Origin: an alpha proteobacterium IMCC14465
GTDB taxonomy: Bacteria; Pseudomonadota; Alphaproteobacteria; RS24
Assembly (NCBI GenBank): GCA_000293845.2
Contig: ALYF01000003.1
Location: forward strand, 434,001 to 498,000
Direction: 5' to 3'
DNA length: 64,000 nt
A program made the translations under genes and the position numbers. Of the stretch, positions 1 to 64,000 are shown piece after piece (within the stretch, counting starts at the first letter, position 1; each line of letters begins with the position of its first letter). The notes under the pieces were generated by a model. That model made no database searches and was not told the origin of the DNA. It saw only the letters and a list, made by a program, of their open reading frames with translations.

Positions 1-504
1 TGGGCGTTGGTTTTTCGGGTCCCACTGATGTTGCGCAGATCGGAAAGAGAAAATGCGCTCCTTGGCGCGGCTTTTTTCTTCATCTCTGCGCGCGCCCCCA
101 AAAGCGGCATCAAATTCATATTTATCCAGCGCCTGTTTGAGCGCTTGTGTTTTCATAACATCTGTATGAACGGCAGAGCCATGTGTGAAAGGCCCAACAT
201 TATCCGCCAATCCCTCCGGATTGGTATGGGTCAGTAATTCGAGGCCAAGCTTGGCAACCAAATCATCCCGAAAAGAAATCATTTCTTTAAATTTCCAGCC
301 CGTATCAACATGCAGAAGTGGAAAAGGGGGCTTGGAGGGGTAAAAGGCTTTCATGGCGAGGTGCAGCATCACAGCGCTATCCTTGCCGACGGAATATAAC
401 ATGACGGGGTTTTGCGCCTCTGAAACAACTTCACGCATAATGTGAATGGCCTCAGCCTCAAGTCTCTGGAGATGCGTCAGGTGAATTTGTGCGGTTGCAG
501 ACAT
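1..504 (-). CDS. cysD: Sulfate adenylyltransferase subunit 2 (partial, C-terminus outside window)
   Basis: The first 168 codons are present, reading leftward off the window edge. CysD is the catalytic subunit of ATP sulfurylase; with the GTPase CysN it converts sulfate and ATP to adenylyl sulfate in the cytoplasm, the first step of sulfate assimilation. The PP-loop motif SVGKDS lies at about residues 38-43, and the family signature [16 protein letters not shown] begins near residue 135. The visible part ends in QWDPKNQRP, also typical of CysD. The family is about 300 residues, so nearly half is missing. The ATG at 502-504 has only a weak Shine-Dalgarno sequence (AGAAAGA). A perfect 20-bp palindrome lies about 60 bp upstream and could be an operator. 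Confidence 0.95.
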
Positions 505-562
505 AATAAATCTTTCTCTTGAATACGCTGAACTTACAGGAGGGGGCATGAAATACAATCAT

Positions 563-582
563 ATTCGTACATATGTACGAAT
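563..582. promoter_or_regulatory. Perfect 20-bp palindrome between cysD and the MaoC-like gene
   Basis: ATTCGTACATATGTACGAAT is identical to its reverse complement over all 20 bases. It lies 58 bp upstream of the cysD start (minus strand) and 112 bp upstream of the MaoC-like start (plus strand), where a dimeric repressor or activator of either gene would bind. The bound protein cannot be named from sequence. Confidence 0.5.
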
Positions 583-694
583 TAAGGTGTTTTTAGTCTC
601 ATTCCCCTCTATCTGCGTCTAGCAGGGTTATTTTGGCTTGTAATTCAGTCGGGCTTTGATAATCATGAAGGCAAATAAATTAAGTGAGGGACAC

Positions 695-1150
695 ATGGCT
701 ACAGTTTTTGAAACACCTATGGATATGCTGGGGACCGAAGGACAGACGCTCGGGACGTCAGAATGGATGGAGATTGATCAAGACAGGGTCAATATGTTTG
801 CCGATGCAACAGGCGACCATCAATGGATTCATATTAATAAGGAAATGGCTGAACAAAGCCCGTTCGGAACAACCATTGCACATGGTTTTCTCACGCTTTC
901 GCTGTTGCCCTATCTGATGAAAGAGACCTACTCAATTAATAAGGTCGCCATGGGCATTAATTATGGCTGTAACAAAGTGCGTTTCATCAATCCGGTTAAG
1001 GTAGGCTCGCGCGTGCGCGGCATATCTGAAGTTGTTTCGGTTGAAGAAGCCGGTGGCGGTATTCAACTGGTCGTCAAAGCAACGATTGAAATTGAAGGTG
1101 AAGAGAAACCTGCCTGCGTTGCTGAGACCGTTACACGCCTGTTCGGTTAA
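695..1150 (+). CDS. MaoC-family (R)-specific enoyl-CoA hydratase-like protein
   Basis: A 151-residue single hot-dog-fold protein of the MaoC/hydratase 2 family, which adds water to trans-2-enoyl-CoA thioesters or does related dehydrations in fatty acid or polyhydroxyalkanoate metabolism. The active-site block ATGDHQWIH is at residues 38-46; Asp41 and His46 form the expected catalytic pair, followed by PFGTTIAHGFLTLS. I chose the ATG at 695 over upstream in-frame ATGs at 656 and 665 because GAGGGA sits 5-10 bases before it and MATVFETP matches the usual start of this family. The gene stands alone, convergent with purH. The exact acyl substrate is unknown. Confidence 0.88.
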   Translation: MATVFETPMDMLGTEGQTLGTSEWMEIDQDRVNMFADATGDHQWIHINKEMAEQSPFGTTIAHGFLTLSLLPYLMKETYSINKVAMGINYGCNKVRFINPVKVGSRVRGISEVVSVEEAGGGIQLVVKATIEIEGEEKPACVAETVTRLFG

Positions 1151-1164
1151 TCAATTATCCAACT

Positions 1165-2757
1165 TTAATGCTTAAAGTGGCGCATCCCTGTGACCACCAT
1201 GGCTAGCCCTGCCTCATCCGCAGCAGCGATGACTTCGTCGTCGCGAATGGAACCGCCAGGTTGAATGACTGCCGTGACACCTGCCTGAGCCGCGCTGATA
1301 AGCCCGTCTGCAAAAGGGAAAAACGCATCCGATGCCACAACCGAGCCTTTTGTTAAGGCTTCGGTTTCATTGGCCGCTTTAGCAGCATCCTCCGATTTAC
1401 TGGCGGCGATACGCGCACTGTCAATCCGGCTCATTTGACCCGCGCCAATACCAACTGTTGCGCCGTTCTTGGCATAGACAATCGCATTAGATTTAACATG
1501 CTTGGCAACCCGAAAGGCAAATAGCATGTCTTCAAGTTCTCTGTCATCTGGCTGGCGTTTCGTCACTACCTGAAGCATATCGCGTGTAATCCGACCATTG
1601 TCGCGGTTTTGCACAAGCAGTCCGCCACTGACAGTTCTGACATCCAGCCCAGCTTCGGCAGGGTCCGGCATGCCGCCAGTGAGCAAGAGACGCACGTTTT
1701 TCTTCTTGCCAATAATGGCGCGGGCGTCTTCATCTGCATCCGGTGCGATAATAACTTCTGTGAAAATTTTGGTAACGGCAGCTGCGGTTTCGGCATCGAG
1801 CGGCTTATTGAGCGCAATAATGCCGCCAAAGGCGCTGACAGGGTCGCATTTCAGGGCATTGGCAAAAGCGTCCGACATGGTTGTAGCGGTGGCAACGCCG
1901 CAAGGATTGGCATGTTTGATAATGGCACAGGCTGGCGTGTCGGTATCCATTTCGGAAACCAGTTCAAAGGCGGCATTGGTGTCGTTAATATTATTAAAGG
2001 ATAGCTCTTTACCTTGAATTTGCGTTGCTGTTGCGACTCCAAAACGCGTCGGCCCGCCAACATAAAACCCTGCATTTTGATGCGGGTTCTCGCCATATCT
2101 TAATGATTGTTTCAAGTGCCCGCCTAGACTGCGATAAGCAGGCGCGCGCGGCGTGTCGAGCTGGTCGGCAAACCAATTTGAAATCGCCGCATCATAGGCC
2201 GCTGTGCGGGCATAGGCTTTTTGTGCGAGGGTCTTACGCAAGCTTCCCGGCAATTTGCCGTCATGTTCGTTGAGTGCTGTCAGCACAGTCGCGAAGTCCT
2301 GATGATCGACGATAACAGCAACATCGCCATGGTTCTTTGCCGCGGCGCGTATCATTGCCGGCCCGCCAATATCAATATTCTCGATGCATGTATCGAAGTC
2401 GCCGCCTGCTGCAAGCGTTTTTTCAAATGGGTAGAGGTTCACAACCAGCATATCAATAGGCTGGATGTCGTGTTCTGCCATGGCGGCTTTATGTGTTTCA
2501 TTATCGCGGATAGCTAGCAGACCCCCATGTACGCCGGGATGGAGCGTCTTGACGCGCCCATCCATCATATCAGGATAGCCTGTTAATTCAGACACATCGC
2601 GAACCGCAAGCCCTGCTTTGGACAATGTATCTGCTGTGCCGCCTGTCGAGACCAGCTCAATGTTTTTTTCTGCTAATGCTGTTGCGAATGCGACAATGCC
2701 ATCCTTGTCGGAAACTGAAATCAATGCTCTTGAAACCGGACGTAGAGAATCAACCAA
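1165..2757 (-). CDS. purH: Bifunctional AICAR formyltransferase/IMP cyclohydrolase
   Basis: PurH performs the last two steps of purine synthesis: formylation of AICAR with 10-formyltetrahydrofolate, then ring closure to IMP. The N-terminal cyclohydrolase (MGS-like) domain carries [14 protein letters not shown] at about residues 66-79. The transformylase domain carries LRYGENPHQ near 219 and the catalytic KHANPCG at 281-287. The start is probably the TTG at 2755-2757: AAAGGAG lies 8 bases upstream, and the resulting protein [18 protein letters not shown] begins like other PurH proteins and is 530 residues, the normal size. An ATG at 2793 would add 12 unconserved residues. The next gene downstream on this strand is cysD, beyond the divergent MaoC gene. 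Confidence 0.96.
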
Positions 2758-2869
2758 ACTTATATCTCCTTTTGAATGACAGTATACTTTCAAAAAATAG
2801 GCTTAAAATAAAGCGGCAACATAGAGTCGATATGCAGGGATTCGACAAGCCGAGCAAGGTGAGACCGCC

Positions 2870-4570
2870 TCACTTTTGCGCAATGTCGTGGGCAACTTTC
2901 AGCCCCCAATTAATGAAAGCCCCCTTATTGTCCGACATGCCGGTCAGAACAATTTGATTGCTGCGCACCGGATAGCCATGACGCCCCATATATACACTTT
3001 CCATGACCTGCATGCTTTCAAGATGCGTACCGCTGCAAAGAAAAATCCAACCCGGCCCTTTTTTATAGACCAGCAAAACGGATTTGCCGTCTGAGGATGC
3101 GGAGACATTAATATCGGGATGCAGGTGAAACCGGATAACAAATTTAGACGGCGTTTGAATTTTGCCCGACGGTAGAAGCGAATCTTCCCCCCGAAAATCG
3201 TAACCATCCGTCATCAGATATATGCGCCGATGGTGGGAATAGCCGTTTAATTTGGCAAATAAATTATGTGAGGCTTCAAGCCAAGTGCCGCCGGGGTCTT
3301 CAATCCGTCTTGCCACACATTTCAAATTTGGTACTGACAATCTCGTGCCAAGCAATTTTTTGGAGAAATCATTTGTTAAAAAGAAATTTGATGACAGGCT
3401 CGGAAAACTCAATGTGTTATGCGCGGCCGGGGTGCGAGACGCTTCCCGCCACTCACTCCCATTAACAAGGTTAGGCCCGCAATTTACAAAAATACGCTGG
3501 GTATGATGCGTGAATTCAAAGGCCAGCGGTGCGATATGCGCTTGCTGGCTATACGTTGCTGGCGGTGGTTTACCAACATCCATCATAATATGGCTTTGCC
3601 CTGATGTGAGCTTTTGATAGCCGCTTGCCGTCGCGTATTGAAAAGACTTGGACTTTCTTTGCTGCAGTTTTTTGGCAGCGTCTATGAGGGTTTTTTCACC
3701 CTGTGTGCTGCCGTTAAAGACACAATACTGACCGTCTGGATAGCAATAAAAATTAATCGCTGAGGAGATAAGATTACAGCTATTATTAATATCCTGCGGC
3801 ACCTCAATATTGCGCTGCAGCATGGCGGAGCGAATGGCGGTGAGATCCATGAGAATTTGTGAAAGAATTTTGGGGTCACGGCTAATGTGACCCCCATCCT
3901 GCAATATTTGTTTTTTCAATTCACGGCATAGAATGCGGATGCCGGCCTTTAGTCGCCCGCCCCCGCCGGTTATCGCAAAGGCTGAATAGGTTAAGCCACA
4001 TGCTGAGACAATGCGGGCATATCCTGGAAGTGTGCTTTCCACCATATGTTCAAGATAACGCGCCTGTGTTCCCATAGAGGCCATAACTTTGGCGCGGTCT
4101 ATGGTTGTCATAAGCGGCAATAAAATTGGCAAAGATTGACTCCAGACCATGAGTCTGCGCGCGACAATCTCTGACCGCCAAGCAAGGCGATTGCTCAGCG
4201 TGGTATAGGTCACCCAATCCAATATCGCCTGCATGGCAATTTTATTTGTTTGCGGCGTATTAAGCGCGATGATGTGCTGGAGCCAGTCAAAGCTTTGTAA
4301 AGACAAGGCCCATTCTTCATTGGGCGGGCGCAGATAAAATGGGTTATTGCTCGGTGCATGGACAATAGCACCGGGCAGGGAATAATCGCCATTCAGCCAC
4401 GCTTCCCCCCGTACCGGATTGCCGGGGCTCAACGATGCGGGATAGGAGATGCCCGGTTCAGAATAAGGGCCATCAAGTAATGGTCTGTTAGGGAGATATA
4501 TGAGAAGCCAGCGCTTGCACTTCCAGAAAACTCTGAGGATAAAGGCGGCTATCAAATCAGTATAATGCAT
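2870..4570 (-). CDS. Heparinase II/III family protein
   Basis: A 566-residue protein resembling the heparinase II/III-like proteins that sit next to purH and rsmB in many alphaproteobacteria. The N-terminal two thirds would be an all-helical toroid. The C-terminal beta-rich heparinase_II_III domain contains FVNCGPNLVNG followed by WREASRTPAAHNTLSF, the conserved Asn-Gly and Arg-Thr-x-Ala-His-x-Thr-Leu pattern. Family members cleave uronate-containing polysaccharides by beta-elimination, but for this chromosomal subgroup the true substrate is unknown and a cell-envelope role is only inferred. No classical signal peptide is obvious at the N-terminus (MHYTDLIAAFILRVFWKCKR). It is probably cotranscribed with rpe upstream (20-bp gap). 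Confidence 0.85.
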   Translation of the reverse strand: MHYTDLIAAFILRVFWKCKRWLLIYLPNRPLLDGPYSEPGISYPASLSPGNPVRGEAWLNGDYSLPGAIVHAPSNNPFYLRPPNEEWALSLQSFDWLQHIIALNTPQTNKIAMQAILDWVTYTTLSNRLAWRSEIVARRLMVWSQSLPILLPLMTTIDRAKVMASMGTQARYLEHMVESTLPGYARIVSACGLTYSAFAITGGGGRLKAGIRILCRELKKQILQDGGHISRDPKILSQILMDLTAIRSAMLQRNIEVPQDINNSCNLISSAINFYCYPDGQYCVFNGSTQGEKTLIDAAKKLQQRKSKSFQYATASGYQKLTSGQSHIMMDVGKPPPATYSQQAHIAPLAFEFTHHTQRIFVNCGPNLVNGSEWREASRTPAAHNTLSFPSLSSNFFLTNDFSKKLLGTRLSVPNLKCVARRIEDPGGTWLEASHNLFAKLNGYSHHRRIYLMTDGYDFRGEDSLLPSGKIQTPSKFVIRFHLHPDINVSASSDGKSVLLVYKKGPGWIFLCSGTHLESMQVMESVYMGRHGYPVRSNQIVLTGMSDNKGAFINWGLKVAHDIAQK

Positions 4571-4590
4571 TAAGCAAAACCGCTTATGTT

Positions 4591-5262
4591 CTAGCCGGAG
4601 GGCCTTAGAGCCTTGATGTTGTCGGCATAGGCCTGTTTTCCATTCTGGAATATGGCTGTTCCGGCAACAAGCACATCGGCTCCGGCGGCAATAATTTCCT
4701 CGGCATTTTCTGAATTAACCCCGCCGTCAACTTCCAGTTCTATCGGACGTCCGGCAGCGGTGATGAGGTCGCGAAGGCGACGAATTTTGTCTAATTGGGT
4801 TCTTATAAATTTCTGCCCGCCAAAGCCGGGATTAACCGACATGACAAGGATGAGGTCAATATCGTCCATCAATTCTTCTAGCGCGGCAATCGGCGTTGCG
4901 GGGTTTAGAGATATACCGGCTTTGCATCCGGCCGCCTTGATGGCCTGAACGGTGCGATGCGGATGCGGGCCAGCTTCGGGATGGAAGGTGATAATATCTG
5001 CCCCTGCTTCGGCAAATAAATCGATAAAGGAATCTACCGGAGATATCATGAGATGGACATCAAGAGGTTTGCTGGCATGTGGTTTGATGGCTTTGACAAC
5101 AGCTGGTCCTATCGTCAAATTAGGGACAAAATGCCCGTCCATCACGTCAATATGAACATAATCACAACCGGCGTCACAAATCGCAGTCACCTCGTCTCCG
5201 AGGCAAGCAAAATCTGCCGCAAGAATCGAGGGTGAAATTTTTACTCTGCTGGCGGGACTCAT
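4591..5262 (-). CDS. rpe: Ribulose-phosphate 3-epimerase
   Basis: A 223-residue TIM-barrel enzyme that interconverts ribulose 5-phosphate and xylulose 5-phosphate in the pentose phosphate pathway. Family motifs appear in order: SILAADFACLGDEV near residue 11, the metal-binding stretch VHIDVMDGHFVPN, LDVHLMI, VNPGFGGQKFI and ELEVDGGVN. The length is normal. The ATG at 5262 is the natural start (MSPASRVKISPSILAADF). It lies just upstream of the heparinase-like gene on the same strand, so the two probably share a transcript. Confidence 0.96.
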   Translation of the reverse strand: MSPASRVKISPSILAADFACLGDEVTAICDAGCDYVHIDVMDGHFVPNLTIGPAVVKAIKPHASKPLDVHLMISPVDSFIDLFAEAGADIITFHPEAGPHPHRTVQAIKAAGCKAGISLNPATPIAALEELMDDIDLILVMSVNPGFGGQKFIRTQLDKIRRLRDLITAAGRPIELEVDGGVNSENAEEIIAAGADVLVAGTAIFQNGKQAYADNIKALRPSG

Positions 5263-5377
5263 TTATTCCCCTAAATATTTGTGATGCATATTTGTGAATT
5301 ATTAAATGATTAAAGCAGTTTAATGCTTCTAGCAAGCAAGTGATTAGGGGTTATACCGTGTTTTTAATGCGGCTGGA

Positions 5378-7402
5378 TTATGACGCTTCAATGCCCAGCC
5401 CGTCTCGCAGAGGTTTGAGGCGAGAGACATAGGCTTCCCATTCCTTGGAGCTGTTTTTATACATTTTCTGGCGCACCTGAACCTGACTTGCGGTTTTGAC
5501 ATTACGTTCGGTTTTATGAAAGTCGATACAGGCCGGTTCAAAGTCGACTTGGCAGAAGTCTAGTAAAGCCTGCGTTTGTGGTTTTTGGTTTGTGGTTAAT
5601 TTCTCGTAATCCAGTTCATATATGGCGTCACCGAATTTGCCGCGCCAAAATTCCATTAAATCCAGATAGGCCTTGTAGTGATGTGCGAGATTTTCGAGGC
5701 TATAGCTGTAATCCATACCCCGCGATTTAAACTGATGTTTGAAACTTGACCAGCACACAGCCATCGAGTCTCTGCTGATGTTAATAATTTTGGCGTCCGG
5801 GAAAGCGGCATGAATAAACCCGAGTCGCAAAAAGTTATGAGGCATTTTGTCAGTCAAAATGCGTTCGGCGCATTTGATTTCTGAAATATTGTCTAGATAA
5901 GTCTGTCCGATTGACCCAAATGCGCGATCAATAAGTTTGACATGGGGCTGGCGCGAAAAATGATACAATAGTTCGCCCGTAGCTTCGCCCATGGCATCCA
6001 ACTCACCACCACCAAAAATTTTGGAATGACTTGCCAGTATCTGTTCGACAAGACTGGTTCCCGAGCGCGGCATACCAATGATAAAAATCATTTTTTTATT
6101 GCTTCTTTTGGCTTTCGGGCGCGCCAGAGACGGGTCGAGTTGTTTAAAATCGATAGGGCTGAAAATATGTTTCAAGTTAAAGCATAATTTATCGACATAA
6201 GCCGTGTCGTAAGGGTGCAAGGTCTCATGGAGCTGGTTGGCCTTGCTGAGAATGTTGAAGGCTTTTGTGGTTCTTCCTAAATCGTCATAGGTTTTGCCCA
6301 CAGCAAAGCCGATATTGACATCCCTTATATCCGGCTTGTCGGCATTTTCTTTAAAGGCTTTATTAAATGACTTCTCGAGCCACTCAAGATTGACCTTATC
6401 GGGGTCTGTTACTTTTTGAAGTTTAATCATCGCCGTCAGAGCGCCGGAACTGTTTTTATCTTTGGATAAGGCCTTTCGAAATGACTTAGCCGCTTCCTGC
6501 TTCATGCCGGCGACCATATGAATATGTCCCTGCTTCACATAAGCATCGATTTCAGCTTGTTTGTCCTCAATCAGGGTGTCGCAAAGTTTTAATGCCTCGT
6601 CATTTTTATCTGCCCCATGAAGCGCATCAATCAGGGATAATTTGATTTCTCGCGCCTCTTGATGACTGTCTTTTGGGAGCTGTTTCAGGCGTTGCTTAAA
6701 AAACGTGGCGGCTTTGTTGTATTTCTTTGCTTCCAAAAAAGTTGTGCCGAGAGCCGCGTGAATCTCAGGGTTGTCAGGCTCAAGAGCATAGGCTTGCTCT
6801 AAGGCATCGGCGGCAAGGTGATAAAGCTCAACACCGGTATACCCATTTACCAGCGCATAAAGTGACGGCATATGTTTTGGGTTGTGCGCCAAATGAGCCT
6901 TGCCGGTATTAATCATACCTAGAAAGTCATTGAGTTGGCTGAGACACCCCAGCAGATTGGTGACATGCGTTTCATCTCCAGGGTTCATCTTGACGAGTTT
7001 TTCCAGATAAGGCTTTCCCTTCTGGTGGGCGTTCTGCATCAGGCAAGTGCGTGCAATCATTTCGACCAGCATGGGGTGGTCGGGATATATTTTGAGCAGA
7101 TTTTCTGCATAAGCAATGGCTTCTGCTATCTGCCCGTTTTGCAACATGCCCGTAAGCTTTTGGCGTTCGTCATCACTTATCGCCGCTCCGGAAGGTGCGG
7201 TATTTGATGGGGTCTTTGTTGGGGCTTTTGACGGGGATAAAGAAGGCGCTCCATTAAGGGCCTCCAGCGCTTTGCGGGCGCGCAGATTTTGCGGATAGCT
7301 CTCTATGATTTGTGTGTAAAGTACGCGTGCCGCGTTTATATCGCCATTTTGGGCAAGTTTCTTGGCACTTGTCAGAAGTCGGTCTACTGAAATTTGGGAC
7401 AT
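5378..7402 (-). CDS. TPR-repeat sulfotransferase family protein
   Basis: A 674-residue two-part protein. Residues 1 to about 400 contain several tetratricopeptide-like helical pairs (for example ALEQAYALEPDNPEIHAALG). From about residue 438 there is a sulfotransferase domain: FIIGMPRSGTSLVEQILASH is the loop that binds the 5'-phosphosulfate of PAPS, and INISRDSMAVCWSSFKHQF is the later 3'-phosphate-binding region. Such proteins transfer sulfate to a sugar, lipid or protein acceptor; the acceptor cannot be deduced. No signal peptide is seen, so it is likely cytoplasmic. It sits between rpe and rsmB, a place often without such a gene, which suggests an accessory insertion. Confidence 0.88.
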   Translation of the reverse strand: MSQISVDRLLTSAKKLAQNGDINAARVLYTQIIESYPQNLRARKALEALNGAPSLSPSKAPTKTPSNTAPSGAAISDDERQKLTGMLQNGQIAEAIAYAENLLKIYPDHPMLVEMIARTCLMQNAHQKGKPYLEKLVKMNPGDETHVTNLLGCLSQLNDFLGMINTGKAHLAHNPKHMPSLYALVNGYTGVELYHLAADALEQAYALEPDNPEIHAALGTTFLEAKKYNKAATFFKQRLKQLPKDSHQEAREIKLSLIDALHGADKNDEALKLCDTLIEDKQAEIDAYVKQGHIHMVAGMKQEAAKSFRKALSKDKNSSGALTAMIKLQKVTDPDKVNLEWLEKSFNKAFKENADKPDIRDVNIGFAVGKTYDDLGRTTKAFNILSKANQLHETLHPYDTAYVDKLCFNLKHIFSPIDFKQLDPSLARPKAKRSNKKMIFIIGMPRSGTSLVEQILASHSKIFGGGELDAMGEATGELLYHFSRQPHVKLIDRAFGSIGQTYLDNISEIKCAERILTDKMPHNFLRLGFIHAAFPDAKIINISRDSMAVCWSSFKHQFKSRGMDYSYSLENLAHHYKAYLDLMEFWRGKFGDAIYELDYEKLTTNQKPQTQALLDFCQVDFEPACIDFHKTERNVKTASQVQVRQKMYKNSSKEWEAYVSRLKPLRDGLGIEAS

Positions 7403-7496
7403 TTATTTTTTTATTATTCTTTTTTTTCTGTGATTTTTATTATGCGATTAGGCGTAGATTATAAATTCTATTTTGAAATGCAAGGCACTTCTGGTG

Positions 7497-8867
7497 TCAG
7501 GCTTTAATCTTTCTTAAGACGCTCGCGAAAAACCCGTCCATGCCGCCCTTATCGTGCCAATTCGCTGGGGTGGTTCTTAAATAGCTAAATCCTTTTTCCC
7601 CGCTCATCTGGTTGCATAATTCTTCGGGAAGGCCGGCGGGGGCGCAGGCTTCATAATTTGGATGCCGGTCGAGAAAGTCTTTTATTTGCGCTTCACCCTC
7701 GCGCTGGTCGAGCGAGCAGGTCACATAGGTTAACATCCCGCCAATGCTGAGCCATTGGTCGGCGTGGTCGAGCATCGCCTTTTGAATTTCTGTTAGCTTG
7801 AGAACATCTTTATCCCGGCGATGCAAGGGCAGGTCAGGGTGGCGGCGAATAGTGCCGGTGGCGGAACAAGGAGCGTCCAATAAAATGGCATCAAATGTTT
7901 TGTCAGTGAGTTGGGCTATGTTATCCGCCATCACATCAGCTTGAATAATGTCTGCTTTTAATCTGGTGCGAGATAAATTGGCCTTGAGCCTGTCTAGTCT
8001 GGCGGCTGAAATATCCAAGGCCGTAACCTGATGCCCGAGCGCGGCAAGTTGCATGGTTTTGCCACCCGGTGCGGCACAGAGGTCGAGTATCTGTGCGTCA
8101 GTTGTCATGTTTTGTGAGAGCATCTTATCGAGCCAGACGACAGGCAAGGTGGCGGCATAATCTTGTACCCACCAGTCGCCTGCGTCAAAGCCGGGCAAGG
8201 TTTCAACATCGGCTGTATCACTCAGTCTTATTAAATTGGGTGATAGCGGGTCAGCGCTCAAGCTGGATGTGTCTGTTTGTTTTAATGCATCCATAAATGC
8301 GGGAATGGCGTCGGTAGATTTAAAACATAAATCCAGCTGGGGTTTTTGGCAGTGCATATCGGCAATAATCTGCGCGGTCTCGTCGCCATAATTTTCCAGC
8401 CAGTTGGATGCCATCCAGTCTGGGAAATTTGACAGCGGGTCATAACCCAGCCCCCAATCTTTATTGGTATCTTTATTATCTGTCTCTTTGGTTTCCTTGA
8501 TGAGCTTTCTCAACACAGCATTAATTAAGCCACGATAGGGCGCTTCGCCGCGCCCGCACGCATTGACGGTTTCGGCTACGGCGGCATGGTCGGGAATATC
8601 CATTAACAGAATTTGCACAGCGCCAATCTGGAGGAGTGCGCGCGCCAGATGAGGTCTTCCAGGAATGTTGCGTTTAATATATTTTGCCAAAATGCTGGAG
8701 ATATCGCCGCGTCGCCGCAGGGCAAACATAACCATGGCCTTGGCAAGACGACGGTCGGGCGGGGATAGATCAGACAGCCTGTCAGCGGCTTCATCCATGG
8801 TTTTCCCGCGCTCAATAGCTGCCAGCATAGCGGCGGCGGCACGACGGCAATTCGGTTTTTTTGTCAT
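7497..8867 (-). CDS. rsmB: 16S rRNA (cytosine967-C5)-methyltransferase RsmB
   Basis: A 456-residue rRNA methyltransferase. The N-terminal NusB-like RNA-binding domain (about residues 5-140) includes MLAAIERGKTMDEAADRL and VNACGRGEAPYRGLINAVLR. The C-terminal Rossmann domain has the SAM-binding DLCAAPGGKTMQLAALG, the catalytic loop DAPCSATGTIRRHPD with its active-site Cys, and VTCSLDQREGE with the second conserved Cys. It methylates C967 of 16S rRNA using S-adenosylmethionine. The length fits the family. It is transcribed leftward from a short divergent region shared with the SdhAF4-like gene. Confidence 0.94.
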   Translation of the reverse strand: MTKKPNCRRAAAAMLAAIERGKTMDEAADRLSDLSPPDRRLAKAMVMFALRRRGDISSILAKYIKRNIPGRPHLARALLQIGAVQILLMDIPDHAAVAETVNACGRGEAPYRGLINAVLRKLIKETKETDNKDTNKDWGLGYDPLSNFPDWMASNWLENYGDETAQIIADMHCQKPQLDLCFKSTDAIPAFMDALKQTDTSSLSADPLSPNLIRLSDTADVETLPGFDAGDWWVQDYAATLPVVWLDKMLSQNMTTDAQILDLCAAPGGKTMQLAALGHQVTALDISAARLDRLKANLSRTRLKADIIQADVMADNIAQLTDKTFDAILLDAPCSATGTIRRHPDLPLHRRDKDVLKLTEIQKAMLDHADQWLSIGGMLTYVTCSLDQREGEAQIKDFLDRHPNYEACAPAGLPEELCNQMSGEKGFSYLRTTPANWHDKGGMDGFFASVLRKIKA

Positions 8868-8929
8868 TCTCTCACCAATCTCCCGTCAATTTACTTGGCA
8901 TATCGCCCTTATGATACCATATATGCTTC

Positions 8930-9118
8930 ATGACAACCGAAACTGAAAATTCCAAAAAGCGGCGGCGTGATGCTGCGAAGCGCGCGCTAGAAGAAGCCGC
9001 ACATCGTCGGCAGGAAGAAATCGAAGCGCAACTCCCGCCGGAAAAAGGCGGGCAGGACGGTCCCGAACCCACTCGTTATGGGGATTGGGAGAAAAAAGGC
9101 ATTGTTACGGACTTCTAA
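8930..9118 (+). CDS. DUF1674 / succinate dehydrogenase assembly factor 4-like protein
   Basis: A 62-residue protein. A charged, helical N-terminal half (KKRRRDAAKRALEEAAHRR) leads to the conserved C-terminal signature GPEPTRYGDWEKKGIVTDF of DUF1674, the family that includes eukaryotic SDHAF4/Sdh8. SDHAF4 binds flavinylated SdhA and helps assemble complex II; a similar role here is inferred from homology. Its likely partner sdhA is at the other end of this window, 53 kb away. It is divergent from rsmB and ends 6 bp from the convergent acs gene. The ATG at 8930 is the only reasonable start. Confidence 0.85.
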   Translation: MTTETENSKKRRRDAAKRALEEAAHRRQEEIEAQLPPEKGGQDGPEPTRYGDWEKKGIVTDF

Positions 9119-9124
9119 TTTGAG

Positions 9125-11068
9125 TTATGCCGATTTGTTTTGACGGTTTTCGATTAAATCTTCAACCACGCCGGGATCTGCCAGTGTTGACGTATCGCCA
9201 AGATTTGAAAAATCATCCTCGGCGATTTTTCTCAAAATACGGCGCATAATTTTGCCTGACCGTGTTTTGGGCAGGCCGGGCGCAAATTGAATGAGGTCAG
9301 GCGCGGCAACCGGCCCGATTTCCTTGCGGACCCATTGCACCAGCATCTTGCTCAAATCATCATCGCCGTTAAGCCCCGCATTAAGGGTGATATAACAATA
9401 AATACCTTGCCCTTTAATATCATGCGGGTAGCCGACAACCGCCGCCTCAGCAACATCGGGATGGGCCACGAGCGCACTTTCAATTTCCGCCGTGCCGAGC
9501 CGGTGGCCGGATACATTCAAGACATCATCCACGCGACCCGTAATCCAGTAATAACCATCCTCGTCGCGACGGCAGCCATCTCCGGTAAAATAAGTGCCGG
9601 GATATTGCACAAAATATGTATCAATAAAGCGCTGATGATCGCCGTAAACGGTGCGCATTTGCCCAGGCCAGCTATCTTCGAGGCATAAATTGCCAGATGT
9701 CGCCCCTTCCAGTACCTGACCTTCGGCATCCATTAAGACAGGCTTAATACCGAAGAAAGGCCTTGTCGCCGAGCCGGGTTTCAAGGCGGTCGCGCCGGGC
9801 AATGGTGTAATCAATGCGCCGCCCGTTTCGGTCTGCCACCATGTGTCAACAATCGGGCAGCGTCCGTCACCGACGACATTATAATACCAAAGCCACGCTT
9901 CAGGGTTAATCGGTTCTCCAACGGAGCCTAAAAGCCGGAGGCTTTTGCGGCTTGTGGATGTGACGGGGCTATCGCCTTCGCGCATTAATGCCCGTAGAGC
10001 CGTCGGCGCGGTATAGAAAATATTGACTTGATGCTTGTCACAAGCTTGCCAGAAGCGTGAACTATCCGGGTAATTAGGCACGCCTTCAAACATCACCGTT
10101 GTTGCGCGGTTGGAGAGTGGGCCATAAACAATATAAGTATGGCCGGTCACCCAGCCGACATCTGCCGAGCACCAGTAAACCTCACCGGGTTTGTAATCAA
10201 ACACATATTCATGCGTCATTGAGGCATAAACCATATAGCCGCCGGTTGTGTGCAGCACCCCTTTCGGTTTGCCTGTCGAGCCGGAGGTATAAAGAATAAA
10301 TAGCGGGTCTTCTGCGGACATTTCTTCTATTGGACAATCAGGGGAGACTTTTGCCTTTTCCTCGTGATACCAGACATCACGCCCGTCTTTCATGGTGATA
10401 TCGCCCCCCGTGCGTTGTACAACCACCACTGCCGACACATCCGGACATTTCGTCAGCGCTTCATCAGTGTTTGACTTAAGCGGAATTTTCTTGCCGCCGC
10501 GCACGCCTTCATCTGCGGTAATCACGCAGGTGCTTTCGCAATCGAGAATACGTCCGGCAAGTGCCTCGGGGGAGAAGCCACCAAAGACAACCGAATGCAC
10601 CGCGCCAATCCGGGCGCAGGCCAGCATGGCATAGGCGGCTTCGGGTATCATGGGCATATAAATCGTAACCCTGTCCCCTTTGCGCACGCCATTTTCTTTG
10701 AGTGTATTGGCAAATAGGCTTACTTCCTCGTGAAGTTGTCGATAGGTGATATTGCTCGCCTGATCAGGTTCATCACCTTCCCAGATGATGGCGGTCTCAT
10801 CACCATGCGCATCAAGATGCCGGTCCACACAGTTCCAGCAGGCGTTTAGCGTGCCGTCTTCATACCATTTGATGGACACATCATCTTTGCTGTAATGGGT
10901 GTTTTTAATTTTGGTATAGGGTTTTATCCAGTCTATGCGCTTGCCGTGTTTATCCCAGAATCCTTCCGGGTCTGAAATGCTTTCCGCATACATGGCCTGA
11001 TAGGTCTCATTATCAATAAGTGCTTGCGATGCCACCGCGTCCGTGACTGGAAAAATCTTCTCGTCCAT
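9125..11068 (-). CDS. acs: Acetyl-CoA synthetase
   Basis: A 647-residue AMP-forming acetate--CoA ligase that activates acetate through acetyl-adenylate to acetyl-CoA in the cytoplasm. The AMP-binding P-loop is [24 protein letters not shown] and WWQTETGG form the acetate/AMP pocket; [20 protein letters not shown] is the hinge region; and [17 protein letters not shown] near the C-terminus holds the Lys that is acetylated by Pat-type enzymes in relatives. Length matches Acs. The gene runs leftward as an apparently single unit, convergent with the SdhAF4-like gene. Confidence 0.97.
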
Positions 11069-11115
11069 TAAAACCCCCCGTTAAATTTTATAATGCACCC
11101 TTAACAGAGCCCAGT

Positions 11116-11511
11116 TCAGCCCAGCATCAGCCATCCGTCAAGCCTCGTCGTTTTGTATTCAGTCAATCTCTCTCCGGGGCAAGGGCCCGCAATGCATAGC
11201 CCGTCAGGGTCAAATGTGGCGGCATGCGCCGAACAGATAAGATGCTTTTTGTCTGCCGTTAAAAATTTATTCGGAAATGTTTCTAATGGGAGGCCGACAT
11301 GCGGGCAGGCATTTTTGAAAACCCTTATCGCATCGCCTTGATGCCAAATAATCAAATCCAGCCGCTTCTTATCTCCGTTATCCTCAATGTCTATTTCAAT
11401 GTCTATTTCAATGTCTATTTCTATGCCTCGGGTCTCACCCGCTTGAATATCATCCAGCGCGATGAGGTGGATGGGGGGGTGAGCTATGAAAGATGTGTCT
11501 TCTGGTGGCAT
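11116..11511 (-). CDS. Rieske-type [2Fe-2S] ferredoxin-like protein
   Basis: A 131-residue Rieske-fold protein. The cluster ligands are in ACPHVGLPLETF and ICSAHAATF: Cys-Pro-His, 21 residues, then Cys-x-x-His. It has no membrane anchor and may act as a small electron carrier; the partner is unknown. About residues 31-42 are three exact copies of the tetrapeptide IDIE encoded by a 12-bp tandem repeat, probably in a loop before the first conserved strand. It is followed on the same strand by acs and preceded 12 bp away by the EVE-domain gene, so cotranscription is plausible. Confidence 0.85.
   Translation of the reverse strand: MPPEDTSFIAHPPIHLIALDDIQAGETRGIEIDIEIDIEIDIEDNGDKKRLDLIIWHQGDAIRVFKNACPHVGLPLETFPNKFLTADKKHLICSAHAATFDPDGLCIAGPCPGERLTEYKTTRLDGWLMLG
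11384..11419. repeat. 12-bp tandem repeat, 3 copies, inside the Rieske gene
   Basis: The unit TCAATGTCTATT occurs three times head to tail with no mismatch. On the minus strand it encodes IDIE three times in frame. The exact identity, including third bases, indicates recent slippage rather than conserved protein repeats. Confidence 0.9.
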
Positions 11512-11523
11512 TAATAGGTAATT

Positions 11524-11967
11524 TCAAAAAGCGGTTTGAGTTTTGCCACTGGGGTCAAGCCCAGCCATTTTGCACACGAATTTCCATTCGCTGGCCGTCA
11601 CGGGTTGGACGGAAAGGCGGGAATTATTGACCAGCACCATATCGGCGAGTTTTTCTTCGGCCTTGATGTCAGCGAGTGTGATGAATTTTTCCGCCGATTC
11701 AAGCGCGACAATATCCACCATGCCAAAGCGCCCCGTCTCATCTGTATGGTCAGGATAATGTTCTTTAATAATCTCGACAGTTCCCATAATGCGTTTTTCA
11801 TTCACGGAGTGATAAAAAAACCCACGGTCGCCGCACTTCATATTTTTCATTTGCTTGTTGGCGAGGAAGTTGCGAACACCGTCCCAATGCTCCCCTTTTT
11901 TGCCGCGCGCACATTGATCGTCCCAACTCCAATTGCCCGGTTCGGATTTAAAAAGCCAGTATGCCAT
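11524..11967 (-). CDS. EVE domain-containing protein
   Basis: A 147-residue single-domain protein of the EVE (PUA-like) family related to thymocyte nuclear protein 1. It begins MAYWLFKSEPGNWSWDDQ, the characteristic start, and continues with HWDGVRNFLANKQMKNM, GDRGFFYHS and the C-terminal SRLSVQPVTASEWKFVCKM. EVE domains bind modified bases in nucleic acids; no specific target is known for this stand-alone form. It lies between the YciI-like and Rieske genes on the same strand, in the neighbourhood with gpsA and tsaD common in alphaproteobacteria. Confidence 0.92.
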   Translation of the reverse strand: MAYWLFKSEPGNWSWDDQCARGKKGEHWDGVRNFLANKQMKNMKCGDRGFFYHSVNEKRIMGTVEIIKEHYPDHTDETGRFGMVDIVALESAEKFITLADIKAEEKLADMVLVNNSRLSVQPVTASEWKFVCKMAGLDPSGKTQTAF

Positions 11968-11999
11968 AGACGTCTCCTCTTTAACTGAGATGGAGTTTA

Positions 12000-12308
12000 T
12001 CAGGCTTTTGGCAAGCTTCCAAATGAGTGAGTCCAGGGATGGATTTCAACACTGTCAAATAGACCGGCAATCGCATAGGGGTCGGCAGTTGCCCACTCTT
12101 CTGCGGCTTCCCTGTCTTCGGCTTCTATGACGAGCATGCTGCCAATAGGCGTGGAGGTGGGTTCATGACCTTCATCTTTTTCAGACATAAAAGGACCGGC
12201 GAAAAAAACATTTCCCGCATTCTTAAGATAAGTCAAATGTGCTTCGCGTGTTGATGTGCGCAGCTTTTCTAGGCCCGGCTTGTCCCAGCAGATAAAACAA
12301 AATTTCAA
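12000..12308 (-). CDS. YciI family protein
   Basis: A 102-residue protein with the ferredoxin-like alpha+beta fold of the YciI family. Recognisable features are the starting strand MKFCFICWDKPG, the conserved His in REAHLTYLKNAGNVFFAGPF, the strand SMLVIEAEDREAAEEWATADPYAIAGLFDSVEIHPW, and the His-Trp end of the domain. Biochemical function is not established for the family. It is in the gpsA-yciI-EVE row, 32 bp from the EVE gene on the same strand, suggesting one transcript. Confidence 0.88.
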   Translation of the reverse strand: MKFCFICWDKPGLEKLRTSTREAHLTYLKNAGNVFFAGPFMSEKDEGHEPTSTPIGSMLVIEAEDREAAEEWATADPYAIAGLFDSVEIHPWTHSFGSLPKA

Positions 12309-12378
12309 CTTACCAACTCCTCATTATGCCGTCTTCGATGATTAAGACAGCTAAAACCTAGCAGAAAAAAACAGGTAA

Positions 12379-13398
12379 TTAAATCTCGCTTGTGAAAGGA
12401 CGTGCGAGGAGTTGCGAAATCGCCATATCTACGCTGAGCTTGCCAGCCACAATTTCTGCTACAGCGTTGCAAATTGGCATCTCAACTTGATGCTTATCTG
12501 CCAGCTTAATGAGCGCAGGCGCGCTGAGTGCGCCTTCACTGACGCTACTGCGTGACGCCATGATATCGTTTGCATTGGCGCCGTGGTCGCCTTTGCCAAG
12601 TGCGACACCCAAGGAGTAGTTTCTGGAATTGGTGCTGGTACAGGTGAGGATTAAATCTCCCAGACCAGCAAGGCCGCCAAGGGTCTGGGGGTTGGCGCCG
12701 AGTTGAATGCCAAGCCGTGTCATTTCCGCATAGCCGCGCGCGGTGACAGCGGCGCGCGCACTTTCCCCCATGCCACGCCCATCGACAATACCACAGGCAA
12801 TGGCGAGAATATTTTTAACAACACCCCCAATTTCGGCGCCGATGAGGTCATCACACATATAAAAGCGAAAGCTTGGATGGCCGATAGTTGCTGCTATTTT
12901 TTCGCCTAATGCCATATTTTGACAAGCGAGGGTTACGGCTGTCGGTAATCCTTTGGCAACATCGGCGGCAAAACTCGGGCCGGACAATACGGCAAGGCGG
13001 CTTGTCTCAAAATAATCCGAAGCGACGTCGGACATGAATTTCAATGAGTTTTGTTCAAGACCTTTCGCGCAGAGTACCAGAATGGCATCGGGGCCGATAT
13101 GAGGCTTTAGATTTTGCAGAATTTGCGCCATGTGCTGGGCGGGTGTCACCATTAAAATTAAATCGCACTCAGCGAGATCCTGCATATCTGCCGTTGGCGC
13201 AATATACGGGGAGAGCTGAATACCCGGCAGATAGGGCGTGTTTTCATGCTGCTTGCTGATAGACTGAATGACCGCTTCTTCAAATGCCCAGAGCTTGACG
13301 GGTTTTTCGTGGCGGGCAATTAATTCAGCCAGAGCCGTTCCCCAAGCACCGGCCCCGACGACGCCGGGGGTTTTGAATTCAGAACCTTCTTCTTTCAT
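12379..13398 (-). CDS. gpsA: NAD(P)+-dependent glycerol-3-phosphate dehydrogenase
   Basis: A 339-residue enzyme that reduces dihydroxyacetone phosphate to sn-glycerol 3-phosphate, the backbone for phospholipid synthesis. The Rossmann loop GVVGAGAWGTALAEL is near residue 12; LSGPSFAADVAKGLPTAV forms the domain-linking region; EIGGVVKNILAIACGIVDG carries the catalytic Lys; and GLAGLGDLILTCTS, followed by SRNYSLG, is the C-terminal signature. Length is normal. In many relatives tsaD lies directly upstream; here a TetR gene and a small-peptide gene intervene. Three 18-bp repeats lie immediately upstream of the start. Confidence 0.96.
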   Translation of the reverse strand: MKEEGSEFKTPGVVGAGAWGTALAELIARHEKPVKLWAFEEAVIQSISKQHENTPYLPGIQLSPYIAPTADMQDLAECDLILMVTPAQHMAQILQNLKPHIGPDAILVLCAKGLEQNSLKFMSDVASDYFETSRLAVLSGPSFAADVAKGLPTAVTLACQNMALGEKIAATIGHPSFRFYMCDDLIGAEIGGVVKNILAIACGIVDGRGMGESARAAVTARGYAEMTRLGIQLGANPQTLGGLAGLGDLILTCTSTNSRNYSLGVALGKGDHGANANDIMASRSSVSEGALSAPALIKLADKHQVEMPICNAVAEIVAGKLSVDMAISQLLARPFTSEI

Positions 13399-13408
13399 AT
13401 GGATCTCA

Positions 13409-13462
13409 CTTAACTATTTTTTGGCGCTTAGCTATTTTGTGGCGCTTAACTATTTTCTGGAT
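13409..13462. repeat. 18-bp tandem repeat, 3 copies, between gpsA and tetR
   Basis: Three contiguous units of the form CTTAACTATTTTTTGGCG occupy 13409-13426, 13427-13444 and 13445-13462, differing at a few positions (TTAGC in the second, CTGGAT ending the third). They lie 10 bp upstream of gpsA and 56 bp upstream of tetR, in the shared promoter region, so they could alter or provide binding sites. Confidence 0.85.
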
Positions 13463-13518
13463 GACAGATTCATAAATAATTTATTGATTATTCATTATTT
13501 TGCACATAAAAATGTCAC

Positions 13519-14178
13519 ATGAGCGATTTGGACATGAACACCAGAGCGCAGATAATTCTGGCAGCAAAAGAACGTTTTCTTCATTATGGTTACCCTAAAA
13601 CCACAATGGCCGAAGTTGCTGCAGACTGCAATATGTCACCGGGAAATCTTTACCGCTATTTCAAGGGTAAACTTGATATAGCGATTGAAATTGCCCGCGA
13701 CGAGTCGATTATGACCGTTGACCGCTTGCGCCCGCTCATTGATTGCCCTGTTCGTTCGGCCCGTGAAAGACTTGAGGAAGTCATGTTCTCTAGTCTGAGA
13801 GAAAGTTTTCATAAGCTTGAAAATAAGCCGAAAGCGGTTGAACTGGCGCAGATTGTTTCAACGCAAAGGCCTCGTTTTTTATTAGAAAGCCTCCGCCGTG
13901 AGCGCCGTGTGATTGCTATCGTGTTGGATCATGGCCGAAAAACCGGTGAATTCTTAGTTGAAGACATCTCCAGAACGGCCGCCACCTTGCAGGCTGCGAC
14001 TATGAAGTATCACTATTCGCAGCTTTTCACGCATCAAACACTGCAAGATCTTGAGGTGGAATTATCGGCAATGTTGTCGCTTTTCTTCGGGGGATTGGCG
14101 AATAAGGATTATGAAGCGGATGAGCAAGATTCCGCATTAGAGGCGACTGAAATATCAACAAAATCTCTATCTTTGTAA
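13519..14178 (+). CDS. TetR/AcrR family transcriptional regulator
   Basis: A 219-residue regulator. The N-terminal TetR DNA-binding domain covers about residues 7-55: RAQIILAAKERFLHYGYPKT, then the helix-turn-helix with TTMAEVAADCNMSPGNLYRYF and the trailing KGKLDIA. The C-terminal helical part (MTVDRLRPL onward) would bind an unknown ligand and form the dimer. It is divergent from gpsA. TetR proteins usually control themselves and a neighbour, so gpsA or the small peptide gene downstream are candidates. The sequence after about residue 195 is acidic and poorly conserved in character. The ATG at 13519 is used, with M6 a shorter alternative. Confidence 0.9.
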   Translation: MSDLDMNTRAQIILAAKERFLHYGYPKTTMAEVAADCNMSPGNLYRYFKGKLDIAIEIARDESIMTVDRLRPLIDCPVRSARERLEEVMFSSLRESFHKLENKPKAVELAQIVSTQRPRFLLESLRRERRVIAIVLDHGRKTGEFLVEDISRTAATLQAATMKYHYSQLFTHQTLQDLEVELSAMLSLFFGGLANKDYEADEQDSALEATEISTKSLSL

Positions 14179-14319
14179 TATATTTGTCATAATATCTTAA
14201 ATATAATATCTTTTTTTTATAAAAAATTAAGTTTTTCATAAAATTATCCCATTTAATACAATGGGATATAAAACAAATGCGTTTTTTTGATAAACAATGA
14301 ATAAAAATCAAAATATTTA

Positions 14320-14349
14320 TTGTTTTTTATTTTTAGATATCCTATATTC
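14320..14349 (+). promoter_or_regulatory. Candidate sigma70-type promoter for the small membrane peptide gene
   Basis: TTGTTT (14320-14325) and TATATT (14344-14349) are separated by 18 bases in a very AT-rich stretch, 41 bp before the start codon at 14391. A match to the -35/-10 pattern only; the AT-richness makes chance matches likely. Confidence 0.4.
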
Positions 14350-14390
14350 ATAAGTGTCGAGAGCACAAATTGCTTTGAAAGGATATGACG

Positions 14391-14516
14391 ATGAATAACA
14401 AGTTCTTTAAATCTTTGAAGCAGTTTCTCAATGTACCAACACTGATTGCTGCTTTGCTTGCTTTATACGGCTTCGCGGTTCTGACACAGAACACTGCTGG
14501 CGGTTACCTAATTTAA
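14391..14516 (+). CDS. Small membrane peptide, 41 residues, unknown function
   Basis: I do not recognise this family. The ATG at 14391 is preceded by AAAGGA about 8 bases upstream. The reading frame gives a basic start (MNNKFFKSLKQF), one hydrophobic helix at about residues 15-32 (VPTLIAALLALYGFAVLT) and a short polar end (QNTAGGYLI). This is the shape of an inner-membrane single-span peptide with the basic N-terminus inside. A candidate promoter precedes it and a strong intrinsic terminator follows 45 bp after the stop, so it appears to be its own transcription unit between tetR and the convergent tsaD. It may be a TetR target or an accessory subunit of a membrane complex; neither is shown. 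Confidence 0.6.
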   Translation: MNNKFFKSLKQFLNVPTLIAALLALYGFAVLTQNTAGGYLI

Positions 14517-14560
14517 ATTTGCGAGATTCCCTCCCCTCGCAAGAGCCTGAAAAGGCATAA

Positions 14561-14594
14561 AACGCTGACGGACCCTCCCCCGTCAGCGTTTTTT
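14561..14594 (+). terminator. Intrinsic terminator after the small membrane peptide gene
   Basis: AACGCTGACGG (14561-14571) pairs perfectly with CCGTCAGCGTT (14580-14590) around an 8-base loop, and the stem runs into six T residues. It ends the small peptide unit on the plus strand, 18 bp before the end of the convergent tsaD. Confidence 0.92.
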
Positions 14595-14612
14595 CCTGTG
14601 AAATCCATTATA

Positions 14613-15689
14613 TTAGAGGCTGTTAAGTTCCATAAGCGGCCAGCGCGGACGTGCGGCCATATCCAGCGGGCTTATTTTACCCACGCGCAGTCTTTCCGCA
14701 CCTGCCCAAGCAATCATGGCGGCATTATCCGTACATAATTGTGGCGGCGCGACATGGAAGCTGAAATCTTGTGCCGTACAGGCTTGTTCAAGTGCTGTTT
14801 TGATATGTGTATTGGCAGCAACGCCACCCGCGACGACAAATTTCAGCATTGAGTAGTCGTTTTTGGCTGTTATCGTTTCATCTTCTGAAAACCGCTGCAT
14901 GGCATTGAGACTGCGCTCAACCAGGCAATCCGTAATCGCCTGTTGAAGGCTTGCCGCTAAATTCGCCACATCAATGTCACTGACAGGCTGCATATCTGTT
15001 GCGCGCACCCGAAGTGCGGTTTTAAGACCCGAAAATGAAAAATCACACCCGCCATCGCCTCTCAGAGGACGCGGCAGGTCAAAAGCTGTGGCCTCACCTT
15101 TCTGAGCTATTGCTTCTATTGCTGGGCCTCCAGGATAACCCAATCCCATTAATTTGGCGGCTTTATCAAAAGCTTCCCCGGCGGCGTCATCCAATGTTGA
15201 CCCATAGGTTTCATAAACACCATGCGCCTTGACGGCTATGAGTTGGCAATGCCCGCCAGATACCAGCAGTAATAAATAGGGAAAGGCAAGTGGCGCGCAT
15301 AAGCGGACTGTCAGCGCATGACCTTCGAGGTGATTGACCCCGATAAAGGGTTTATCGAGAGACAGTGCGAGCATTTTACCCGTCATTAATCCCACCATGA
15401 CCCCGCCGACCAATCCGGGGCCAGCGGTGGCGGCAATACCGTCTAATGCGGTAAGTTCAATATCTGCGTCGGCAATGGCTTGTTCGATTAGGCCATCAAT
15501 AATACTGACATGGCTGCGTGCCGCGATTTCGGGGACTACCCCCCCATAAGGTGCATGAACCTCTATCTGGCTATGCACGCAATTGGACAGTATCTCGCCG
15601 GGGCCATCGGGATTTTCAGGATCAAGGCGAATGACCGCTGCTGCTGTTTCATCGCAACTTGTTTCAATACCGAGGACGGTCAGCGTCAT
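14613..15689 (-). CDS. tsaD: tRNA N6-adenosine threonylcarbamoyltransferase TsaD
   Basis: A 358-residue ASKHA-fold enzyme (formerly Gcp) that transfers the threonylcarbamoyl group to A37 of tRNAs reading ANN codons, together with TsaB/TsaE. Visible landmarks are [16 protein letters not shown] at the N-terminus, [19 protein letters not shown], the metal-binding His pair in [44 protein letters not shown] and the C-terminal [12 protein letters not shown]. Length and motifs are complete. It is divergent from hemC, as in many alphaproteobacteria. A two-copy 16-bp repeat lies in the shared upstream region. Confidence 0.96.
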
Positions 15690-15745
15690 TGTGCAATTCC
15701 TACTGGTGTTACGGCGATGTTAAGAGAGTGGGGCATCCGCTTTCT

Positions 15746-15777
15746 ACTTGTCCTAAAGTCCACTTGTCCTAAACTGG
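15746..15777. repeat. 16-bp tandem duplication between tsaD and hemC
   Basis: ACTTGTCCTAAAGTCC (15746-15761) is followed directly by ACTTGTCCTAAACTGG (15762-15777). It is a two-copy direct repeat in the divergent promoter region, one of many such duplications in this window. Confidence 0.8.
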
Positions 15778-15845
15778 AGAGAACTGTAAACCAGACAGAA
15801 TGAATTGTCTTCCTTATATCAATTTTTGCCAATGAGGTGGCTAGT

Positions 15846-16799
15846 TTGAGTCGAATTTTCCATCTTGGTACCCGTAAGTCGCCTCTCGCAATGGCGCAAA
15901 GTCAGGAAGTTGCGCGCGCGCTATGTGACGCGCATGACTGGCCGGCGATGCGTGTGCAGCTCGTCCCCATTGATACAAAAGGCGATATTATGCTCGATCA
16001 GGCACTTTCCGAATTGGGCGGCAAGGGTTTGTTTACGCAGGAGCTAGAGAGCAAGCTGCTTTCCGGAGACCTCGATTTTGCGGTGCATTCTCTCAAAGAC
16101 TTACCAACGCAAGACCCTGAAGGGCTATGTGTTGCCGCTATTCCCCCCCGCGAAGATGCCCGCGATGCCCTTATTTTGGCCCCCGACCTTAAAGGCATTG
16201 ATAAGCTGGAAGACCTCCCAGCACATACCAGATTTGGCACAGCTTCTTTAAGGCGTCAGGCACAGGCACTGCGCTTAAACCCCGGTTTGGAGATTGGGTT
16301 ATTGCGTGGCAATGTCGGCACGCGCATGAACAAATTATCGGATAACACCAATAAAGATAGCGGCGTGTCAGCGACGCTGCTTGCCATGGCCGGATTAAAA
16401 CGACTGGGGCTGAGTGCGCGTGTAGATGTCGTGATGCCGATGAAGCACATGCTGCCAGCTCCTGGTCAGGGGGCGCTGGCGGTTCAGACACGCGCTGATG
16501 ATGACGAGCTGATTGACTTCCTCAAGCCATTAAATTGTGCCGTTACCCAAGCCCAGATTACTGCGGAGCGCCAATTTATGGCGCGGCTTGATGGCTCCTG
16601 CAAAACCCCGATTGCGGCCTATGCTGATATTACGGATGATAGGCTGACGCTCATAGGGCGACTTTTATCTGTTGATGGTCAAATTTGTGCCGAAGCTGAA
16701 ATTTCAGGCTCTGTTGGTGAGGCTGCCGATTTGGGTCAGCGTATCGCGCAGGATATTAGAAACAGACATCCTGAACTTGCGCCAGTTCGTGAGGGGTAG
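15846..16799 (+). CDS. hemC: Hydroxymethylbilane synthase (porphobilinogen deaminase)
   Basis: HemC joins four porphobilinogen molecules into hydroxymethylbilane in haem synthesis. HLGTRKSPLAMAQSQEVARAL is the N-terminal signature; DFAVHSLKDLPT and FGTASLRRQAQ line the active site; and the dipyrromethane cofactor is attached to the Cys of LDGSCKTPIAAYADI. I favour the TTG at 15846 because GAGGTGG lies 5 bases upstream; an in-frame GTG at 15837 has no Shine-Dalgarno sequence and would add three residues. At 317 residues the length is normal. hemD follows 19 bp downstream. Confidence 0.95.
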   Translation: MSRIFHLGTRKSPLAMAQSQEVARALCDAHDWPAMRVQLVPIDTKGDIMLDQALSELGGKGLFTQELESKLLSGDLDFAVHSLKDLPTQDPEGLCVAAIPPREDARDALILAPDLKGIDKLEDLPAHTRFGTASLRRQAQALRLNPGLEIGLLRGNVGTRMNKLSDNTNKDSGVSATLLAMAGLKRLGLSARVDVVMPMKHMLPAPGQGALAVQTRADDDELIDFLKPLNCAVTQAQITAERQFMARLDGSCKTPIAAYADITDDRLTLIGRLLSVDGQICAEAEISGSVGEAADLGQRIAQDIRNRHPELAPVREG

Positions 16800-16818
16800 A
16801 GCAGACGCTCTGAGATGC

Positions 16819-17556
16819 ATGCATATTCTGTTAACCCGTCCCCAAGATGATATTCCGGCTCTGAAACATAAACTTGTTGAACGCGGTTTTACAGTCTCCG
16901 CTTGCCCGATGCTGGATATACATATTCTGCCCGTCGATGCGGTGGACGCACAAACAATAAAAAAACTTGGCGCGGCACATGCTTACCTTTTTACCAGTGC
17001 CAATGGGGTAAGGGCGGCATCCCGTCATGGCTTAAATGTGGATTCTGAATGTTCGGTTTTCGCAGTTGGCCCGGCGACGGCGGACGCCTGCAAAGCGGCA
17101 GGCTATGACGTTATCTATGAAGCGGGCGGCGATGTGCGCAGTCTTGTCGATAGGATTAAGAAGGCCGGCATGCCTAAAGAATTGGGGTCACTGGTGCATA
17201 TATCGGGGCGTGACCAAGCCGGAAACCTTGTCGGACAGCTTTGTGATGCGGGCTATGATGCGACCTCGGTGGTGCTTTACCGCGCCGAAACAATCCCTGC
17301 ATTGCCAAAGGATATTACGACACAGCTTGCATCCGGTGAGATTGATGCCGCCTTGTTTTATTCGTCGAGAACCGCCGCGCATTTTGTTGAACTAACGGCC
17401 CAAGCTGACATTAAGCTGTCCATCACGGCCTATTGTCTTTCCGATGCGGTGGCTGAGATTTTAAGACAAGCTGAGGTGTCCGAGCTGGCGGATATCAAGG
17501 TCGCCGCGACAACAACTGAAGACAGCATGCTCGCCCTGCTTGGTGACCATCACTAG
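16819..17556 (+). CDS. hemD: Uroporphyrinogen-III synthase
   Basis: A 245-residue enzyme that cyclises hydroxymethylbilane with inversion of ring D. HemD sequences are poorly conserved, but the start MHILLTRPQDD, the middle LVHISGRDQAGNLVGQLCDAGYDATSVVLYRAE and ALFYSSRTAAHFVEL are typical, and it directly follows hemC. I placed the start at the ATG at 16819, because the longer in-frame extension upstream overlaps hemC in another frame and carries no family sequence. A nearby ATG at 16815 is out of frame. A short direct repeat lies after the stop. Confidence 0.9.
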   Translation: MHILLTRPQDDIPALKHKLVERGFTVSACPMLDIHILPVDAVDAQTIKKLGAAHAYLFTSANGVRAASRHGLNVDSECSVFAVGPATADACKAAGYDVIYEAGGDVRSLVDRIKKAGMPKELGSLVHISGRDQAGNLVGQLCDAGYDATSVVLYRAETIPALPKDITTQLASGEIDAALFYSSRTAAHFVELTAQADIKLSITAYCLSDAVAEILRQAEVSELADIKVAATTTEDSMLALLGDHH

Positions 17557-17606
17557 AATTGCATCGTAGGCTATCAGTTTGAGTGAGCTTTTAATTTCGC
17601 ATGCTT

Positions 17607-17634
17607 ATTTTAGAACCCCTATTTTAGAACATTG
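17607..17634. repeat. 14-bp tandem duplication between hemD and the mitofilin-like gene
   Basis: ATTTTAGAACCCCT (17607-17620) is followed by ATTTTAGAACATTG (17621-17634): ten identical leading bases in two adjacent 14-bp units. Confidence 0.7.
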
Positions 17635-17697
17635 CAACGTGCCAACGCAAAAGGCATGATGTGGATAAGTTGTTGTGATTCGCAATTTGAGCAAAAT

Positions 17698-18963
17698 ATG
17701 GCTGGCAAAAAACCAACGCGCAAAACACAAAATAAAGCCCAAGCAAAAAAACCTCGGTCTCAACCTGTTTCCGGTAGGGGAAGCGCGTCATCTGAGGATG
17801 GTGAACCTGATACAAGACCGGATGCAGATGTGGAAGCGGAAATTATCGAACCCGAAAAAGAAGAGACGGCATCTGCGCAATCCTCATCTGGTGGCTCTGA
17901 AACAGTGCCGCCTTTTATAGATATGCCCCCCCATACCCCCCGTAAAAATATCATAAAGCGTCTCGCATCCACTCTTGTGCTGATTATCATGACCTCCGCT
18001 ATTTCGCTGGCGCTTGTCATTGGCGTTTTATTTCAGGCGGGGGTGATTAATCCGCAGGGTAAAACGCAATTAGAAACGCTGGAAACAAATCTACAAACCA
18101 CAACAGATAAGCTCTCAGCTGAGATGCAAGTTCTGCAAAAAGATATTGATCGGTTGAGGGCGCGTCATGAGGCGGCCCTTGCGCTGTTTTCTGAATTTAA
18201 TGAAAAGCTAACAGGGCTCTCTGACACGGAAAATCTTGAGACGCGTTTGGCCGGGCTGGATAAATTAATCTCGGCCTTGCAAGAACGTAGTGACGAAAAC
18301 AGGTCTCTCTTGCTCAGCGATGCAAAGAAGCTCGAAACCCTGTCGCGTTCTGTCGCGGCGCTGCGCGAGAAACGAATATCCGTTCTACCTCCTGCCTTCT
18401 CATCAGCGACATCCCAAAAACCGGCAGACAGATTGGTGCGCGCAATTATTGGCGGCGGCCCTTTTGAGGCAGAGTTAAAAGCTGTCGAAGCTGAGGGGCA
18501 ACTCAATGCGTCTCTGGACTGGGTGCGCCCCTATGCGCGTGAAGGCATTCAATCACTGGAACGCCTGACGGAGATTTTTCAAGATCGTCTTACAGGCCTT
18601 ATGCGTAAGCTACCTTCACGCAGAAATGAAATGCCTCCATCCGATAGCTGGGCAAAGCAGTGGCTTGATGAATTGATGGAGGGGCTAGGTGAATGGATCA
18701 GCATCCGGCGGACTGATTATGCTGACATGGTGGAAATTAGTGGTGATGTTGGCGCGGCATCTTATTTGGCTCAAATTGAACAGGCTTTGTTGAACGAAGA
18801 AGCTGATGATGCGCTGAAGCTGAGCCGTCAATTACCGACCGATATGCAAGCTGATTTGCAAACATGGATGGAAGATTTACAAGCCTATGTGGAAAGCCGC
18901 CGCCTACTGGTTGTGCTGGCTGAACTTCAATCCTCCCTAAAAGAAACCAAGGGGGGAGAATGA
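17698..18963 (+). CDS. Mitofilin-like inner membrane protein
   Basis: A 421-residue bacterial relative of mitofilin/Mic60 in its typical position between hemD and hemY. The N-terminal ~100 residues are Lys/Glu/Ser-rich and probably disordered. One membrane span (TLVLIIMTSAISLALVIGVLF) is near residue 91-111. A long coiled coil follows, with heptad-like LETLETNLQTTTDKLSAEMQ and LQKDIDRLRARHEAALALF, and the C-terminal mitofilin domain ends near ESRRLLVVLAELQSSLKE. Relatives in alphaproteobacteria shape intracytoplasmic membranes or contact the outer membrane; the function here is inferred. The ATG at 17698 (MAGKKPTRK) is preferred to one at 17632. It overlaps hemY by four bases. Confidence 0.85.
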   Translation: MAGKKPTRKTQNKAQAKKPRSQPVSGRGSASSEDGEPDTRPDADVEAEIIEPEKEETASAQSSSGGSETVPPFIDMPPHTPRKNIIKRLASTLVLIIMTSAISLALVIGVLFQAGVINPQGKTQLETLETNLQTTTDKLSAEMQVLQKDIDRLRARHEAALALFSEFNEKLTGLSDTENLETRLAGLDKLISALQERSDENRSLLLSDAKKLETLSRSVAALREKRISVLPPAFSSATSQKPADRLVRAIIGGGPFEAELKAVEAEGQLNASLDWVRPYAREGIQSLERLTEIFQDRLTGLMRKLPSRRNEMPPSDSWAKQWLDELMEGLGEWISIRRTDYADMVEISGDVGAASYLAQIEQALLNEEADDALKLSRQLPTDMQADLQTWMEDLQAYVESRRLLVVLAELQSSLKETKGGE

Positions 18964-20369
18964 GGCGTCCCTTATTTAACATTTTACTCCTGACCCTGAT
19001 TGGTGTTATCGCCATCTGGCTTGGCGATCGTCCCGGGGACTTGGTGTTACGCTGGCCAGGCTATGAGGTGCGCACCAGTGTGGCTGCCGGTATCGGGATA
19101 ACCCTTGTCTCCTTAGGTGTTGTTTTAGTTTTGTGGCGCGGTTATGCGTGGCTGATAAATTGGCCTGACAGAGTGAAAGCCATGCGCCGCAAACAAAAGC
19201 AAGCGCGCGGTGAAGCGGCAATGGCTGGCAGTTTGATGTTTCTAGCAGAAGGCAATGTCGCGGAGGCGCGCAAGGCTGCCAGTGAGGCGCAGCATAACTT
19301 ACCCGATAAAGCCCTGCCGCTTTTACTCGCGGCACAAGCAGCGCGTATGGACGGCAACCCAGCGCTGGCGGAGAAAAACTATCAGGCATTGATTGCGTTA
19401 CCTGCGCCGACAGGCTTGATTACGTTGCCTGCTCCAACAGGCGGGGCAAATAATCCAAAAGAACTCGGTTATCGTGGGCTTTTTTCAATGGCACTGGCGG
19501 AAGGCAAAAAAGATGAAGCCCGTGCGTATCTCGAACAGACGCTTACCAATTCTGCGACCAAGCATAAACCTGTCTGGGCTTTGCAAGGCTTGTTTCAAAT
19601 TGAAGCGGGTGACGGCAATTGGCAAGAAGCATTAAAACTTGTGGATCAGCTGTCCGTGCGTGGTGGTATCGACAAATCTGATGCGAAGCGGTTACGCGCG
19701 GTCTTGCTGGTTGCGGAGGTGCAGGCGCTTTCTTTGCAACTCGGAGAAAACGAAAATGCCCAAATGCGGGCGCATGGCTTGAAACTTGTTCAACGTGCGA
19801 TTGTTCTTGTGCCTGATTTTATTCCGGCACTGGTGCTGGCGGCGCAACTTGCATCTGCAAATATTGCGGGCAGTTCTGCGCGCAAAATCACCAAACGTAT
19901 TGAGCAACTTTGGAAGAAAAACCCACATCCCGATTTGGTGACTGCCTATCTGGCTCTACAGCCTGCCAAGTCGGCTTTACAAAACCTTAAGCTGGTGCAA
20001 AAGCTCACTGCAAAAAACCGCACACATGTTGAAAGCCGTCTTGCGCTTGCCGGTACGGCAATTAAGGCACGGCGCTGGAGCATGGCGCGGGTCGCTTTGC
20101 GAGACGAGACTGAAACACCAACCCGGCGTGTCTGTCGATTAATGGCTGATCTTGAGATTGGTGAGAATGAGGATACAGGCCTTGCCCGGGAATGGATGGA
20201 CCGCGCATTAACAGCCGCGCCAGATGCGTGCTGGGTTGGCCCGACAGGCGCGGCGAGCTCATGGCAGGCTGTGTGCCCCGAGACAGGCCAGATTGATGCT
20301 TATAAATGGGGCTTGCCCGGTCAGATAATGCAATCGCCAGCTTCCACGGCGACAGCGCTTATTGGCTAG
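18960..20369 (+). CDS. hemY: HemY-domain TPR membrane protein
   Basis: A 469-residue inner-membrane protein. Two membrane spans (about residues 5-20 and 40-60) and the HemY_N signature LGDRPGDLVLRWPGYEVRTS are followed by TPR-like helical repeats (LFLAEGNVAEARKAASEAQHN shortened here as AEGNVAEARKAASEA). HemY proteins lie in haem-synthesis operons and are thought to organise late pathway enzymes; no catalytic activity is established. It starts inside the last codons of the mitofilin-like gene, so the two are translationally coupled. Around residues 146-162 the peptide ALPAPTG/TLPAPTG occurs twice, from an older 27-bp tandem duplication. Confidence 0.88.
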   Translation: MRRPLFNILLLTLIGVIAIWLGDRPGDLVLRWPGYEVRTSVAAGIGITLVSLGVVLVLWRGYAWLINWPDRVKAMRRKQKQARGEAAMAGSLMFLAEGNVAEARKAASEAQHNLPDKALPLLLAAQAARMDGNPALAEKNYQALIALPAPTGLITLPAPTGGANNPKELGYRGLFSMALAEGKKDEARAYLEQTLTNSATKHKPVWALQGLFQIEAGDGNWQEALKLVDQLSVRGGIDKSDAKRLRAVLLVAEVQALSLQLGENENAQMRAHGLKLVQRAIVLVPDFIPALVLAAQLASANIAGSSARKITKRIEQLWKKNPHPDLVTAYLALQPAKSALQNLKLVQKLTAKNRTHVESRLALAGTAIKARRWSMARVALRDETETPTRRVCRLMADLEIGENEDTGLAREWMDRALTAAPDACWVGPTGAASSWQAVCPETGQIDAYKWGLPGQIMQSPASTATALIG

Positions 20370-20490
20370 GCGCATCTCCGAACAACCTTTCGTGCGGAAA
20401 TCTTATCTTTTGATTTAATGTATTCGTTACTGAGCGTGACGAATTTCTTACCCGATGCGTCTATGCCTTGTTTGAGTTGTTGTATGTCCA

Positions 20491-20513
20491 TACCTCTGTA
20501 CCTTTCAGAGGTA
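20491..20513. other. Inverted repeat in the hemY-mntP gap
   Basis: TACCTCT (20491-20497) and AGAGGTA (20507-20513) are perfect complements around a 9-base loop. No T tract follows, so it is not a standard terminator. It may be an operator or RNA hairpin upstream of the MntP-like gene, which begins 82 bp later. Confidence 0.4.
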
Positions 20514-20595
20514 TTTAGGTGAGTTTGACATTCATTCCTGAAGGACATATCGTATTACTTAATTGATTTAAAATAGAAATCTCTATTGTAAAATA

Positions 20596-21132
20596 ATGAC
20601 AGTTAACCCTCTTATCTTAGCGACAAGCATCACAATCGACAGTGTGGTTCTGGGGAAACAAAAATCATTTTCCGCATTTTCACTTATGTCGATAGCGAGT
20701 GTGTTTCATGTTGTGGCGCTCTCGATTGGTTTGGTTCTTGGTGAGAAGTTAATCCATCTGATTGGTCATTTCGATCATTGGGTTGCATTTACCGTTTTTG
20801 GTCTTTTAGGCACCTCATGCATAAAAGCGTTTCTTGTTCCCGAGCAAATGGAAACTAGCGAGACACAGTCTTGGTTGAAAGTTCTGTTGATCACTTTGGT
20901 TCTATCATTCGATGCTGCAGCGGTTGGCGCAACCAGTAAAGGAATTATTGCAGATCCTTTTACGGTAATTGCATCAGTGGCAATTCTCAGCCCTTTATTT
21001 GTTTTATTGGGAAAAGGACTTCGGCGTTTTTTGCATAATAGGAATGAACAGTTCTTAAAATTATTTGAGGGTTGTTTGTTCTGGTCAATTGGCATTGGAA
21101 TTGTGGTTTCCCATATATCAGGCGGTTTTTAA
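20596..21132 (+). CDS. MntP-like manganese efflux family membrane protein
   Basis: A 178-residue, six-span membrane protein with two repeated halves. Each half begins with a conserved acidic helix: LATSITIDSVVLGKQ near residue 7 and LITLVLSFDAAAVGATSKGI near residue 95, matching the paired Asp-containing helices of the MntP/DUF204 family. MntP exports Mn2+ across the inner membrane; substrate specificity here is inferred. The family is about 185 residues, so the gene looks complete. It stands alone after hemY and 25 bp before an orphan tRNA-Thr half, so it may be cargo of an integrated element. No yybP-ykoY (Mn-sensing) riboswitch is evident upstream. Confidence 0.7.
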   Translation: MTVNPLILATSITIDSVVLGKQKSFSAFSLMSIASVFHVVALSIGLVLGEKLIHLIGHFDHWVAFTVFGLLGTSCIKAFLVPEQMETSETQSWLKVLLITLVLSFDAAAVGATSKGIIADPFTVIASVAILSPLFVLLGKGLRRFLHNRNEQFLKLFEGCLFWSIGIGIVVSHISGGF

Positions 21133-21157
21133 TTCGTCTCTAACCCCCCTCTGACTC

Positions 21158-21200
21158 TGTAATGCGTAGGTCGGAGGTTCAAATTCTCTCGCCGGCACCA
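21158..21200 (+). pseudogene. 3' half of tRNA-Thr(UGU), probable attachment-site scar
   Basis: The sequence can be aligned to tRNA positions 34-76: anticodon TGT, AA, the 3' anticodon stem TGCGT, variable loop AGGTC, T stem and loop GGAGG-TTCAAAT-TCTCT, acceptor strand CGCCGGC, discriminator A and encoded CCA. No 5' half is present: upstream bases give no anticodon stem, position 33 is C instead of the universal U, and no GCCGGCG acceptor strand occurs within 100 bp. Position 61 is T instead of the conserved C. Homology starting exactly at the anticodon is what tyrosine integrases leave behind. Confidence 0.75.
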
Positions 21201-21409
21201 TCCAAAATTATGCATAGTTATTTTTCTGATTTGAAAAAAGAGACATCACATTTTGTCATCACATGACAATGAATGACTGCATATCCCGCACCAGCCGTGG
21301 GATATTTGCGTTTATCAATCGGTAAATTATTGATTATCAATTAAAGAATTTGGGAGGCGGTCGTTACTATAATTACCCTCCCTAAAGGAATTTATTTGAG
21401 TACTTACTT
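21201..21409. other. Gene-free stretch with hairpins after the tRNA fragment
   Basis: No convincing reading frame is seen. A perfect 7-bp stem ATATCCC/GGGATAT (21281-21287 with 21299-21305) and a GGGAGG/CCTCCC pair (21352-21357 with 21377-21382) precede the terminator at 21410. Together they could be a short non-coding transcript on the plus strand, or decayed remnants of an inserted element. Confidence 0.35.
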
Positions 21410-21437
21410 GCCTCGCCTTAATGGCGGGGCTTTTTTT
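21410..21437 (+). terminator. Intrinsic terminator between the MntP/tRNA region and the thioesterase gene
   Basis: GCCTCGCC (21410-21417) pairs with GGCGGGGC (21423-21430), one G-T wobble, 5-base loop, followed by seven T residues. It points in the plus direction, just before the 3' end of the convergent thioesterase gene. The nearest plus-strand gene ends 277 bp earlier, so it may serve an unseen RNA. Confidence 0.8.
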
Positions 21438-21444
21438 GATTGTT

Positions 21445-21882
21445 TTAGTCCAGCCTATAACCCGGCAGCTCGGCGAAAGGTTTTCGGCTAATGGCAAAAG
21501 CCCCGCTACCGCGCCCAATTTCTTTATCTTCGTCATTATAGATAACAGCCTCGGCGATATATTGGCTTTTGGTTCTGCTGACAACTTTGCCAACACCCCT
21601 GATTTTGCCGGATTGAACAGGCCGTAAAAAATACAGATTGAAACTTGAGGTCAGGAGAAAAAATTCTTTTTCCATAGAATTGGCGGCAAAAATAGCAACA
21701 TCATCCATCATCTTAAAATACACGAAGCCATGAATAGCATGCGCCGCATGATACAATATTGGGTCGATTTCCATTTCCAGTTCCGCCTCACCTTCGGAGA
21801 TTTTCAGTTTTGATTTAATCAATTCCTGAAAGGGCGCTGCGTGATACATATTTTCAAGTTTTTTGAAATGTTCCTCTTGCAT
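21445..21882 (-). CDS. PaaI/YiiD-type hot-dog thioesterase
   Basis: A 145-residue hot-dog-fold protein of the acyl-CoA thioesterase superfamily. Characteristic parts are HAIHGFVYFKMMDDVAIFAANS (the His-Gly and catalytic helix), FLLTSSFNLYFLRPVQSGKIRGVGKVVSR and the closing strand GRGSGAFAISRK. It would hydrolyse acyl-CoA thioesters, substrate unknown. The start is placed at the ATG at 21882 because a perfect AAGGAG lies upstream; upstream in-frame codons back to 21990 carry no family sequence and would overlap the divergent gene's leader. Confidence 0.82.
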   Translation of the reverse strand: MQEEHFKKLENMYHAAPFQELIKSKLKISEGEAELEMEIDPILYHAAHAIHGFVYFKMMDDVAIFAANSMEKEFFLLTSSFNLYFLRPVQSGKIRGVGKVVSRTKSQYIAEAVIYNDEDKEIGRGSGAFAISRKPFAELPGYRLD

Positions 21883-22008
21883 GATGATCTCCTTGGCAGA
21901 TGACGCAGGGTTTACTCTCCTAATAGATAGAGTGAAATTGATTGCATTAATATGACTTTGTTCCCTATGTTTTTTGGGAGTGGCGTTCACATTAGGCGAG
22001 GGAGAGGG

Positions 22009-22464
22009 ATGGATAATCGCGATATTGTAAAATCATTCTATGGCAGTATTTCAGGCGGGGATGCAGAAACCCTGGAAAAGCTATTAGATGAAAATTTTGA
22101 ACTTATCGTGCCGACAGCGGGCGGGGTTTTATCAGGCCGTTATATTGGCAAGGCAAGATTCTTGGCCGATATTATCGGCACTGTTTTTGGCTGTGTGACG
22201 CCTGAAGATATTGTTTTTTGTAAAAATGTCGAAATCATCTGTGCGGAGGGTGACAAGGTCGTTGCCATTGCCCAGAATGATGGTGTTGCGTCAAGCGGGA
22301 AAACTTATAATCAGGTCTATGCGCATATTTTGACCGTTCAGAATGGCAAGCTTACGCAACTGATAGAGTTTTTCGACACGCATCTTGCCAATCAGGCACT
22401 TTGGAAGCCGGGTATGGATGAGGTGACACCGGATGAGGTTTTCAGCTTTACCCAACTCAGATGA
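22009..22464 (+). CDS. SnoaL/NTF2-like (ketosteroid isomerase-related) protein
   Basis: A 151-residue NTF2-like fold protein. MDNRDIVKSFYGSISGGDAETLEKLLDEN is the usual helical start, followed by ELIVPTAGGVLSGRYIGKARFLADI and the strands VVAIAQNDGVASSGKTYNQVYAHILTVQNGKLTQLIEFFDT. Family members include small isomerases, cyclases and proteins with no known activity, so a specific reaction cannot be assigned. The ATG at 22009 follows GAGAGG. It is divergent from the thioesterase gene. Confidence 0.75.
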   Translation: MDNRDIVKSFYGSISGGDAETLEKLLDENFELIVPTAGGVLSGRYIGKARFLADIIGTVFGCVTPEDIVFCKNVEIICAEGDKVVAIAQNDGVASSGKTYNQVYAHILTVQNGKLTQLIEFFDTHLANQALWKPGMDEVTPDEVFSFTQLR

Positions 22465-22552
22465 GTTGTGGTCTGCTTTATCGCTGGCATTTTATTCTTT
22501 AAATTTTAAGGTAAGTTTTAAATAACAAAGCGTTTTGTTTATGATTGATTGA

Positions 22553-23284
22553 ATGACTTTTGCTCCTTTTGAAATATTTGCCCCGATGCATGTTTTGACC
22601 ATTGCCATTACCTTAGCATGTGTGTTTTTTCTTCCGTTAGCATTCAGAGGTCGTTCAGATGAAACGCGCTATATGGGAGGCGTCTCGATTGCCGTAGTCA
22701 TTGCCTATCATATGTTGAGACAGACCATCGATACGCCGACTTATGGCTTTCCTTGGCAGCAGGCTTTGCCACTTCATATGTGTGATTTATCTTCTATTGC
22801 GATTGCGATTTATCTCGTTTCGCGTCAGCGGATATATTTTATGATTGCTTATTTTTGGGGGTTAGGTGGCGGAACCATGGCGCTTATTCAGCCCGATGTG
22901 CCGTATTTCTATCCTCATGCCATTTATATTCCTTTTTTCGTAAGCCACGGCTTGATTTTGATGGGTGTGTTTTATGCCATCATCGCGATGGGTGAGCGCC
23001 CCGTCGCGAAAGATATTCTCAAGATTATTGGTATTACAATTTGCGCTGCGCTTATTCTTTACCCGATAAATCTTTATCTGGGGGAGAATGCAAATTTCTG
23101 GTACCTCAATGCAAAACCGCAAGGGGCAAATTTAATGGCATTTTTCCCCGAGCCGCCCTTTCATCTGGTGCCGATTGTGCCACTTGTAATCTTTGTCTTC
23201 TGTATGCTTTATCTGCCCTTCGGAATCAGAGATTATATTATGCGTAATAAGTTGGGTGTTTTCTTAAACAAGCTTCGTGACTGA
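22553..23284 (+). CDS. TIGR02206/YwaF family integral membrane protein
   Basis: A 243-residue protein with about six or seven membrane spans, of the YwaF-like TIGR02206 family. Signature parts are TYGFPWQQALPLHMCDLSSI, YFWGLGGGTMALIQPDV, FFVSHGLILMGVFY, then NFWYLNAKPQGANLMAFFPEPP and the final span region VPIVPLVIFVFCMLYLPF. The function of the family is unknown. It lies between the NTF2-like and SDR genes on the same strand with an 88-bp and 59-bp spacing. Confidence 0.8.
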   Translation: MTFAPFEIFAPMHVLTIAITLACVFFLPLAFRGRSDETRYMGGVSIAVVIAYHMLRQTIDTPTYGFPWQQALPLHMCDLSSIAIAIYLVSRQRIYFMIAYFWGLGGGTMALIQPDVPYFYPHAIYIPFFVSHGLILMGVFYAIIAMGERPVAKDILKIIGITICAALILYPINLYLGENANFWYLNAKPQGANLMAFFPEPPFHLVPIVPLVIFVFCMLYLPFGIRDYIMRNKLGVFLNKLRD

Positions 23285-23343
23285 GCCCGTTTCTGGTAAA
23301 GGTTAATTGGTGTTGAGTGGCTAGAATTATTGGGGGTCATATT

Positions 23344-24117
23344 ATGGGACGAGTGGACGGTAAAAAAGCTTTTGTGACAGGCGCGGGTTCTGGTCTGGGA
23401 CGGGCTATTTCTGAAATGCTGGCATCTGAAGGGGCAAAAGTTTGCGTAACAGATATTAATCTGGACGGCGCGCAGGTGACTTGCGATACGATTAATGAGC
23501 GCCATGGCGATGGGACGGCATTTGCCTTTGCCCATGATGTTACCAATGAAACAGAGTGGCAGACGACACTTGAAGCCGGTGCCGAGGCGATGGGCGGCAT
23601 GAGTATTCTGGTCAATAATGCCGGTATTGGCGATGGTGGCACGATTGAAGGCACAAGTTTTGAGCTTTGGCAAAAAGTGCATAAGGTTGATCTCGACTCG
23701 GTGTTTTTCGGATGTAAATACGCCCTGCCTTATATGCGCGAGAGCGCGCCGAGCTCGATTGTTAATATATCCTCCATTGCCGGTCTGATTGCCGGTCATA
23801 ATATGGCGGCCTATAATTCAGCCAAGGCGGGTGTTTGGATGCTATCTAAATCTGTTGCGCTGCATTGTGCGCGAAAAAACTATAATATTCGTTGTAATTC
23901 GGTGCATCCGAGTTTTGTGGATACGCCAATTCTTGAATCCTTCACGGCAAATCTTGACCGGGAAGCGCTGAAAGAAAAACTTATTCGCCAGATTCCGTTA
24001 GGGTGTATTGGCGAGGTCAATGATGTCGCTTATGCCGTGCTTTATTTGGCCAGTGACGAGTCAAAATTCGTCACAGGGTCGGAGTTGAAAGTCGATGGTG
24101 GCATTAGTGCTATGTAA
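23344..24117 (+). CDS. Short-chain dehydrogenase/reductase
   Basis: A 257-residue classical SDR. The cofactor loop is VTGAGSGLGRAISEML; an Asp after the second strand (VCVTDINLD) favours NAD; LVNNAGIG is the structural NNAG motif; and the catalytic set is Ser in VNISSIAG with Tyr and Lys in AAYNSAKAG. The C-terminal ASDESKFVTGSELKVDGG is typical of the 3-hydroxybutyrate/cyclohexanol/glucose dehydrogenase-like group. The substrate is unknown. The ATG at 23344 after GGGGGT is preferred to an in-frame GTG at 23317. Confidence 0.9.
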   Translation: MGRVDGKKAFVTGAGSGLGRAISEMLASEGAKVCVTDINLDGAQVTCDTINERHGDGTAFAFAHDVTNETEWQTTLEAGAEAMGGMSILVNNAGIGDGGTIEGTSFELWQKVHKVDLDSVFFGCKYALPYMRESAPSSIVNISSIAGLIAGHNMAAYNSAKAGVWMLSKSVALHCARKNYNIRCNSVHPSFVDTPILESFTANLDREALKEKLIRQIPLGCIGEVNDVAYAVLYLASDESKFVTGSELKVDGGISAM

Positions 24118-24173
24118 TGAATATGTAAGTCAAAAGTAAAGTGACGCCGAAGATTATGGTGGCACGGACAATT

Positions 24174-24200
24174 TAACTCATACCGATTAACTTATACCGA
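24174..24200. repeat. 14-bp tandem duplication upstream of yggT
   Basis: TAACTCATACCGAT (24174-24187) is followed by TAACTTATACCGA (24188-24200). Two adjacent 14-bp units with one internal difference, ending just before the yggT ribosome-binding site. Confidence 0.75.
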
Positions 24201-24212
24201 ATGGAGAAATCC

Positions 24213-24503
24213 ATGTTTGCTCTGCTGAAACTCATCGATACGATTATCACGCTTTATATATATGTCATTATTGCGAGCGCGGTAATGTCATGGCTGGTGG
24301 CGTTTAATGTCATTAACATCCGAAATCAGTTTGTTTACAGTTTCTCGCAGGCCATTAATAGTTTAACCGAGCCTGTCTATCGTCGTATTCGGCAGTTTTT
24401 ACCGTCATTGGGCGGGCTTGATCTTTCACCGATAATTTTAATTTTAGGGCTGATGTTTTTGCGCGATTTTATGTGGGAAATCTTCACGCCCGGAAGGTTT
24501 TAA
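24213..24503 (+). CDS. YggT family membrane protein
   Basis: A 96-residue protein with two membrane spans separated by a cytoplasmic or periplasmic loop: LLKLIDTIITLYIYVIIASA and, near the C-terminus, LSPIILILGLMFLRDFMWEIF. The central SLTEPVYRRIRQFLPSLGGLDLSPI is the YggT signature (normally EPxLxPxRRxLPxxGGxDxSP). YggT proteins are linked to osmotic response and cell division but are poorly understood. The ATG at 24213 follows GGAG with 6-base spacing; an ATG at 24201 is less well placed. The stop is directly followed by the folD start. Confidence 0.88.
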   Translation: MFALLKLIDTIITLYIYVIIASAVMSWLVAFNVINIRNQFVYSFSQAINSLTEPVYRRIRQFLPSLGGLDLSPIILILGLMFLRDFMWEIFTPGRF

Positions 24504-25397
24504 ATGTCGGCTGCGCTCATTGACGGAAAGGCCATTGCGGCTGATTTGCGCGCGCGTGTTGGTGCGGGGGTAGGTCAACTCCAAGCCGCGCATAATCTGA
24601 CCCCCGGCCTTGCGGTTGTGCTTGTTGGAGAAGACCCCGCCAGTCAGGTTTATGTTCGTAATAAGGGTGTGGCGACCAAAGACGCTGGCATGGCGTCATT
24701 CGAATATCGCCTGGATAAGGATGTTTCTGAAGCTGCGTTGCTGGCTAAAGTTACGGAATTGAATGAAGACGATAACGTGCATGGCATTTTGGTGCAATTC
24801 CCTGTGCCGCCTCATATCAGTCAACAAAAAATTATCGAAACGATTTTGCCGAGTAAGGATGTGGATGGTTTGAATCCGGTCAATGCGGGTCGCCTTGCCT
24901 CGGGGCTGGATGCCTTAACGCCGTGTACACCCCAAGGCAGTGTCATGCTGGCAAAGCAGACATTAGGTAATCTTGAAGGTCTGCATGCCGTGATTGTCGG
25001 GCGGTCCAATCTGGTCGGCAAGCCGGCTGCGCAATTGCTCTTGCAGGAAAATTGCACAGTGACCTTGGCACATTCCAGAACCCGTGATTTAGCCGATCTC
25101 TGCAAAACGGCGGATATTCTTGTCGCCGCTGTTGGCATAGCTGAAATGGTCAAAGGTGATTGGATTAAGCCAGGTGCCTGCGTCATTGATGTGGGCATTA
25201 ATCGCATTGATGCGCCGGAACGCGGCGAAGGCAAAACGCGTCTGGTCGGGGATGTTGATTTTCAGGCCGCGTCAGAAATTGCCGGATATATCACGCCTGT
25301 TCCTGGTGGGGTTGGGCCGATGACGATTGCCTGTTTGTTGAAAAACACCCTCGATGCTGCCTGCGCACAAGCTGGGCTTGAGAAGATAAATCTCTAG
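24504..25397 (+). CDS. folD: Bifunctional methylenetetrahydrofolate dehydrogenase/cyclohydrolase
   Basis: A 297-residue FolD that interconverts 5,10-methylene-, methenyl- and 10-formyl-tetrahydrofolate with NADP, supplying the one-carbon donor used by PurH and Fmt. Motifs: [14 protein letters not shown] with the catalytic Lys, [28 protein letters not shown], the Rossmann [17 protein letters not shown] and the C-terminal [21 protein letters not shown]. The length is normal. It starts immediately after yggT and its end overlaps that of the convergent argG by four bases. Confidence 0.97.
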
Positions 25398-26605
25398 CCG
25401 TTGCGCCTGCCGAGCAGTTTGAGCCGCAATGCATTAAGCCGGATAAAGCCTTCGGCGTCTTTCTGGTCGTAAACGGCATCTTCCTCAAAGGTGACATGCG
25501 CTTCTGAATAAAGCGAATAGGGCGATTGCCGCGCAATAACATCGACAGAGCCTTTATAAAGTTTCAGCGTCACATCGCCCGTTACATGTGTCTGGCTGGC
25601 ATCAATTGCGGCTTGTAACATTTCACGTTCCGGTGAGAACCAGAAGCCATTATAAATCAACTCAGCATAGCGTGGCATAAGTTCATCTTTAAGATGCGCT
25701 GCGCCGCGATCTAGGGTGATGGACTCAATGCCCCGATGTGCCGCCAGCAAAATCGTGCCGCCAGGCGTCTCATAGACGCCGCGAGATTTCATGCCGACAA
25801 ATCTGTTTTCCACCAAATCAAGCCGCCCGATACCATTGGCGCCACCAAGGGCGTTAAGTTTTTCCAATAAAGTTGCGGGGGACATGTTTTCGCCATTAAT
25901 GGAGACAGCATCCCCACCTTTAAAGCCGACGGTAATCTCGGTTGGTGTATCAGGTGCGTCTTCGGGCGCAACCGTGCGCTGATAGACATAATCGGGGCAT
26001 GGCATAGCCGGGTCTTCCAGCACTTTACCCTCGCTGGAGGTATGGAGTAAATTCGCATCAACTGAAAAAGGCGCTTCGCCGCGCTTATCTTTCGGGACGG
26101 GGATTTGGTTTTGTTCGGCATAGGTGATGAGTTTTTCCCGTGAGCTTAAATCCCATTCCCGCCATGGGGCGACGACTTTAATGTCGGGGTTCAGCGCATA
26201 ATAGGAAAGTTCAAACCTGACCTGATCATTGCCTTTGCCGGTGGCGCCATGGCAAACAGCATCCGCACCCGTGGCGGCGGCGATTTCCACCTGCCTTTTT
26301 GAAATAAGCGGCCGCGCAATGGACGTGCCGAGCAAATAGATGCCTTCATAAACTGCATTAGCTCGAAACATGGGGAAGACATAATCGCGCACGAATTCTT
26401 CGCGTAAATCCTCAATAAAAATTTCTTTAATACCCAGCATTTCAGCTTTTTGCCGCGCGGGTTCCAATTCTTCACCCTGCCCCAAATCTGCTGTAAAGGT
26501 GACAACTTCACACGCATAGGTCTCTTGTAACCATTTAAGAATGATGGATGTATCCAGCCCGCCGGAATAGGCCAGCACAATTTTTTTAATATCAGAACCT
26601 GACAT
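25394..26605 (-). CDS. argG: Argininosuccinate synthase
   Basis: A 403-residue enzyme joining citrulline and aspartate with ATP in arginine synthesis. The N-terminal PP-loop is [17 protein letters not shown]; further signatures are [33 protein letters not shown] (given here only in part), [20 protein letters not shown] and [24 protein letters not shown]. Length and motifs are complete, of the ~400-residue type I class. It is transcribed toward folD. The next gene upstream on this strand is the intact desaturase, 44 bp away, but with no evidence of a shared role. Confidence 0.97.
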
Positions 26606-26649
26606 AATCGCTCCGCTAAAATTGCGTTAAATGTATCAAGAATTCTTAG

Positions 26650-27696
26650 TTATAAACCACTTTCGCGAAAAGAAACCAACTTGTTTTTATCGTCATCCCA
26701 TATATTCAGCCGGACTGTTTTGAGGCTGTCTTTAATGTTGAGGGGATTGATTTCTTTAAGTGCTGGATAATCCTTTAGCACTTGTGGCAGGCGGTAAAAC
26801 GGTATGCGCGCGTTCAGATGATGCACATGGTGAATGCCAATATTTCCGGTAAACCATTGCAAAACAGCGGGGAGGTCATAATAGGTACTGGCATAAAATG
26901 CTGCATTATATATGCGCCAATTGGGCGCCTTAACCCAGACCGTGGTTTCAAACTGGTGTTGAACATAGGTCAGCCAAGCGCCGAGCGCTGTTGCAATAAA
27001 AATGGCTGGGGTGAAGATAATTAAAAACGCCTGAAGCCCACACAGCATAACACCTGCGGCGATAAAACCGATAAGGCCAATATTACAGATAATGATGCTT
27101 TTCCAATGCGAGACGCGGTACAATTCATAGAATGGTAGACGGAGATACACCATGAAATAAACCACGGGCGCGATGGTAAAACGCATAAGCCAGCTACGCT
27201 CTAGCCGGTAAGTAAACTTTAGAAACCATTTGGCATTTTTATATTCGTTGATTGTGAGTACCCGAATATCCCCTATCCCGCGTCTCTCATATCGCCCGAT
27301 AGCGGCGTGATGGCGCAAATGTGTTGTTTGCCAAACATGATAGGGTGTCCCCGAAAGTATACCGACGAAATGCCCCGCATATTCGTTGGCGACGGGGCTT
27401 TTGAACAAGGCGCCATGCGTGCAGTCATGAAATAGGATGAAAATACGAACAAGCATCCCCGCCATTAAAATGCTGATTGGCAGGGTCGCCCACCAGCCGA
27501 AGGGGATGAGTTGCACGGCGATAAGCCACAGCGCGGCATAGAGGCCAATCGTAAGCGCGATTTCTGCCAGACTGCGATAGGCATTTGGCGTTTCATAGGG
27601 CTTGAGCAGGGCCTGCCATTTTTTGCCGTCTGAAAAGACGTCTGCATGATGTTCTAGAGGAGAGTTCGGCGAAAGCATGGGGGATATCTTATTCAT
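26650..27696 (-). CDS. Fatty acid desaturase family protein (intact copy)
   Basis: A 348-residue membrane desaturase if started at the ATG at 27696 (a second ATG is at 27678). It has the three His boxes of the membrane di-iron family: HDCTHG, HLRHH and, after the membrane spans, HHVHH within GNIGIHHVHHLNARIPFYRLP. It would introduce a double bond into acyl chains or hydroxylate a lipid or carotenoid; the substrate is unclear. The reading frame is open upstream through the whole gap into a second desaturase copy, but that continuity depends on a frameshift in the upstream copy, so I treat this as a separate gene. No clear Shine-Dalgarno sequence is seen. Confidence 0.8.
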   Translation of the reverse strand: MNKISPMLSPNSPLEHHADVFSDGKKWQALLKPYETPNAYRSLAEIALTIGLYAALWLIAVQLIPFGWWATLPISILMAGMLVRIFILFHDCTHGALFKSPVANEYAGHFVGILSGTPYHVWQTTHLRHHAAIGRYERRGIGDIRVLTINEYKNAKWFLKFTYRLERSWLMRFTIAPVVYFMVYLRLPFYELYRVSHWKSIIICNIGLIGFIAAGVMLCGLQAFLIIFTPAIFIATALGAWLTYVQHQFETTVWVKAPNWRIYNAAFYASTYYDLPAVLQWFTGNIGIHHVHHLNARIPFYRLPQVLKDYPALKEINPLNIKDSLKTVRLNIWDDDKNKLVSFRESGL

Positions 27697-27757
27697 AATT
27701 AATTTGGCACACGCTACCAGCCAATTCATTATTAAACAACAGCCTTTCAGATAGATG

Positions 27758-28530
27758 TTACAAGCCAGCCTCGCGGAAAGAAACCAGCTTTTTTTATCGT
27801 CATCCCATATATTCAGCCGGATTGTTTTGAGGCTGTCGGTCAGGGTTAGGCGGTTGATTTCCTTGAGCGCGGGATAATCTTTCAGGATTTGTGGCAGGCG
27901 GTAAAACGGTATGCGCGCGCATAGATGATGCACATGGTGAATGCCAATATTTCCGGTAAACCAGTGTAAAAAAGCGGGGAGGTCATAATAGGAACTGCCA
28001 TAAAGCGCTGTGTCTTGAAAATTCCAAGCCGGCGGCTTTATCCAGATCGTATTTTCAAACTGGTGTTGAACATAGGTCAGCCAAGCGCCCATTGCCGTCG
28101 CGATAATAACGGCGGGGGCATAAATGATTAAAAAGGGCTTGAGGCCGATAAGCAATATCATGGTGGCGATAGAGCCGATAAACCCGATGTTACAGATAAA
28201 GACGCTTTTAATATGTGCCGCGCGTCTTATCTCTGGCAGGGGCAGGCGATAATAAAACAGAAAAAACAAAGCGGGCGCGCATGTAAACCGTATCATCCAG
28301 TTGCGCTCAAGCCTGTAAAAGAGCGTGTCATACAGCCCGGCATTTTTATATTCATCAATCGTGATTGTGCCAATATCCCCCACCCCGCGCTGGTCATCGC
28401 GCCCGAGAACAGCATGATGCGCCAGATGCGAACTTTGCCAGACATGATAGGGCGTGCCTGTCAGTATGCCGGTGATGTGCCCGAAAAATTCATTGCTGGC
28501 TATGGTCGTCTTGCCGCTGCATCTCGTTTT
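27758..28530 (-). pseudogene. Truncated, frameshifted second copy of the fatty acid desaturase
   Basis: This is a tandem duplicate of the intact desaturase downstream, with long stretches of near-identical DNA around HHVHHL. It lacks the N-terminal third, including the first His box HDCTHG, beginning only at SNEFFGHITGILTGTPYHVW. The second box (HLAHH) and third (HHVHHLC) remain. At 27789-27795 it has a T7 run where the intact copy reads TTGTTTTT: one base fewer. This shifts the frame so its own stop (27758-27760) is skipped and translation would run on into the downstream copy. Restoring one base gives KLVSFREAGL and a stop, as in the intact copy. A base-calling error in the homopolymer is possible; the truncation remains either way. 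Confidence 0.75.
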
Positions 28531-28690
28531 AAAATATCTTCTAAAACGGCGCGCCTTGCCGCCTGACATCGTGCTTGCCATCCGGCAAGAGGGCGAAAAA
28601 ATCACCGTCATGTTTGATAAAAATGTTGAAATTGAAAACCTGCCCTTGCAAGAAATACGCAGCCTCGATTTGCGCCAACGGATAAATTAA
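28523..28690 (+). pseudogene. 3' remnant of an unknown plus-strand gene
   Basis: The last 55 or so codons of a gene appear here without a start: YLLKRRALPPDIVLAIRQEG, then EKITVMFDKNVEIENLPLQE and a stop at 28690. Codon choice and protein-like composition suggest a genuine former coding sequence. It begins just where the minus-strand desaturase copy loses homology, so both genes are cut at the same point. I do not recognise the family. Confidence 0.4.
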
Positions 28691-28729
28691 GCCGCAACAG
28701 CTTTACCGGCGGTGCAGGCTTTTATCTTG

Positions 28730-29614
28730 TTAAAGATGCGATAAAAAATAAGCCGTTGCATCGGCGGCAGAGCTTGGGAAAAGCGGTTCAAGGTATAAGT
28801 CAAAATGGCCGCAATCATAATATTTCTTGGTTACGCAGGCGCCGGCTTTTTCGGCAAATGCCTCCGCCCCCGCATTATCAACGGTTTCGTCTTGTTCGCA
28901 GATTTGCAACAGCAAAGGCGTGCTGAATGCGTCGGCAATCCGCATCGGATTATTGACCCCTGTTTGCCCTTTCGCAAAACTCAACACGGCGACTTCATTG
29001 CGCCACATTGGGCCGCCTACCTCGTGGAATTTTACCGACTCGTCGCTGGGAATAATCGACATGCGGCTTGGGTCCGTCACCGGCAGGCATGGCCCGCGCA
29101 GACCAACCAGATTCATTAAAGCCGCCATCACGGCAAGGCGTTTAAATTTGTTATTCTGCGCCGGGCTGCGTTGTGACATGCCCAGCCTTATGGTTTTTGG
29201 ATTATCCATCATCGGACATTGCGCGACCACAGCACGGATATTCCCATCCTCATGCGCGACATGCGTTGCCAGCCCGCCGCCAAAAGATGTGCTCCACATC
29301 ACAATACGATCCGCATCGACATCGGCGCGGTTGCGCGCATAAGCCAAAACGTGATGCCAGTCCTCCATCTGCATGGGGACATTTATATATTGGCGCAGGC
29401 GCCCGCCGCTAAATCCGAAATTACGATAATCAAATGTAATGGCGGTCAGACCCGCCGCGGCGAATTTCTCGGCAAAAGCAAAAAGACGGCTATCCATGGT
29501 GCAAGATAATCCGTGCGCCAGAATAACAGTCGCGCCTTTAAGACGATTATCAGAGGGTTTGAAAATTCGAAGCGCAAGACTGTCTCCGCCAACATAAATT
29601 TCATCTGCTTCCAT
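28730..29614 (-). CDS. Alpha/beta hydrolase family protein
   Basis: A 294-residue cytoplasmic alpha/beta hydrolase. The oxyanion-hole region is VILAHGLSCTMDSRLFAFAEKF; TAITFDYRNFGFSGG follows; the nucleophile is probably the second Ser of MWSTSFGGGLATH (a variant Ser-x-Ser-x-Gly elbow); a later Asp is in QICEQDETVDN; and the catalytic His is in YYDCGHFDLY. It resembles dienelactone hydrolase/X-Pro peptidase-like esterases, but the substrate cannot be named. It lies 22 bp from rlmN on the same strand. Confidence 0.83.
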   Translation of the reverse strand: MEADEIYVGGDSLALRIFKPSDNRLKGATVILAHGLSCTMDSRLFAFAEKFAAAGLTAITFDYRNFGFSGGRLRQYINVPMQMEDWHHVLAYARNRADVDADRIVMWSTSFGGGLATHVAHEDGNIRAVVAQCPMMDNPKTIRLGMSQRSPAQNNKFKRLAVMAALMNLVGLRGPCLPVTDPSRMSIIPSDESVKFHEVGGPMWRNEVAVLSFAKGQTGVNNPMRIADAFSTPLLLQICEQDETVDNAGAEAFAEKAGACVTKKYYDCGHFDLYLEPLFPSSAADATAYFLSHL

Positions 29615-29636
29615 AACGCCTACTCTCTCGACGTGA

Positions 29637-30791
29637 CTATTCTCGAATATCTACAGGTTGGCTCAAGCGTTGGGCGGCAAGTTCAGCCTGTTTGCGTTCT
29701 GCTGCCGACATTTTTTCGCTGGCAGATTTCAACTGACCACAGGCCGCCATAATATCACGCCCGCGCGGGGTGCGCACAGGGCTGGCATAGCCGGCATGAT
29801 TCACAATATCGGCGAATTTCATAATCCGGTTGCGGCTTGAACATTCATAAGGTGACCCAGGCCACGGGTTAAACGGGATGAGATTAATCTTCGCCGGAAT
29901 GCCCGAGAGAACCCGCACAAGCTCGCGAGCATCTGCGTCGCTATCATTCACGTCTTTGAGCATGACATATTCAAATGTGATGCGCCGGGCATTGGACAGA
30001 CCGGGATAGGCGCGGCATGCCTCAAGCAATTCTTCAATCGGATATTTTTTGTTTAGCGGCACAAGCTCATTGCGCAAATCATCACGCACCGCATGAAGCG
30101 ATATGGCTAGCATCACGCCCGTTGCATCGCCGACGCGGGCAATGTCAGGGACGACGCCCGATGTGGACAGCGTGATACGCCGCTTAGACAATGCCGTCCC
30201 GTCGCCGTCGCTCATGACATTCAACGCGGTAATCACATGATCGGTATTATAAAGCGGCTCGCCCATGCCCATCATCACAATATTACTGACAGCCCGCTTG
30301 CTCTCATTATTATGCCAGTCCGCCAAATCATCGCGCACAGCGATAAGCTGACCGACGATTTCATGCGGCTCAAGATTTCTGACAAGACGCATCGTGCCGG
30401 TATGGCAAAATGTGCAGTTCAAGGTGCATCCGACCTGACTGGAAACGCACAGCGTGCCGCGGTCAGTCTCGGGGATATAAACAGTTTCGATTTCATGACC
30501 GTCATGGAGTTTAAATAAATATTTCCGTGTCCCGTCTTCCGAAACCTGTTTTTCGCTTATGGTAAGTCGCTCAAGCGTATGGTGTTCGCCAAGCTGTTCA
30601 CGCAGCGCACCGGACAGCGTCGTCATTTTGTCAATTTCCTGAACGCCGTGAACATAAAGCCAGCTCCAAATCTGGCGCACACGCATATTCTGTTCTTTTT
30701 CAGCCACACCAATATTGGCAAGCACCTGTTTCAGGGCGGCGCGGTCTAGCCCGACCAGAGAGGAGGGCAGTTGAGAGGAGAGTGATGACAT
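29637..30791 (-). CDS. rlmN: 23S rRNA/tRNA adenine-C2 methyltransferase RlmN
   Basis: A 384-residue radical-SAM enzyme that methylates A2503 of 23S rRNA and A37 of some tRNAs. The [4Fe-4S] cluster motif CTLNCTFC follows [10 protein letters not shown], which includes a conserved Cys; [12 protein letters not shown] is the GEP SAM motif; and AACGQLKSA near the C-terminus contains the second mechanistic Cys. The N-terminal helical RNA-binding part includes [19 protein letters not shown]. Length is normal. It sits between the hydrolase and the IalB-like gene on one strand. Confidence 0.96.
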
Positions 30792-30810
30792 GTGGATGCG
30801 GCGACGACGA

Positions 30811-31380
30811 CTAGGCGGCTGGGCAGGCTTGGTTCAGCCGCGCCAGTGCCTTAGAGAAACCGAGAAGCGAATAGGTGTCGGTGGTTAATGTCCCCCGCGC
30901 CGATGTGCCTTTAAAGACAAGCTGGTTACCGCGCTTCATCATATTAATAAGACGCTCATGATGGGCGGGGTTACGAAGCCATGCCCAGGCCGGGTCAGCT
31001 CCCATCTCGACGCCCCCCATCTGGACGCCAGAGTCAAAGTCAAAACTATCCGTACCGATTTGGGCATAGGGATTGCTTTTCGCGGAGAAAGGATAGCCGA
31101 CACTCACCGAAGCCTCGTTACGAACACCATTCGCCGGATGATGCATGATAGAGAAATAGATTTTCCCACGACGCACATTGCGGGGCAGTTTTTCAACTGG
31201 CTCAGAAAGCATATAGCAGACCTTGTTTACCCCATTACCAAGCTGATAAACGCGCCAGTATTTAAAAGTCGCAAGTTTTTCAGGCGTGGCAGCGTAGGCT
31301 TGGGATATTGCCCCCATTGGAACGCTGACTACAGAAAATGAACCTGCCGCTATCAGCAAGGCAAGGAATAGGCGCATCAT
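30811..31380 (-). CDS. Invasion-associated locus B (IalB) family periplasmic protein
   Basis: A secreted protein of about 189 residues if started at the ATG at 31380. The N-terminus [20 protein letters not shown] is a signal peptide with probable cleavage after SQAYA. The mature domain resembles IalB (Pfam invasion-associated locus B): [51 protein letters not shown] and a final Cys, LNQACPAA. IalB helps Bartonella adhere to red cells, but homologues are universal in free-living alphaproteobacteria with unknown function. Upstream in-frame ATGs as far as 31482 exist; no start has a clear ribosome-binding site. It follows the usual neighbour order next to rlmN. Confidence 0.78.
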
Positions 31381-31638
31381 AGGGGATGCCGCGTGATTTG
31401 GTATATGATTAGTCATCTGATTGGGAATGGATAAAATTCTGAACATAAAATCATCATAATTTGCATTGCGGAATAATTCCATATTTTTCGGCAGGCCGGC
31501 TTGCCCAATTCATAGGTCCAGTTCATAGGCACATTTTATGGGTGATGATGGGGGGGGTAATTGAGGCTTTTTAACTTGCATCTGACCGATGGATGGAGTT
31601 TGGTAGGGGAATTGAATTGTACATGCAAGGAATTGAAC

Positions 31639-32310
31639 GTGGCCGGAACATCTAGCGGCCGTGGTGTTGACGTAAAGTCGGGGTCGTCCGACGTTCCACC
31701 TACGACTAGTAAATCTGCTTCTAAATCTAAGCCTCGGAAAAAACTGTCCTCGGGTGATAAAGCCGCTATGGCGGCACTGGCGACGTTAATTGAAGATATT
31801 GCCGCACATAAAAGCAAAACCGCTTTTAAAAAACTATTCGAATATTTTGCCCCCCGACTTAAAGGTTATCTCATGCGCCTTGGTTCTACCGAAGCGCAGG
31901 CTGAAGAACTGGTGCAGGATGTGATGCTGACAGTTTGGCGCAAGGCGGCACTTTTTGACCGCCGCAAGGCCGCCGCCTCGACATGGCTTTTCACCATAGC
32001 GCGTAATCGGCGGATTGATATTTTAAGACGCGAAAAATACCCCGAGCTTGACCCTGAAGATCCGGCCTTAGTGCCTGATGATGAAGTCCAGCCGGATGAT
32101 GCGGTGATTATGGCCGAGCGCAAGGCCGAAGTGCAGACTGCCATGGCGACCCTGCCGGAGGAGCAGGTCGAACTTGTGAAGCTTGCTTTTTATAAGGGGT
32201 GGTCGCATAGCGAAATTGCCAAAGAGACGGGCCTGCCATTAGGCACGGTTAAGTCGCGCTTGCGTTTGTCTTTCACACGGTTGAAAGAAGCTCTGGACGG
32301 TAAAGTTTAA
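31639..32310 (+). CDS. ECF-type RNA polymerase sigma factor
   Basis: A 223-residue sigma factor of the extracytoplasmic-function type. A Ser/Lys-rich N-terminal tail of about 55 residues precedes sigma region 2 (LKGYLMRLGSTEAQAEELVQ, DVMLTVWRKA, then WLFTIARNRRIDILRR) and region 4 (LPEEQVELVKLAFYKGWSHS, EIAKETGLPLGTVKSRLRL). It would direct RNA polymerase to a stress regulon. I prefer the GTG at 31639 because AAGGA lies 7 bases upstream; a TTG at 31561 is possible. No anti-sigma factor gene is next to it. A run of eight G lies at 31550-31557. Confidence 0.88.
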   Translation: MAGTSSGRGVDVKSGSSDVPPTTSKSASKSKPRKKLSSGDKAAMAALATLIEDIAAHKSKTAFKKLFEYFAPRLKGYLMRLGSTEAQAEELVQDVMLTVWRKAALFDRRKAAASTWLFTIARNRRIDILRREKYPELDPEDPALVPDDEVQPDDAVIMAERKAEVQTAMATLPEEQVELVKLAFYKGWSHSEIAKETGLPLGTVKSRLRLSFTRLKEALDGKV

Positions 32311-32360
32311 TCTTTTGCTTGTTTTGCTTCGGCGGGGTTCCGCTAGGTATCACTCCGGCT

Positions 32361-32435
32361 TTATTTCTCAGGCGTAGTCCCGACTTTATTTCTCAGGCGG
32401 AGTCCCGATTTTATTTCTCAGGCGGAGTCCCGCCG
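32361..32435. repeat. 25-bp tandem repeat, 3 copies, at the 3' end of the SPOUT methyltransferase gene
   Basis: TTATTTCTCAGGCGGAGTCC followed by CGACT repeats with a 25-bp period from 32361, 32386 and 32411. The third copy contains the stop codon and last codons of the minus-strand methyltransferase gene (stop at 32411-32413); the others lie beyond the stop. A weaker, diverged copy of the same region may precede them near 32329-32358. Confidence 0.88.
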
Positions 32436-32896
32436 GGCATCACCGGACGATCTTCAAATTTGCCAAAACTTTGCATCCGGTCATACATCACAACCGCCCC
32501 TGCAATTTGAACATTGAGACAAAAATGCGTCGGGATACGAATAACATGGTTGCATTTTTCAAGCATAGCATCCGACAATGTGCCGCGCTCCGGGCCAAGG
32601 ACATAGGCCGCGCATCGCGGATGTGTGAAGCTCGGCAGGTCTATCGCCTCATCAACAAGTTCAATGCCGACAAGCTGACAATGTCGCGGCAAAATCATAT
32701 CCTTAAGACTATCCCAATCATACCAGGGAATATTTTTCGGCGTCTTGGAGGTATCCGAACGTGCCTCGCGAACTTTGTAATTGGCGTTAATCGTAAAAGC
32801 GAAACTTGCGCCAAATGCATGACCTGAGCGTATCAGACTGCCCATATTCATCGGCTTGGAAATGCCTTCAACTCCGATGCCAAAATAACCGCGCAT
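32411..32896 (-). CDS. SPOUT (TrmH/SpoU) family RNA methyltransferase
   Basis: A 161-residue protein of the SpoU/TrmH knotted methyltransferase superfamily. Family motifs are NMGSLIRSGHAFGASFAFTI (motif 1 with Asn and Arg), AAYVLGPERGTLSDAMLEKC (motif 2) and IRIPTHFCLNVQIAGAVVMYDR (motif 3, with the Asn of the knot). It would 2'-O-methylate a tRNA or rRNA ribose; the target is not clear. The length resembles minimal TrmL-like members. The gene is divergent from the quinone oxidoreductase and convergent with the sigma factor. Its 3' end is copied in tandem downstream. Confidence 0.85.
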   Translation of the reverse strand: MRGYFGIGVEGISKPMNMGSLIRSGHAFGASFAFTINANYKVREARSDTSKTPKNIPWYDWDSLKDMILPRHCQLVGIELVDEAIDLPSFTHPRCAAYVLGPERGTLSDAMLEKCNHVIRIPTHFCLNVQIAGAVVMYDRMQSFGKFEDRPVMPGGTPPEK

Positions 32897-32976
32897 GAGC
32901 TTTTTCCTTTTTTGTTTTTACAAAGGCGGATAATAACTTTAGATTTCCAGAATTGGAAATTCTTTAGGGGAAATAA

Positions 32977-33981
32977 ATGAGAGCCGTTTTATGTAAAGAC
33001 TACGGGCCGCCGGAAAGCCTTGTGCTTGAAGATATTGAGGCGCCAACTGCCGGTGAAAATGATGTTGTCATTCAGATTCATAATGCTGCGGTCAATTACC
33101 CCGATGTGCTGGTTATTCAAAACTTATATCAAATTAAACCTCCCTTGCCGTTTTCGCCTGGTGGTGAAGTTTCCGGCGAGGTGATTGCCGCGGGTGAGAA
33201 AGTCGACACGCTCAAAGTCGGCGATCGGGTGATGGCTGTATGCGGCATGGGCGGCTTCCGCGATGAAATTGCGCTTCCTGCGGCGGCTTGCATGCCAATT
33301 CCCGATAGTATGGATTTTAAAATCGCAGCGGCAATGGGGCTGACCTATGGCACGTCATATCACGCGCTCAAAGACCGCGCAAAAATCCAAGCCGGGGAAA
33401 CCTTGTTCATTATGGGCGCATCCGGCGGGGTTGGCTTGGCAGCTGTCGAGCTTGGAAAAGCGATGGGCGCGCGGGTGATTGCCGCCGCGTCATCTGAAGA
33501 AAAATTGCAGGTCTGTCGTGACCATGGTGCCGACGACACATTGCTTTATAAAACCGGCGGCTTGTCTCCGGATGAGCAAAAAGCGTTTTCCGAAGAGATT
33601 AAAACCCTTACAGGCGGCAAAGGTGTCGATGTTGTTTATGATGCGATTGGTGGTGATTATGCCGAACCTGCTGTGCGGGCAATGGCTTGGGGTGGGCGCT
33701 ATCTGGTCGTTGGTTTTGTTGCCGGCTACATTCCTAAAATTCCACTCAATCTGACCTTGCTGAAAGGCACGTCGCTGGTCGGTGTGTTCTGGGGGCGTTT
33801 TAATGCCGAACAACCTAAAGATGCACGGCAAAATATTATTGAGTTGATGAGCATGCTGCAGGACGGCAAAATCAAGCCACATATCTCAGGGGTCTACCCT
33901 TTAGAGGAGTCTGCGCAAGCATTGACGCAGATGGCGGCGCGGAAGGTGACAGGGAAACTTGTTATTGATATGGGTCGCTAA
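32977..33981 (+). CDS. Quinone oxidoreductase-like MDR family protein
   Basis: A 334-residue medium-chain reductase of the NADPH:quinone oxidoreductase (zeta-crystallin) group. The N-terminal GroES-like domain contains AAVNYPDVLVIQNLYQIKPP and FSPGGEVSGEV; the Rossmann domain has LFIMGASGGVGLAAVELGKA, VIAAASSEEKL and VDVVYDAIGGDYAEPA; the protein ends ARKVTGKLVIDMG. The zinc ligands of alcohol dehydrogenases are absent. It reduces quinones, enones or enoyl thioesters with NADPH; the substrate is unknown. It is a single gene with a potential RNA-coding gap downstream. Confidence 0.9.
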   Translation: MRAVLCKDYGPPESLVLEDIEAPTAGENDVVIQIHNAAVNYPDVLVIQNLYQIKPPLPFSPGGEVSGEVIAAGEKVDTLKVGDRVMAVCGMGGFRDEIALPAAACMPIPDSMDFKIAAAMGLTYGTSYHALKDRAKIQAGETLFIMGASGGVGLAAVELGKAMGARVIAAASSEEKLQVCRDHGADDTLLYKTGGLSPDEQKAFSEEIKTLTGGKGVDVVYDAIGGDYAEPAVRAMAWGGRYLVVGFVAGYIPKIPLNLTLLKGTSLVGVFWGRFNAEQPKDARQNIIELMSMLQDGKIKPHISGVYPLEESAQALTQMAARKVTGKLVIDMGR

Positions 33982-34061
33982 GATTGAGCCGCTGATGTTT
34001 AAGTGCTAAAAAAGCACACCATAATTTGTTGCCGCGTGGATTGTTCCCACCCGTTTTGTTG

Positions 34062-34310
34062 AAATGTTGCGTTTTGGGCGTTCTTAGGAAGAGCGCTTAA
34101 CCCTTTTTTAGGGGCTCGGGCGTATACATGATTATGGCTTCAGATTGATTACACCCTCTCATAATCTCTCAATTTGTAGCGTTTCGGCACCCTAAGTTCA
34201 GGGATGCAGGAAGGGATCCGGTTTCAATAATAAGAGTTCGGAAAACGAACCGCCGGAGACCCGTCATGAAGAAGACCTAAAATTAATGGGTTTTTCTGCC
34301 CCGTAAAACT
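34062..34310. ncRNA. Candidate structured RNA in a 365-bp gap between convergent genes
   Basis: No protein gene fits between the quinone oxidoreductase (ends 33981) and the pterin dehydratase (ends 34347), yet the sequence can form ordered hairpins. GCGTTCTT pairs with AAGAGCGC (34078-34097, one wobble); CCCT/AGGG encloses AAGTTC near 34190-34203; and a TCCGG/CCGGA stem (about 34216-34257) encloses the perfect hairpin GTTCG-GAAAA-CGAAC. The gap is too long for simple convergent termination. I could not match it to 6S, SRP, RNase P or tmRNA by memory. A four-codon ATG AAG AAG ACC TAA frame also begins at 34266 after GGAG. Confidence 0.35.
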
Positions 34311-34346
34311 TAAAACAAAATTCAATAGCTAGAACTTATGTCTGCC

Positions 34347-34649
34347 TTATCTGCCTTGCCGGGGCGCGGTGCGATCCATAAAGCGTGCCATGTCAATATC
34401 AAGTTGAGAAATGCCACCGGCATCATGGGTCGTTAAGGTAACCTCAACCCGGTTATAAACATTGAACCACTCGGCATGATGGTTCATTTGCTCGGCTTTC
34501 ATTGCGACACGGCTCATCCAACCAAAGGCGGCAGAAAAATCTTTAAACAGAAATTCTTTGACAATCGCGTCTCGCCCGCGTTGCTTTTGCCAGCCTTTAA
34601 GCGATGCCAGAGCTTTGCGTCGTTCAGTCGTGGATAGTTTAGCTGTCAT
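34347..34649 (-). CDS. phhB: 4a-hydroxytetrahydrobiopterin dehydratase
   Basis: A 100-residue PCD/DCoH-like enzyme that dehydrates 4a-hydroxytetrahydropterin during pterin recycling. The signature is complete: AFGWMSRVAMKAEQMNHHAEW with the His-His active site, then NVYNRVEVTLTTHDAGGISQLDIDMA with Thr-His-Asp. The length is normal. No phenylalanine hydroxylase is nearby, so, as in many bacteria lacking it, a role in molybdopterin or other pterin metabolism is possible. It is convergent with the quinone oxidoreductase across the candidate RNA region. Confidence 0.93.
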   Translation of the reverse strand: MTAKLSTTERRKALASLKGWQKQRGRDAIVKEFLFKDFSAAFGWMSRVAMKAEQMNHHAEWFNVYNRVEVTLTTHDAGGISQLDIDMARFMDRTAPRQGR

Positions 34650-34997
34650 ATTTATCTCCTAAATTTTTTGCCGGAATGAGCTCACCTTATGAGGATTATG
34701 TCAGGTCTTTGAAGGTTATTTCAATATTGTAATTTCAATAATTTTCCTAAATTAAAATTATTTATCTCAATTAATTTTGCTGAAATATACATCCTTGTAT
34801 GTAGCCCCAACATCCTCTTATCTGTAGTCAGATAGCCTATATCCGTATTGTTCCCTGTATATATATGTTTTTCTAGGGTTTCGGGCGTCTTTGAAGAAAT
34901 AAGCTTATGGCTTTTTTGCTCGTTTTTTGGGTGTCTCTTGAGTTTGTATGCATATAGCGATGTATGCACATCAGTAGTTTTTTTAGTAATTTTGTAA

Positions 34998-35033
34998 ATT
35001 GTCAAAAGCATTGTCAAAAGCGTTGTCAAAAGC
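34998..35033. repeat. 12-bp tandem repeat, 3 copies, in the AT-rich gap
   Basis: ATTGTCAAAAGC occurs at 34998-35009 and 35010-35021, then GTTGTCAAAAGC at 35022-35033; one mismatch in three copies. Confidence 0.88.
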
Positions 35034-35128
35034 ATTGACGGTTTTTTAACCATCACCTGTTAAGGATGTTGATGGTTGCTTTATTGGTGCATGTTCAACC
35101 AATAATTATTGCAAGAACATTTGGTCAG

Positions 35129-35158
35129 ATAGTTAGTCTACAAATAGTTAGTCTAGAT
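35129..35158. repeat. 15-bp tandem duplication in the AT-rich gap
   Basis: ATAGTTAGTCTACAA (35129-35143) is followed by ATAGTTAGTCTAGAT (35144-35158): the first twelve bases are identical. Confidence 0.8.
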
Positions 35159-35453
35159 GTTTCAAGTAAATTTTAAGTAGCAGTGCCTAAGCTTTAAATA
35201 GAAGCGCCTAAGTTGATAGTAAAAGCGTTTGTATCATTCGTAAGATTTAAAAATAAAATTTGAATGATCCTTTCGTAGCTTTGCAATAACCGTTTTTAGT
35301 AAATCTCCAGTCAGTAAGCCTTCCGTTTGTACTCCGTTTTGTGTCTGCGTTTAAAATGTCAGTTTTAGGCGTTCACCCAAGAATAAATAAATGCATCGGC
35401 TCTCCGGTAAGGGCGGGTCGTAAAAATAAAAACAGAAAAGTGGATTATAAAAA

Positions 35454-36782
35454 ATGTTCCTAGATCGTCGTTTTTTACAAAACAAGCTCCTCAGCAGCTC
35501 TTCCTTTACACCAGCAGACACGCTCAATCATAATCGTGAGAAAAATTTCAGGCTTATAAGTTCGCCTTATACGCTGTCTCCGATTCTGGCAGTTTTGTTG
35601 GCCGCATGTGGCGGCGGAGGGACGGTGAGAGTTCCGGTCTATCTGACAGATCCTAATGCCACAAGGCCGACAGGGCCGGATGGTGTTACCCCCCCGGTTG
35701 CGCCGGATGGTGGAACTGGTGGCGGTGCTGGTGGCGGTACTGGTGGCGGCGGCGCTGGCGACTTTAATGCCCAGCCATTTTCTGTTTTTGTGGCAGACGG
35801 TATTATTGAAGGCGCGCGCGTTTATGTAGATGTGGATGAAGACGTGAAAGCCACATTTGATGATAATGAAATTCAGCTTGTTGCCTCGCTTGTCGCCATT
35901 GCCCGTCTAAAGGCCGAGGCTGAAGGCGCGGAGGAAATTACGTTCCTGCCGGGGCTTGAGAATTCTGCTTTAGAAGTGGTGACATCTGAGCGTTCACTTT
36001 TCAAAAAAAGAACAGGTGCGTTAAATGCCAGCCTGACGGTTATTGAACAGAATATCCGCGAGAATGAGGTTTTGGCAAAAAATCTTAAAGAGAGAGTGGA
36101 AATCATCAGACCCCTCGTCGAAAAGGGATATGAGCCAAGGCTTTCGCTTTTAGAACTCGAGTCGAATTACGATCAAGCCATGTTGGCGGCTCAAAAAGCG
36201 CGCGATGAACATAAAGCGACAATTGATAATTTCCGCGCCGATGCAGCCAGTCAACTTGCGGAGCAAGAAGTTGCCGCGCGTCAGGCTGGCGCTCGTGAAG
36301 ATGCTTATCTTGCGAAAGTGCGCCATGCAGATGTGCGCGCGCCAAGTAGTGGCATTGTGACCTCTGTGAAAATTAAAACCGTCGGTGCGGTTTTGCAGGC
36401 CGGTACTGTGCTGGCTGAAATTGTCCCGGATGAACAGAGCCTGCTCATTCGAGCCAGATTGCCGGCAGATGATGTGGCGAATATCTATCCCGGTCAGATT
36501 GCTCAGGTCTCTTTGTCAACTTATGATGTATCCCGCTACGGGTCGCTGGAAGGCGTGGTGCAACGTATCGCGCAAAATACCACGCAAGAAGAAGGTATAC
36601 CGCCATATTATGTGACCATGATTGAGGTTCCCAATCCGCAATTCTCAAAAAGCGAAACGCCTGTAGAGATTACGACGGGGACGCCGACGGTCATTGATAT
36701 TATCGGTAAGAAGCGCACCGTGCTGAGCTATATTCTGACTCCGCTGGAGCGCGCGGCTGGTGTCGCGTTTAGGGAGCAGTAG
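35454..36782 (+). CDS. Chimeric gene: surface lipoprotein N-terminus fused to type I secretion adaptor (HlyD-like) C-terminus
   Basis: One uninterrupted frame of 442 residues made of two unrelated parts. Residues 1-140: a long basic leader, the hydrophobic stretch LSPILAVLLAAC with a lipobox Cys at 52, a Gly-rich linker (GGTGGGAGGGTGGGGAGD) and the start of an extracellular repeat module, GARVYVDVDEDVKATFDDNE, as in large secreted calcium-binding adhesins. Residues ~143-442: an HlyD/LapC/PrtE-type membrane fusion protein from within its first lipoyl half, with a coiled coil (~145-290), the second lipoyl half ADVRAPSSGIVTSVKIKTVG, a beta-barrel domain and the typical end SYILTPLERAAGVAFREQ. 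The adaptor's own membrane anchor and first half-lipoyl segment are missing. The junction lies near 35859-35882. I infer an in-frame deletion that removed most of a type I secretion locus; function is doubtful. Confidence 0.7.
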   Translation: MFLDRRFLQNKLLSSSSFTPADTLNHNREKNFRLISSPYTLSPILAVLLAACGGGGTVRVPVYLTDPNATRPTGPDGVTPPVAPDGGTGGGAGGGTGGGGAGDFNAQPFSVFVADGIIEGARVYVDVDEDVKATFDDNEIQLVASLVAIARLKAEAEGAEEITFLPGLENSALEVVTSERSLFKKRTGALNASLTVIEQNIRENEVLAKNLKERVEIIRPLVEKGYEPRLSLLELESNYDQAMLAAQKARDEHKATIDNFRADAASQLAEQEVAARQAGAREDAYLAKVRHADVRAPSSGIVTSVKIKTVGAVLQAGTVLAEIVPDEQSLLIRARLPADDVANIYPGQIAQVSLSTYDVSRYGSLEGVVQRIAQNTTQEEGIPPYYVTMIEVPNPQFSKSETPVEITTGTPTVIDIIGKKRTVLSYILTPLERAAGVAFREQ

Positions 36783-37482
36783 CCTTAAGCTTTTGGGTGA
36801 GTTGTTCGATATATGGCAGTAAATTCGTGACCATAATGGCAACGCCGTCGCGGTTTGGGTGAATGAGATCCGCCTGATTAAGCGCGGGGTCTGCCGCCAC
36901 GCCCTCAAGCAAAAATGGCATAAAGACCACATCATATTGCGCCGCCAGATGCGGATAGATGGCATCGAATGTTGCCACATAATCTTCCCCCATATTGCGG
37001 GGCGCGGCCATGCCGGCAAGAAGCATGGGCATGTCGGTTTTCTTGGCTTTAATAATCATGGCTTCAATATTTTTGCTTGTCGATTCTGGCGGTACCCCAC
37101 GCAAGGCATCATTACCGCCTAGCGCGATAATAAGCGCGTCTGTTTCGGGCGGGATTGACCACTCAAACCGCGCCAGCCCGCCAGCAGTCGTATCACCTGA
37201 AAGGCCGGCATTGACGATGCGAATATTTTCCTTTTTTTTATCAAGGGCGGTTTGCAGCTGACCCGTTAAACCCTCGTCAATTGGTAAGCCATAACCAGCG
37301 GTTAAGCTATCGCCCAAAATGGTTATGATGACGGGTAAAGCCTCACTTTTTACATGACTAATACTTGCGAGTAAAAAAGCAGCACAAAAAATAAGCGTCC
37401 AGAAACCCGAAATAATCGTATAGGTCTGGTATATAATCACCCTTTGGCAGTTTTGAAATAAATTGGAGTGCTTGCCTAACAT
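36769..37482 (-). CDS. tesA: GDSL-family arylesterase/lysophospholipase (TesA-like)
   Basis: A secreted GDSL/SGNH hydrolase of up to 237 residues. A hydrophobic signal segment (FWTLIFCAAFLLASISHV) ends near residue 47. Block I is ITILGDSLTAGYGLP with the nucleophile Ser, block II has the Gly of NAGLSGDTTAGG, block III is ALGGNDALRG with the oxyanion Asn, and block V is DLIHPNRDG with Asp and His. It would hydrolyse acyl esters or thioesters in the periplasm. The 3' end overlaps the chimeric gene by 14 bp. Start uncertain: the ATG at 37482 overlaps the ybbA start, while a GTG at 37440 is a shorter option. Divergent from ybbA-ybbP exactly as in E. coli. Confidence 0.88.
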   Translation of the reverse strand: MLGKHSNLFQNCQRVIIYQTYTIISGFWTLIFCAAFLLASISHVKSEALPVIITILGDSLTAGYGLPIDEGLTGQLQTALDKKKENIRIVNAGLSGDTTAGGLARFEWSIPPETDALIIALGGNDALRGVPPESTSKNIEAMIIKAKKTDMPMLLAGMAAPRNMGEDYVATFDAIYPHLAAQYDVVFMPFLLEGVAADPALNQADLIHPNRDGVAIMVTNLLPYIEQLTQKLKATAP

Positions 37483-38161
37483 GTCAGCCGATACCCTTCT
37501 TGAAGTACAAAATTTACACGTCTCCCTGCCAAGCCTCGCAGGAGATGTTCATATCCTTAAAGGCATCGACCTGACTGTCAAGAAAGGCGAGGCAATTGGC
37601 TTAACGGGGCCATCGGGCTCCGGCAAATCAACCTTGCTGATGACACTCGCCGGGTTGGAGTTGCCGAGCCAAGGTAAGGTAACGATGAACAATCATTGTT
37701 TGTCAGATATGGATGAGGATGCGCTGGCGCGTTTTCGTCAGACTAATATTGGCATTGTTTTCCAATCCTTTCATCTTATCCCGACACTAACAGCGTTTGA
37801 AAATGTCACCCTGCCGCTGGAACTTGCTGGCATGGGTAAGGATTATCTTGAAAAAGCTGAAACGGCGCTGGCTAATGTCGGTTTAGCGCATCGGCTGGAC
37901 CATTATCCGGGGCAACTTTCCGGCGGTGAGCAACAGCGCGTCGCTCTGGCGCGCGCAGTTATCGCGCAACCGCCTGTTTTGCTGGCAGATGAACCAACGG
38001 GTAATCTCGACCAATCGAATGGGTCACAAATTATGGATTTGATTTTCGGTCTCAAGGAAAGCCTTGGGGTGACATTAATTATGGTGACGCATGATATGGG
38101 GCTGGCGCGACGCTGTGATCGAATTATCTCTTTACGCGATGGGATGATTGATGCGGCGTGA
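37481..38161 (+). CDS. ybbA: ABC transporter ATP-binding protein YbbA (LolD-like)
   Basis: A 226-residue ATPase subunit. Walker A is GLTGPSGSGKSTLLMTLAGL, the Q loop is in GIVFQSFHLIPTLTAFENV, the ABC signature is LSGGEQQRVALARA, Walker B is VLLADEPTGNLD, and the switch His is in MVTHDMGLA. This is the MacB/LolD class that drives FtsX-type permeases by mechanotransmission. The start is placed at the ATG at 37481 (MSADTLLEVQNL). It overlaps ybbP by 11 bp, so the two form one transporter. In E. coli the same pair is divergent from tesA; its substrate is not established. Confidence 0.92.
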   Translation: MSADTLLEVQNLHVSLPSLAGDVHILKGIDLTVKKGEAIGLTGPSGSGKSTLLMTLAGLELPSQGKVTMNNHCLSDMDEDALARFRQTNIGIVFQSFHLIPTLTAFENVTLPLELAGMGKDYLEKAETALANVGLAHRLDHYPGQLSGGEQQRVALARAVIAQPPVLLADEPTGNLDQSNGSQIMDLIFGLKESLGVTLIMVTHDMGLARRCDRIISLRDGMIDAA

Positions 38162-40850
38162 TGCGAAATCTTCTGATGTTAGTCTGTTAAAGATGCCGTC
38201 AATGTTACGTCTCGCTATCCGCTTGGCGTTTCGAGAGCTTAAAGGTGGTATTAAAGGTTTTCGCATTTTTTTAGCCTGTCTGGCGCTTGGTGTGATGGCG
38301 ATTGCCGGTGTGGGGTCCCTCTCCGAAGCGCTTGTCTCAGGCCTTAATGCGAAAGGCCAGTCTATTTTGGGTGGCGACCTTTCTATCACCATGATGCACC
38401 GTACATTAAGTGCCGCCGAAGAAGACTGGTTGCGCGCGCGTTATGACGTCTCTTCTTCAAACGAGATGCGCAGTATGGTTCGTTATGATGCGCGGGACAG
38501 CTCAAATGACATCTCAAATGAGAGCGCAAACGAAAGTGATGAAACGGAACAGATGCGTCATGCTCTGGTCGAGTTGAAAACCATCGACACGCTTTATCCG
38601 CTTTACGGCACATTAGATATAGAACCCGCGATTGACCCACATAATGCTCTTGGGGTTCAGAAATCCGAGAGTGATGAAGAAAATTACGGTGCGCTGGTAG
38701 AACCAGCCCTGCTGGAAACGCTGGGCATTGAGGTGGGAGATACGATTAAAATCGGGTCAGGTTTCTTTCCGGTCATGGGGATTATTCTCCTTGAGCCGGA
38801 CCGATTATCCGGTGGGTTTGCGATTGGGCCACGCGTCTTGCTCAATGAGGCTGGCGCGCGTCATTCCGGCTTGTATCAACCGGGCAGTTTTGTTGAAAAT
38901 AATTACCGTCTGCGTGCCAAAACGCAACTATCTGAGAGTGATTTGAAGCTTGCCAAGGCCGAGATGAATAAGGCCTTTCCAGATGCGGGCTGGCAAATCA
39001 AAGAACGGACAGACGCTTCGCCATCTTTGCGTCGCAGTATTGAACGCATGGCTATTTTTCTGACGCTTGTGGGGCTGACAGCCCTTGTTGTTGGCGGTAT
39101 CGGGGTCGGTAATGCTGTGCGGGCTTATCTTGATCATCGCCGCAATACCATTGCTATTATCAAGTCTCTCGGAGCAACGGGTGGTTTGGTTTTCCTATTT
39201 TATATGCTGCAGATTATTCTTATGGCGTTACTGGGTATTTTGCTTGGCCTTGCACTGGGTGCATTGACGCCTTTATTGGTAAATAGTCTGCTGGCGTCGC
39301 TTTTGCCTTTCACTCTTGATATGCGTTTATTCCCTGCACCTCTGGCCGCTGCTACCGGATTTGGTTTGCTCACGGCAATCGGTTTTGCGCTGAACCCTCT
39401 GGCGCGGGCGCGGGCTATTCCCGTCGCCAGTCTGTTCCGTGACGGAATCGTGCAGGAAAAAACGTCCCGCTTTGATTTCACTTCTTGGTCATTTTGGCTG
39501 ATGGGACTTCATGTGCTGTGCTTGCTTGGTCTGGTTTTGATTTCATTTCTTGTGGTTCGATATATTGAGATTACGCTCTGGTTTCTTGTAGGTGTGATTG
39601 GGAGTTATCTTATACTTAAGTTTGCCGCAGGGATTATTTCGACCCTTGCACGTTTAGCCGGACGTCGCCGCAAACTGCCAAGCCCTGAATTTCGGATTGC
39701 ACTGAAGAATATTCATCGTCCCGATGCGCCGACACAGGCAGTCATGTTGTCTATCGGGCTGGCGGTAACTTTGCTGAGTGTTATTTCGCTGGTCGACGGT
39801 AATCTCAAGTCCGAGATAGATGGTGATATTCCTGATATGGCGCCATCTTTCTTTTTGCTGGATGTGCAGACGCAACAATTAGATGGGGTGAAAGGCCTCG
39901 CTCAGGCGTCAACGGGATTTAGGGCGTTAAATACCAGCCCTATGTTGCGCGGTCGGTTGACTCATGTGAATGGTGTCCCGTCCCGCGATGTTTCGCCCGC
40001 GCCGGAGGCTGAATGGGTGCTGCGAGGTGATCGCGGCCTTACCTATGCAGCGGCAAAGCCTGAAGGCATCGTGTTGACCGAAGGGGAATGGTGGCCAGCG
40101 GATTATGCCGGGCCGCCTCTCCTGTCGTTGGATTATGAGATTGCTGCGGGATTAGGACTAAAACGCGGTGATACCGTAACGGTGAATGTGCTGGGGCGAC
40201 CTTTTACGGCGGAAATCACAAATTTGCGAAAAGTCGACTGGGAGTCGATGGGTATTAATTTTGTCTTTCTGTTTTCACCTCAGCCACTGGCTTCTGCGCC
40301 GCATGCTCATTTGATGACGATTTCAATGGATGAGATGGAAAACGAGACAGGCGCATTGAGCGGAGAGGTCGCGCTTAGGCGCGCATTGATAAATGATTTC
40401 CCAAATATCACTGTTATCCGCATTAAGGAGTCGCTGGAAACCATTAAGGATATTCTCGATGATTTCGGGCTGGCAGTGCGCGCCATGAGCGCCTTATCTA
40501 TCATTACCGGTATTTTGGTGTTGTCGGGAGCGATTGCAGGCGGGCATCGTAAGCGCGTTTATGATGCGGTGATGATGAAGGTGCTGGGTGCGGAACGCCG
40601 TCGGATTTTATACGTCTATCTGATTGAATATGGGCTGACAGGCTTTGGGGCTGCACTTATCGCCGCGTTTATCGGCACATTCGCAGCTTGGGCGGTCGTA
40701 AAATTTGTGTTGGGGATTACATGGGTGATGTTGCCGGGTACTTTGGCATTAACGGTACTTGGCGCGACTGGCATTTCGATGTTTCTGGGGCTTCTGGGGA
40801 CATGGCGGAGTCTTGGTGTGAAAGCTGCACCGGTTTTACGTTCGGATTAA
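38151..40850 (+). CDS. ybbP: FtsX-like ABC transporter permease YbbP
   Basis: An 899-residue permease. Membrane segments are one near the N-terminus (FRIFLACLALGVMAIAGVGS), a three-span FtsX block near residues 300-420 (including MAIFLTLVGLTALVVGGIGV), further central spans around 440-490, and a C-terminal FtsX block ending in FLGLLGTWRSLGVKAAPVL. Two large periplasmic domains lie between. It matches the YbbP group (~800-850 residues in E. coli) that pairs with YbbA. The ATG at 38151 follows GGGA. Residues ~117-128 contain a short repeat (SSNDISNESANES) from a 12-bp DNA duplication, in a likely periplasmic loop. Confidence 0.9.
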   Translation: MRRDAKSSDVSLLKMPSMLRLAIRLAFRELKGGIKGFRIFLACLALGVMAIAGVGSLSEALVSGLNAKGQSILGGDLSITMMHRTLSAAEEDWLRARYDVSSSNEMRSMVRYDARDSSNDISNESANESDETEQMRHALVELKTIDTLYPLYGTLDIEPAIDPHNALGVQKSESDEENYGALVEPALLETLGIEVGDTIKIGSGFFPVMGIILLEPDRLSGGFAIGPRVLLNEAGARHSGLYQPGSFVENNYRLRAKTQLSESDLKLAKAEMNKAFPDAGWQIKERTDASPSLRRSIERMAIFLTLVGLTALVVGGIGVGNAVRAYLDHRRNTIAIIKSLGATGGLVFLFYMLQIILMALLGILLGLALGALTPLLVNSLLASLLPFTLDMRLFPAPLAAATGFGLLTAIGFALNPLARARAIPVASLFRDGIVQEKTSRFDFTSWSFWLMGLHVLCLLGLVLISFLVVRYIEITLWFLVGVIGSYLILKFAAGIISTLARLAGRRRKLPSPEFRIALKNIHRPDAPTQAVMLSIGLAVTLLSVISLVDGNLKSEIDGDIPDMAPSFFLLDVQTQQLDGVKGLAQASTGFRALNTSPMLRGRLTHVNGVPSRDVSPAPEAEWVLRGDRGLTYAAAKPEGIVLTEGEWWPADYAGPPLLSLDYEIAAGLGLKRGDTVTVNVLGRPFTAEITNLRKVDWESMGINFVFLFSPQPLASAPHAHLMTISMDEMENETGALSGEVALRRALINDFPNITVIRIKESLETIKDILDDFGLAVRAMSALSIITGILVLSGAIAGGHRKRVYDAVMMKVLGAERRRILYVYLIEYGLTGFGAALIAAFIGTFAAWAVVKFVLGITWVMLPGTLALTVLGATGISMFLGLLGTWRSLGVKAAPVLRSD
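38499..38534. repeat. 12-bp tandem repeat within ybbP
   Basis: AGCTCAAATGAC, ATCTCAAATGAG and AGCGCAAACGAA follow each other at 38499-38534: three related 12-bp units in frame, encoding Ser-Ser-Asn-Asp / Ile-Ser-Asn-Glu / Ser-Ala-Asn-Glu. Confidence 0.75.
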
Positions 40851-40959
40851 TGTCCCTCACCCGAAATACGTATAATGCCCAAGGTTTTTTACCAGTTAAG
40901 CCTTGAATTTTCGGGTCTAACATCTGATATTATAACTATATCAACTTGAAAGGTGATGC

Positions 40960-41676
40960 ATGTCTGATTTTGACAATATGAACTCTCAAAACCTCGCAGC
41001 TGAAGCGCGCAGTCGTGATATTGACGAAGGTCTGCGCATCTACATGCTGAAGGTCTATAACTATATGTCCGTTGGGCTGCTGGTGACAGCTCTGGCTGCA
41101 TTTTTTGGTGCGTCTTCCGGCATTTACCAGGCCATAGCCAATACGCCGCTGGTTTGGGTTGTCATGCTTGCACCCCTAGGGCTTGTCCTTTATTTATCCG
41201 CCCGGATAAATAAAATGTCTGCAAATGCGGCGCGTACAACCTTCTTTACCTATTCCGGTATTATGGGTTTTTCTCTGTCCTATATTTTGCTGGTCTTCAC
41301 GCAAGAAAGCATTGTGACAACATTTTTGGTCACTTCTGCCTCTTTCGGGGCGCTTAGCCTTTATGGTTACACGACCAAGAAAGACCTGTCGGGCATGCGC
41401 TCCTTCCTGCTTATGGGGCTGTTTGGAATTATTTTGGCGTCGATCGTCAATATTTTCATGGCCAGCGCGGCGATGAATTTTGCGATTTCCGTGATTGGCG
41501 TGTTGCTATTTGCAGCGTTGACAGCTTATGACACACAGGCCATTAAGCAGATGTATTATGCTGGCGACACCAGAGAAATTGCTGAAAAGAAGGCAGTTCT
41601 CGGCGCGTTGAGACTATATCTCGATTTCGTGAATATGTTCCTCTTCCTGCTACAATTCCTCGGTAATCGGGACTAG
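40960..41676 (+). CDS. Bax inhibitor-1/YccA family membrane protein
   Basis: A 238-residue protein with seven predicted membrane spans, beginning after a polar tail of about 35 residues (MSDFDNMNSQNLAAEARSRD). Typical BI-1 parts are GLRIYMLKVYNYMSVGLLVT, FFTYSGIMGFSLSYILLVF, SLYGYTTKKDLSGMRSFLLM, and the C-terminal FAALTAYDTQAIKQMYY with the conserved Asp followed by ALRLYLDFVNMFLFLLQFLG. Bacterial members (YbhL/YetJ type) act as pH-sensitive calcium leak channels or FtsH modulators; the role here is inferred. AAAGGTG precedes the ATG. A hairpin terminator lies 32 bp after the stop. Confidence 0.92.
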   Translation: MSDFDNMNSQNLAAEARSRDIDEGLRIYMLKVYNYMSVGLLVTALAAFFGASSGIYQAIANTPLVWVVMLAPLGLVLYLSARINKMSANAARTTFFTYSGIMGFSLSYILLVFTQESIVTTFLVTSASFGALSLYGYTTKKDLSGMRSFLLMGLFGIILASIVNIFMASAAMNFAISVIGVLLFAALTAYDTQAIKQMYYAGDTREIAEKKAVLGALRLYLDFVNMFLFLLQFLGNRD

Positions 41677-41706
41677 TTGGCAGAATAACAGATAATTCAA
41701 TCTGGT

Positions 41707-42111
41707 TTAAAAGGCGCGGATAATCTGCGCCTTTTTTGCTTTCCGCTTCGGGTCTTTCTTTATTTTGATGGCTTTTAAAACCTGTGTGAGGTCGTGCCCA
41801 CGTTTCAGCACATGCCCGTGGCTGTTGACCAACGCATACATGCCTTGCCTTTTATGAAGAGAGGGGTTTTTCTCAATACGATAAAGCGGATGGTCATGTG
41901 CACGTTTGAAGATGCTGAAAACAGCCAAATCTTTCATCGCGTCAATGCCGTAATCACGCCAGCGCCCATCGGCAACATGTCTGCCGTAAAGCGACAAAAT
42001 AATGTCCAACTCTTGTCGGGTCCACATTGTCAGCTTTGACGGTCGGGTTGCACTTTGTTTTTCAAGCTCAAAAGCATTGCCGACAAATTGCAGGGATTTA
42101 GACTGACTCAT
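41707..42111 (-). CDS. DUF2794 domain-containing protein
   Basis: A 134-residue protein of the alphaproteobacterial DUF2794 family. Its conserved run is LTMWTRQELDIILSLYGRHV, WRDYGIDAMKDLAVFSIFKR, PLYRIEKNPSLHKRQGMYAL and GHVLKRGHDLTQVLKAI, followed by a Lys-rich tail. The function is unknown. It is regularly found near acnA, as here, about 115 bp downstream on the same strand. The gap to acnA consists largely of copies of the acnA 3' end. Confidence 0.9.
   Translation of the reverse strand: MSQSKSLQFVGNAFELEKQSATRPSKLTMWTRQELDIILSLYGRHVADGRWRDYGIDAMKDLAVFSIFKRAHDHPLYRIEKNPSLHKRQGMYALVNSHGHVLKRGHDLTQVLKAIKIKKDPKRKAKKAQIIRAF
41709..41737. terminator. Bidirectional intrinsic terminator between the BI-1 and DUF2794 genes
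   Basis: AAAAGGCGC (41709-41717) pairs perfectly with GCGCCTTTT (41727-41735) around a 9-base loop; T residues follow on the plus strand and four T on the minus strand. It overlaps the last codons of the DUF2794 gene, so it serves both convergent genes. Confidence 0.9.
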
Positions 42112-42158
42112 GGTCTAATCCTGACGTAAATTTGCCGGCAAGGCAAATGGTCTCTTAT

Positions 42159-42245
42159 TTAAGCGGCGAGCTGACACTAACTATCGCGCGCCTTAAGCGG
42201 CGAGCTGACCCTAACTATCGTCCGCCTTAAGCGGCAAGCTGACGG
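42159..42245. repeat. 34-bp tandem repeat copying the 3' end of acnA
   Basis: TTAAGCGGCGAGCTGACACT starts a 34-bp unit at 42159; a second unit (one C for A and one change in GCGCGCC/GTCCGCC) starts at 42193; and the third, partial unit at 42227 contains the real acnA stop codon and last codons (LRQLAA on the minus strand). The two outer copies lie beyond the stop, so the array grew by copying the gene terminus. Confidence 0.9.
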
Positions 42246-45025
42246 AGCACATATTGCAAAATACCGCCACTACGGAAATATTCTGTCTCGTTTTGTGTAT
42301 CGATGCGACTCAGCAGGCTGACTTTGGTTTTGCGTCCATTGGCGCGTTCAATCACCATTTGAATTTTCTGGCGAGGTTTTAGTTTATCCAGCCCTTCAAT
42401 AGTGATTTTCTCCGACCCATCCAGCTTGAGTTTCCCCCAGCTATCGCCTTGTGCAAATTGAAGCGGGGCAACACCCATGCCGACCAAATTGGAACGGTGA
42501 ATACGCTCAAAGCTCTCGGCAATAACAGCGCGCACGCCCAACAATCTGGTGCCTTTTGCGGCCCAGTCGCGACTAGAGCCCGTGCCATATTCCTTACCGG
42601 CAAACACCACCAAAGGTGTCTCGGATGCAGCATATTGTATGGCGGCATCATAAATGCTCATTTCCTTTTTAGATGGCTGGTGGCGTGTTACGCCGCCTTC
42701 CGTTCCGGGCGCCATTTGATTGCGGATACGAATATTGGCAAATGTGCCACGCATCATGACTTCATGATTACCGCGCCGCGACCCGTAAGAATTAAAGTTC
42801 TGCGCCTTGACCTTGTTTTTGGTCAGATAGCTCCCTGCAGGGCTGTCCGCCTTAATTGATCCGGCGGGAGAAATATGATCCGTCGTGATGCTGTCTCCCA
42901 AAAGGGCGAGAATACGCGCGTCATTAATGGGCTGAATATCTTTAACTTCCTTATCGCCCAAATCATCAAAAAAGGATGGCTTTTGGACATAGGTGGATTT
43001 TTTATTCCAGTCAAAGGTCTGACCCTTTTGCGCTTTGATTTTGCGCCAGCCAGTATCACCCTTAAAGACATTCGCATAGCGGCTTTTAAACATGCTTGGC
43101 TTCACAGCCTTGCGCGCCGTTTCGGAAATATCATGGCTGGAAGGCCAGATATCCGCGAGATAGACAGGATTGCCTTTTTTGTCATGACCAATAGGGTCGG
43201 TTGCGAGATTGATTTTAACCGTACCGGCAATGGCATAGGCAACAACCAGCAGAGGTGAGGCAAGGTAATTAGCCTTCACATCCGGGCTGACACGCCCTTC
43301 AAAATTCCGGTTGCCCGATAGGACTGATGTGACAATCAAATCATTTTTATTAACCGTGTCTGCAATCGGCTTCGATAACGGGCCAGAATTACCGATACAA
43401 GTTGTGCAGCCATAACCGACGAGATTAAAGCCGAGCTTGTTCAAGGATGTTTGCAGTCCTGCTTCTTTCAGATATTCCGTCACAACCTGCGAGCCGGGTG
43501 CGAGAGATGTCTTAACCCATGGTTTGACAGTCAATCCTTTCGCGACAGCATTTTGTGCCAGCAGTCCGGCACCAATCATAACGGAAGGGTTGGAGGTGTT
43601 TGTGCAAGACGTTATCGCCGCAATCGCCACATCGCCATGACCGAGGTCAAACTTCTCGCCGCGAACAGCGACGCGTTTGTTGCGGGCATATTTTGCCGTG
43701 CCGAGATCTTCAAGCGCCTGACTGAAATTATCTCCCATATCTTCCATCAGCACGCGGTCTTGCGGGCGTTTTGGACCAGCAAGGCTTGGGCGGATATCTT
43801 CGAGTTTCAGGCTGAGTTTTGAGGTGAAGACCGGATCCGGTGATTTCGAGGTACGGAACATGCCTTGCGCTTTGGCATATTTCTCAACCAGTTGAATGCG
43901 TGCAGGCGAGCGGCCGGTGGCTTTAAGGTAGCCCAGCGTATCCGTATCGACAGGGAAGAAACCACAAGTTGCGCCATATTCGGGCGCCATATTGGCAATC
44001 GTTGCCTGATCTTCAAGTGACAGCGTGTCGAGGCCTGGGCCGTAAAATTCGACGAATTTACCAACAACGCCTTTCGCGCGCAGCATTTCGACAATCGTCA
44101 AAACCAAATCTGTGGCCGTCGCGCCTTCCGGCAATCGACCGGTGAGCTTGAACCCGACAACCTCAGGCAAGAGCATGGAAATCGGCTGCCCCAGCATGGC
44201 TGCTTCAGCTTCAATTCCGCCAACGCCCCAGCCTAGAACAGACAGGCCGTTCACCATAGTGGTGTGGCTATCCGTACCGACAAGCGTATCGGGATAGGCA
44301 ACTTCAACAGTTTTACCATTGAGGGAGGTTTTCTTCGTCCAGACAGTTTGTGCCAGATTTTCCAGATTAACCTGGTGGCAAATGCCTGTGCCGGGTGGAA
44401 CAACGCGGAAATTTTCAAAGGCCTGACTACCCCAGCGCAAAAATTCATAACGCTCTTGGTTGCGGTCATATTCGAGGTCTACATTTTGCTTAAGCGATGA
44501 ACTCGTACCGAAATGATCGACCATAACTGAGTGGTCAATGACAAGATCCACAGGGGTGAGCGGATTAATTTTTTTGGGGTTGCCACCAATATCTTCCATG
44601 GCGTTACGCATGGCGGCGAGATCAACAACGGCGGGGACGCCTGTAAAATCCTGCATCAGCACGCGCGCTGGACGATAGGCAATCTCGCGATTTGACTTGC
44701 GACGCGACATCCATTTTTTAATCGCGATAATATCATCCGCCGTGACTGTATCACCGTCTTCATGACGCAGAAGATTTTCGAGCAAAACTTTCATGGAATA
44801 AGGCAGGGCGGAAATACCGTCCAGACCGTTTTTTTCTGCCTGCTTCAGGCTGAAATAGGCATATGATTTCGAGCCAACCTTGAGGGTCTTTAGGGCTTTA
44901 AAGCTGTTTGGATGTTTGGGTGATGCTGTTTTTGTCGCCCTAGATCTTGTCGCCTGAGATTTGGTTGTCGGTTTTTTCTTTTGAACTGTTTTATTTGCAG
45001 TTTTGCTAACACGTTGCGTCGCCAT
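42227..45025 (-). CDS. acnA: Aconitate hydratase A
   Basis: A 932-residue aconitase that interconverts citrate and isocitrate in the TCA cycle. The [4Fe-4S] ligands are in [12 protein letters not shown] and [12 protein letters not shown]; other landmarks are [35 protein letters not shown] and [17 protein letters not shown]. The start is the ATG at 45025, with GGGGAT 5-10 bases upstream; a further open frame to 45166 lacks family sequence. The first 40 residues ([20 protein letters not shown]...) are a Lys/Thr/Ser-rich extension not found in most AcnA, making it about 35-40 residues longer than usual. Divergent from ccmA, as in other alphaproteobacteria. Confidence 0.97.
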
Positions 45026-45165
45026 GTGTATCCCCTGAATTAATGAGTTATGTGCTGAATACCGGATGTTATCCGAATTTGAGGCGAATATACTGTTTTT
45101 AGATTTTAATTTCCACGCTTTAGAAAAATTTATTTTTTTGCGCTCACAAGTGTATATTACCACCA

Positions 45166-45792
45166 ATGATGAATGCTAATAATTTCCTGAAATCTGACCT
45201 TTTGATAGAGGGTCATTCGCTATTGTGTCACCGTGGCGGGCGCCTTGTTTTCACCGGACTGGATTTCAGCGTGCAAGCGGGTATGGCGATGATGGTGCGG
45301 GGAGCTAACGGGGCAGGTAAAACGTCTTTGTTACGCGTGATAGCAGGGTTTTTACCGCTTTCAGGCGGGTCGCTTAAGCGCCCGGAAACGGCATCGCTCT
45401 ATCATTATTTGGGGCATCAAAACGCGCTTAAAAAGCAAAAAACCGTTATGGAAAACCTGTCTTTTTGGGCTGGGTTTCATGGAACGACTGCAATACAGGC
45501 ATCTTACGATGATATTCTTGCGGCGGCGGGTATTGATGGCCTTGCAGATATGAAAACGGCTGCTTTGTCCTCGGGCCAGCAGCGACGACTGGCTTTGACA
45601 CGCCTTATCGCAGCACCGCGCCCGATATGGCTGCTGGATGAACCGCTCACCGGTCTTGATGATAATGGCAAAGACTGGCTGTCATCCATTGCACAGGCGC
45701 ATTTGGCGCAAAACGGTCTGATTATCGCCGCCAGTCACGACGTGCTTCCCTTCACCACGCATGATTTGATGATAGGGGGCGCAAAATTATGA
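45166..45792 (+). CDS. ccmA: Cytochrome c maturation ABC ATPase CcmA
   Basis: A 208-residue ATPase of the CcmABCD complex, which loads haem onto CcmE and releases it. Walker A is [20 protein letters not shown], the signature is [14 protein letters not shown], Walker B is [12 protein letters not shown], and the switch His is in [11 protein letters not shown] short N-terminal region ([20 protein letters not shown]) precedes the core. The stop overlaps the ccmB start by four bases. Divergent from acnA. Confidence 0.95.
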
Positions 45793-46460
45793 GCAGTTTT
45801 ATGGCCCTTATTCGTCAAGATATTGTGTTGGCCTGGCGGGAAAATTCTGCCGGTCTGTCAATCAGCTTTTTTATGATTGCCGTTGCGTTGATACCTTTTG
45901 GACTGGGGCCGGATTTGAAACTTCTAAGGGACATAGCGCCGGGGCTTGTCTGGGTGGCACTTTTACTGGCTGTGTTGTTATCGTTGGAGTCGATTTTTCA
46001 AGCAGATTTGGAAGATGGTAGTTTCGACCAGTATCTCTTGTCTGACACGCCGCTTGAGTTTCTTCTCTTGGCAAAGGGACTTGCGCATTGGCTGGGGGTT
46101 GTTTTGCCGCTGGTGCTGACCGCGCCTTTGGCGGGGCTATTATTGAATATTGATACACCAAGTCTTCTGCCCGTGTGTCTTATATTATTGGCGGGCAGTC
46201 CGGCGATGAGTTTTCTGGGCATGATGGGCAGTGCGCTGGCGGCAGGCGTGTCGCGAAGCGGGTTGCTTGCGGCCTTAATGGTGATGCCGCTTTATGTGCC
46301 GGTGCTGATTTTTGGGAGTTCTGCGCTGTCGCAAATTCTGTCAGGCGCGGCTTTTGCCGATTGGATAGGGGCGGTGTTTCTTTTATTATCAATAGGCGGG
46401 GCGGCATTATTTTTTGGCCCATTAGTGGCGGCGGCCGGCTTGCGCGCCTTTCTCAAATGA
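45789..46460 (+). CDS. ccmB: Haem exporter membrane protein CcmB
   Basis: A 223-residue integral membrane protein with six predicted spans, the permease partner of CcmA. Family features are the start LIRQDIVLAWRENSAG, the sequence LLALLLSLESIFQADLEDGSF-like segment (here VALLLAVLLSLESIFQADLE), DQYLLSDTPLEFLLLAKGLAHW, and AGSPAMSFLGMMGSALAAG. Length is normal. Overlaps ccmA and precedes ccmC by 47 bp in one operon. Confidence 0.94.
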   Translation: MSSFMALIRQDIVLAWRENSAGLSISFFMIAVALIPFGLGPDLKLLRDIAPGLVWVALLLAVLLSLESIFQADLEDGSFDQYLLSDTPLEFLLLAKGLAHWLGVVLPLVLTAPLAGLLLNIDTPSLLPVCLILLAGSPAMSFLGMMGSALAAGVSRSGLLAALMVMPLYVPVLIFGSSALSQILSGAAFADWIGAVFLLLSIGGAALFFGPLVAAAGLRAFLK

Positions 46461-46507
46461 CCATCATGTCGCTTTGACTTTCCCTACAGGACGGATAAAT
46501 TACCCGA

Positions 46508-47242
46508 ATGTTGACATACGCAAATCCGAATAGATTTATGCAACTCGCGCGGCGTCTGACCTTGCCGGTCTGGGGGCTATGTCTTGTGTGTCTGAGTGTC
46601 GGTCTTTATATGGCTTTTTCCGCCCCCGCAGATTACCAGCAGGGTATGACGGTGCGGATTATGTTCATTCATGTCCCTGCCGCGTGGATGTCTCTATTTG
46701 TTTACACATTTTTGACCATTTCCTCGATTTTCGGTCTGGTTTTTCGCCATCCTTTGGGGCATGTAGCTGCTAAATCTGCAGCACTTATCGGGGCGGGCTT
46801 CACCTTAATAACCTTAATAACGGGCGCGCTTTGGGGCAAGCCGATGTGGGGCACTTGGTGGGTGTGGGATGCACGACTTACATCGGTGTTGGTGCTGTTT
46901 TTCATCTATCTCGGCTATCTGGCGATATGGACAGCGATTGAAGACCCGCTTCAGGCCGGGCGTGTATCATCCGTGCTGGCAATAGTCGGTTTTGTAAATG
47001 TGCCGATTGTTAAATTCTCGGTTGATTGGTGGAACACATTGCATCAGCCGGCAAGCGTGTCGCGCTTAGATGCACCTGCGCTTCATAGCGATTATCTTTG
47101 GCCATTACTGGTTATGGCGCTGGGGTTTCAGCTCTTATTTTTTGCGCTTTGGTTGTTGCGGATGCAGACAGAAATTTTCAAACAAAAATTACGTGTTCGC
47201 CGTCTTGGTCTGGTTGAAACGACGCATGGGACAGCTGGCTGA
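46508..47242 (+). CDS. ccmC: Haem-handling membrane protein CcmC
   Basis: A 244-residue six-span inner-membrane protein that presents haem to CcmE. The WWD-type haem-binding motif is WGTWWVWDARLTS, preceded by ITGALWGKPM; conserved His residues flank it in MFIHVPAAWMSL and WWNTLHQP. Length is normal. It is followed one base after its stop by the small ccmD gene. Confidence 0.95.
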   Translation: MLTYANPNRFMQLARRLTLPVWGLCLVCLSVGLYMAFSAPADYQQGMTVRIMFIHVPAAWMSLFVYTFLTISSIFGLVFRHPLGHVAAKSAALIGAGFTLITLITGALWGKPMWGTWWVWDARLTSVLVLFFIYLGYLAIWTAIEDPLQAGRVSSVLAIVGFVNVPIVKFSVDWWNTLHQPASVSRLDAPALHSDYLWPLLVMALGFQLLFFALWLLRMQTEIFKQKLRVRRLGLVETTHGTAG

Positions 47243-47243
47243 T

Positions 47244-47393
47244 ATGGAGCATGATTTTTATATAGGCCTCAGCTATGGCGTGACGGTAACGATTTTAGGC
47301 CTGCTGACGGCTCGTACTTTGCGTGCCTATTTGAACTTCAGAAAGCAGATTGATGACGCGTTTAAATCAGACGACGCCCCCAAAAGCGTCTAA
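47244..47393 (+). CDS. ccmD: Small haem exporter subunit CcmD
   Basis: A 49-residue single-span protein. MEHDFYIGLSYGVTVTILGL is the membrane part, followed by a cytoplasmic charged tail (LRAYLNFRKQIDDAFKSDD). CcmD is needed for release of haem-loaded CcmE from CcmC. The ATG at 47244 follows the ccmC stop at once, and the end overlaps ccmG by 41 bp, so translation is coupled. Confidence 0.85.
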   Translation: MEHDFYIGLSYGVTVTILGLLTARTLRAYLNFRKQIDDAFKSDDAPKSV

Positions 47394-47934
47394 GGCGCGC
47401 GCACCGAGAAGATATTTTATCTTTTTTGCGGTTTTTGCCTCCATATTCATCTTGTTTTTCTTGGCATTGCAAAAAGGTGACCCGTCCTCACTCCCTTCTG
47501 TTCTTATCGATAAGCCTGTACCGGCATTTTCATTACCTGCCCATCCGGAAATTGGTTTTGACGGTTTTGATGCGTCAGATTTTAAGCAGGGCGACTTATC
47601 CTTGCTCAATATCTGGGCGAGTTGGTGTGTGCCATGTCGGCAGGAGCATCCTATTTTAATGTCGCTGGCGCGTTCTGGTGTGTCCATTTACGGCCTAAAT
47701 TATAAAGACACGCCGCAGGCTGCGACGCGCTTTTTGACAGGTCTGGGGAACCCTTATCAAAAAATTGGCATGGACCAAGATGGCCGGGCTGCGATTAGCT
47801 TTGGGGTTTATGGTGTGCCGGAAACATTTGTTATTGATGGTCGCGGCAAAATTTTGCACCGTCACATTGGTCCGTTAACGCAGGAATTCATTGCTGAAAC
47901 ATTGTTTCCAATGTTAGGGGTAGTTAACGACTAG
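47353..47934 (+). CDS. ccmG: Thiol:disulfide interchange protein CcmG/DsbE
   Basis: A 193-residue membrane-anchored periplasmic thioredoxin that keeps apocytochrome c cysteines reduced for haem attachment. One membrane span (YFIFFAVFASIFILFFLALQ) near residue 23, then the thioredoxin fold with the active site NIWASWCVPCRQEHP, YGLNYKDTPQAATRFL and the cis-Pro region GVYGVPETFVIDGRGKI. The ATG at 47353 is used. It ends the ccmABCDG row; ccmE, ccmF and ccmH are not in this window. Confidence 0.95.
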   Translation: MTRLNQTTPPKASKARAPRRYFIFFAVFASIFILFFLALQKGDPSSLPSVLIDKPVPAFSLPAHPEIGFDGFDASDFKQGDLSLLNIWASWCVPCRQEHPILMSLARSGVSIYGLNYKDTPQAATRFLTGLGNPYQKIGMDQDGRAAISFGVYGVPETFVIDGRGKILHRHIGPLTQEFIAETLFPMLGVVND

Positions 47935-47968
47935 TTATTATCTGCGTTAGAGAGTGAGTGGGGGTCAC

Positions 47969-48544
47969 ATGGTTTTTCAAGATAAATCACGAGCGTATAA
48001 TCACGACCCGCTTTTTTCAAAACGCGCACCGGATAATGATTCACTCACCAGAAATATTTGTGACACTTGCGGGTTTATTGATTATGTGAACCCGAAAATC
48101 GTCGCAGGCGTTGTTGCCCTCTGGGACGGCAAGATACTTATGTGCCGCCGCGATATTGAACCACGTAAAGGTTTCTGGACTCTCCCTGCCGGTTTTATGG
48201 AACAGCTTGAGACGACACAGCAGGGCGCGGCCCGTGAAGCCAAAGAAGAAGCCTGTGCCGATGTCGATATAGGGCCTTTACTGGCGATTTATAATGTCGA
48301 ACGTATCAGCCAAGTGCAGATTTTTTATCGCGGGGATTTGCGTTCCCCCGATATTGCTGCCGGTGATGAAACGGTTGAAGTCGCTCTGTTTGACTGGGAG
48401 GAAATCCCTTGGGCTGAGTTGGCTTTTCCAAGCGTTTATTGGGCGCTGAAATATTTTGCCGAAACGCGGGATAAGGAAAATTTCCCGCCTGCACCGCAAC
48501 CGGAAGATTGGCTGGCGACACCCGGCTTTAACTATACGGGTTAA
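47969..48544 (+). CDS. NUDIX hydrolase with N-terminal zinc-ribbon-like motif
   Basis: A 191-residue NUDIX protein. The Nudix box is GFMEQLETTQQGAAREAKEE followed by ACAD, with the final conserved Gly replaced by Cys. A CDTCGFIDYVNPKIVAGVV segment precedes it, similar to the half zinc ribbon of NADH-pyrophosphatase-like members. It would hydrolyse a nucleoside diphosphate derivative; the substrate is not predictable. The ATG at 47969 follows GGGGGTC; a GTG at 47954 is less likely. Convergent with ftsY (6-bp gap). Confidence 0.85.
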   Translation: MVFQDKSRAYNHDPLFSKRAPDNDSLTRNICDTCGFIDYVNPKIVAGVVALWDGKILMCRRDIEPRKGFWTLPAGFMEQLETTQQGAAREAKEEACADVDIGPLLAIYNVERISQVQIFYRGDLRSPDIAAGDETVEVALFDWEEIPWAELAFPSVYWALKYFAETRDKENFPPAPQPEDWLATPGFNYTG

Positions 48545-48550
48545 TCCGCG

Positions 48551-49471
48551 TTAAGAGATATCCTCAAGCCCGACCAGCGCCCGCGCATAGATAGCCGCAT
48601 CAAACAGCAATAGGTCATCTGCCGTTTCCCCTACGCCGATATAATGAATGGGCAGGTTGAGCCGCTCAGCTATCGCAACCAGTACCCCGCCACGGGCTGT
48701 GCCATCTAGTTTGGTCATAATAATGCCCGAGGTTTCTGCAGATTTTTGAAATATCTCAGCCTGTGCGAGTGCATTTTGTCCGGTTGTGGCATCCAGAATA
48801 AGCAAAGAGGCATGAGGCACATCTGGGTCAATTTTGCGTAATACGCGAATGATCTTTTCCAGCTCTGCCATGAGGTCGTTATTCGATTGCAACCGCCCTG
48901 CCGTATCAATCATCAAAATATCCGTAGCTGACGTCTTGGCTTGTTGCAAAGCGTCAAAAGCCAGACCTGCCGCATCACCGCCTTGCTTGGTGGTGACCAC
49001 GGGTACATTGGCACGCTCACCCCAAATGGTGAGTTGTTCAATCGCGGCGGCTCTGAATGTGTCGCCTGCTGCCAGCATGACGGATTTACCTTCATTCTGA
49101 AATTTATGAGCCAGCTTTCCGATTGTGGTCGTTTTACCTGCCCCATTTACCCCCGTCATGAGAATGACAAATGGCTGATGCATATCGGGATTTAAAGCCC
49201 CACTTTGCGCGGCGAGTTTTTCTGTTATTTCTGCTGCGAGCATTTCCTTGACGTCTGCTTCTGACACCTCGCCCTCAATTTTCTTTTGAGCGATATTAGC
49301 GATGATATCTGCTGAAGCCGACAGCCCTAAATCCGAGGTGATAAGAAGTTCTTCAAGTTCCTGAAGTGTCTCCTTGTCCAGTCGACGGCGGTTAATAATG
49401 CTCCCCAGATTTTCACCAAGTGCGCGGCTTGATCGGGATAGGCCGGATTTAAGGCGGTCAAAAATACCCAT
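48551..49471 (-). CDS. ftsY: Signal recognition particle receptor FtsY
   Basis: A 306-residue SRP-type GTPase of the inner membrane face that receives ribosome-SRP complexes. G1 is TGVNGAGKTTTIGKLA, the insertion-box region is AAGDTFRAAAIEQLTIWG, G3 is MIDTAGRLQSN, G4 is TKLDGTARGG. The N domain (GENLGSIINRRRLDKETLQE) is complete, but the acidic A domain of E. coli FtsY is absent, as usual in this class. Forms a cluster with mtaB and dapF on the minus strand; its partner ffh lies 2.6 kb away. Confidence 0.96.
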   Translation of the reverse strand: MGIFDRLKSGLSRSSRALGENLGSIINRRRLDKETLQELEELLITSDLGLSASADIIANIAQKKIEGEVSEADVKEMLAAEITEKLAAQSGALNPDMHQPFVILMTGVNGAGKTTTIGKLAHKFQNEGKSVMLAAGDTFRAAAIEQLTIWGERANVPVVTTKQGGDAAGLAFDALQQAKTSATDILMIDTAGRLQSNNDLMAELEKIIRVLRKIDPDVPHASLLILDATTGQNALAQAEIFQKSAETSGIIMTKLDGTARGGVLVAIAERLNLPIHYIGVGETADDLLLFDAAIYARALVGLEDIS

Positions 49472-49494
49472 CAGTTTTGGTTCTCTTTATTTAA

Positions 49495-49526
49495 GGTGGT
49501 CATGATTTGCGGTGGTCATGAGACGC
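49495..49526. repeat. 16-bp tandem duplication at the 3' end of mtaB
   Basis: GGTGGTCATGATTTGC (49495-49510) is followed by GGTGGTCATGAGACGC (49511-49526). The second copy contains the mtaB stop (49516-49518, minus strand); the first lies in the gap before ftsY. Confidence 0.8.
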
Positions 49527-50832
49527 GCTTTGCGATTAATTTTGTGCCGTCATGTCCGGTTATGTCAAAATTATATATGTCGCCAATCGACGGGGCATCT
49601 TGTTCTTCATGTGAGAAATCAATCATGGCAAATGTTTCGCTGCGTGCTTGACCCAGTTTTTCAATCAAGCCTTTCACAGTGGTGCCGATTTGCGTCTCCA
49701 GCCAGTCTTGTCTGACTTTATCGCCTGCGGCGCGTAACAATTTGGCGCGCTCCCGAATTATTGCGGCAGGAAGCTGAGGCATTTTAGCCGCTGGCGTATC
49801 GGGGCGCGGCGAGAACGGAAAAACATGCAACCAAACAATCTGACAATCCTCAACCAGCTTGAGGGAATTCTCGAACATCTCATCTGTTTCGGTTGGAAAT
49901 CCTGCGATGATATCGGCACCAAAGACCATGTCCGGTCTTTTGGCTTTCATCTCGCGGCAAAAAGTAATGGCATCTTCGCGCGTGTGGCGGCGTTTCATGC
50001 GTTTTAAAATCATATCATCGCCAGCCTGCAACGAAAGATGCAAATGCGGCATGACGCGTTTATCTTGCACGACCCGCTCAAGTAATGTGGCGTCTAATTC
50101 TACCGCATCCACAGATGACAGGCGCAAGCGTTCAAGCTTGGGTGTGCTTTCCAATATTGCCGATACCAAATCGCCTAATCCGTTAGGCTCACAATCTGCA
50201 AGGTCACCCCCCCAGCTGGTAATATCCACGCCTGTCAGCACGATTTCTTGATGCCCTGCCGCAACAAGCGATTGGCAATTTTCCACGACTTCTGAAATCG
50301 GTGTTGAGCGAGAATTACCGCGCCCGAAAGGAATAATGCAAAATGTACAGCGATGGTCACATCCGGTCTGCACCTGAACAAAAGCCCGTGCGCGGTTTTG
50401 CGGCGGCACATTGGAACGCGGTACAGCGCGGGTGATGTTCATAATATCGCTGACTTGTATAGTCTTGGTTGGCTGCGAGGTTTCAGTCGCCTCATCAGTT
50501 ACATCATTTGGCGTATAGGAGGATGGCAAAAACTTTTCCTCATTGCCCAGCACCTGACTGACTTCCGGCATGGCGGCAAAGGCATCGCCATCTGTTTGGG
50601 CGGCACAGCCTGTCACGATAATCGGCGTTTCCGGTGTGGCTTTTGCCGCTTTGCGCACGGCTTGGCGCGCTTGCCTTACGGCTTCAGAAGTTACAGCGCA
50701 GCTATTAATGATTGTGGCCTGCGTCAGCCCTGCTTTGTCTGCGGCGTCACGAATATGATCGCCGTCTAATGCGTTGAGGCGGCAACCAAAATTCCTGACT
50801 GTGAGGGTCTCACTTTTCGTCACATTTTTCAT
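49516..50832 (-). CDS. mtaB: tRNA t6A37 methylthiotransferase MtaB
   Basis: A 438-residue radical-SAM methylthiotransferase that converts t6A to ms2t6A at position 37 of tRNA, so it acts after TsaD. The N-terminal UPF0004 domain has the auxiliary cluster Cys residues in NFGCRLNALDGD, INSCAVTSEA and VTGCAAQTDGD; the radical-SAM motif is QTGCDHRCTFCIIPFGRG; the C-terminal TRAM domain is present (AMIDFSHEEQDAPSIGDIYN). Overlaps the end of dapF by one base. Its 3' end is duplicated in tandem. Confidence 0.94.
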   Translation of the reverse strand: MKNVTKSETLTVRNFGCRLNALDGDHIRDAADKAGLTQATIINSCAVTSEAVRQARQAVRKAAKATPETPIIVTGCAAQTDGDAFAAMPEVSQVLGNEEKFLPSSYTPNDVTDEATETSQPTKTIQVSDIMNITRAVPRSNVPPQNRARAFVQVQTGCDHRCTFCIIPFGRGNSRSTPISEVVENCQSLVAAGHQEIVLTGVDITSWGGDLADCEPNGLGDLVSAILESTPKLERLRLSSVDAVELDATLLERVVQDKRVMPHLHLSLQAGDDMILKRMKRRHTREDAITFCREMKAKRPDMVFGADIIAGFPTETDEMFENSLKLVEDCQIVWLHVFPFSPRPDTPAAKMPQLPAAIIRERAKLLRAAGDKVRQDWLETQIGTTVKGLIEKLGQARSETFAMIDFSHEEQDAPSIGDIYNFDITGHDGTKLIAKRVS

Positions 50833-51749
50833 TACAGCTTCACCTTCCCGTCAAACTCAAACTCAGCGGGTCCGCGCATAATATAAGTCTCTGCGCCGGG
50901 TTGATAGCGAATGGTGATGATGTCGCTTTCATTTCTGTCCCGATTAATGGGCGGCATAATATCCACCTCGGTGCGTAATGTGCCGTCGGGCAATCGTGTC
51001 GCGCCGAGTTCGATGGCGGCGATTGCCGTCGCACAAGCGCCCGTGCCACAGGCTTTTGTTAGCCCTGCGCCGCGCTCCCAAGTATGCAGTAAAATTGTAG
51101 CTCTTTCAAAATCTCGCAATATTTGCGCAAAATTGATATTTGCCTGTTGGGGAAAGAGCGCATGTATTTCCAGCTCGCTGCCATATTTGGAGGCCATCCA
51201 TTTGGTTTTTTTGGAGGCAAAAAAAACAGCATGAGGATTGCCGACATTCACCAAAAATGCCGGAGGCAACTCATCATGTAATTTGACACCATTGGTTTTG
51301 ACCTCTTCGGCAACCGGAATATCTGCCCAAGCAAATTTGGGTGCCGGCATGCTGACTTCGACGCGATTTTCTGGAAGGACTGCACAGGCTAATTGGCCAC
51401 CCAGCGTTTCAATGACCGGATTGGTGAGGCCTTTATGTTTGGCGAGATAAGCCGCGACTGCCCGCGTGCCATTTCCGCATGACTCGGCCTGACTGCCATC
51501 GGCGTTTCGGATATCCATGAAACAATCACTCACAGCACCTGCAGGGCGTAAAATCAAAATCTGGTCACAGCCCTTGGTCGCCGGATTGTCTCTATCAGCG
51601 ATATGACGCCAAACAGTTTCAGAGATATCGTCAGGCAATAGTGAAGCGTCTTCCATCACATCAAAGATGATGAAATCATTACCCAGCCCATTCATACGGG
51701 AGAAGGGTATCAATTTGTCCTGTCCGTTTGTTTGCGTCACAACGGGCAT
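50832..51749 (-). CDS. dapF: Diaminopimelate epimerase
   Basis: A 305-residue enzyme that converts LL- to meso-diaminopimelate for lysine and peptidoglycan synthesis. The N-terminal motif FSRMNGLGNDFIIFD is present, and the two catalytic Cys are in ESCGNGTRAVA and LTKACGTGACATA, one in each half of the two-domain fold. The first 14 residues (MPVVTQTNGQDKLI) look non-conserved, so an internal start is possible. First gene of the dapF-mtaB-ftsY row, divergent from ffh. Confidence 0.95.
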   Translation of the reverse strand: MPVVTQTNGQDKLIPFSRMNGLGNDFIIFDVMEDASLLPDDISETVWRHIADRDNPATKGCDQILILRPAGAVSDCFMDIRNADGSQAESCGNGTRAVAAYLAKHKGLTNPVIETLGGQLACAVLPENRVEVSMPAPKFAWADIPVAEEVKTNGVKLHDELPPAFLVNVGNPHAVFFASKKTKWMASKYGSELEIHALFPQQANINFAQILRDFERATILLHTWERGAGLTKACGTGACATAIAAIELGATRLPDGTLRTEVDIMPPINRDRNESDIITIRYQPGAETYIMRGPAEFEFDGKVKL

Positions 51750-52038
51750 CCTAAATTACGTTTAATAGCGCCTATATAGGCAGATTAGCGGATAATAGCC
51801 AGTTTTGCATCACTTGTGATACGCCAAAAGAGATGTAAGCGTCTGCTTTACTTGACTTTCTGTCATTCTCTGCCTAATTTGCCCGCAAATCGCATAGATA
51901 AGTATTCTTATCTGGTTTTAGCTCGCTGGAGCAAAATCAACACCCGACAACGATATTCGTCCTCGGGTGCATTATCGGTTGGAAAATATTCAGGTGAAAA
52001 CCCGCCTGAATTTAAAAGTGAATGGATGAAAAAAAGGC

Positions 52039-53553
52039 ATGTTTGAAACACTGTCTGAAAATCTGGAAGGTATTTTTGACCGCTTGACCGGGCGCGGTGC
52101 GCTGTCTGAAAAAGATGTCGATGCCGCCCTTCAGGAAGTCCGAAAGGCTTTACTGGAAGCTGATGTGGCTCTGCCTGTCATTAAAGATTTCATTGCATCC
52201 GTCAAGCCAGCCGCGGTGGGGGCGAATGTGCTGAAATCGGTTAAGCCGGGTCAGCAGGTTATCAAAATCGTTCATGATCAATTGGTATCCATGCTCGGGG
52301 AGGCCGCGCCGCTTTCTTTTGAAGCTGTGCCGCCTGTTCCGGTGATGATGGTGGGTCTGCAAGGTTCGGGTAAAACCACCAGCACGGCTAAGATTGCTTT
52401 ACGCCTCAAAAATGAGAAGAAAAAAGTCCTGATGGCGTCTCTGGATACGTCGCGGCCTGCGGCGATGGAGCAGCTTCGGGTGCTGGGCGAACAAATTGAG
52501 GTTGAGACCCTGCCGATTGTTGACGGGCAACGCCCGGTTTCGATAGCCCAACGTGCGCTGGATGCTGGTCGGCTTGGTGGTTTCGATGTGGTCATGCTTG
52601 ATACGGCAGGTCGTACCAATGCAGATGAAGCGCTTATGGCGGAGCTTGCTGAGATTGAAAAAAATGCAAATCCGAAAGAGGTTTTGCTGGTCGCTGACAG
52701 CCTGACAGGTCAGGAAGCAGTCACGATTGCGGAGAAATTCAGCCAGCGCGTCAGTTTAAGCGGGATTGTTCTGACCCGAACTGAAGGTGACGGACGCGGC
52801 GGTGCGGCGCTTTCAATGCGCCATGTGACGGGCGTCCCGATTAAGTTTTTGGGAACGGGCGAGGCGACAGATAAAATTGAGGCCTTTGACGCCCAGCGCA
52901 TAGCGGGTCGTATTCTGGGTATGGGCGATGTTGTTGGGCTGGTTGAAAAGGCTGCTGAAACACTGGATGCCGAAAAAGCCGAAAAAATGGCAGCCCGCAT
53001 GAAAAAAGGGCAGTTCACGCTGGAAGATATGGCGGAACAGCTTAAACAAATGCAACGCATGGGGGGCATGGCTGGCGTTTTAAGTATGTTGCCAGGCAAT
53101 CTGCTGGGCAAAAAGGCGAAACAGCTTGGTAATCTTGGCATGGATGATAAAGAGCTTATACGTCAGGCGGCGATTGTTTCATCGATGACGCAGGCCGAAA
53201 AAGACAATCCGAAATTGCTGAATGCCAGCCGTAAAAAGCGTGTCGCTGCCGGCTCTGGTACGCAGGTTCAAGATGTGAATAAGCTGGTAAAAATGCACCG
53301 CCAAATGGCGGATATGATGAAAAAAATGGGCAAGGGCGGGCTGTCAGGCATGATGGGTGCGCTCAATGGCACTATGGGTGGAACCATGGGTGGCAACCTG
53401 CCCGCTGATTTACCATCTGGCAATCAAATGCAGGATTTTGACCAGCTTTCCAAACAATTAGGGGGATCGTCTTTCTCTGACCCGTTTGCGGGGGCTGGCT
53501 CTGACCCGTTCGCGGGGGCTGGGAAGTCGGGTTTTCCACCTAAGAAGAAATGA
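52039..53553 (+). CDS. ffh: Signal recognition particle protein Ffh
   Basis: A 504-residue SRP54-type GTPase that binds signal sequences and 4.5S RNA. G1 is VGLQGSGKTTSTAKIA, DTSRPAAMEQL is the insertion region, G3 is MLDTAGRTN, and the Met-rich M domain contains QMQRMGGMAGVLSMLPG and a Gly/Met-rich end. The G4 motif reads TRTEGDGRGG rather than the usual TKxD/TRxDGDARGG, replacing the guanine-recognising Asp by Glu. The C-terminus includes a duplicated SDPFAGAG from a 24-bp repeat. AAAAGG precedes the ATG. First gene of the ffh-rpsP-rimM-trmD-rplS cluster. Confidence 0.96.
   Translation: MFETLSENLEGIFDRLTGRGALSEKDVDAALQEVRKALLEADVALPVIKDFIASVKPAAVGANVLKSVKPGQQVIKIVHDQLVSMLGEAAPLSFEAVPPVPVMMVGLQGSGKTTSTAKIALRLKNEKKKVLMASLDTSRPAAMEQLRVLGEQIEVETLPIVDGQRPVSIAQRALDAGRLGGFDVVMLDTAGRTNADEALMAELAEIEKNANPKEVLLVADSLTGQEAVTIAEKFSQRVSLSGIVLTRTEGDGRGGAALSMRHVTGVPIKFLGTGEATDKIEAFDAQRIAGRILGMGDVVGLVEKAAETLDAEKAEKMAARMKKGQFTLEDMAEQLKQMQRMGGMAGVLSMLPGNLLGKKAKQLGNLGMDDKELIRQAAIVSSMTQAEKDNPKLLNASRKKRVAAGSGTQVQDVNKLVKMHRQMADMMKKMGKGGLSGMMGALNGTMGGTMGGNLPADLPSGNQMQDFDQLSKQLGGSSFSDPFAGAGSDPFAGAGKSGFPPKKK
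53476..53523. repeat. 24-bp tandem duplication near the 3' end of ffh
   Basis: TCTGACCCGTTTGCGGGGGC with TGGC (53476-53499) is followed by a near-identical unit (53500-53523) with two base changes. In frame, it doubles SDPFAGAG at the extreme C-terminus. Confidence 0.88.
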
Positions 53554-53580
53554 TTAAGTGATTTGAAAGGAATATAACCA

Positions 53581-54105
53581 ATGGCACTTAAAATTCGTAT
53601 GTCCCGGGGCGGGGCAAAGAAACGTCCTTATTACCGGATTGTTGTCGCAGACAGCCGGATGCCGCGTGACGGTCGGTTTATTGAGAGAGTGGGTATCTAC
53701 AACCCTCTTTTACCAAAAGATAACACTGAGCGCCTGCAACTCGAGCTAGACCGTATCAAGCATTGGCTTGAAAAAGGTGCAAAGCCATCTGACCGTGTCG
53801 CAAGATTCTTGGATGAAGCTGGCATGTGGAAGCGTACAGAGCGCAATAATCCACAAAAAGCACTCCCTGGTGTTAAAGCGCAAGAGCGCCTTGCGGCGAA
53901 GCAAGAGGCTGAGGAAGCTGCCAAAGAAGCTGAGAAAGCAGCCGCTGAAGAGCCTGTTGCCGAAGAAGCGCCAGCCGAAGAAGCACCTGCTGAAGAAGCA
54001 CCTGCTGAAGAAGCTCCTGCCGAAGAAGCACCTGCTGAAGAGGCTTCTGCCGAAGAAGCACCTGCCGAAGAAGCACCTGCTGAAGAGGCGGAAAAGGAAG
54101 ACTAA
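53581..54105 (+). CDS. rpsP: 30S ribosomal protein S16 with long acidic C-terminal extension
   Basis: The first ~85 residues are a standard bS16: [40 protein letters not shown] and [15 protein letters not shown]. The remaining ~85 residues are an Ala/Glu-rich tail whose last part is a repeat of the pentapeptide APAEE (15-bp DNA units at about 53961-54090). Alphaproteobacterial S16 proteins often carry such tails, but the repeat makes this one about twice the core length. The final codons contain AAGGAAG, which serves as ribosome-binding site for rimM. Confidence 0.95.
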
Positions 54106-54792
54106 TTGGCGTCTCGAAAACGTGGAGATGCGGGAGGTATTCAGGGCGCGCAGTCCAAGGAGACTGTGGCGTCCAAGGAGACTGTGGCGTCCAAGGAGAC
54201 TGTGGCGTCCAAGGAGACTGTGGCGTCCAAGGAGACTGTGGCGTCCCAAGACTCCATGCAGTCCAAGGGTGACACCCGGCGTGACAAAAATCGTATCTGT
54301 GTGGGCGCGATTGCCGGTGCGCATGGGGTAAAAGGGGATGTCCGAATAAAGACATTCACAGAAGACCCGATGGATATCGCCGCTTATGGGGTTTTGTCTG
54401 ACGAGGCCGGACAAACCACGTTTGAGATTCTGACCACCTATCCCGATAAAATGGGGGCACGTGTTCGTTTTAGAAATGTTACGTCTCGCTCACATGCTGA
54501 GACGTTGAAAGGCACGCGCCTTTATATTGACCGCGAGAACCTTCCTGACTTGGAAGATGAAGATTTTTATCACGCTGATTTGATTGGCCTCGTTGCGGTG
54601 ACAGACCAAGGTGAGACACTCGGTGAGGTCAAAGCCGTCCATAATTTCGGCGCTGAAGATTTGCTAGACATTGACGATCAACTTATCCCTTTTACCAAGT
54701 CGAATGTGCCTGAAATTGATTTTCAGTCGGGAACGCTTACAGTTATCCCTCCGCAAGATTTTGACAATTTTGATGATGAGGCAAGCGAATGA
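54106..54792 (+). CDS. rimM: Ribosome maturation factor RimM with repeated N-terminal extension
   Basis: RimM binds S19 and assists 30S maturation. The core begins near residue 63 with [20 protein letters not shown] and continues with [34 protein letters not shown] and the PRC-barrel part [13 protein letters not shown]. The 62 residues before it are not RimM-like: residues 17-46 are five exact copies of SKETVA. The TTG at 54106, directly after the rpsP stop, has AAGGAAG at 54092-54098 upstream and is the likely start; an ATG at 54256 would skip the repeat but has no ribosome-binding site. Overlaps trmD by four bases. Confidence 0.88.
54154..54243. repeat. 18-bp tandem repeat, 5 exact copies, in the N-terminal part of rimM
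   Basis: TCCAAGGAGACTGTGGCG occurs five times without a single mismatch (54154-54243), followed by a diverged unit TCCCAAGACTCCATGCAG. The 18-bp unit keeps the frame, so copy number could change without breaking rimM. Confidence 0.95.
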
Positions 54793-55502
54793 GCTGGCAA
54801 GCCTGTGTGATTACACTGTTACCGGAAGCTTTTCCCGGCATATTGGGGCATTCGCTTGCAGGCCGGGCGCTTGCAGGCCGGGCGTTGGATGAAGGCGTTT
54901 GGTCGCTTGATATTATCGCTTTGCGTGATTTCGGCGCGGGTAAGCATCAATCCGTTGATGACACACCCTCTGGCGGTGGCGCGGGCATGGTGTTGCGCGC
55001 AGATATAGCCGCGGCGGCCTATGATAAGGCGGTTGCGGCGCATCCCGGTCTGCCGGTTTTGGCGATGACCCCGCGCGGTAAACCTCTGACACAGCAAAGA
55101 GTTCAAGCGTTGGCAGATGGCCCGGGCGTGATTGTTTTTTGCTCGCGTTTTGAGGGTGTGGATGAGCGGTTTTACGACACACGCATGGTTGAAGAAGTTA
55201 GCATCGGCGATTATGTGCTGTCGGGTGGCGAAGTCGCTGCGCAAGTGGTTCTTGATGCGGCTTTGCGGCTGCGTCCCGGTGTTATGGGCGATGCACGTTC
55301 TGGCGAAGATGAGAGTTTTTCGGCAGGCTTGTTGGAATATCCGCATTATACGCGCCCAGCAGAGTTTGAAGGGCATAATATCCCTGATATTCTTACCTCC
55401 GGTGATCATGCCAAAGTTGATGCATGGCGGCAGGAGATGTCAGAACAGATAACCCGCGAAAGACGACCGGATTTGTGGGAAATCTACAAAAAAAAGACCT
55501 AA
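54789..55502 (+). CDS. trmD: tRNA (guanine37-N1)-methyltransferase TrmD
   Basis: A 237-residue SPOUT enzyme that methylates G37 in tRNAs reading CNN and some other codons. [20 protein letters not shown] is the start; [44 protein letters not shown] (the SAM-binding knot) and [20 protein letters not shown] follow. Residues ~22-31 contain a duplicated LAGRA encoded by a 15-bp DNA duplication. Its start overlaps the rimM end. Confidence 0.96.
54855..54884. repeat. 15-bp tandem duplication in trmD
   Basis: CTTGCAGGCCGGGCG occurs twice without mismatch (54855-54869, 54870-54884), giving an in-frame [10 protein letters not shown] in an N-terminal helix of TrmD. Confidence 0.9.
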
Positions 55503-55662
55503 TCGGGTGAATTTTACCGATTTTAACCCGCATAATATTTATCTTGTCTTTACATAATGAAATTAGCTGTTTTTATGGGCAAAAAGGGGTGACAAGGGTG
55601 AGTTTCCATGGTAATTGCCCCCATCCGGTTAGGAATGATATTTTTATAACCGTTATTTTTTT

Positions 55663-55688
55663 GTGCCGATTAATAGTGCCGATAAAAT
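55663..55688. repeat. 13-bp tandem duplication in the trmD-rplS gap
   Basis: GTGCCGATTAATA (55663-55675) is followed by GTGCCGATAAAAT (55676-55688). The surrounding 288-bp gap contains no gene; it may hold an rplS leader or promoter, but I recognise no defined element. Confidence 0.65.
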
Positions 55689-55790
55689 GTAATGAACATA
55701 CTCGGCTTGGTTTTTAGGGGTCTTAAAGGCCGATTTAAGCCAATTTATAATGCCAGTTTATATTGCTGGACACATTGAATGGATGAAGCC

Positions 55791-56255
55791 ATGAACTTGA
55801 TTGATGAACTGAACCGCGAACATATCGCAGAAATTGCTGGTGATAAAAACGTGCCGGATTTCCAAGCCGGAGACACGCTCAAGGTGAATGTCAAAGTTAA
55901 GGAAGGCACACGCGAACGTATTCAGGCCTATGAAGGTGTGTGTATTGCCCGCTCCGGTACAGGTCTCAATGCAAGTTTTACCGTGCGCAAAATCAGCTAT
56001 GGTGAAGGTGTTGAGCGTGTTTTCCCGGTTTATAGCCCACTCGTTGACAGCATTGAGGTTGTGCGCCGTGGACGTGTCCGCCGCGCCAAGCTCTATTATC
56101 TGCGTGGCCTGACGGGTAAAGCGGCTCGTATTACTGAACGCCGTACAGCGCGTAAAGTCGCTGATAATGACGCTGTGGCTGCCAAGCCTGCTAAAGAAGC
56201 CCCTCAAACTGAGACAGCTGAAGCGGCGACACCTACAGAAGGCGGCGCTGAATAA
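55791..56255 (+). CDS. rplS: 50S ribosomal protein L19
   Basis: A 154-residue bL19 located at the 30S-50S interface. [15 protein letters not shown] is the standard start; [54 protein letters not shown] and [13 protein letters not shown] complete the core, followed by a 35-residue Ala/Glu-rich tail. I use the ATG at 55791 (GGATGAAG just upstream) rather than an ATG at 55779. Last translation gene of the ffh cluster, 288 bp after trmD. Confidence 0.95.
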
Positions 56256-56355
56256 GCCGTCACTTTCTTAAATGCCATTCATTGTGGTATCTTTTTATTT
56301 GTGCCCTGGCAGTTAAAATTCATTCAATTCAGGGCTGTTTTGGAGAGGTGAACTC

Positions 56356-57765
56356 ATGTCTCATACGACGCTCTATGATAAAATCTGGCAAGCGCATCTT
56401 GTTGATGAACAAGATGACGGCAATTGCCTTCTTTACATTGACAGACACCTTATTCACGAGGTCACAAGCCCGCAGGCCTTTGAGGGGCTAAGAATGTCAG
56501 GTCGTCAGGTGCGCGTGCCGTCTAAAACCCTCGCCGTTGCCGACCATAATATACCGACAACAAACCGCGCCGGTGGTGTTGAGGCGATTGAGGACGAGCA
56601 GAGCCGTATCCAAATCGAGACGCTGGAAAAAAACTGTGCCGATTTCGGCATTGACCATATCGGCATGATGGATTTGCGTCAGGGTATTGTGCATGTCACT
56701 GGCCCTGAAGAAGGCTTTACCATGCCGGGTCTGACAATTGTTTGCGGTGACAGTCACACATCTACGCATGGTGCTTTTGGTGCGCTTGCACATGGTATTG
56801 GCACGTCCGAGGTTGAGCATGTGCTTGCGACGCAAACACTGGCACAACGCAAAGCGAAAAATTTCCGCGTTAATGTGATTGGCGATGCGCCTGATTACAT
56901 CACAGCGAAAGATATTGCGCTTGCTGTTATTGGTGAAATCGGCACAGCCGGTGGCACAGGTTATGTTCTGGAATATGCTGGCCCTGCGATTGAAGCCCTG
57001 ACTATGGAAGGACGTATGACGCTTTGTAATATGTCTATTGAGGCGGGCGCACGTGCGGGACTGATTGCGCCGGATGAGAAAACATTTGAGTATCTTAAAG
57101 ACAGACCAAGAGTGCCTAAGGGCGCAGATTGGGATGCTGCGGTTGCCTATTGGAAGACATTGAGTTCTGACCCTGAGGCTGTTTTTGACCGCGAAATTAC
57201 CATTGATGCTGCGAATTTGCCGCCATTGGTCACATGGGGCACAAGCCCTCAGGATGTGATTTCCATTAATGGACGCGTCCCCGACCCTGCCGCGATTGAC
57301 AATGAAGCGCGCCGCAAGGCAACCGAACGCGCGCTGGCCTATATGGGTTTGGAAGCTGATATGCCGGTTCAATCAATCGAGATTGACCGTGTGTTTATCG
57401 GGTCTTGCACCAATAGCCGGATTGAAGATTTGCGCGCCGCCGCAAAAGTGATTGAGGGTAAAAAAGTGGCTGACCGCGTTAACGCGATGGTTGTGCCGGG
57501 GTCAGGTCTTGTTAAAAAACAAGCCGAAGCGGAAGGTCTTGATAAGGTCTTTCTGGATGCCGGTTTTGAATGGCGTGATCCAGGCTGCTCCATGTGTCTT
57601 GCGATGAATGCAGATAAGCTGTCCCCGCAAGAGCGTTGTGCGTCGACCTCGAACAGGAATTTTGAAGGGCGTCAGGGGCGTGAAGGCCGGACGCATCTTG
57701 TTTCACCTGCAATGGCGGCAGCGGCTGCTATTCACGGTCATTTTGTCGATATTCGTGACTTTTAA
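56356..57765 (+). CDS. leuC: 3-isopropylmalate dehydratase large subunit
   Basis: A 469-residue aconitase-family subunit that, with LeuD, isomerises 2- to 3-isopropylmalate in leucine synthesis. [47 protein letters not shown] and [15 protein letters not shown] show the three Cys that bind the [4Fe-4S] cluster and the substrate-binding His/Asp. Length is exact for the bacterial class. It is 100 bp after rplS and 15 bp before leuD. Confidence 0.97.
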
Positions 57766-57780
57766 TCGGAGGCTATCCTA

Positions 57781-58383
57781 ATGGAAAAATTTACAACCTT
57801 TGAAGGCATCGTCGCGCCGCTTGATATGATTAATGTCGACACGGATATGATTGTGCCAAAGCAGTTTTTGAAAACAATTAAACGCTCAGGTCTGGGCGCA
57901 AATGTTTTTGATGAAATGCGCTTTCGTCCTGATGGGTCAGAGATTGAGGATTTTGTCCTTAATCAACCTGATTACCGTCAGTCACAAATTCTGGTTGCCG
58001 GAGATAATTTTGGCTGTGGGTCAAGCCGTGAGCATGCGCCTTGGGCGTTGCTGGATTTTGGCTTCCGTTGTGTTATCGCGCCGAGCTTTGCTGATATTTT
58101 CTTCAATAATTGCTTCAAAAACGGCATTTTGCCGATAGCTTTGCCGCAAACTGAAGTTGATAAATTAATGGCGGATGCCAAGCAGGGCAATGGCACTGTT
58201 CTGACCATCAATCTTGAGGCGCAAACCATCACGCGTCCTAATGGTGAGACGATTGCTTTTGACGTCGACCCGTTCAAAAGAAATTGTCTGATTGAAGGTT
58301 TGGACGATATTGGCCTAACCCTGAAAAAAAGCGAAAAAATTGATGCTTTTGAAGCGGAACGTAATCAGCTCGCTTGGTGCTGA
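57781..58383 (+). CDS. leuD: 3-isopropylmalate dehydratase small subunit
   Basis: A 200-residue swivel-domain subunit partnering LeuC. Conserved parts are [40 protein letters not shown] and [18 protein letters not shown]. An GGAGGC-like site precedes the ATG at 57781. The last codons and stop (58381-58383) start a short tandem repeat that continues into the gap before leuB. Confidence 0.96.
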
Positions 58384-58418
58384 AAATGGGCACTGAATGG
58401 GTGCTGAATGCGCTCTAA
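58375..58418. repeat. 11-12-bp tandem repeat at the 3' end of leuD
   Basis: TGGTGCTGAAAA (58375-58386), TGGGCACTGAA (58387-58397), TGGGTGCTGAA (58398-58408) and a weaker TGCGCTCTAAA follow each other. The first unit contains the leuD stop codon; the others lie beyond it. Confidence 0.75.
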
Positions 58419-58464
58419 ATAGCCTGAACTATAGAAAATCTAGCCATTAATAAGGGGTAACGTC

Positions 58465-59577
58465 ATGGGTAAAATATTAATGCTTCCGGGCGATGGTATC
58501 GGTATCGAAGTCATGGCTGAGGTGCGGCGTGTCATTGACTGGTATGGTACACAGCGCGGCTTTGATGTCACCATTGATGAAGATCTCGTGGGCGGCTGTG
58601 CCTATGACGCGCATGGTCAGGCCATTTCTGATGCAGCCATGGAAAAGGCGCATCAATCTGATGCGGTGATGCTGGGCGCGGTCGGTGGCCCGCAATGGGA
58701 TGGCGTTGCTTATGATGTCCGCCCCGAGGCAGGGCTTCTCAGATTGCGGGGTGAATTGGGACTTTTTGCCAATTTGCGTCCGGCAATTTGTTTTTCTGCC
58801 CTTGCCGATGCCTCTTCTTTAAAACGCGATATTATTGAAGGTTTGGATATTCTGATTGTCCGCGAATTGACCGGTGGTGTTTATTTTGGTGAACCGCGCG
58901 GGATTGAAGATTTGGGTGATGGTCAAAGACGCGGTGTGAACACGCAGGTTTATGAAACATATGAAATCGAACGCATTGCCCGTGTTGCTGGTGACCTCGC
59001 CATGAAGCGCGATAAGCGATTGGCTTCGGCTGAAAAACGTAATGTGATGGAAAGCGGTTTGCTCTGGAATGAGGAAGTCACCCGCATTATCGGGAATGAG
59101 TTTCCTGAGTTGGAGCTGGAGCATGTTCTGGCTGATAATTGCGCCATGCAGCTTGTCCGTAATCCGAAACAATATGATGTATTGGTCACTGACAATCTAT
59201 TTGGTGATTTGCTCTCCGATGTGGCGGCAATGTTAACCGGCTCTCTCGGCATGCTGCCATCTGCGGCTCTTGGCGCGGCGGATGATGAAGGTCGTGCCAA
59301 AGCCATGTATGAACCCGTTCATGGGTCTGCCCCCGATATTGCCGGACAGGGCATTGCTAACCCGATTGCCACCATCATGTCTTTTGCCATGGCACTGAGA
59401 TACAGTTTTAATCGTGGTCAGGACGCTGATTTGCTGGAAGCCGCCGTCACGGATGTGCTGGATAAGGGCATTCGCTGTGGCGATATTATGCAACCAGGCA
59501 TGCAAAAAGTTGGCACAGTCGGTATGGGTGATGCTGTATTGGCGTCACTGAATGAGCTTCAGGAGCAATATTCATAA
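58465..59577 (+). CDS. leuB: 3-isopropylmalate dehydrogenase
   Basis: A 370-residue NAD-dependent oxidative decarboxylase, the third leucine-specific step. [73 protein letters not shown] and [20 protein letters not shown] are all standard. Length is normal. Its stop overlaps the start of asd by one base. Confidence 0.97.
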
Positions 59578-60599
59578 TGGGCTATCATATTGCCATTGCC
59601 GGTGCGACTGGAAATGTCGGCAGAGAAATTCTCAATATTTTGTCAGAACGCGGATTTCCGGCAACCGAAGTGTTTGGGCTGGCCTCACGGCGTTCGCAGG
59701 GGAGAGAAATAAGTTTCGGCGATAAGACGCTTAAAGCCTCCGCCATGGAAAATTTTGACTGGTCAAAAGCCGATATTGCTTTGTTTGCTTGCGGTTCGGC
59801 GGCGACTAAAGAATTTGCGCCCAAAGCGGCGGCGGCGGGCTGTATTGTTATTGATAACAGCTCTCTTTATCGCATGGATGAAGATGTGCCGTTGATTGTT
59901 CCCGAAGTTAACCCTGAAGCATTGGCGGGTTATAAAAAGAAAAATATCATCGCCAATCCGAATTGCTCCACCGCGCAACTGGTTGTAGCTTTAAAACCAT
60001 TGCATGAGATTGCGCAAATCAAACGCGTTGTTGTGTCGACTTATCAATCTGTTTCAGGTGCGGGCAATGCCGCGATGGATGAATTATTCACCCAGACGCG
60101 GGGTATTTTTGTCAATGACGCTATGGTGAAAGAGAATTTCACAAAGCAGATTGCTTTTAATGTCATTCCTCATATCGATGTTTTTATGGATGATGGCAGC
60201 ACCAAAGAAGAATGGAAAATGGTTGTCGAAACGAAAAAAATTCTCGACCCTGCCATTGAAATGACCGCGACATGTGTGCGTGTGCCGGTATTTGTCGGGC
60301 ATTCAGAAGCGGTAACGATTGAGTTCGCCAAGCCGATTGACGAGAAACAAGCGCGTGAAGTTTTGCGCGAGGCGCCCGGTCTGTTGGTTGTCGATAAAAG
60401 AGAAGATGGTGGTTATGTCACGCCGGTCGAATGTGTTGGCGATTATGCGACATTTGTCTCGCGTATCCGAAAAGACCCGACTGTCGAACATGGGCTGAAT
60501 ATTTGGGTGGTTTCTGACAATCTCAGAAAAGGCGCGGCGCTGAATGCCGTTCAAATCGCCGAAGAACTTGTCGAACGGCACTTAAAGGCACCAGCTTAA
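59577..60599 (+). CDS. asd: Aspartate-semialdehyde dehydrogenase
   Basis: A 340-residue enzyme that reduces aspartyl phosphate to the semialdehyde, the branch point to lysine/DAP, threonine and methionine. GATGNVGREILNILSERGFP is the NADP loop; NPNCSTAQLVVALKPLHE contains the active-site Cys; YQSVSGAGNAAMDEL and VPVFVGHSEAVTIEF with the catalytic His follow. It is translationally coupled to leuB. Product feeds DapF made elsewhere in this window. Confidence 0.97.
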   Translation: MGYHIAIAGATGNVGREILNILSERGFPATEVFGLASRRSQGREISFGDKTLKASAMENFDWSKADIALFACGSAATKEFAPKAAAAGCIVIDNSSLYRMDEDVPLIVPEVNPEALAGYKKKNIIANPNCSTAQLVVALKPLHEIAQIKRVVVSTYQSVSGAGNAAMDELFTQTRGIFVNDAMVKENFTKQIAFNVIPHIDVFMDDGSTKEEWKMVVETKKILDPAIEMTATCVRVPVFVGHSEAVTIEFAKPIDEKQAREVLREAPGLLVVDKREDGGYVTPVECVGDYATFVSRIRKDPTVEHGLNIWVVSDNLRKGAALNAVQIAEELVERHLKAPA

Positions 60600-60614
60600 A
60601 ATGAGCTTCTTGAA

Positions 60615-61487
60615 ATGAAGAAGTCCGATGCCCGTCTACATCCAAGGCGCAGTGCGCTTTTTATGCCGGGGAGCAATGACAGGGCGCTGATAAAGGCGCG
60701 GACTCTGCCCGCTGATTGCATTATTATTGACCTTGAAGACGCGGTTGCACCGGAAGAGAAACAGCTTGCGCGTGAGGCGGCGGTGGCGCATCTCAGTGAG
60801 GGTGGGTTTGGCAAGCGTGAACGCATTTTGCGGATAAATGATCCGTCAGATGCAGTCGGGCAGGCGGATATAACGGCGGTCAATGCTTTACCCGCTGAAG
60901 CGTTGCCGGAGGCCATTTTATTGCCCAAAATTAACAATAATGGTGACCTCGATAGCGCCAATCTCTCGAAAGATATGCCTCTTTGGGTGATGATTGAAAC
61001 CGCACAGGCGGTTTTGAATTGTGCTGAAATTGCTGCGCATCCACAGGTGACTTGCCTTATTGCAGGTACGAATGATTTGGCAAAAGACATGCAGATACGC
61101 TCTCGGGCCAAAAGAGAAGGCATGCTCTATGCGCTGTCAAAAATGGTGACAGCGGCGCGGGCGCATCGGCTTAGTGTTTTGGATGGCGTGTTTAACGATA
61201 TTCATGACCTTGCAGGCCTGCGTCTTGAGTGCGAACACGGCTTGGCGCTTGGTTTTGATGGCAAAACGCTGATACATCCTAATCAGATTGAAACGGCGAA
61301 CACGCTATTTGCGCCGACATCCGATGAAATTGATGAGGCTAAAAGCATTATTTCGGCTTTTGAAGCGCCTGAAAATGCCGGTAAAGGCGTGATTAAGGTG
61401 AATGGAAAAATGACCGAATTACTGCATTTGGGGCAGGCGCGGCAGCTTGTTGCGATTGCGGCAGCGATTCAGAATATGGAGACCTAG
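60615..61487 (+). CDS. HpcH/HpaI (CitE-like) CoA ester lyase
   Basis: A 290-residue TIM-barrel lyase of the CitE/malyl-CoA lyase family. RRSALFMPGSNDRALIKA, DCIIIDLEDAVAPEEK (metal-binding Asp/Glu), ILRINDP, LPKINNNGDL, LWVMIETAQAVLNCAEIA and CLIAGTNDLAKDM are family landmarks, and GKTLIHPNQIETAN the C-terminal one. Candidates are L-malyl-CoA, beta-methylmalyl-CoA or citramalyl-CoA cleavage, not separable here. It lies between asd and sdhC, which would suit an acetate or itaconate pathway, with acs elsewhere in the window. The ATG at 60615 is used. Confidence 0.9.
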   Translation: MKKSDARLHPRRSALFMPGSNDRALIKARTLPADCIIIDLEDAVAPEEKQLAREAAVAHLSEGGFGKRERILRINDPSDAVGQADITAVNALPAEALPEAILLPKINNNGDLDSANLSKDMPLWVMIETAQAVLNCAEIAAHPQVTCLIAGTNDLAKDMQIRSRAKREGMLYALSKMVTAARAHRLSVLDGVFNDIHDLAGLRLECEHGLALGFDGKTLIHPNQIETANTLFAPTSDEIDEAKSIISAFEAPENAGKGVIKVNGKMTELLHLGQARQLVAIAAAIQNMET

Positions 61488-61594
61488 ACACTTCTCTTTT
61501 CACATGATGTTCCCTGCGCCGACCTGTCGCACTGGTGAGGATGACATTACGAGATGTGAAGAGTATAAGTGGTTCTTGAACTTGGGAAGTAAGT

Positions 61595-62044
61595 ATGTCC
61601 GATACAGCAGACAAAAAAATTAATGATGATACGAGGCATGTCTCTAGGCATGATGCCAGTAAGAGACCACTTTCGCCTCATATCCAAATCTATCGCTGGA
61701 CGCTGACAATGTTTTTGTCAATCCTGCACCGGGCGACAGGTGTTGCACTATATGCAGGAACACTCTTATTGGTTTGGTGGTTGATGGCGGCGGCAACAGG
61801 GCCGGAAGCTTTTGCTTTTTTCCAAGCTGCTGCGGGAAGCTGGATAGGACAATTGGTTCTGTTTGGTTACACATGGGCGTTGTTTCATCATATGTTTGGC
61901 GGGATTAAGCACTTTATTTGGGACACAGGCGCAGGCTTTGAGCTTTCGGCAGTTGAGTGGATGTCACGCGGTGCGACGGTGATACCTATCCTTCTAACGC
62001 TTATAAGCTGGGTGCTGGCCTATAAATTTATGGGAGCGTTTTAA
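61595..62044 (+). CDS. sdhC: Succinate dehydrogenase cytochrome b556 subunit
   Basis: A 149-residue three-span subunit that anchors SdhAB to the inner membrane and binds quinone and haem b. RPLSPHIQIYRWTLTMFLSI and LHRATGVALYAGTL hold the Ser/Arg of the quinone site; WALFHHMFGGIKHFIWDTG holds the haem-ligand His. A ~30-residue polar N-terminal tail (MSDTADKKINDDTRHVSRHD) is slightly longer than usual. Its stop overlaps sdhD by one base. Confidence 0.94.
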   Translation: MSDTADKKINDDTRHVSRHDASKRPLSPHIQIYRWTLTMFLSILHRATGVALYAGTLLLVWWLMAAATGPEAFAFFQAAAGSWIGQLVLFGYTWALFHHMFGGIKHFIWDTGAGFELSAVEWMSRGATVIPILLTLISWVLAYKFMGAF

Positions 62045-62421
62045 TGTCTGAAATGCGTACACCACTTTCCCGTGTCAGGGGTCTGGGCTCTGCCAAAAAA
62101 GGCACAGAGCATTTCTGGCTTCAACGTGTGACGGCACTGGCGAATATTCCGCTGGCTGTTTTTTTTGTGAGTGCGATGGTTGCTCATGCAGGGGCTGATT
62201 ATTTGACCGTGACAGCCTTTCTGTCTCGCCCAATTGTGGCGCTGGTCATGCTTTTACTGATTTTAAGCATGGTTTGGCACATGCGTTTGGGTTTACAAGT
62301 CGTTATAGAAGACTATATCCATGGTCATACGGCCAAACTCTTGGCGCTTATCCTGAATACTTTTTTTGCCTTAGCTGTCGGTACTGCAAGTGTGCTGGCC
62401 ATTTTGAAACTTACACTTTGA
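62044..62421 (+). CDS. sdhD: Succinate dehydrogenase hydrophobic anchor subunit
   Basis: A 125-residue three-span anchor, the partner of SdhC. EHFWLQRVTALANIPLAVFF is the first helix region, HMRLGLQVVIEDYIHG holds the His haem ligand and the Asp-Tyr of the quinone site, and AVGTASVLAILKLTL ends the protein. The stop codon sits in the second unit of a six-unit 14-bp repeat that fills most of the gap before sdhA. Confidence 0.93.
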   Translation: MSEMRTPLSRVRGLGSAKKGTEHFWLQRVTALANIPLAVFFVSAMVAHAGADYLTVTAFLSRPIVALVMLLLILSMVWHMRLGLQVVIEDYIHGHTAKLLALILNTFFALAVGTASVLAILKLTL

Positions 62422-62486
62422 AATTGGCACTTTGAAATTGGCACTTTGAATTTGGAACTTTGCAATTGGCACTTTGAAATTTACAC
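62403..62486. repeat. 14-bp tandem repeat, 6 units, spanning the sdhD stop codon
   Basis: Six contiguous 14-bp units run from 62403 to 62486: TTTGAAACTTACAC (sdhD codons), TTTGAAATTGGCAC twice, TTTGAATTTGGAAC, TTTGCAATTGGCAC and TTTGAAATTTACAC. The sdhD stop is within unit 2; units 3-6 are in the gap. The last unit returns nearly to the first one. Confidence 0.95.
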
Positions 62487-62517
62487 TGGTCTGAAATGGC
62501 CTCGCGTGGAGTAAAAA

Positions 62518-64000
62518 ATGAGTGAATATGAATATATAGATCACACTTATGATGTCGTTGTCGTTGGCGCTGGCGGTTCAGGTCTGCGTGCTGCGCTGGG
62601 TTGTGCTGAACGGGGTCTGAAAACGGCTTGTATCTCCAAAGTCTTCCCCACACGTTCGCATACGGTTGCGGCTCAGGGCGGTATTTCCGCCGCGCTTGGT
62701 AATATGGGTGATGATGATTGGCGCTGGCATATGTATGACACGGTAAAAGGGTCAGACTGGCTAGGCGACCAAGATGCGATTGAATATCTCTGTCGTAACG
62801 CATCCGAAGCGGTTTATGAGCTTGAACATTTTGGCGTGCCTTTTTCCCGCACGGAAGAAGGCAAGATTTATCAACGTCCATTTGGCGGCATGACCACTAA
62901 TTTTGGTGAAGGCATTGCCCAGCGCACTTGCGCGGCGGCTGACAGAACAGGTCACGCTATTTTGCATACGCTTTATGGTCAGTCTTTGCGTCATTCAACT
63001 GAGTTTTTCATTGAGTATTTCGCGCTGGATTTGATGATGGATGATGAAGGCCGTTGCATTGGTATTACAGCTTTATGCATGGCGGATGGGTCACTTCACC
63101 GCTTTAGAGCGCATGAAACTATTTTGGCGACGGGTGGTTACGGACGCGCATATTTTTCAGCGACATCGGCTCACACATGTACAGGTGACGGCTCTGCCAT
63201 GGCGGTGCGTGCCGGATTGCCATTGCAGGATATGGAGTTCGTACAATTCCACCCAACAGGAATTTATGGCGCAGGCTGTCTGATTACAGAAGGCTCACGT
63301 GGCGAGGGTGGTATTCTGATTAACTCAGAAGGCGAGCGTTTTATGGAGCGCTATGCCCCTTCTGCTAAGGATTTGGCGTCCCGTGATGTTGTCTCGCGTT
63401 CCATGACGATTGAAATTCGTGAAGGACGCGGCGTCGGACCACAAAACGACCATATCTATCTGCATCTTGACCATCTCGATCCGGATGTTCTGGCAGAACG
63501 TCTGCCGGGTATCTCCGAAAGTGCGCGAATTTTTGCAGGCGTCGATGTTACGAAAGAGCCGATACCGGTTCTCCCAACCGTGCATTATAATATGGGCGGT
63601 ATTCCGACCAATTATCATGGTGAGGTGTTGAACCCGACAGAAAACGAACCAGACCGAACTGTTCCGGGCCTTATGGCGATTGGGGAAGCAGCTTGTGTGT
63701 CTGTTCATGGTGCAAACCGTCTTGGCTCTAACTCGCTGATTGATCTTGTTGTGTTTGGTCGTGCCGCTGCTATTCGGGCTGGCGAGCTGGTATCGCCTGG
63801 TCAGTCGCATGCCGCATTGCCTGCCGATGCCGGTCAGAATGCCATTGACCGTCTTGACCATTTCCGTCATGCAGATGGCGGTACGCCAACATCTGAGCTT
63901 CGTCTTGAGATGCAACGTACTATGCAGGAAAACTGCGCCGTGTTCCGCTCCGGTGAGGTTCTGGAAGAAGGTTGTCAGCGTATGCGTAAGGTTGTCGAAG
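62518..64000 (+). CDS. sdhA: Succinate dehydrogenase flavoprotein subunit (partial, C-terminus outside window)
   Basis: About 494 of ~595 residues are present. SdhA oxidises succinate with covalent FAD as part of complex [17 protein letters not shown] is the FAD-binding start; [18 protein letters not shown] has the His that attaches [23 protein letters not shown] carries the catalytic Arg; [16 protein letters not shown] and [16 protein letters not shown] follow. The ATG at 62518 comes after GTGGAG. It is the third gene of sdhCDA; sdhB would follow. Its assembly factor homologue is at 8930-9118. Confidence 0.98.

Follow-up and report, generated by a model that had tools for sequence, protein, structure and literature searches.

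The tetR-peptide locus

The window, the whole stretch of 64,000 nt of DNA that was analysed, comes from a genome of 1.92 Mb. It contains a gene for a 41-residue peptide, which lies downstream of a gene for a TetR-family regulator and is followed immediately by a set of RNA hairpins (Table 1). An earlier note on this DNA placed the peptide gene after a TetR gene at a site where tsaD and gpsA are usually neighbours. The position is confirmed, but it is not a local oddity: the order gpsA(−), TetR(+), peptide(+), hairpins, tsaD(−) is found in every sufficiently long locus of relatives, and the TetR-peptide pair occupies this site in several other families as well. Between the end of tetR and the ATG of the peptide lie 210–416 nt (a range that leaves out one locus, L012), which argues that the peptide gene has its own promoter.

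Table 1. Features of the tetR-peptide locus, numbered from the first nucleotide of the window
Feature	Position	Strand	Basis
22-bp dyad TAAATAATTTATTGATTATTCA, predicted TetR operator (autoregulation)	13473–13494		upstream of tetR; conserved in the loci read
Predicted tetR promoter, TTGATT-N17-TAAAAA	13484–13512	+	−35 box within the dyad; read from sequence
TetR-family regulator, 219 aa (TetR_N, TetR_C_27)	13519–14178	+	Pfam; fold and PDB relatives; syntenic orthologues
22-bp dyad TGAATAAAAATCAAAATATTTA, predicted TetR operator of the peptide promoter	14298–14319		nearly invariant in 20 loci
Peptide promoter, TTGTTT (14320–14325), 17 nt, TATATT (14343–14348)	14320–14348	+	conserved block; start expected near 14355
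Shine-Dalgarno sequence GAAAGGA	14377–14383	+	7 nt before ATG; sequence; genus-wide presence
Membrane microprotein, 41 aa, single helix	14391–14516	+	homologues; alignment; purifying selection; helix
C-loop hairpin 1, loop AUUCCCUCCC	14518–14543	+	fold; C-loop hairpins rare in source genome
Small middle hairpin GCCUGAAAAGGC	14545–14556	+	fold
C-loop hairpin 2 and terminator, loop ACCCUCCC, T6 tail	14559–14594	+	terminator scan; covariation

The peptide

The 41-residue frame (MNNKFFKSLKQFLNVPTLIAALLALYGFAVLTQNTAGGYLI) is almost certainly a coding gene. The earlier note had described it as an unrecognised gene with a good ribosome-binding site and a single clear membrane helix, and this is borne out. 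An alternative in-frame ATG at 14385 would give a peptide of 43 aa, and the ATG at 14391 appears the better choice in view of its spacing from GAAAGGA and its conservation in relatives.

Single-sequence and profile searches find homologues in 23 of the 28 genomes of the order, all of which belong to one family (the PS1-clade/‘Rhodobiaceae’ marine bacteria); the named relatives are MAGs that go under Rhodobiaceae, PS1 clade or Alphaproteobacteria. Four of the five genomes that lack the peptide are assemblies only 69–79% complete, and the fifth (G024) has an operator dyad 84 bases from a contig end. The misses are thus explained by incomplete assemblies or a contig edge. Within four genera the dN/dS of the annotated frame is 0.12, 0.23, 0.16 and 0.33, whereas pN/pS in the two alternative frames is 1.1 and 1.8, and the frame is therefore under purifying selection. 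Invariant positions in the alignment of homologues are a core ALYG and, further on, a T and a G.

The best 19-residue window of the peptide has a mean Kyte-Doolittle hydrophobicity of 2.0, and the AlphaFold model shows a helix at residues 15–40 with modest confidence; the hydrophobic stretch and the modelled helix agree on one predicted membrane span. Neither Pfam nor NCBIfam has a match for the peptide, and the search of viral contigs yielded no homologue. A profile search of 385 genomes of the class for distant homologues gave one weak partial match within a 279-aa open reading frame, which was judged to be due to chance.

The regulator and its predicted operators

The helix-turn-helix domain TetR_N of the regulator scores 43.9 bits in Pfam, against a curated cut-off of 24, and the predicted structure is a TetR fold. 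No ligand can be assigned from the structure, since QacR, DarR, FadR and others match it about equally well, and no orthologue with a known function was found. The protein resembles TetR-family autorepressors (PF00440) in its fold, its N-terminal helix-turn-helix and the dyad over its own promoter, but differs in that the predicted regulon consists essentially of tetR and the microprotein gene.

The upstream alignment of 20 loci shows a nearly invariant dyad of the type TGAATAA-N8-WTATTCA before the peptide gene, followed directly by TTGTTTTTT (−35) and then by CTATATA (−10). A dyad of equal length and with the same half-sites precedes tetR in 20/20 loci read. It covers a TTGATT that, together with a spacing of 16–17 nt and a TA-rich box, forms the best candidate for a tetR promoter. 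In the window, as in the relatives, this promoter would place the transcription start at or very near the ATG (13484–13519), and the tetR mRNA may be leaderless.

The promoter of the peptide gene, previously described as plausible, is too weak for a consensus promoter scan, and the block TTGTTT-N17-TATATT is nearly invariant in relatives. It reads as a sigma-70 promoter, and a conserved run of C residues ahead of the −10 box allows a possible sigma-32-like reading. The −10 box matches the alphaproteobacterial sigma-70 −10 sequence CTATAT (PMC10746234).

The strict form of the dyad is present in 19 of the 28 genomes of the order, mostly at the tetR and peptide sites, and only three further places were noticed in all; a reversed control pattern occurs 0–1 times per genome. 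Dyads in the genus of the source genome carry one base change each relative to the strict form. With a relaxed pattern, the source genome has four exact sites, two of which are the tetR and peptide sites. From this near-restriction to two sites we infer TetR binding, and the inference is a specific one; TetR very probably binds both dyads. Dependence of the peptide gene on TetR, which the earlier note had proposed to check, is thereby well supported at the sequence level, as the same 22-bp dyad is shared by both promoters and recurs in other families.

The hairpin array

The terminator after the peptide gene was earlier singled out as strong, and this holds: it has a 13-bp stem and T6, and the stem is the longest among 11 terminator-like sites on the plus strand of the window. 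The terminator is, however, only one element of a conserved array of putative anti-Shine-Dalgarno hairpins. The 87 nt of the 3′ region fold with −36.2 kcal/mol, compared with −14.3 ± 2.9 in shuffled sequences (z −7.6). Two C-loop hairpins with CCCUCCC loops are found in the source genome right after the peptide stop. Three sister genera have two to four detected C-loop hairpins, mostly three or four, with loops that vary around CCUCC(C), and the fold of the 3′ region at one sister-genus locus (L019) contains four (z −9.1). Pairing in the terminal hairpin is kept throughout the 18 distinct sequences: of its ten pairs, five have changes in both partners, and the CCUCCCC loop stays constant.

The hairpin and target statistics rest on a 464-kb sample of the source genome. 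C-loop hairpins occur six times in this sample, two of the six being the pair 3′ of the peptide gene, against 6–9 times in shuffles. This is the chance level, and the proposal that such hairpins represent a general terminator style of the genome was rejected. Also rejected was a minus-strand RNA with GGA loops (CsrA type). The T run is on the plus strand, and wobble pairs favour the plus strand 9 to 0, a count that leans toward that strand in a stem finder that allowed G-U.

The nearest Rfam family is alpha-r14 (RF02344). Its covariance model matches positions 14514–14595 with 31.3 bits, below the cut-off of 58.8, and none of the 28 genomes of the order reaches the cut-off (best 46 bits). A model of the array RNA gave six weak matches outside the family in a search across the class; those inspected have at most one CCUCC hairpin, and the matches were set aside as chance or ordinary terminators.

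Other C-loop hairpins were seen in the course of this work. Two sister-genus loci (L063:1501–1625 and L066:1501–1603) have a second, separate hairpin pair with CTCCTCCC loops and a T run; these pairs sit between two minus-strand genes and look like an independent alpha-r14-like RNA gene. Terminators with CTCCTCCC loops are also present at L068:1501–1612 (minus strand) and L069:692–808 (plus strand), 3′ of a long open reading frame whose C-terminal end resembles an outer-membrane receptor.

Relation to known small protein-RNA systems

The DUF1127 gene ccaF1 of Rhodobacter shares a transcript with four CcsR RNAs, and in alphaproteobacteria this kind of linkage is called CIN1 (PMC10253847). The peptide locus has a CIN1-type layout, i.e. 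a small open reading frame and then tandem C-loop hairpins and a terminator. As in ccaF1-CcsR1-4 of Rhodobacter sphaeroides, a small-protein gene precedes several homologous hairpin RNAs on one transcript that ends in an intrinsic terminator. The two systems differ in the protein, a single-helix membrane peptide here rather than a DUF1127 protein, and in the promoter, which looks like sigma-70 and carries a TetR dyad here and depends on RpoHI/RpoHII there. CIN1 loci are further marked by RNase E, which processes their transcript into separate RNAs. DUF1127 (PF06568), the usual partner of CcsR-like RNAs, was found in none of the 28 genomes of the order and the peptide has no Pfam match, so that DUF1127 was rejected both as its identity and as a partner.

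The anti-Shine-Dalgarno loops (CCUCCUCCC) of NfeR1, an alpha-r14 RNA of Sinorhizobium, silence mRNAs by pairing with ribosome-binding sites; NfeR1 is Hfq-independent, and its predicted targets are mostly ABC-transporter mRNAs (PMC10746234). SmelA075 and SmelA099 have three and four hairpins with anti-Shine-Dalgarno loops, respectively (PMC3927594). The array shares with these RNAs the several CCUCC-type loops, which stay constant as the stems vary. It differs from alpha-r14, which has three hairpins with CCUCCUCCC loops, in having two CCCUCCC hairpins (three or four hairpins in sister genera) and in its location within a 3′ UTR, that of a TetR-linked coding gene. By analogy with these RNAs, the hairpins probably act as an anti-Shine-Dalgarno RNA.

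SgrS/SgrT, a dual-function RNA with the adjacent regulator SgrR, also has its regulator gene next to a transcript from which both a small protein and an RNA that acts by base pairing arise. The regulator belongs to another family, SgrT is a soluble-type transport inhibitor as opposed to a membrane peptide, and the putative RNA described here lies after the open reading frame rather than overlapping it.

The cassette in other families

A TetR profile detects 24 good orthologues outside the family among 289 genomes of the class, most of them adjoining gpsA and/or tsaD. The dyad is upstream of TetR in 20 of the 24 loci. A second dyad, on the 3′ side of TetR, is present in 17 loci, which belong to nine other families (f4, f10, f54, f91, f99, f121, f123, f126 and f146). 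A −35 box is fused without a gap to this second dyad (TTGTTT in 15 loci, TTGATT in two), with a TATAT-like box 15–17 nt beyond. In 15 of the 17 these elements precede a ribosome-binding site and an open reading frame of 28–60 residues that contains a membrane helix, against 0.10 expected from shuffled sequence; the thresholds for this count were set after inspection of the loci, and the margin is large. The remaining loci, L128 and L129, also encode such a peptide but fail the ribosome-binding-site filter, so that a predicted single-helix peptide, of 30–52 residues, accompanies the dyad in all seventeen.

The dyad-TTGTTTT signature co-occurs with the TetR: it is present in 15 of 24 TetR-positive genomes, compared with 32 among the remaining 261 or so (Fisher p about 1e-7, an approximate value, as the signature search covered 385 genomes of the class and the TetR search 289, in slightly different draws). 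As judged from these sequence patterns, the arrangement of repressor, site and microprotein recurs in at least ten families of Alphaproteobacteria, the present one included.

The peptides of other families are divergent, and those of only one family clearly beat shuffled sequences with the PS1 profile. By eye, most keep a Y/F and then Q/E/N in and after the helix. C-loop hairpins are found within 200 nt 3′ of the peptide in 7 of the 17 loci, against 1.1 expected; the RNA part may therefore be confined to some lineages.

Several loci depart from the common arrangement. In L128, L135, L143 and L145, two different single-helix microproteins are encoded in tandem after the dyad promoter and could form a hetero-oligomer. 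In family f148 (L148 and L149) the TetR orthologue is followed by a gene like those for NAD(P)-binding epimerase-type proteins and no microprotein is present; in L149 a second dyad (2131–2152) precedes this gene. L138, L141 and L142 (f42) and L132 (f5) have the upstream dyad without a second dyad or a nearby tsaD, and the cassette seems to have been lost or moved.

Proposed mechanism and alternatives

The model we favour, with somewhat better than even confidence, is a cassette under TetR control with two outputs, the microprotein and an anti-Shine-Dalgarno sRNA from its 3′ UTR. TetR on the dyads would repress both the tetR and the peptide promoter, and a ligand or stress cue would lift the repression. 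The single derepressed transcript would then give a 41-residue inner-membrane protein as well as a 3′-UTR-derived RNA of tandem hairpins. As with NfeR1/alpha-r14 in Sinorhizobium, the CCCUCCC loops would pair with GGAGGG Shine-Dalgarno sequences and lower the translation of chosen mRNAs. The peptide probably works at the membrane, in the same response as the RNA. It may be a regulator or an accessory subunit of a membrane enzyme, as the earlier note suggested for genes of this sort, although nothing in the analysis points to a particular partner.

A less likely reading, but one to be taken seriously, is that only the peptide matters. TetR would control a small membrane protein, for instance one that modulates lipid metabolism or a membrane enzyme, and the hairpins would be a robust terminator that also protects the 3′ end. 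The last hairpin is indeed a good intrinsic terminator, and outside the family the peptide goes with every one of the seventeen second dyads, the C-loop hairpins with just seven. However, a terminator needs neither hairpins two to four nor a constant CCUCCCC loop amid changing stems, and C-loop hairpins elsewhere in the sampled genome are at chance level.

At the peptide gene the dyad immediately precedes the −35 box, and activation rather than repression is thus possible: its centre is about 46 nt before the predicted start, a position that activators also use. Still, it is improbable that TetR is an activator, or that another factor occupies the dyads, with the same outputs, as at tetR the predicted −35 box is itself covered by the dyad, in keeping with autorepression, and the dyad accompanies TetR into other families. 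Very improbable is a type I-like toxin, silenced by TetR and membrane-disturbing when derepressed, as its size, single hydrophobic helix, predicted tight control and the tandem peptides of some genomes might suggest. In contrast to mobile toxin modules, the gene occurs once per genome at a conserved place and in nearly all members of the family. No toxin family in Pfam or NCBIfam matches it, and a crude consensus scan of 14391–14600 shows no promoter-like site on the minus strand, where a type I system would have the promoter of its antisense RNA.

The cassette with two outputs can be extended, rather speculatively, to a response cassette of the whole class, in which a near-private TetR regulon yields the microprotein and, in some lineages, an anti-Shine-Dalgarno RNA, with the microprotein aiding the RNA in place of DUF1127/CcaF1. 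Perhaps the microprotein brings the RNA close to sites where transporters are translated at the membrane.

TetR autoregulation, small membrane proteins, anti-Shine-Dalgarno hairpin RNAs and operons of small proteins and sRNAs are all known kinds. No description of their combination, or of the operator-defined peptide family and its spread, was found among the open-access papers searched, nor did these contain anything relevant on a small protein that accompanies a gpsA/tsaD-linked TetR. Small proteins and 3′-UTR RNAs escape annotation. Here the operator-promoter signature marks peptides that are too short and too fast-evolving for homology search, and it is the regulator that leads to them. 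With a near-private regulon, one repressor knockout would turn on the whole output, which would open to direct test what the microprotein does and why Alphaproteobacteria repeatedly link small proteins to anti-Shine-Dalgarno RNAs.

Candidate targets

Transport and catabolic genes would be the likeliest targets of the hairpin RNA. Genes with a GGAGGG Shine-Dalgarno sequence were typed in the 464-kb sample, and eight well-formed open reading frames make up a raw list of candidates: two TonB-dependent receptors, an ammonium transporter (Amt), a P450, a zinc dehydrogenase, two SnoaL-like proteins and a DUF3604 protein. Predicted duplexes between the loops and these candidates have −12 to −15 kcal/mol, compared with −2 to −3 for tetR and the peptide gene. 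This raw list resembles the transporter-heavy set of NfeR1. At one place in the source genome (L084, C3:360001–380000), genes for a TonB receptor, a DUF3604 protein, a SnoaL-like protein and a zinc dehydrogenase, with GGAGGG Shine-Dalgarno sequences, lie within 20 kb, possibly as a co-regulated cluster of targets.
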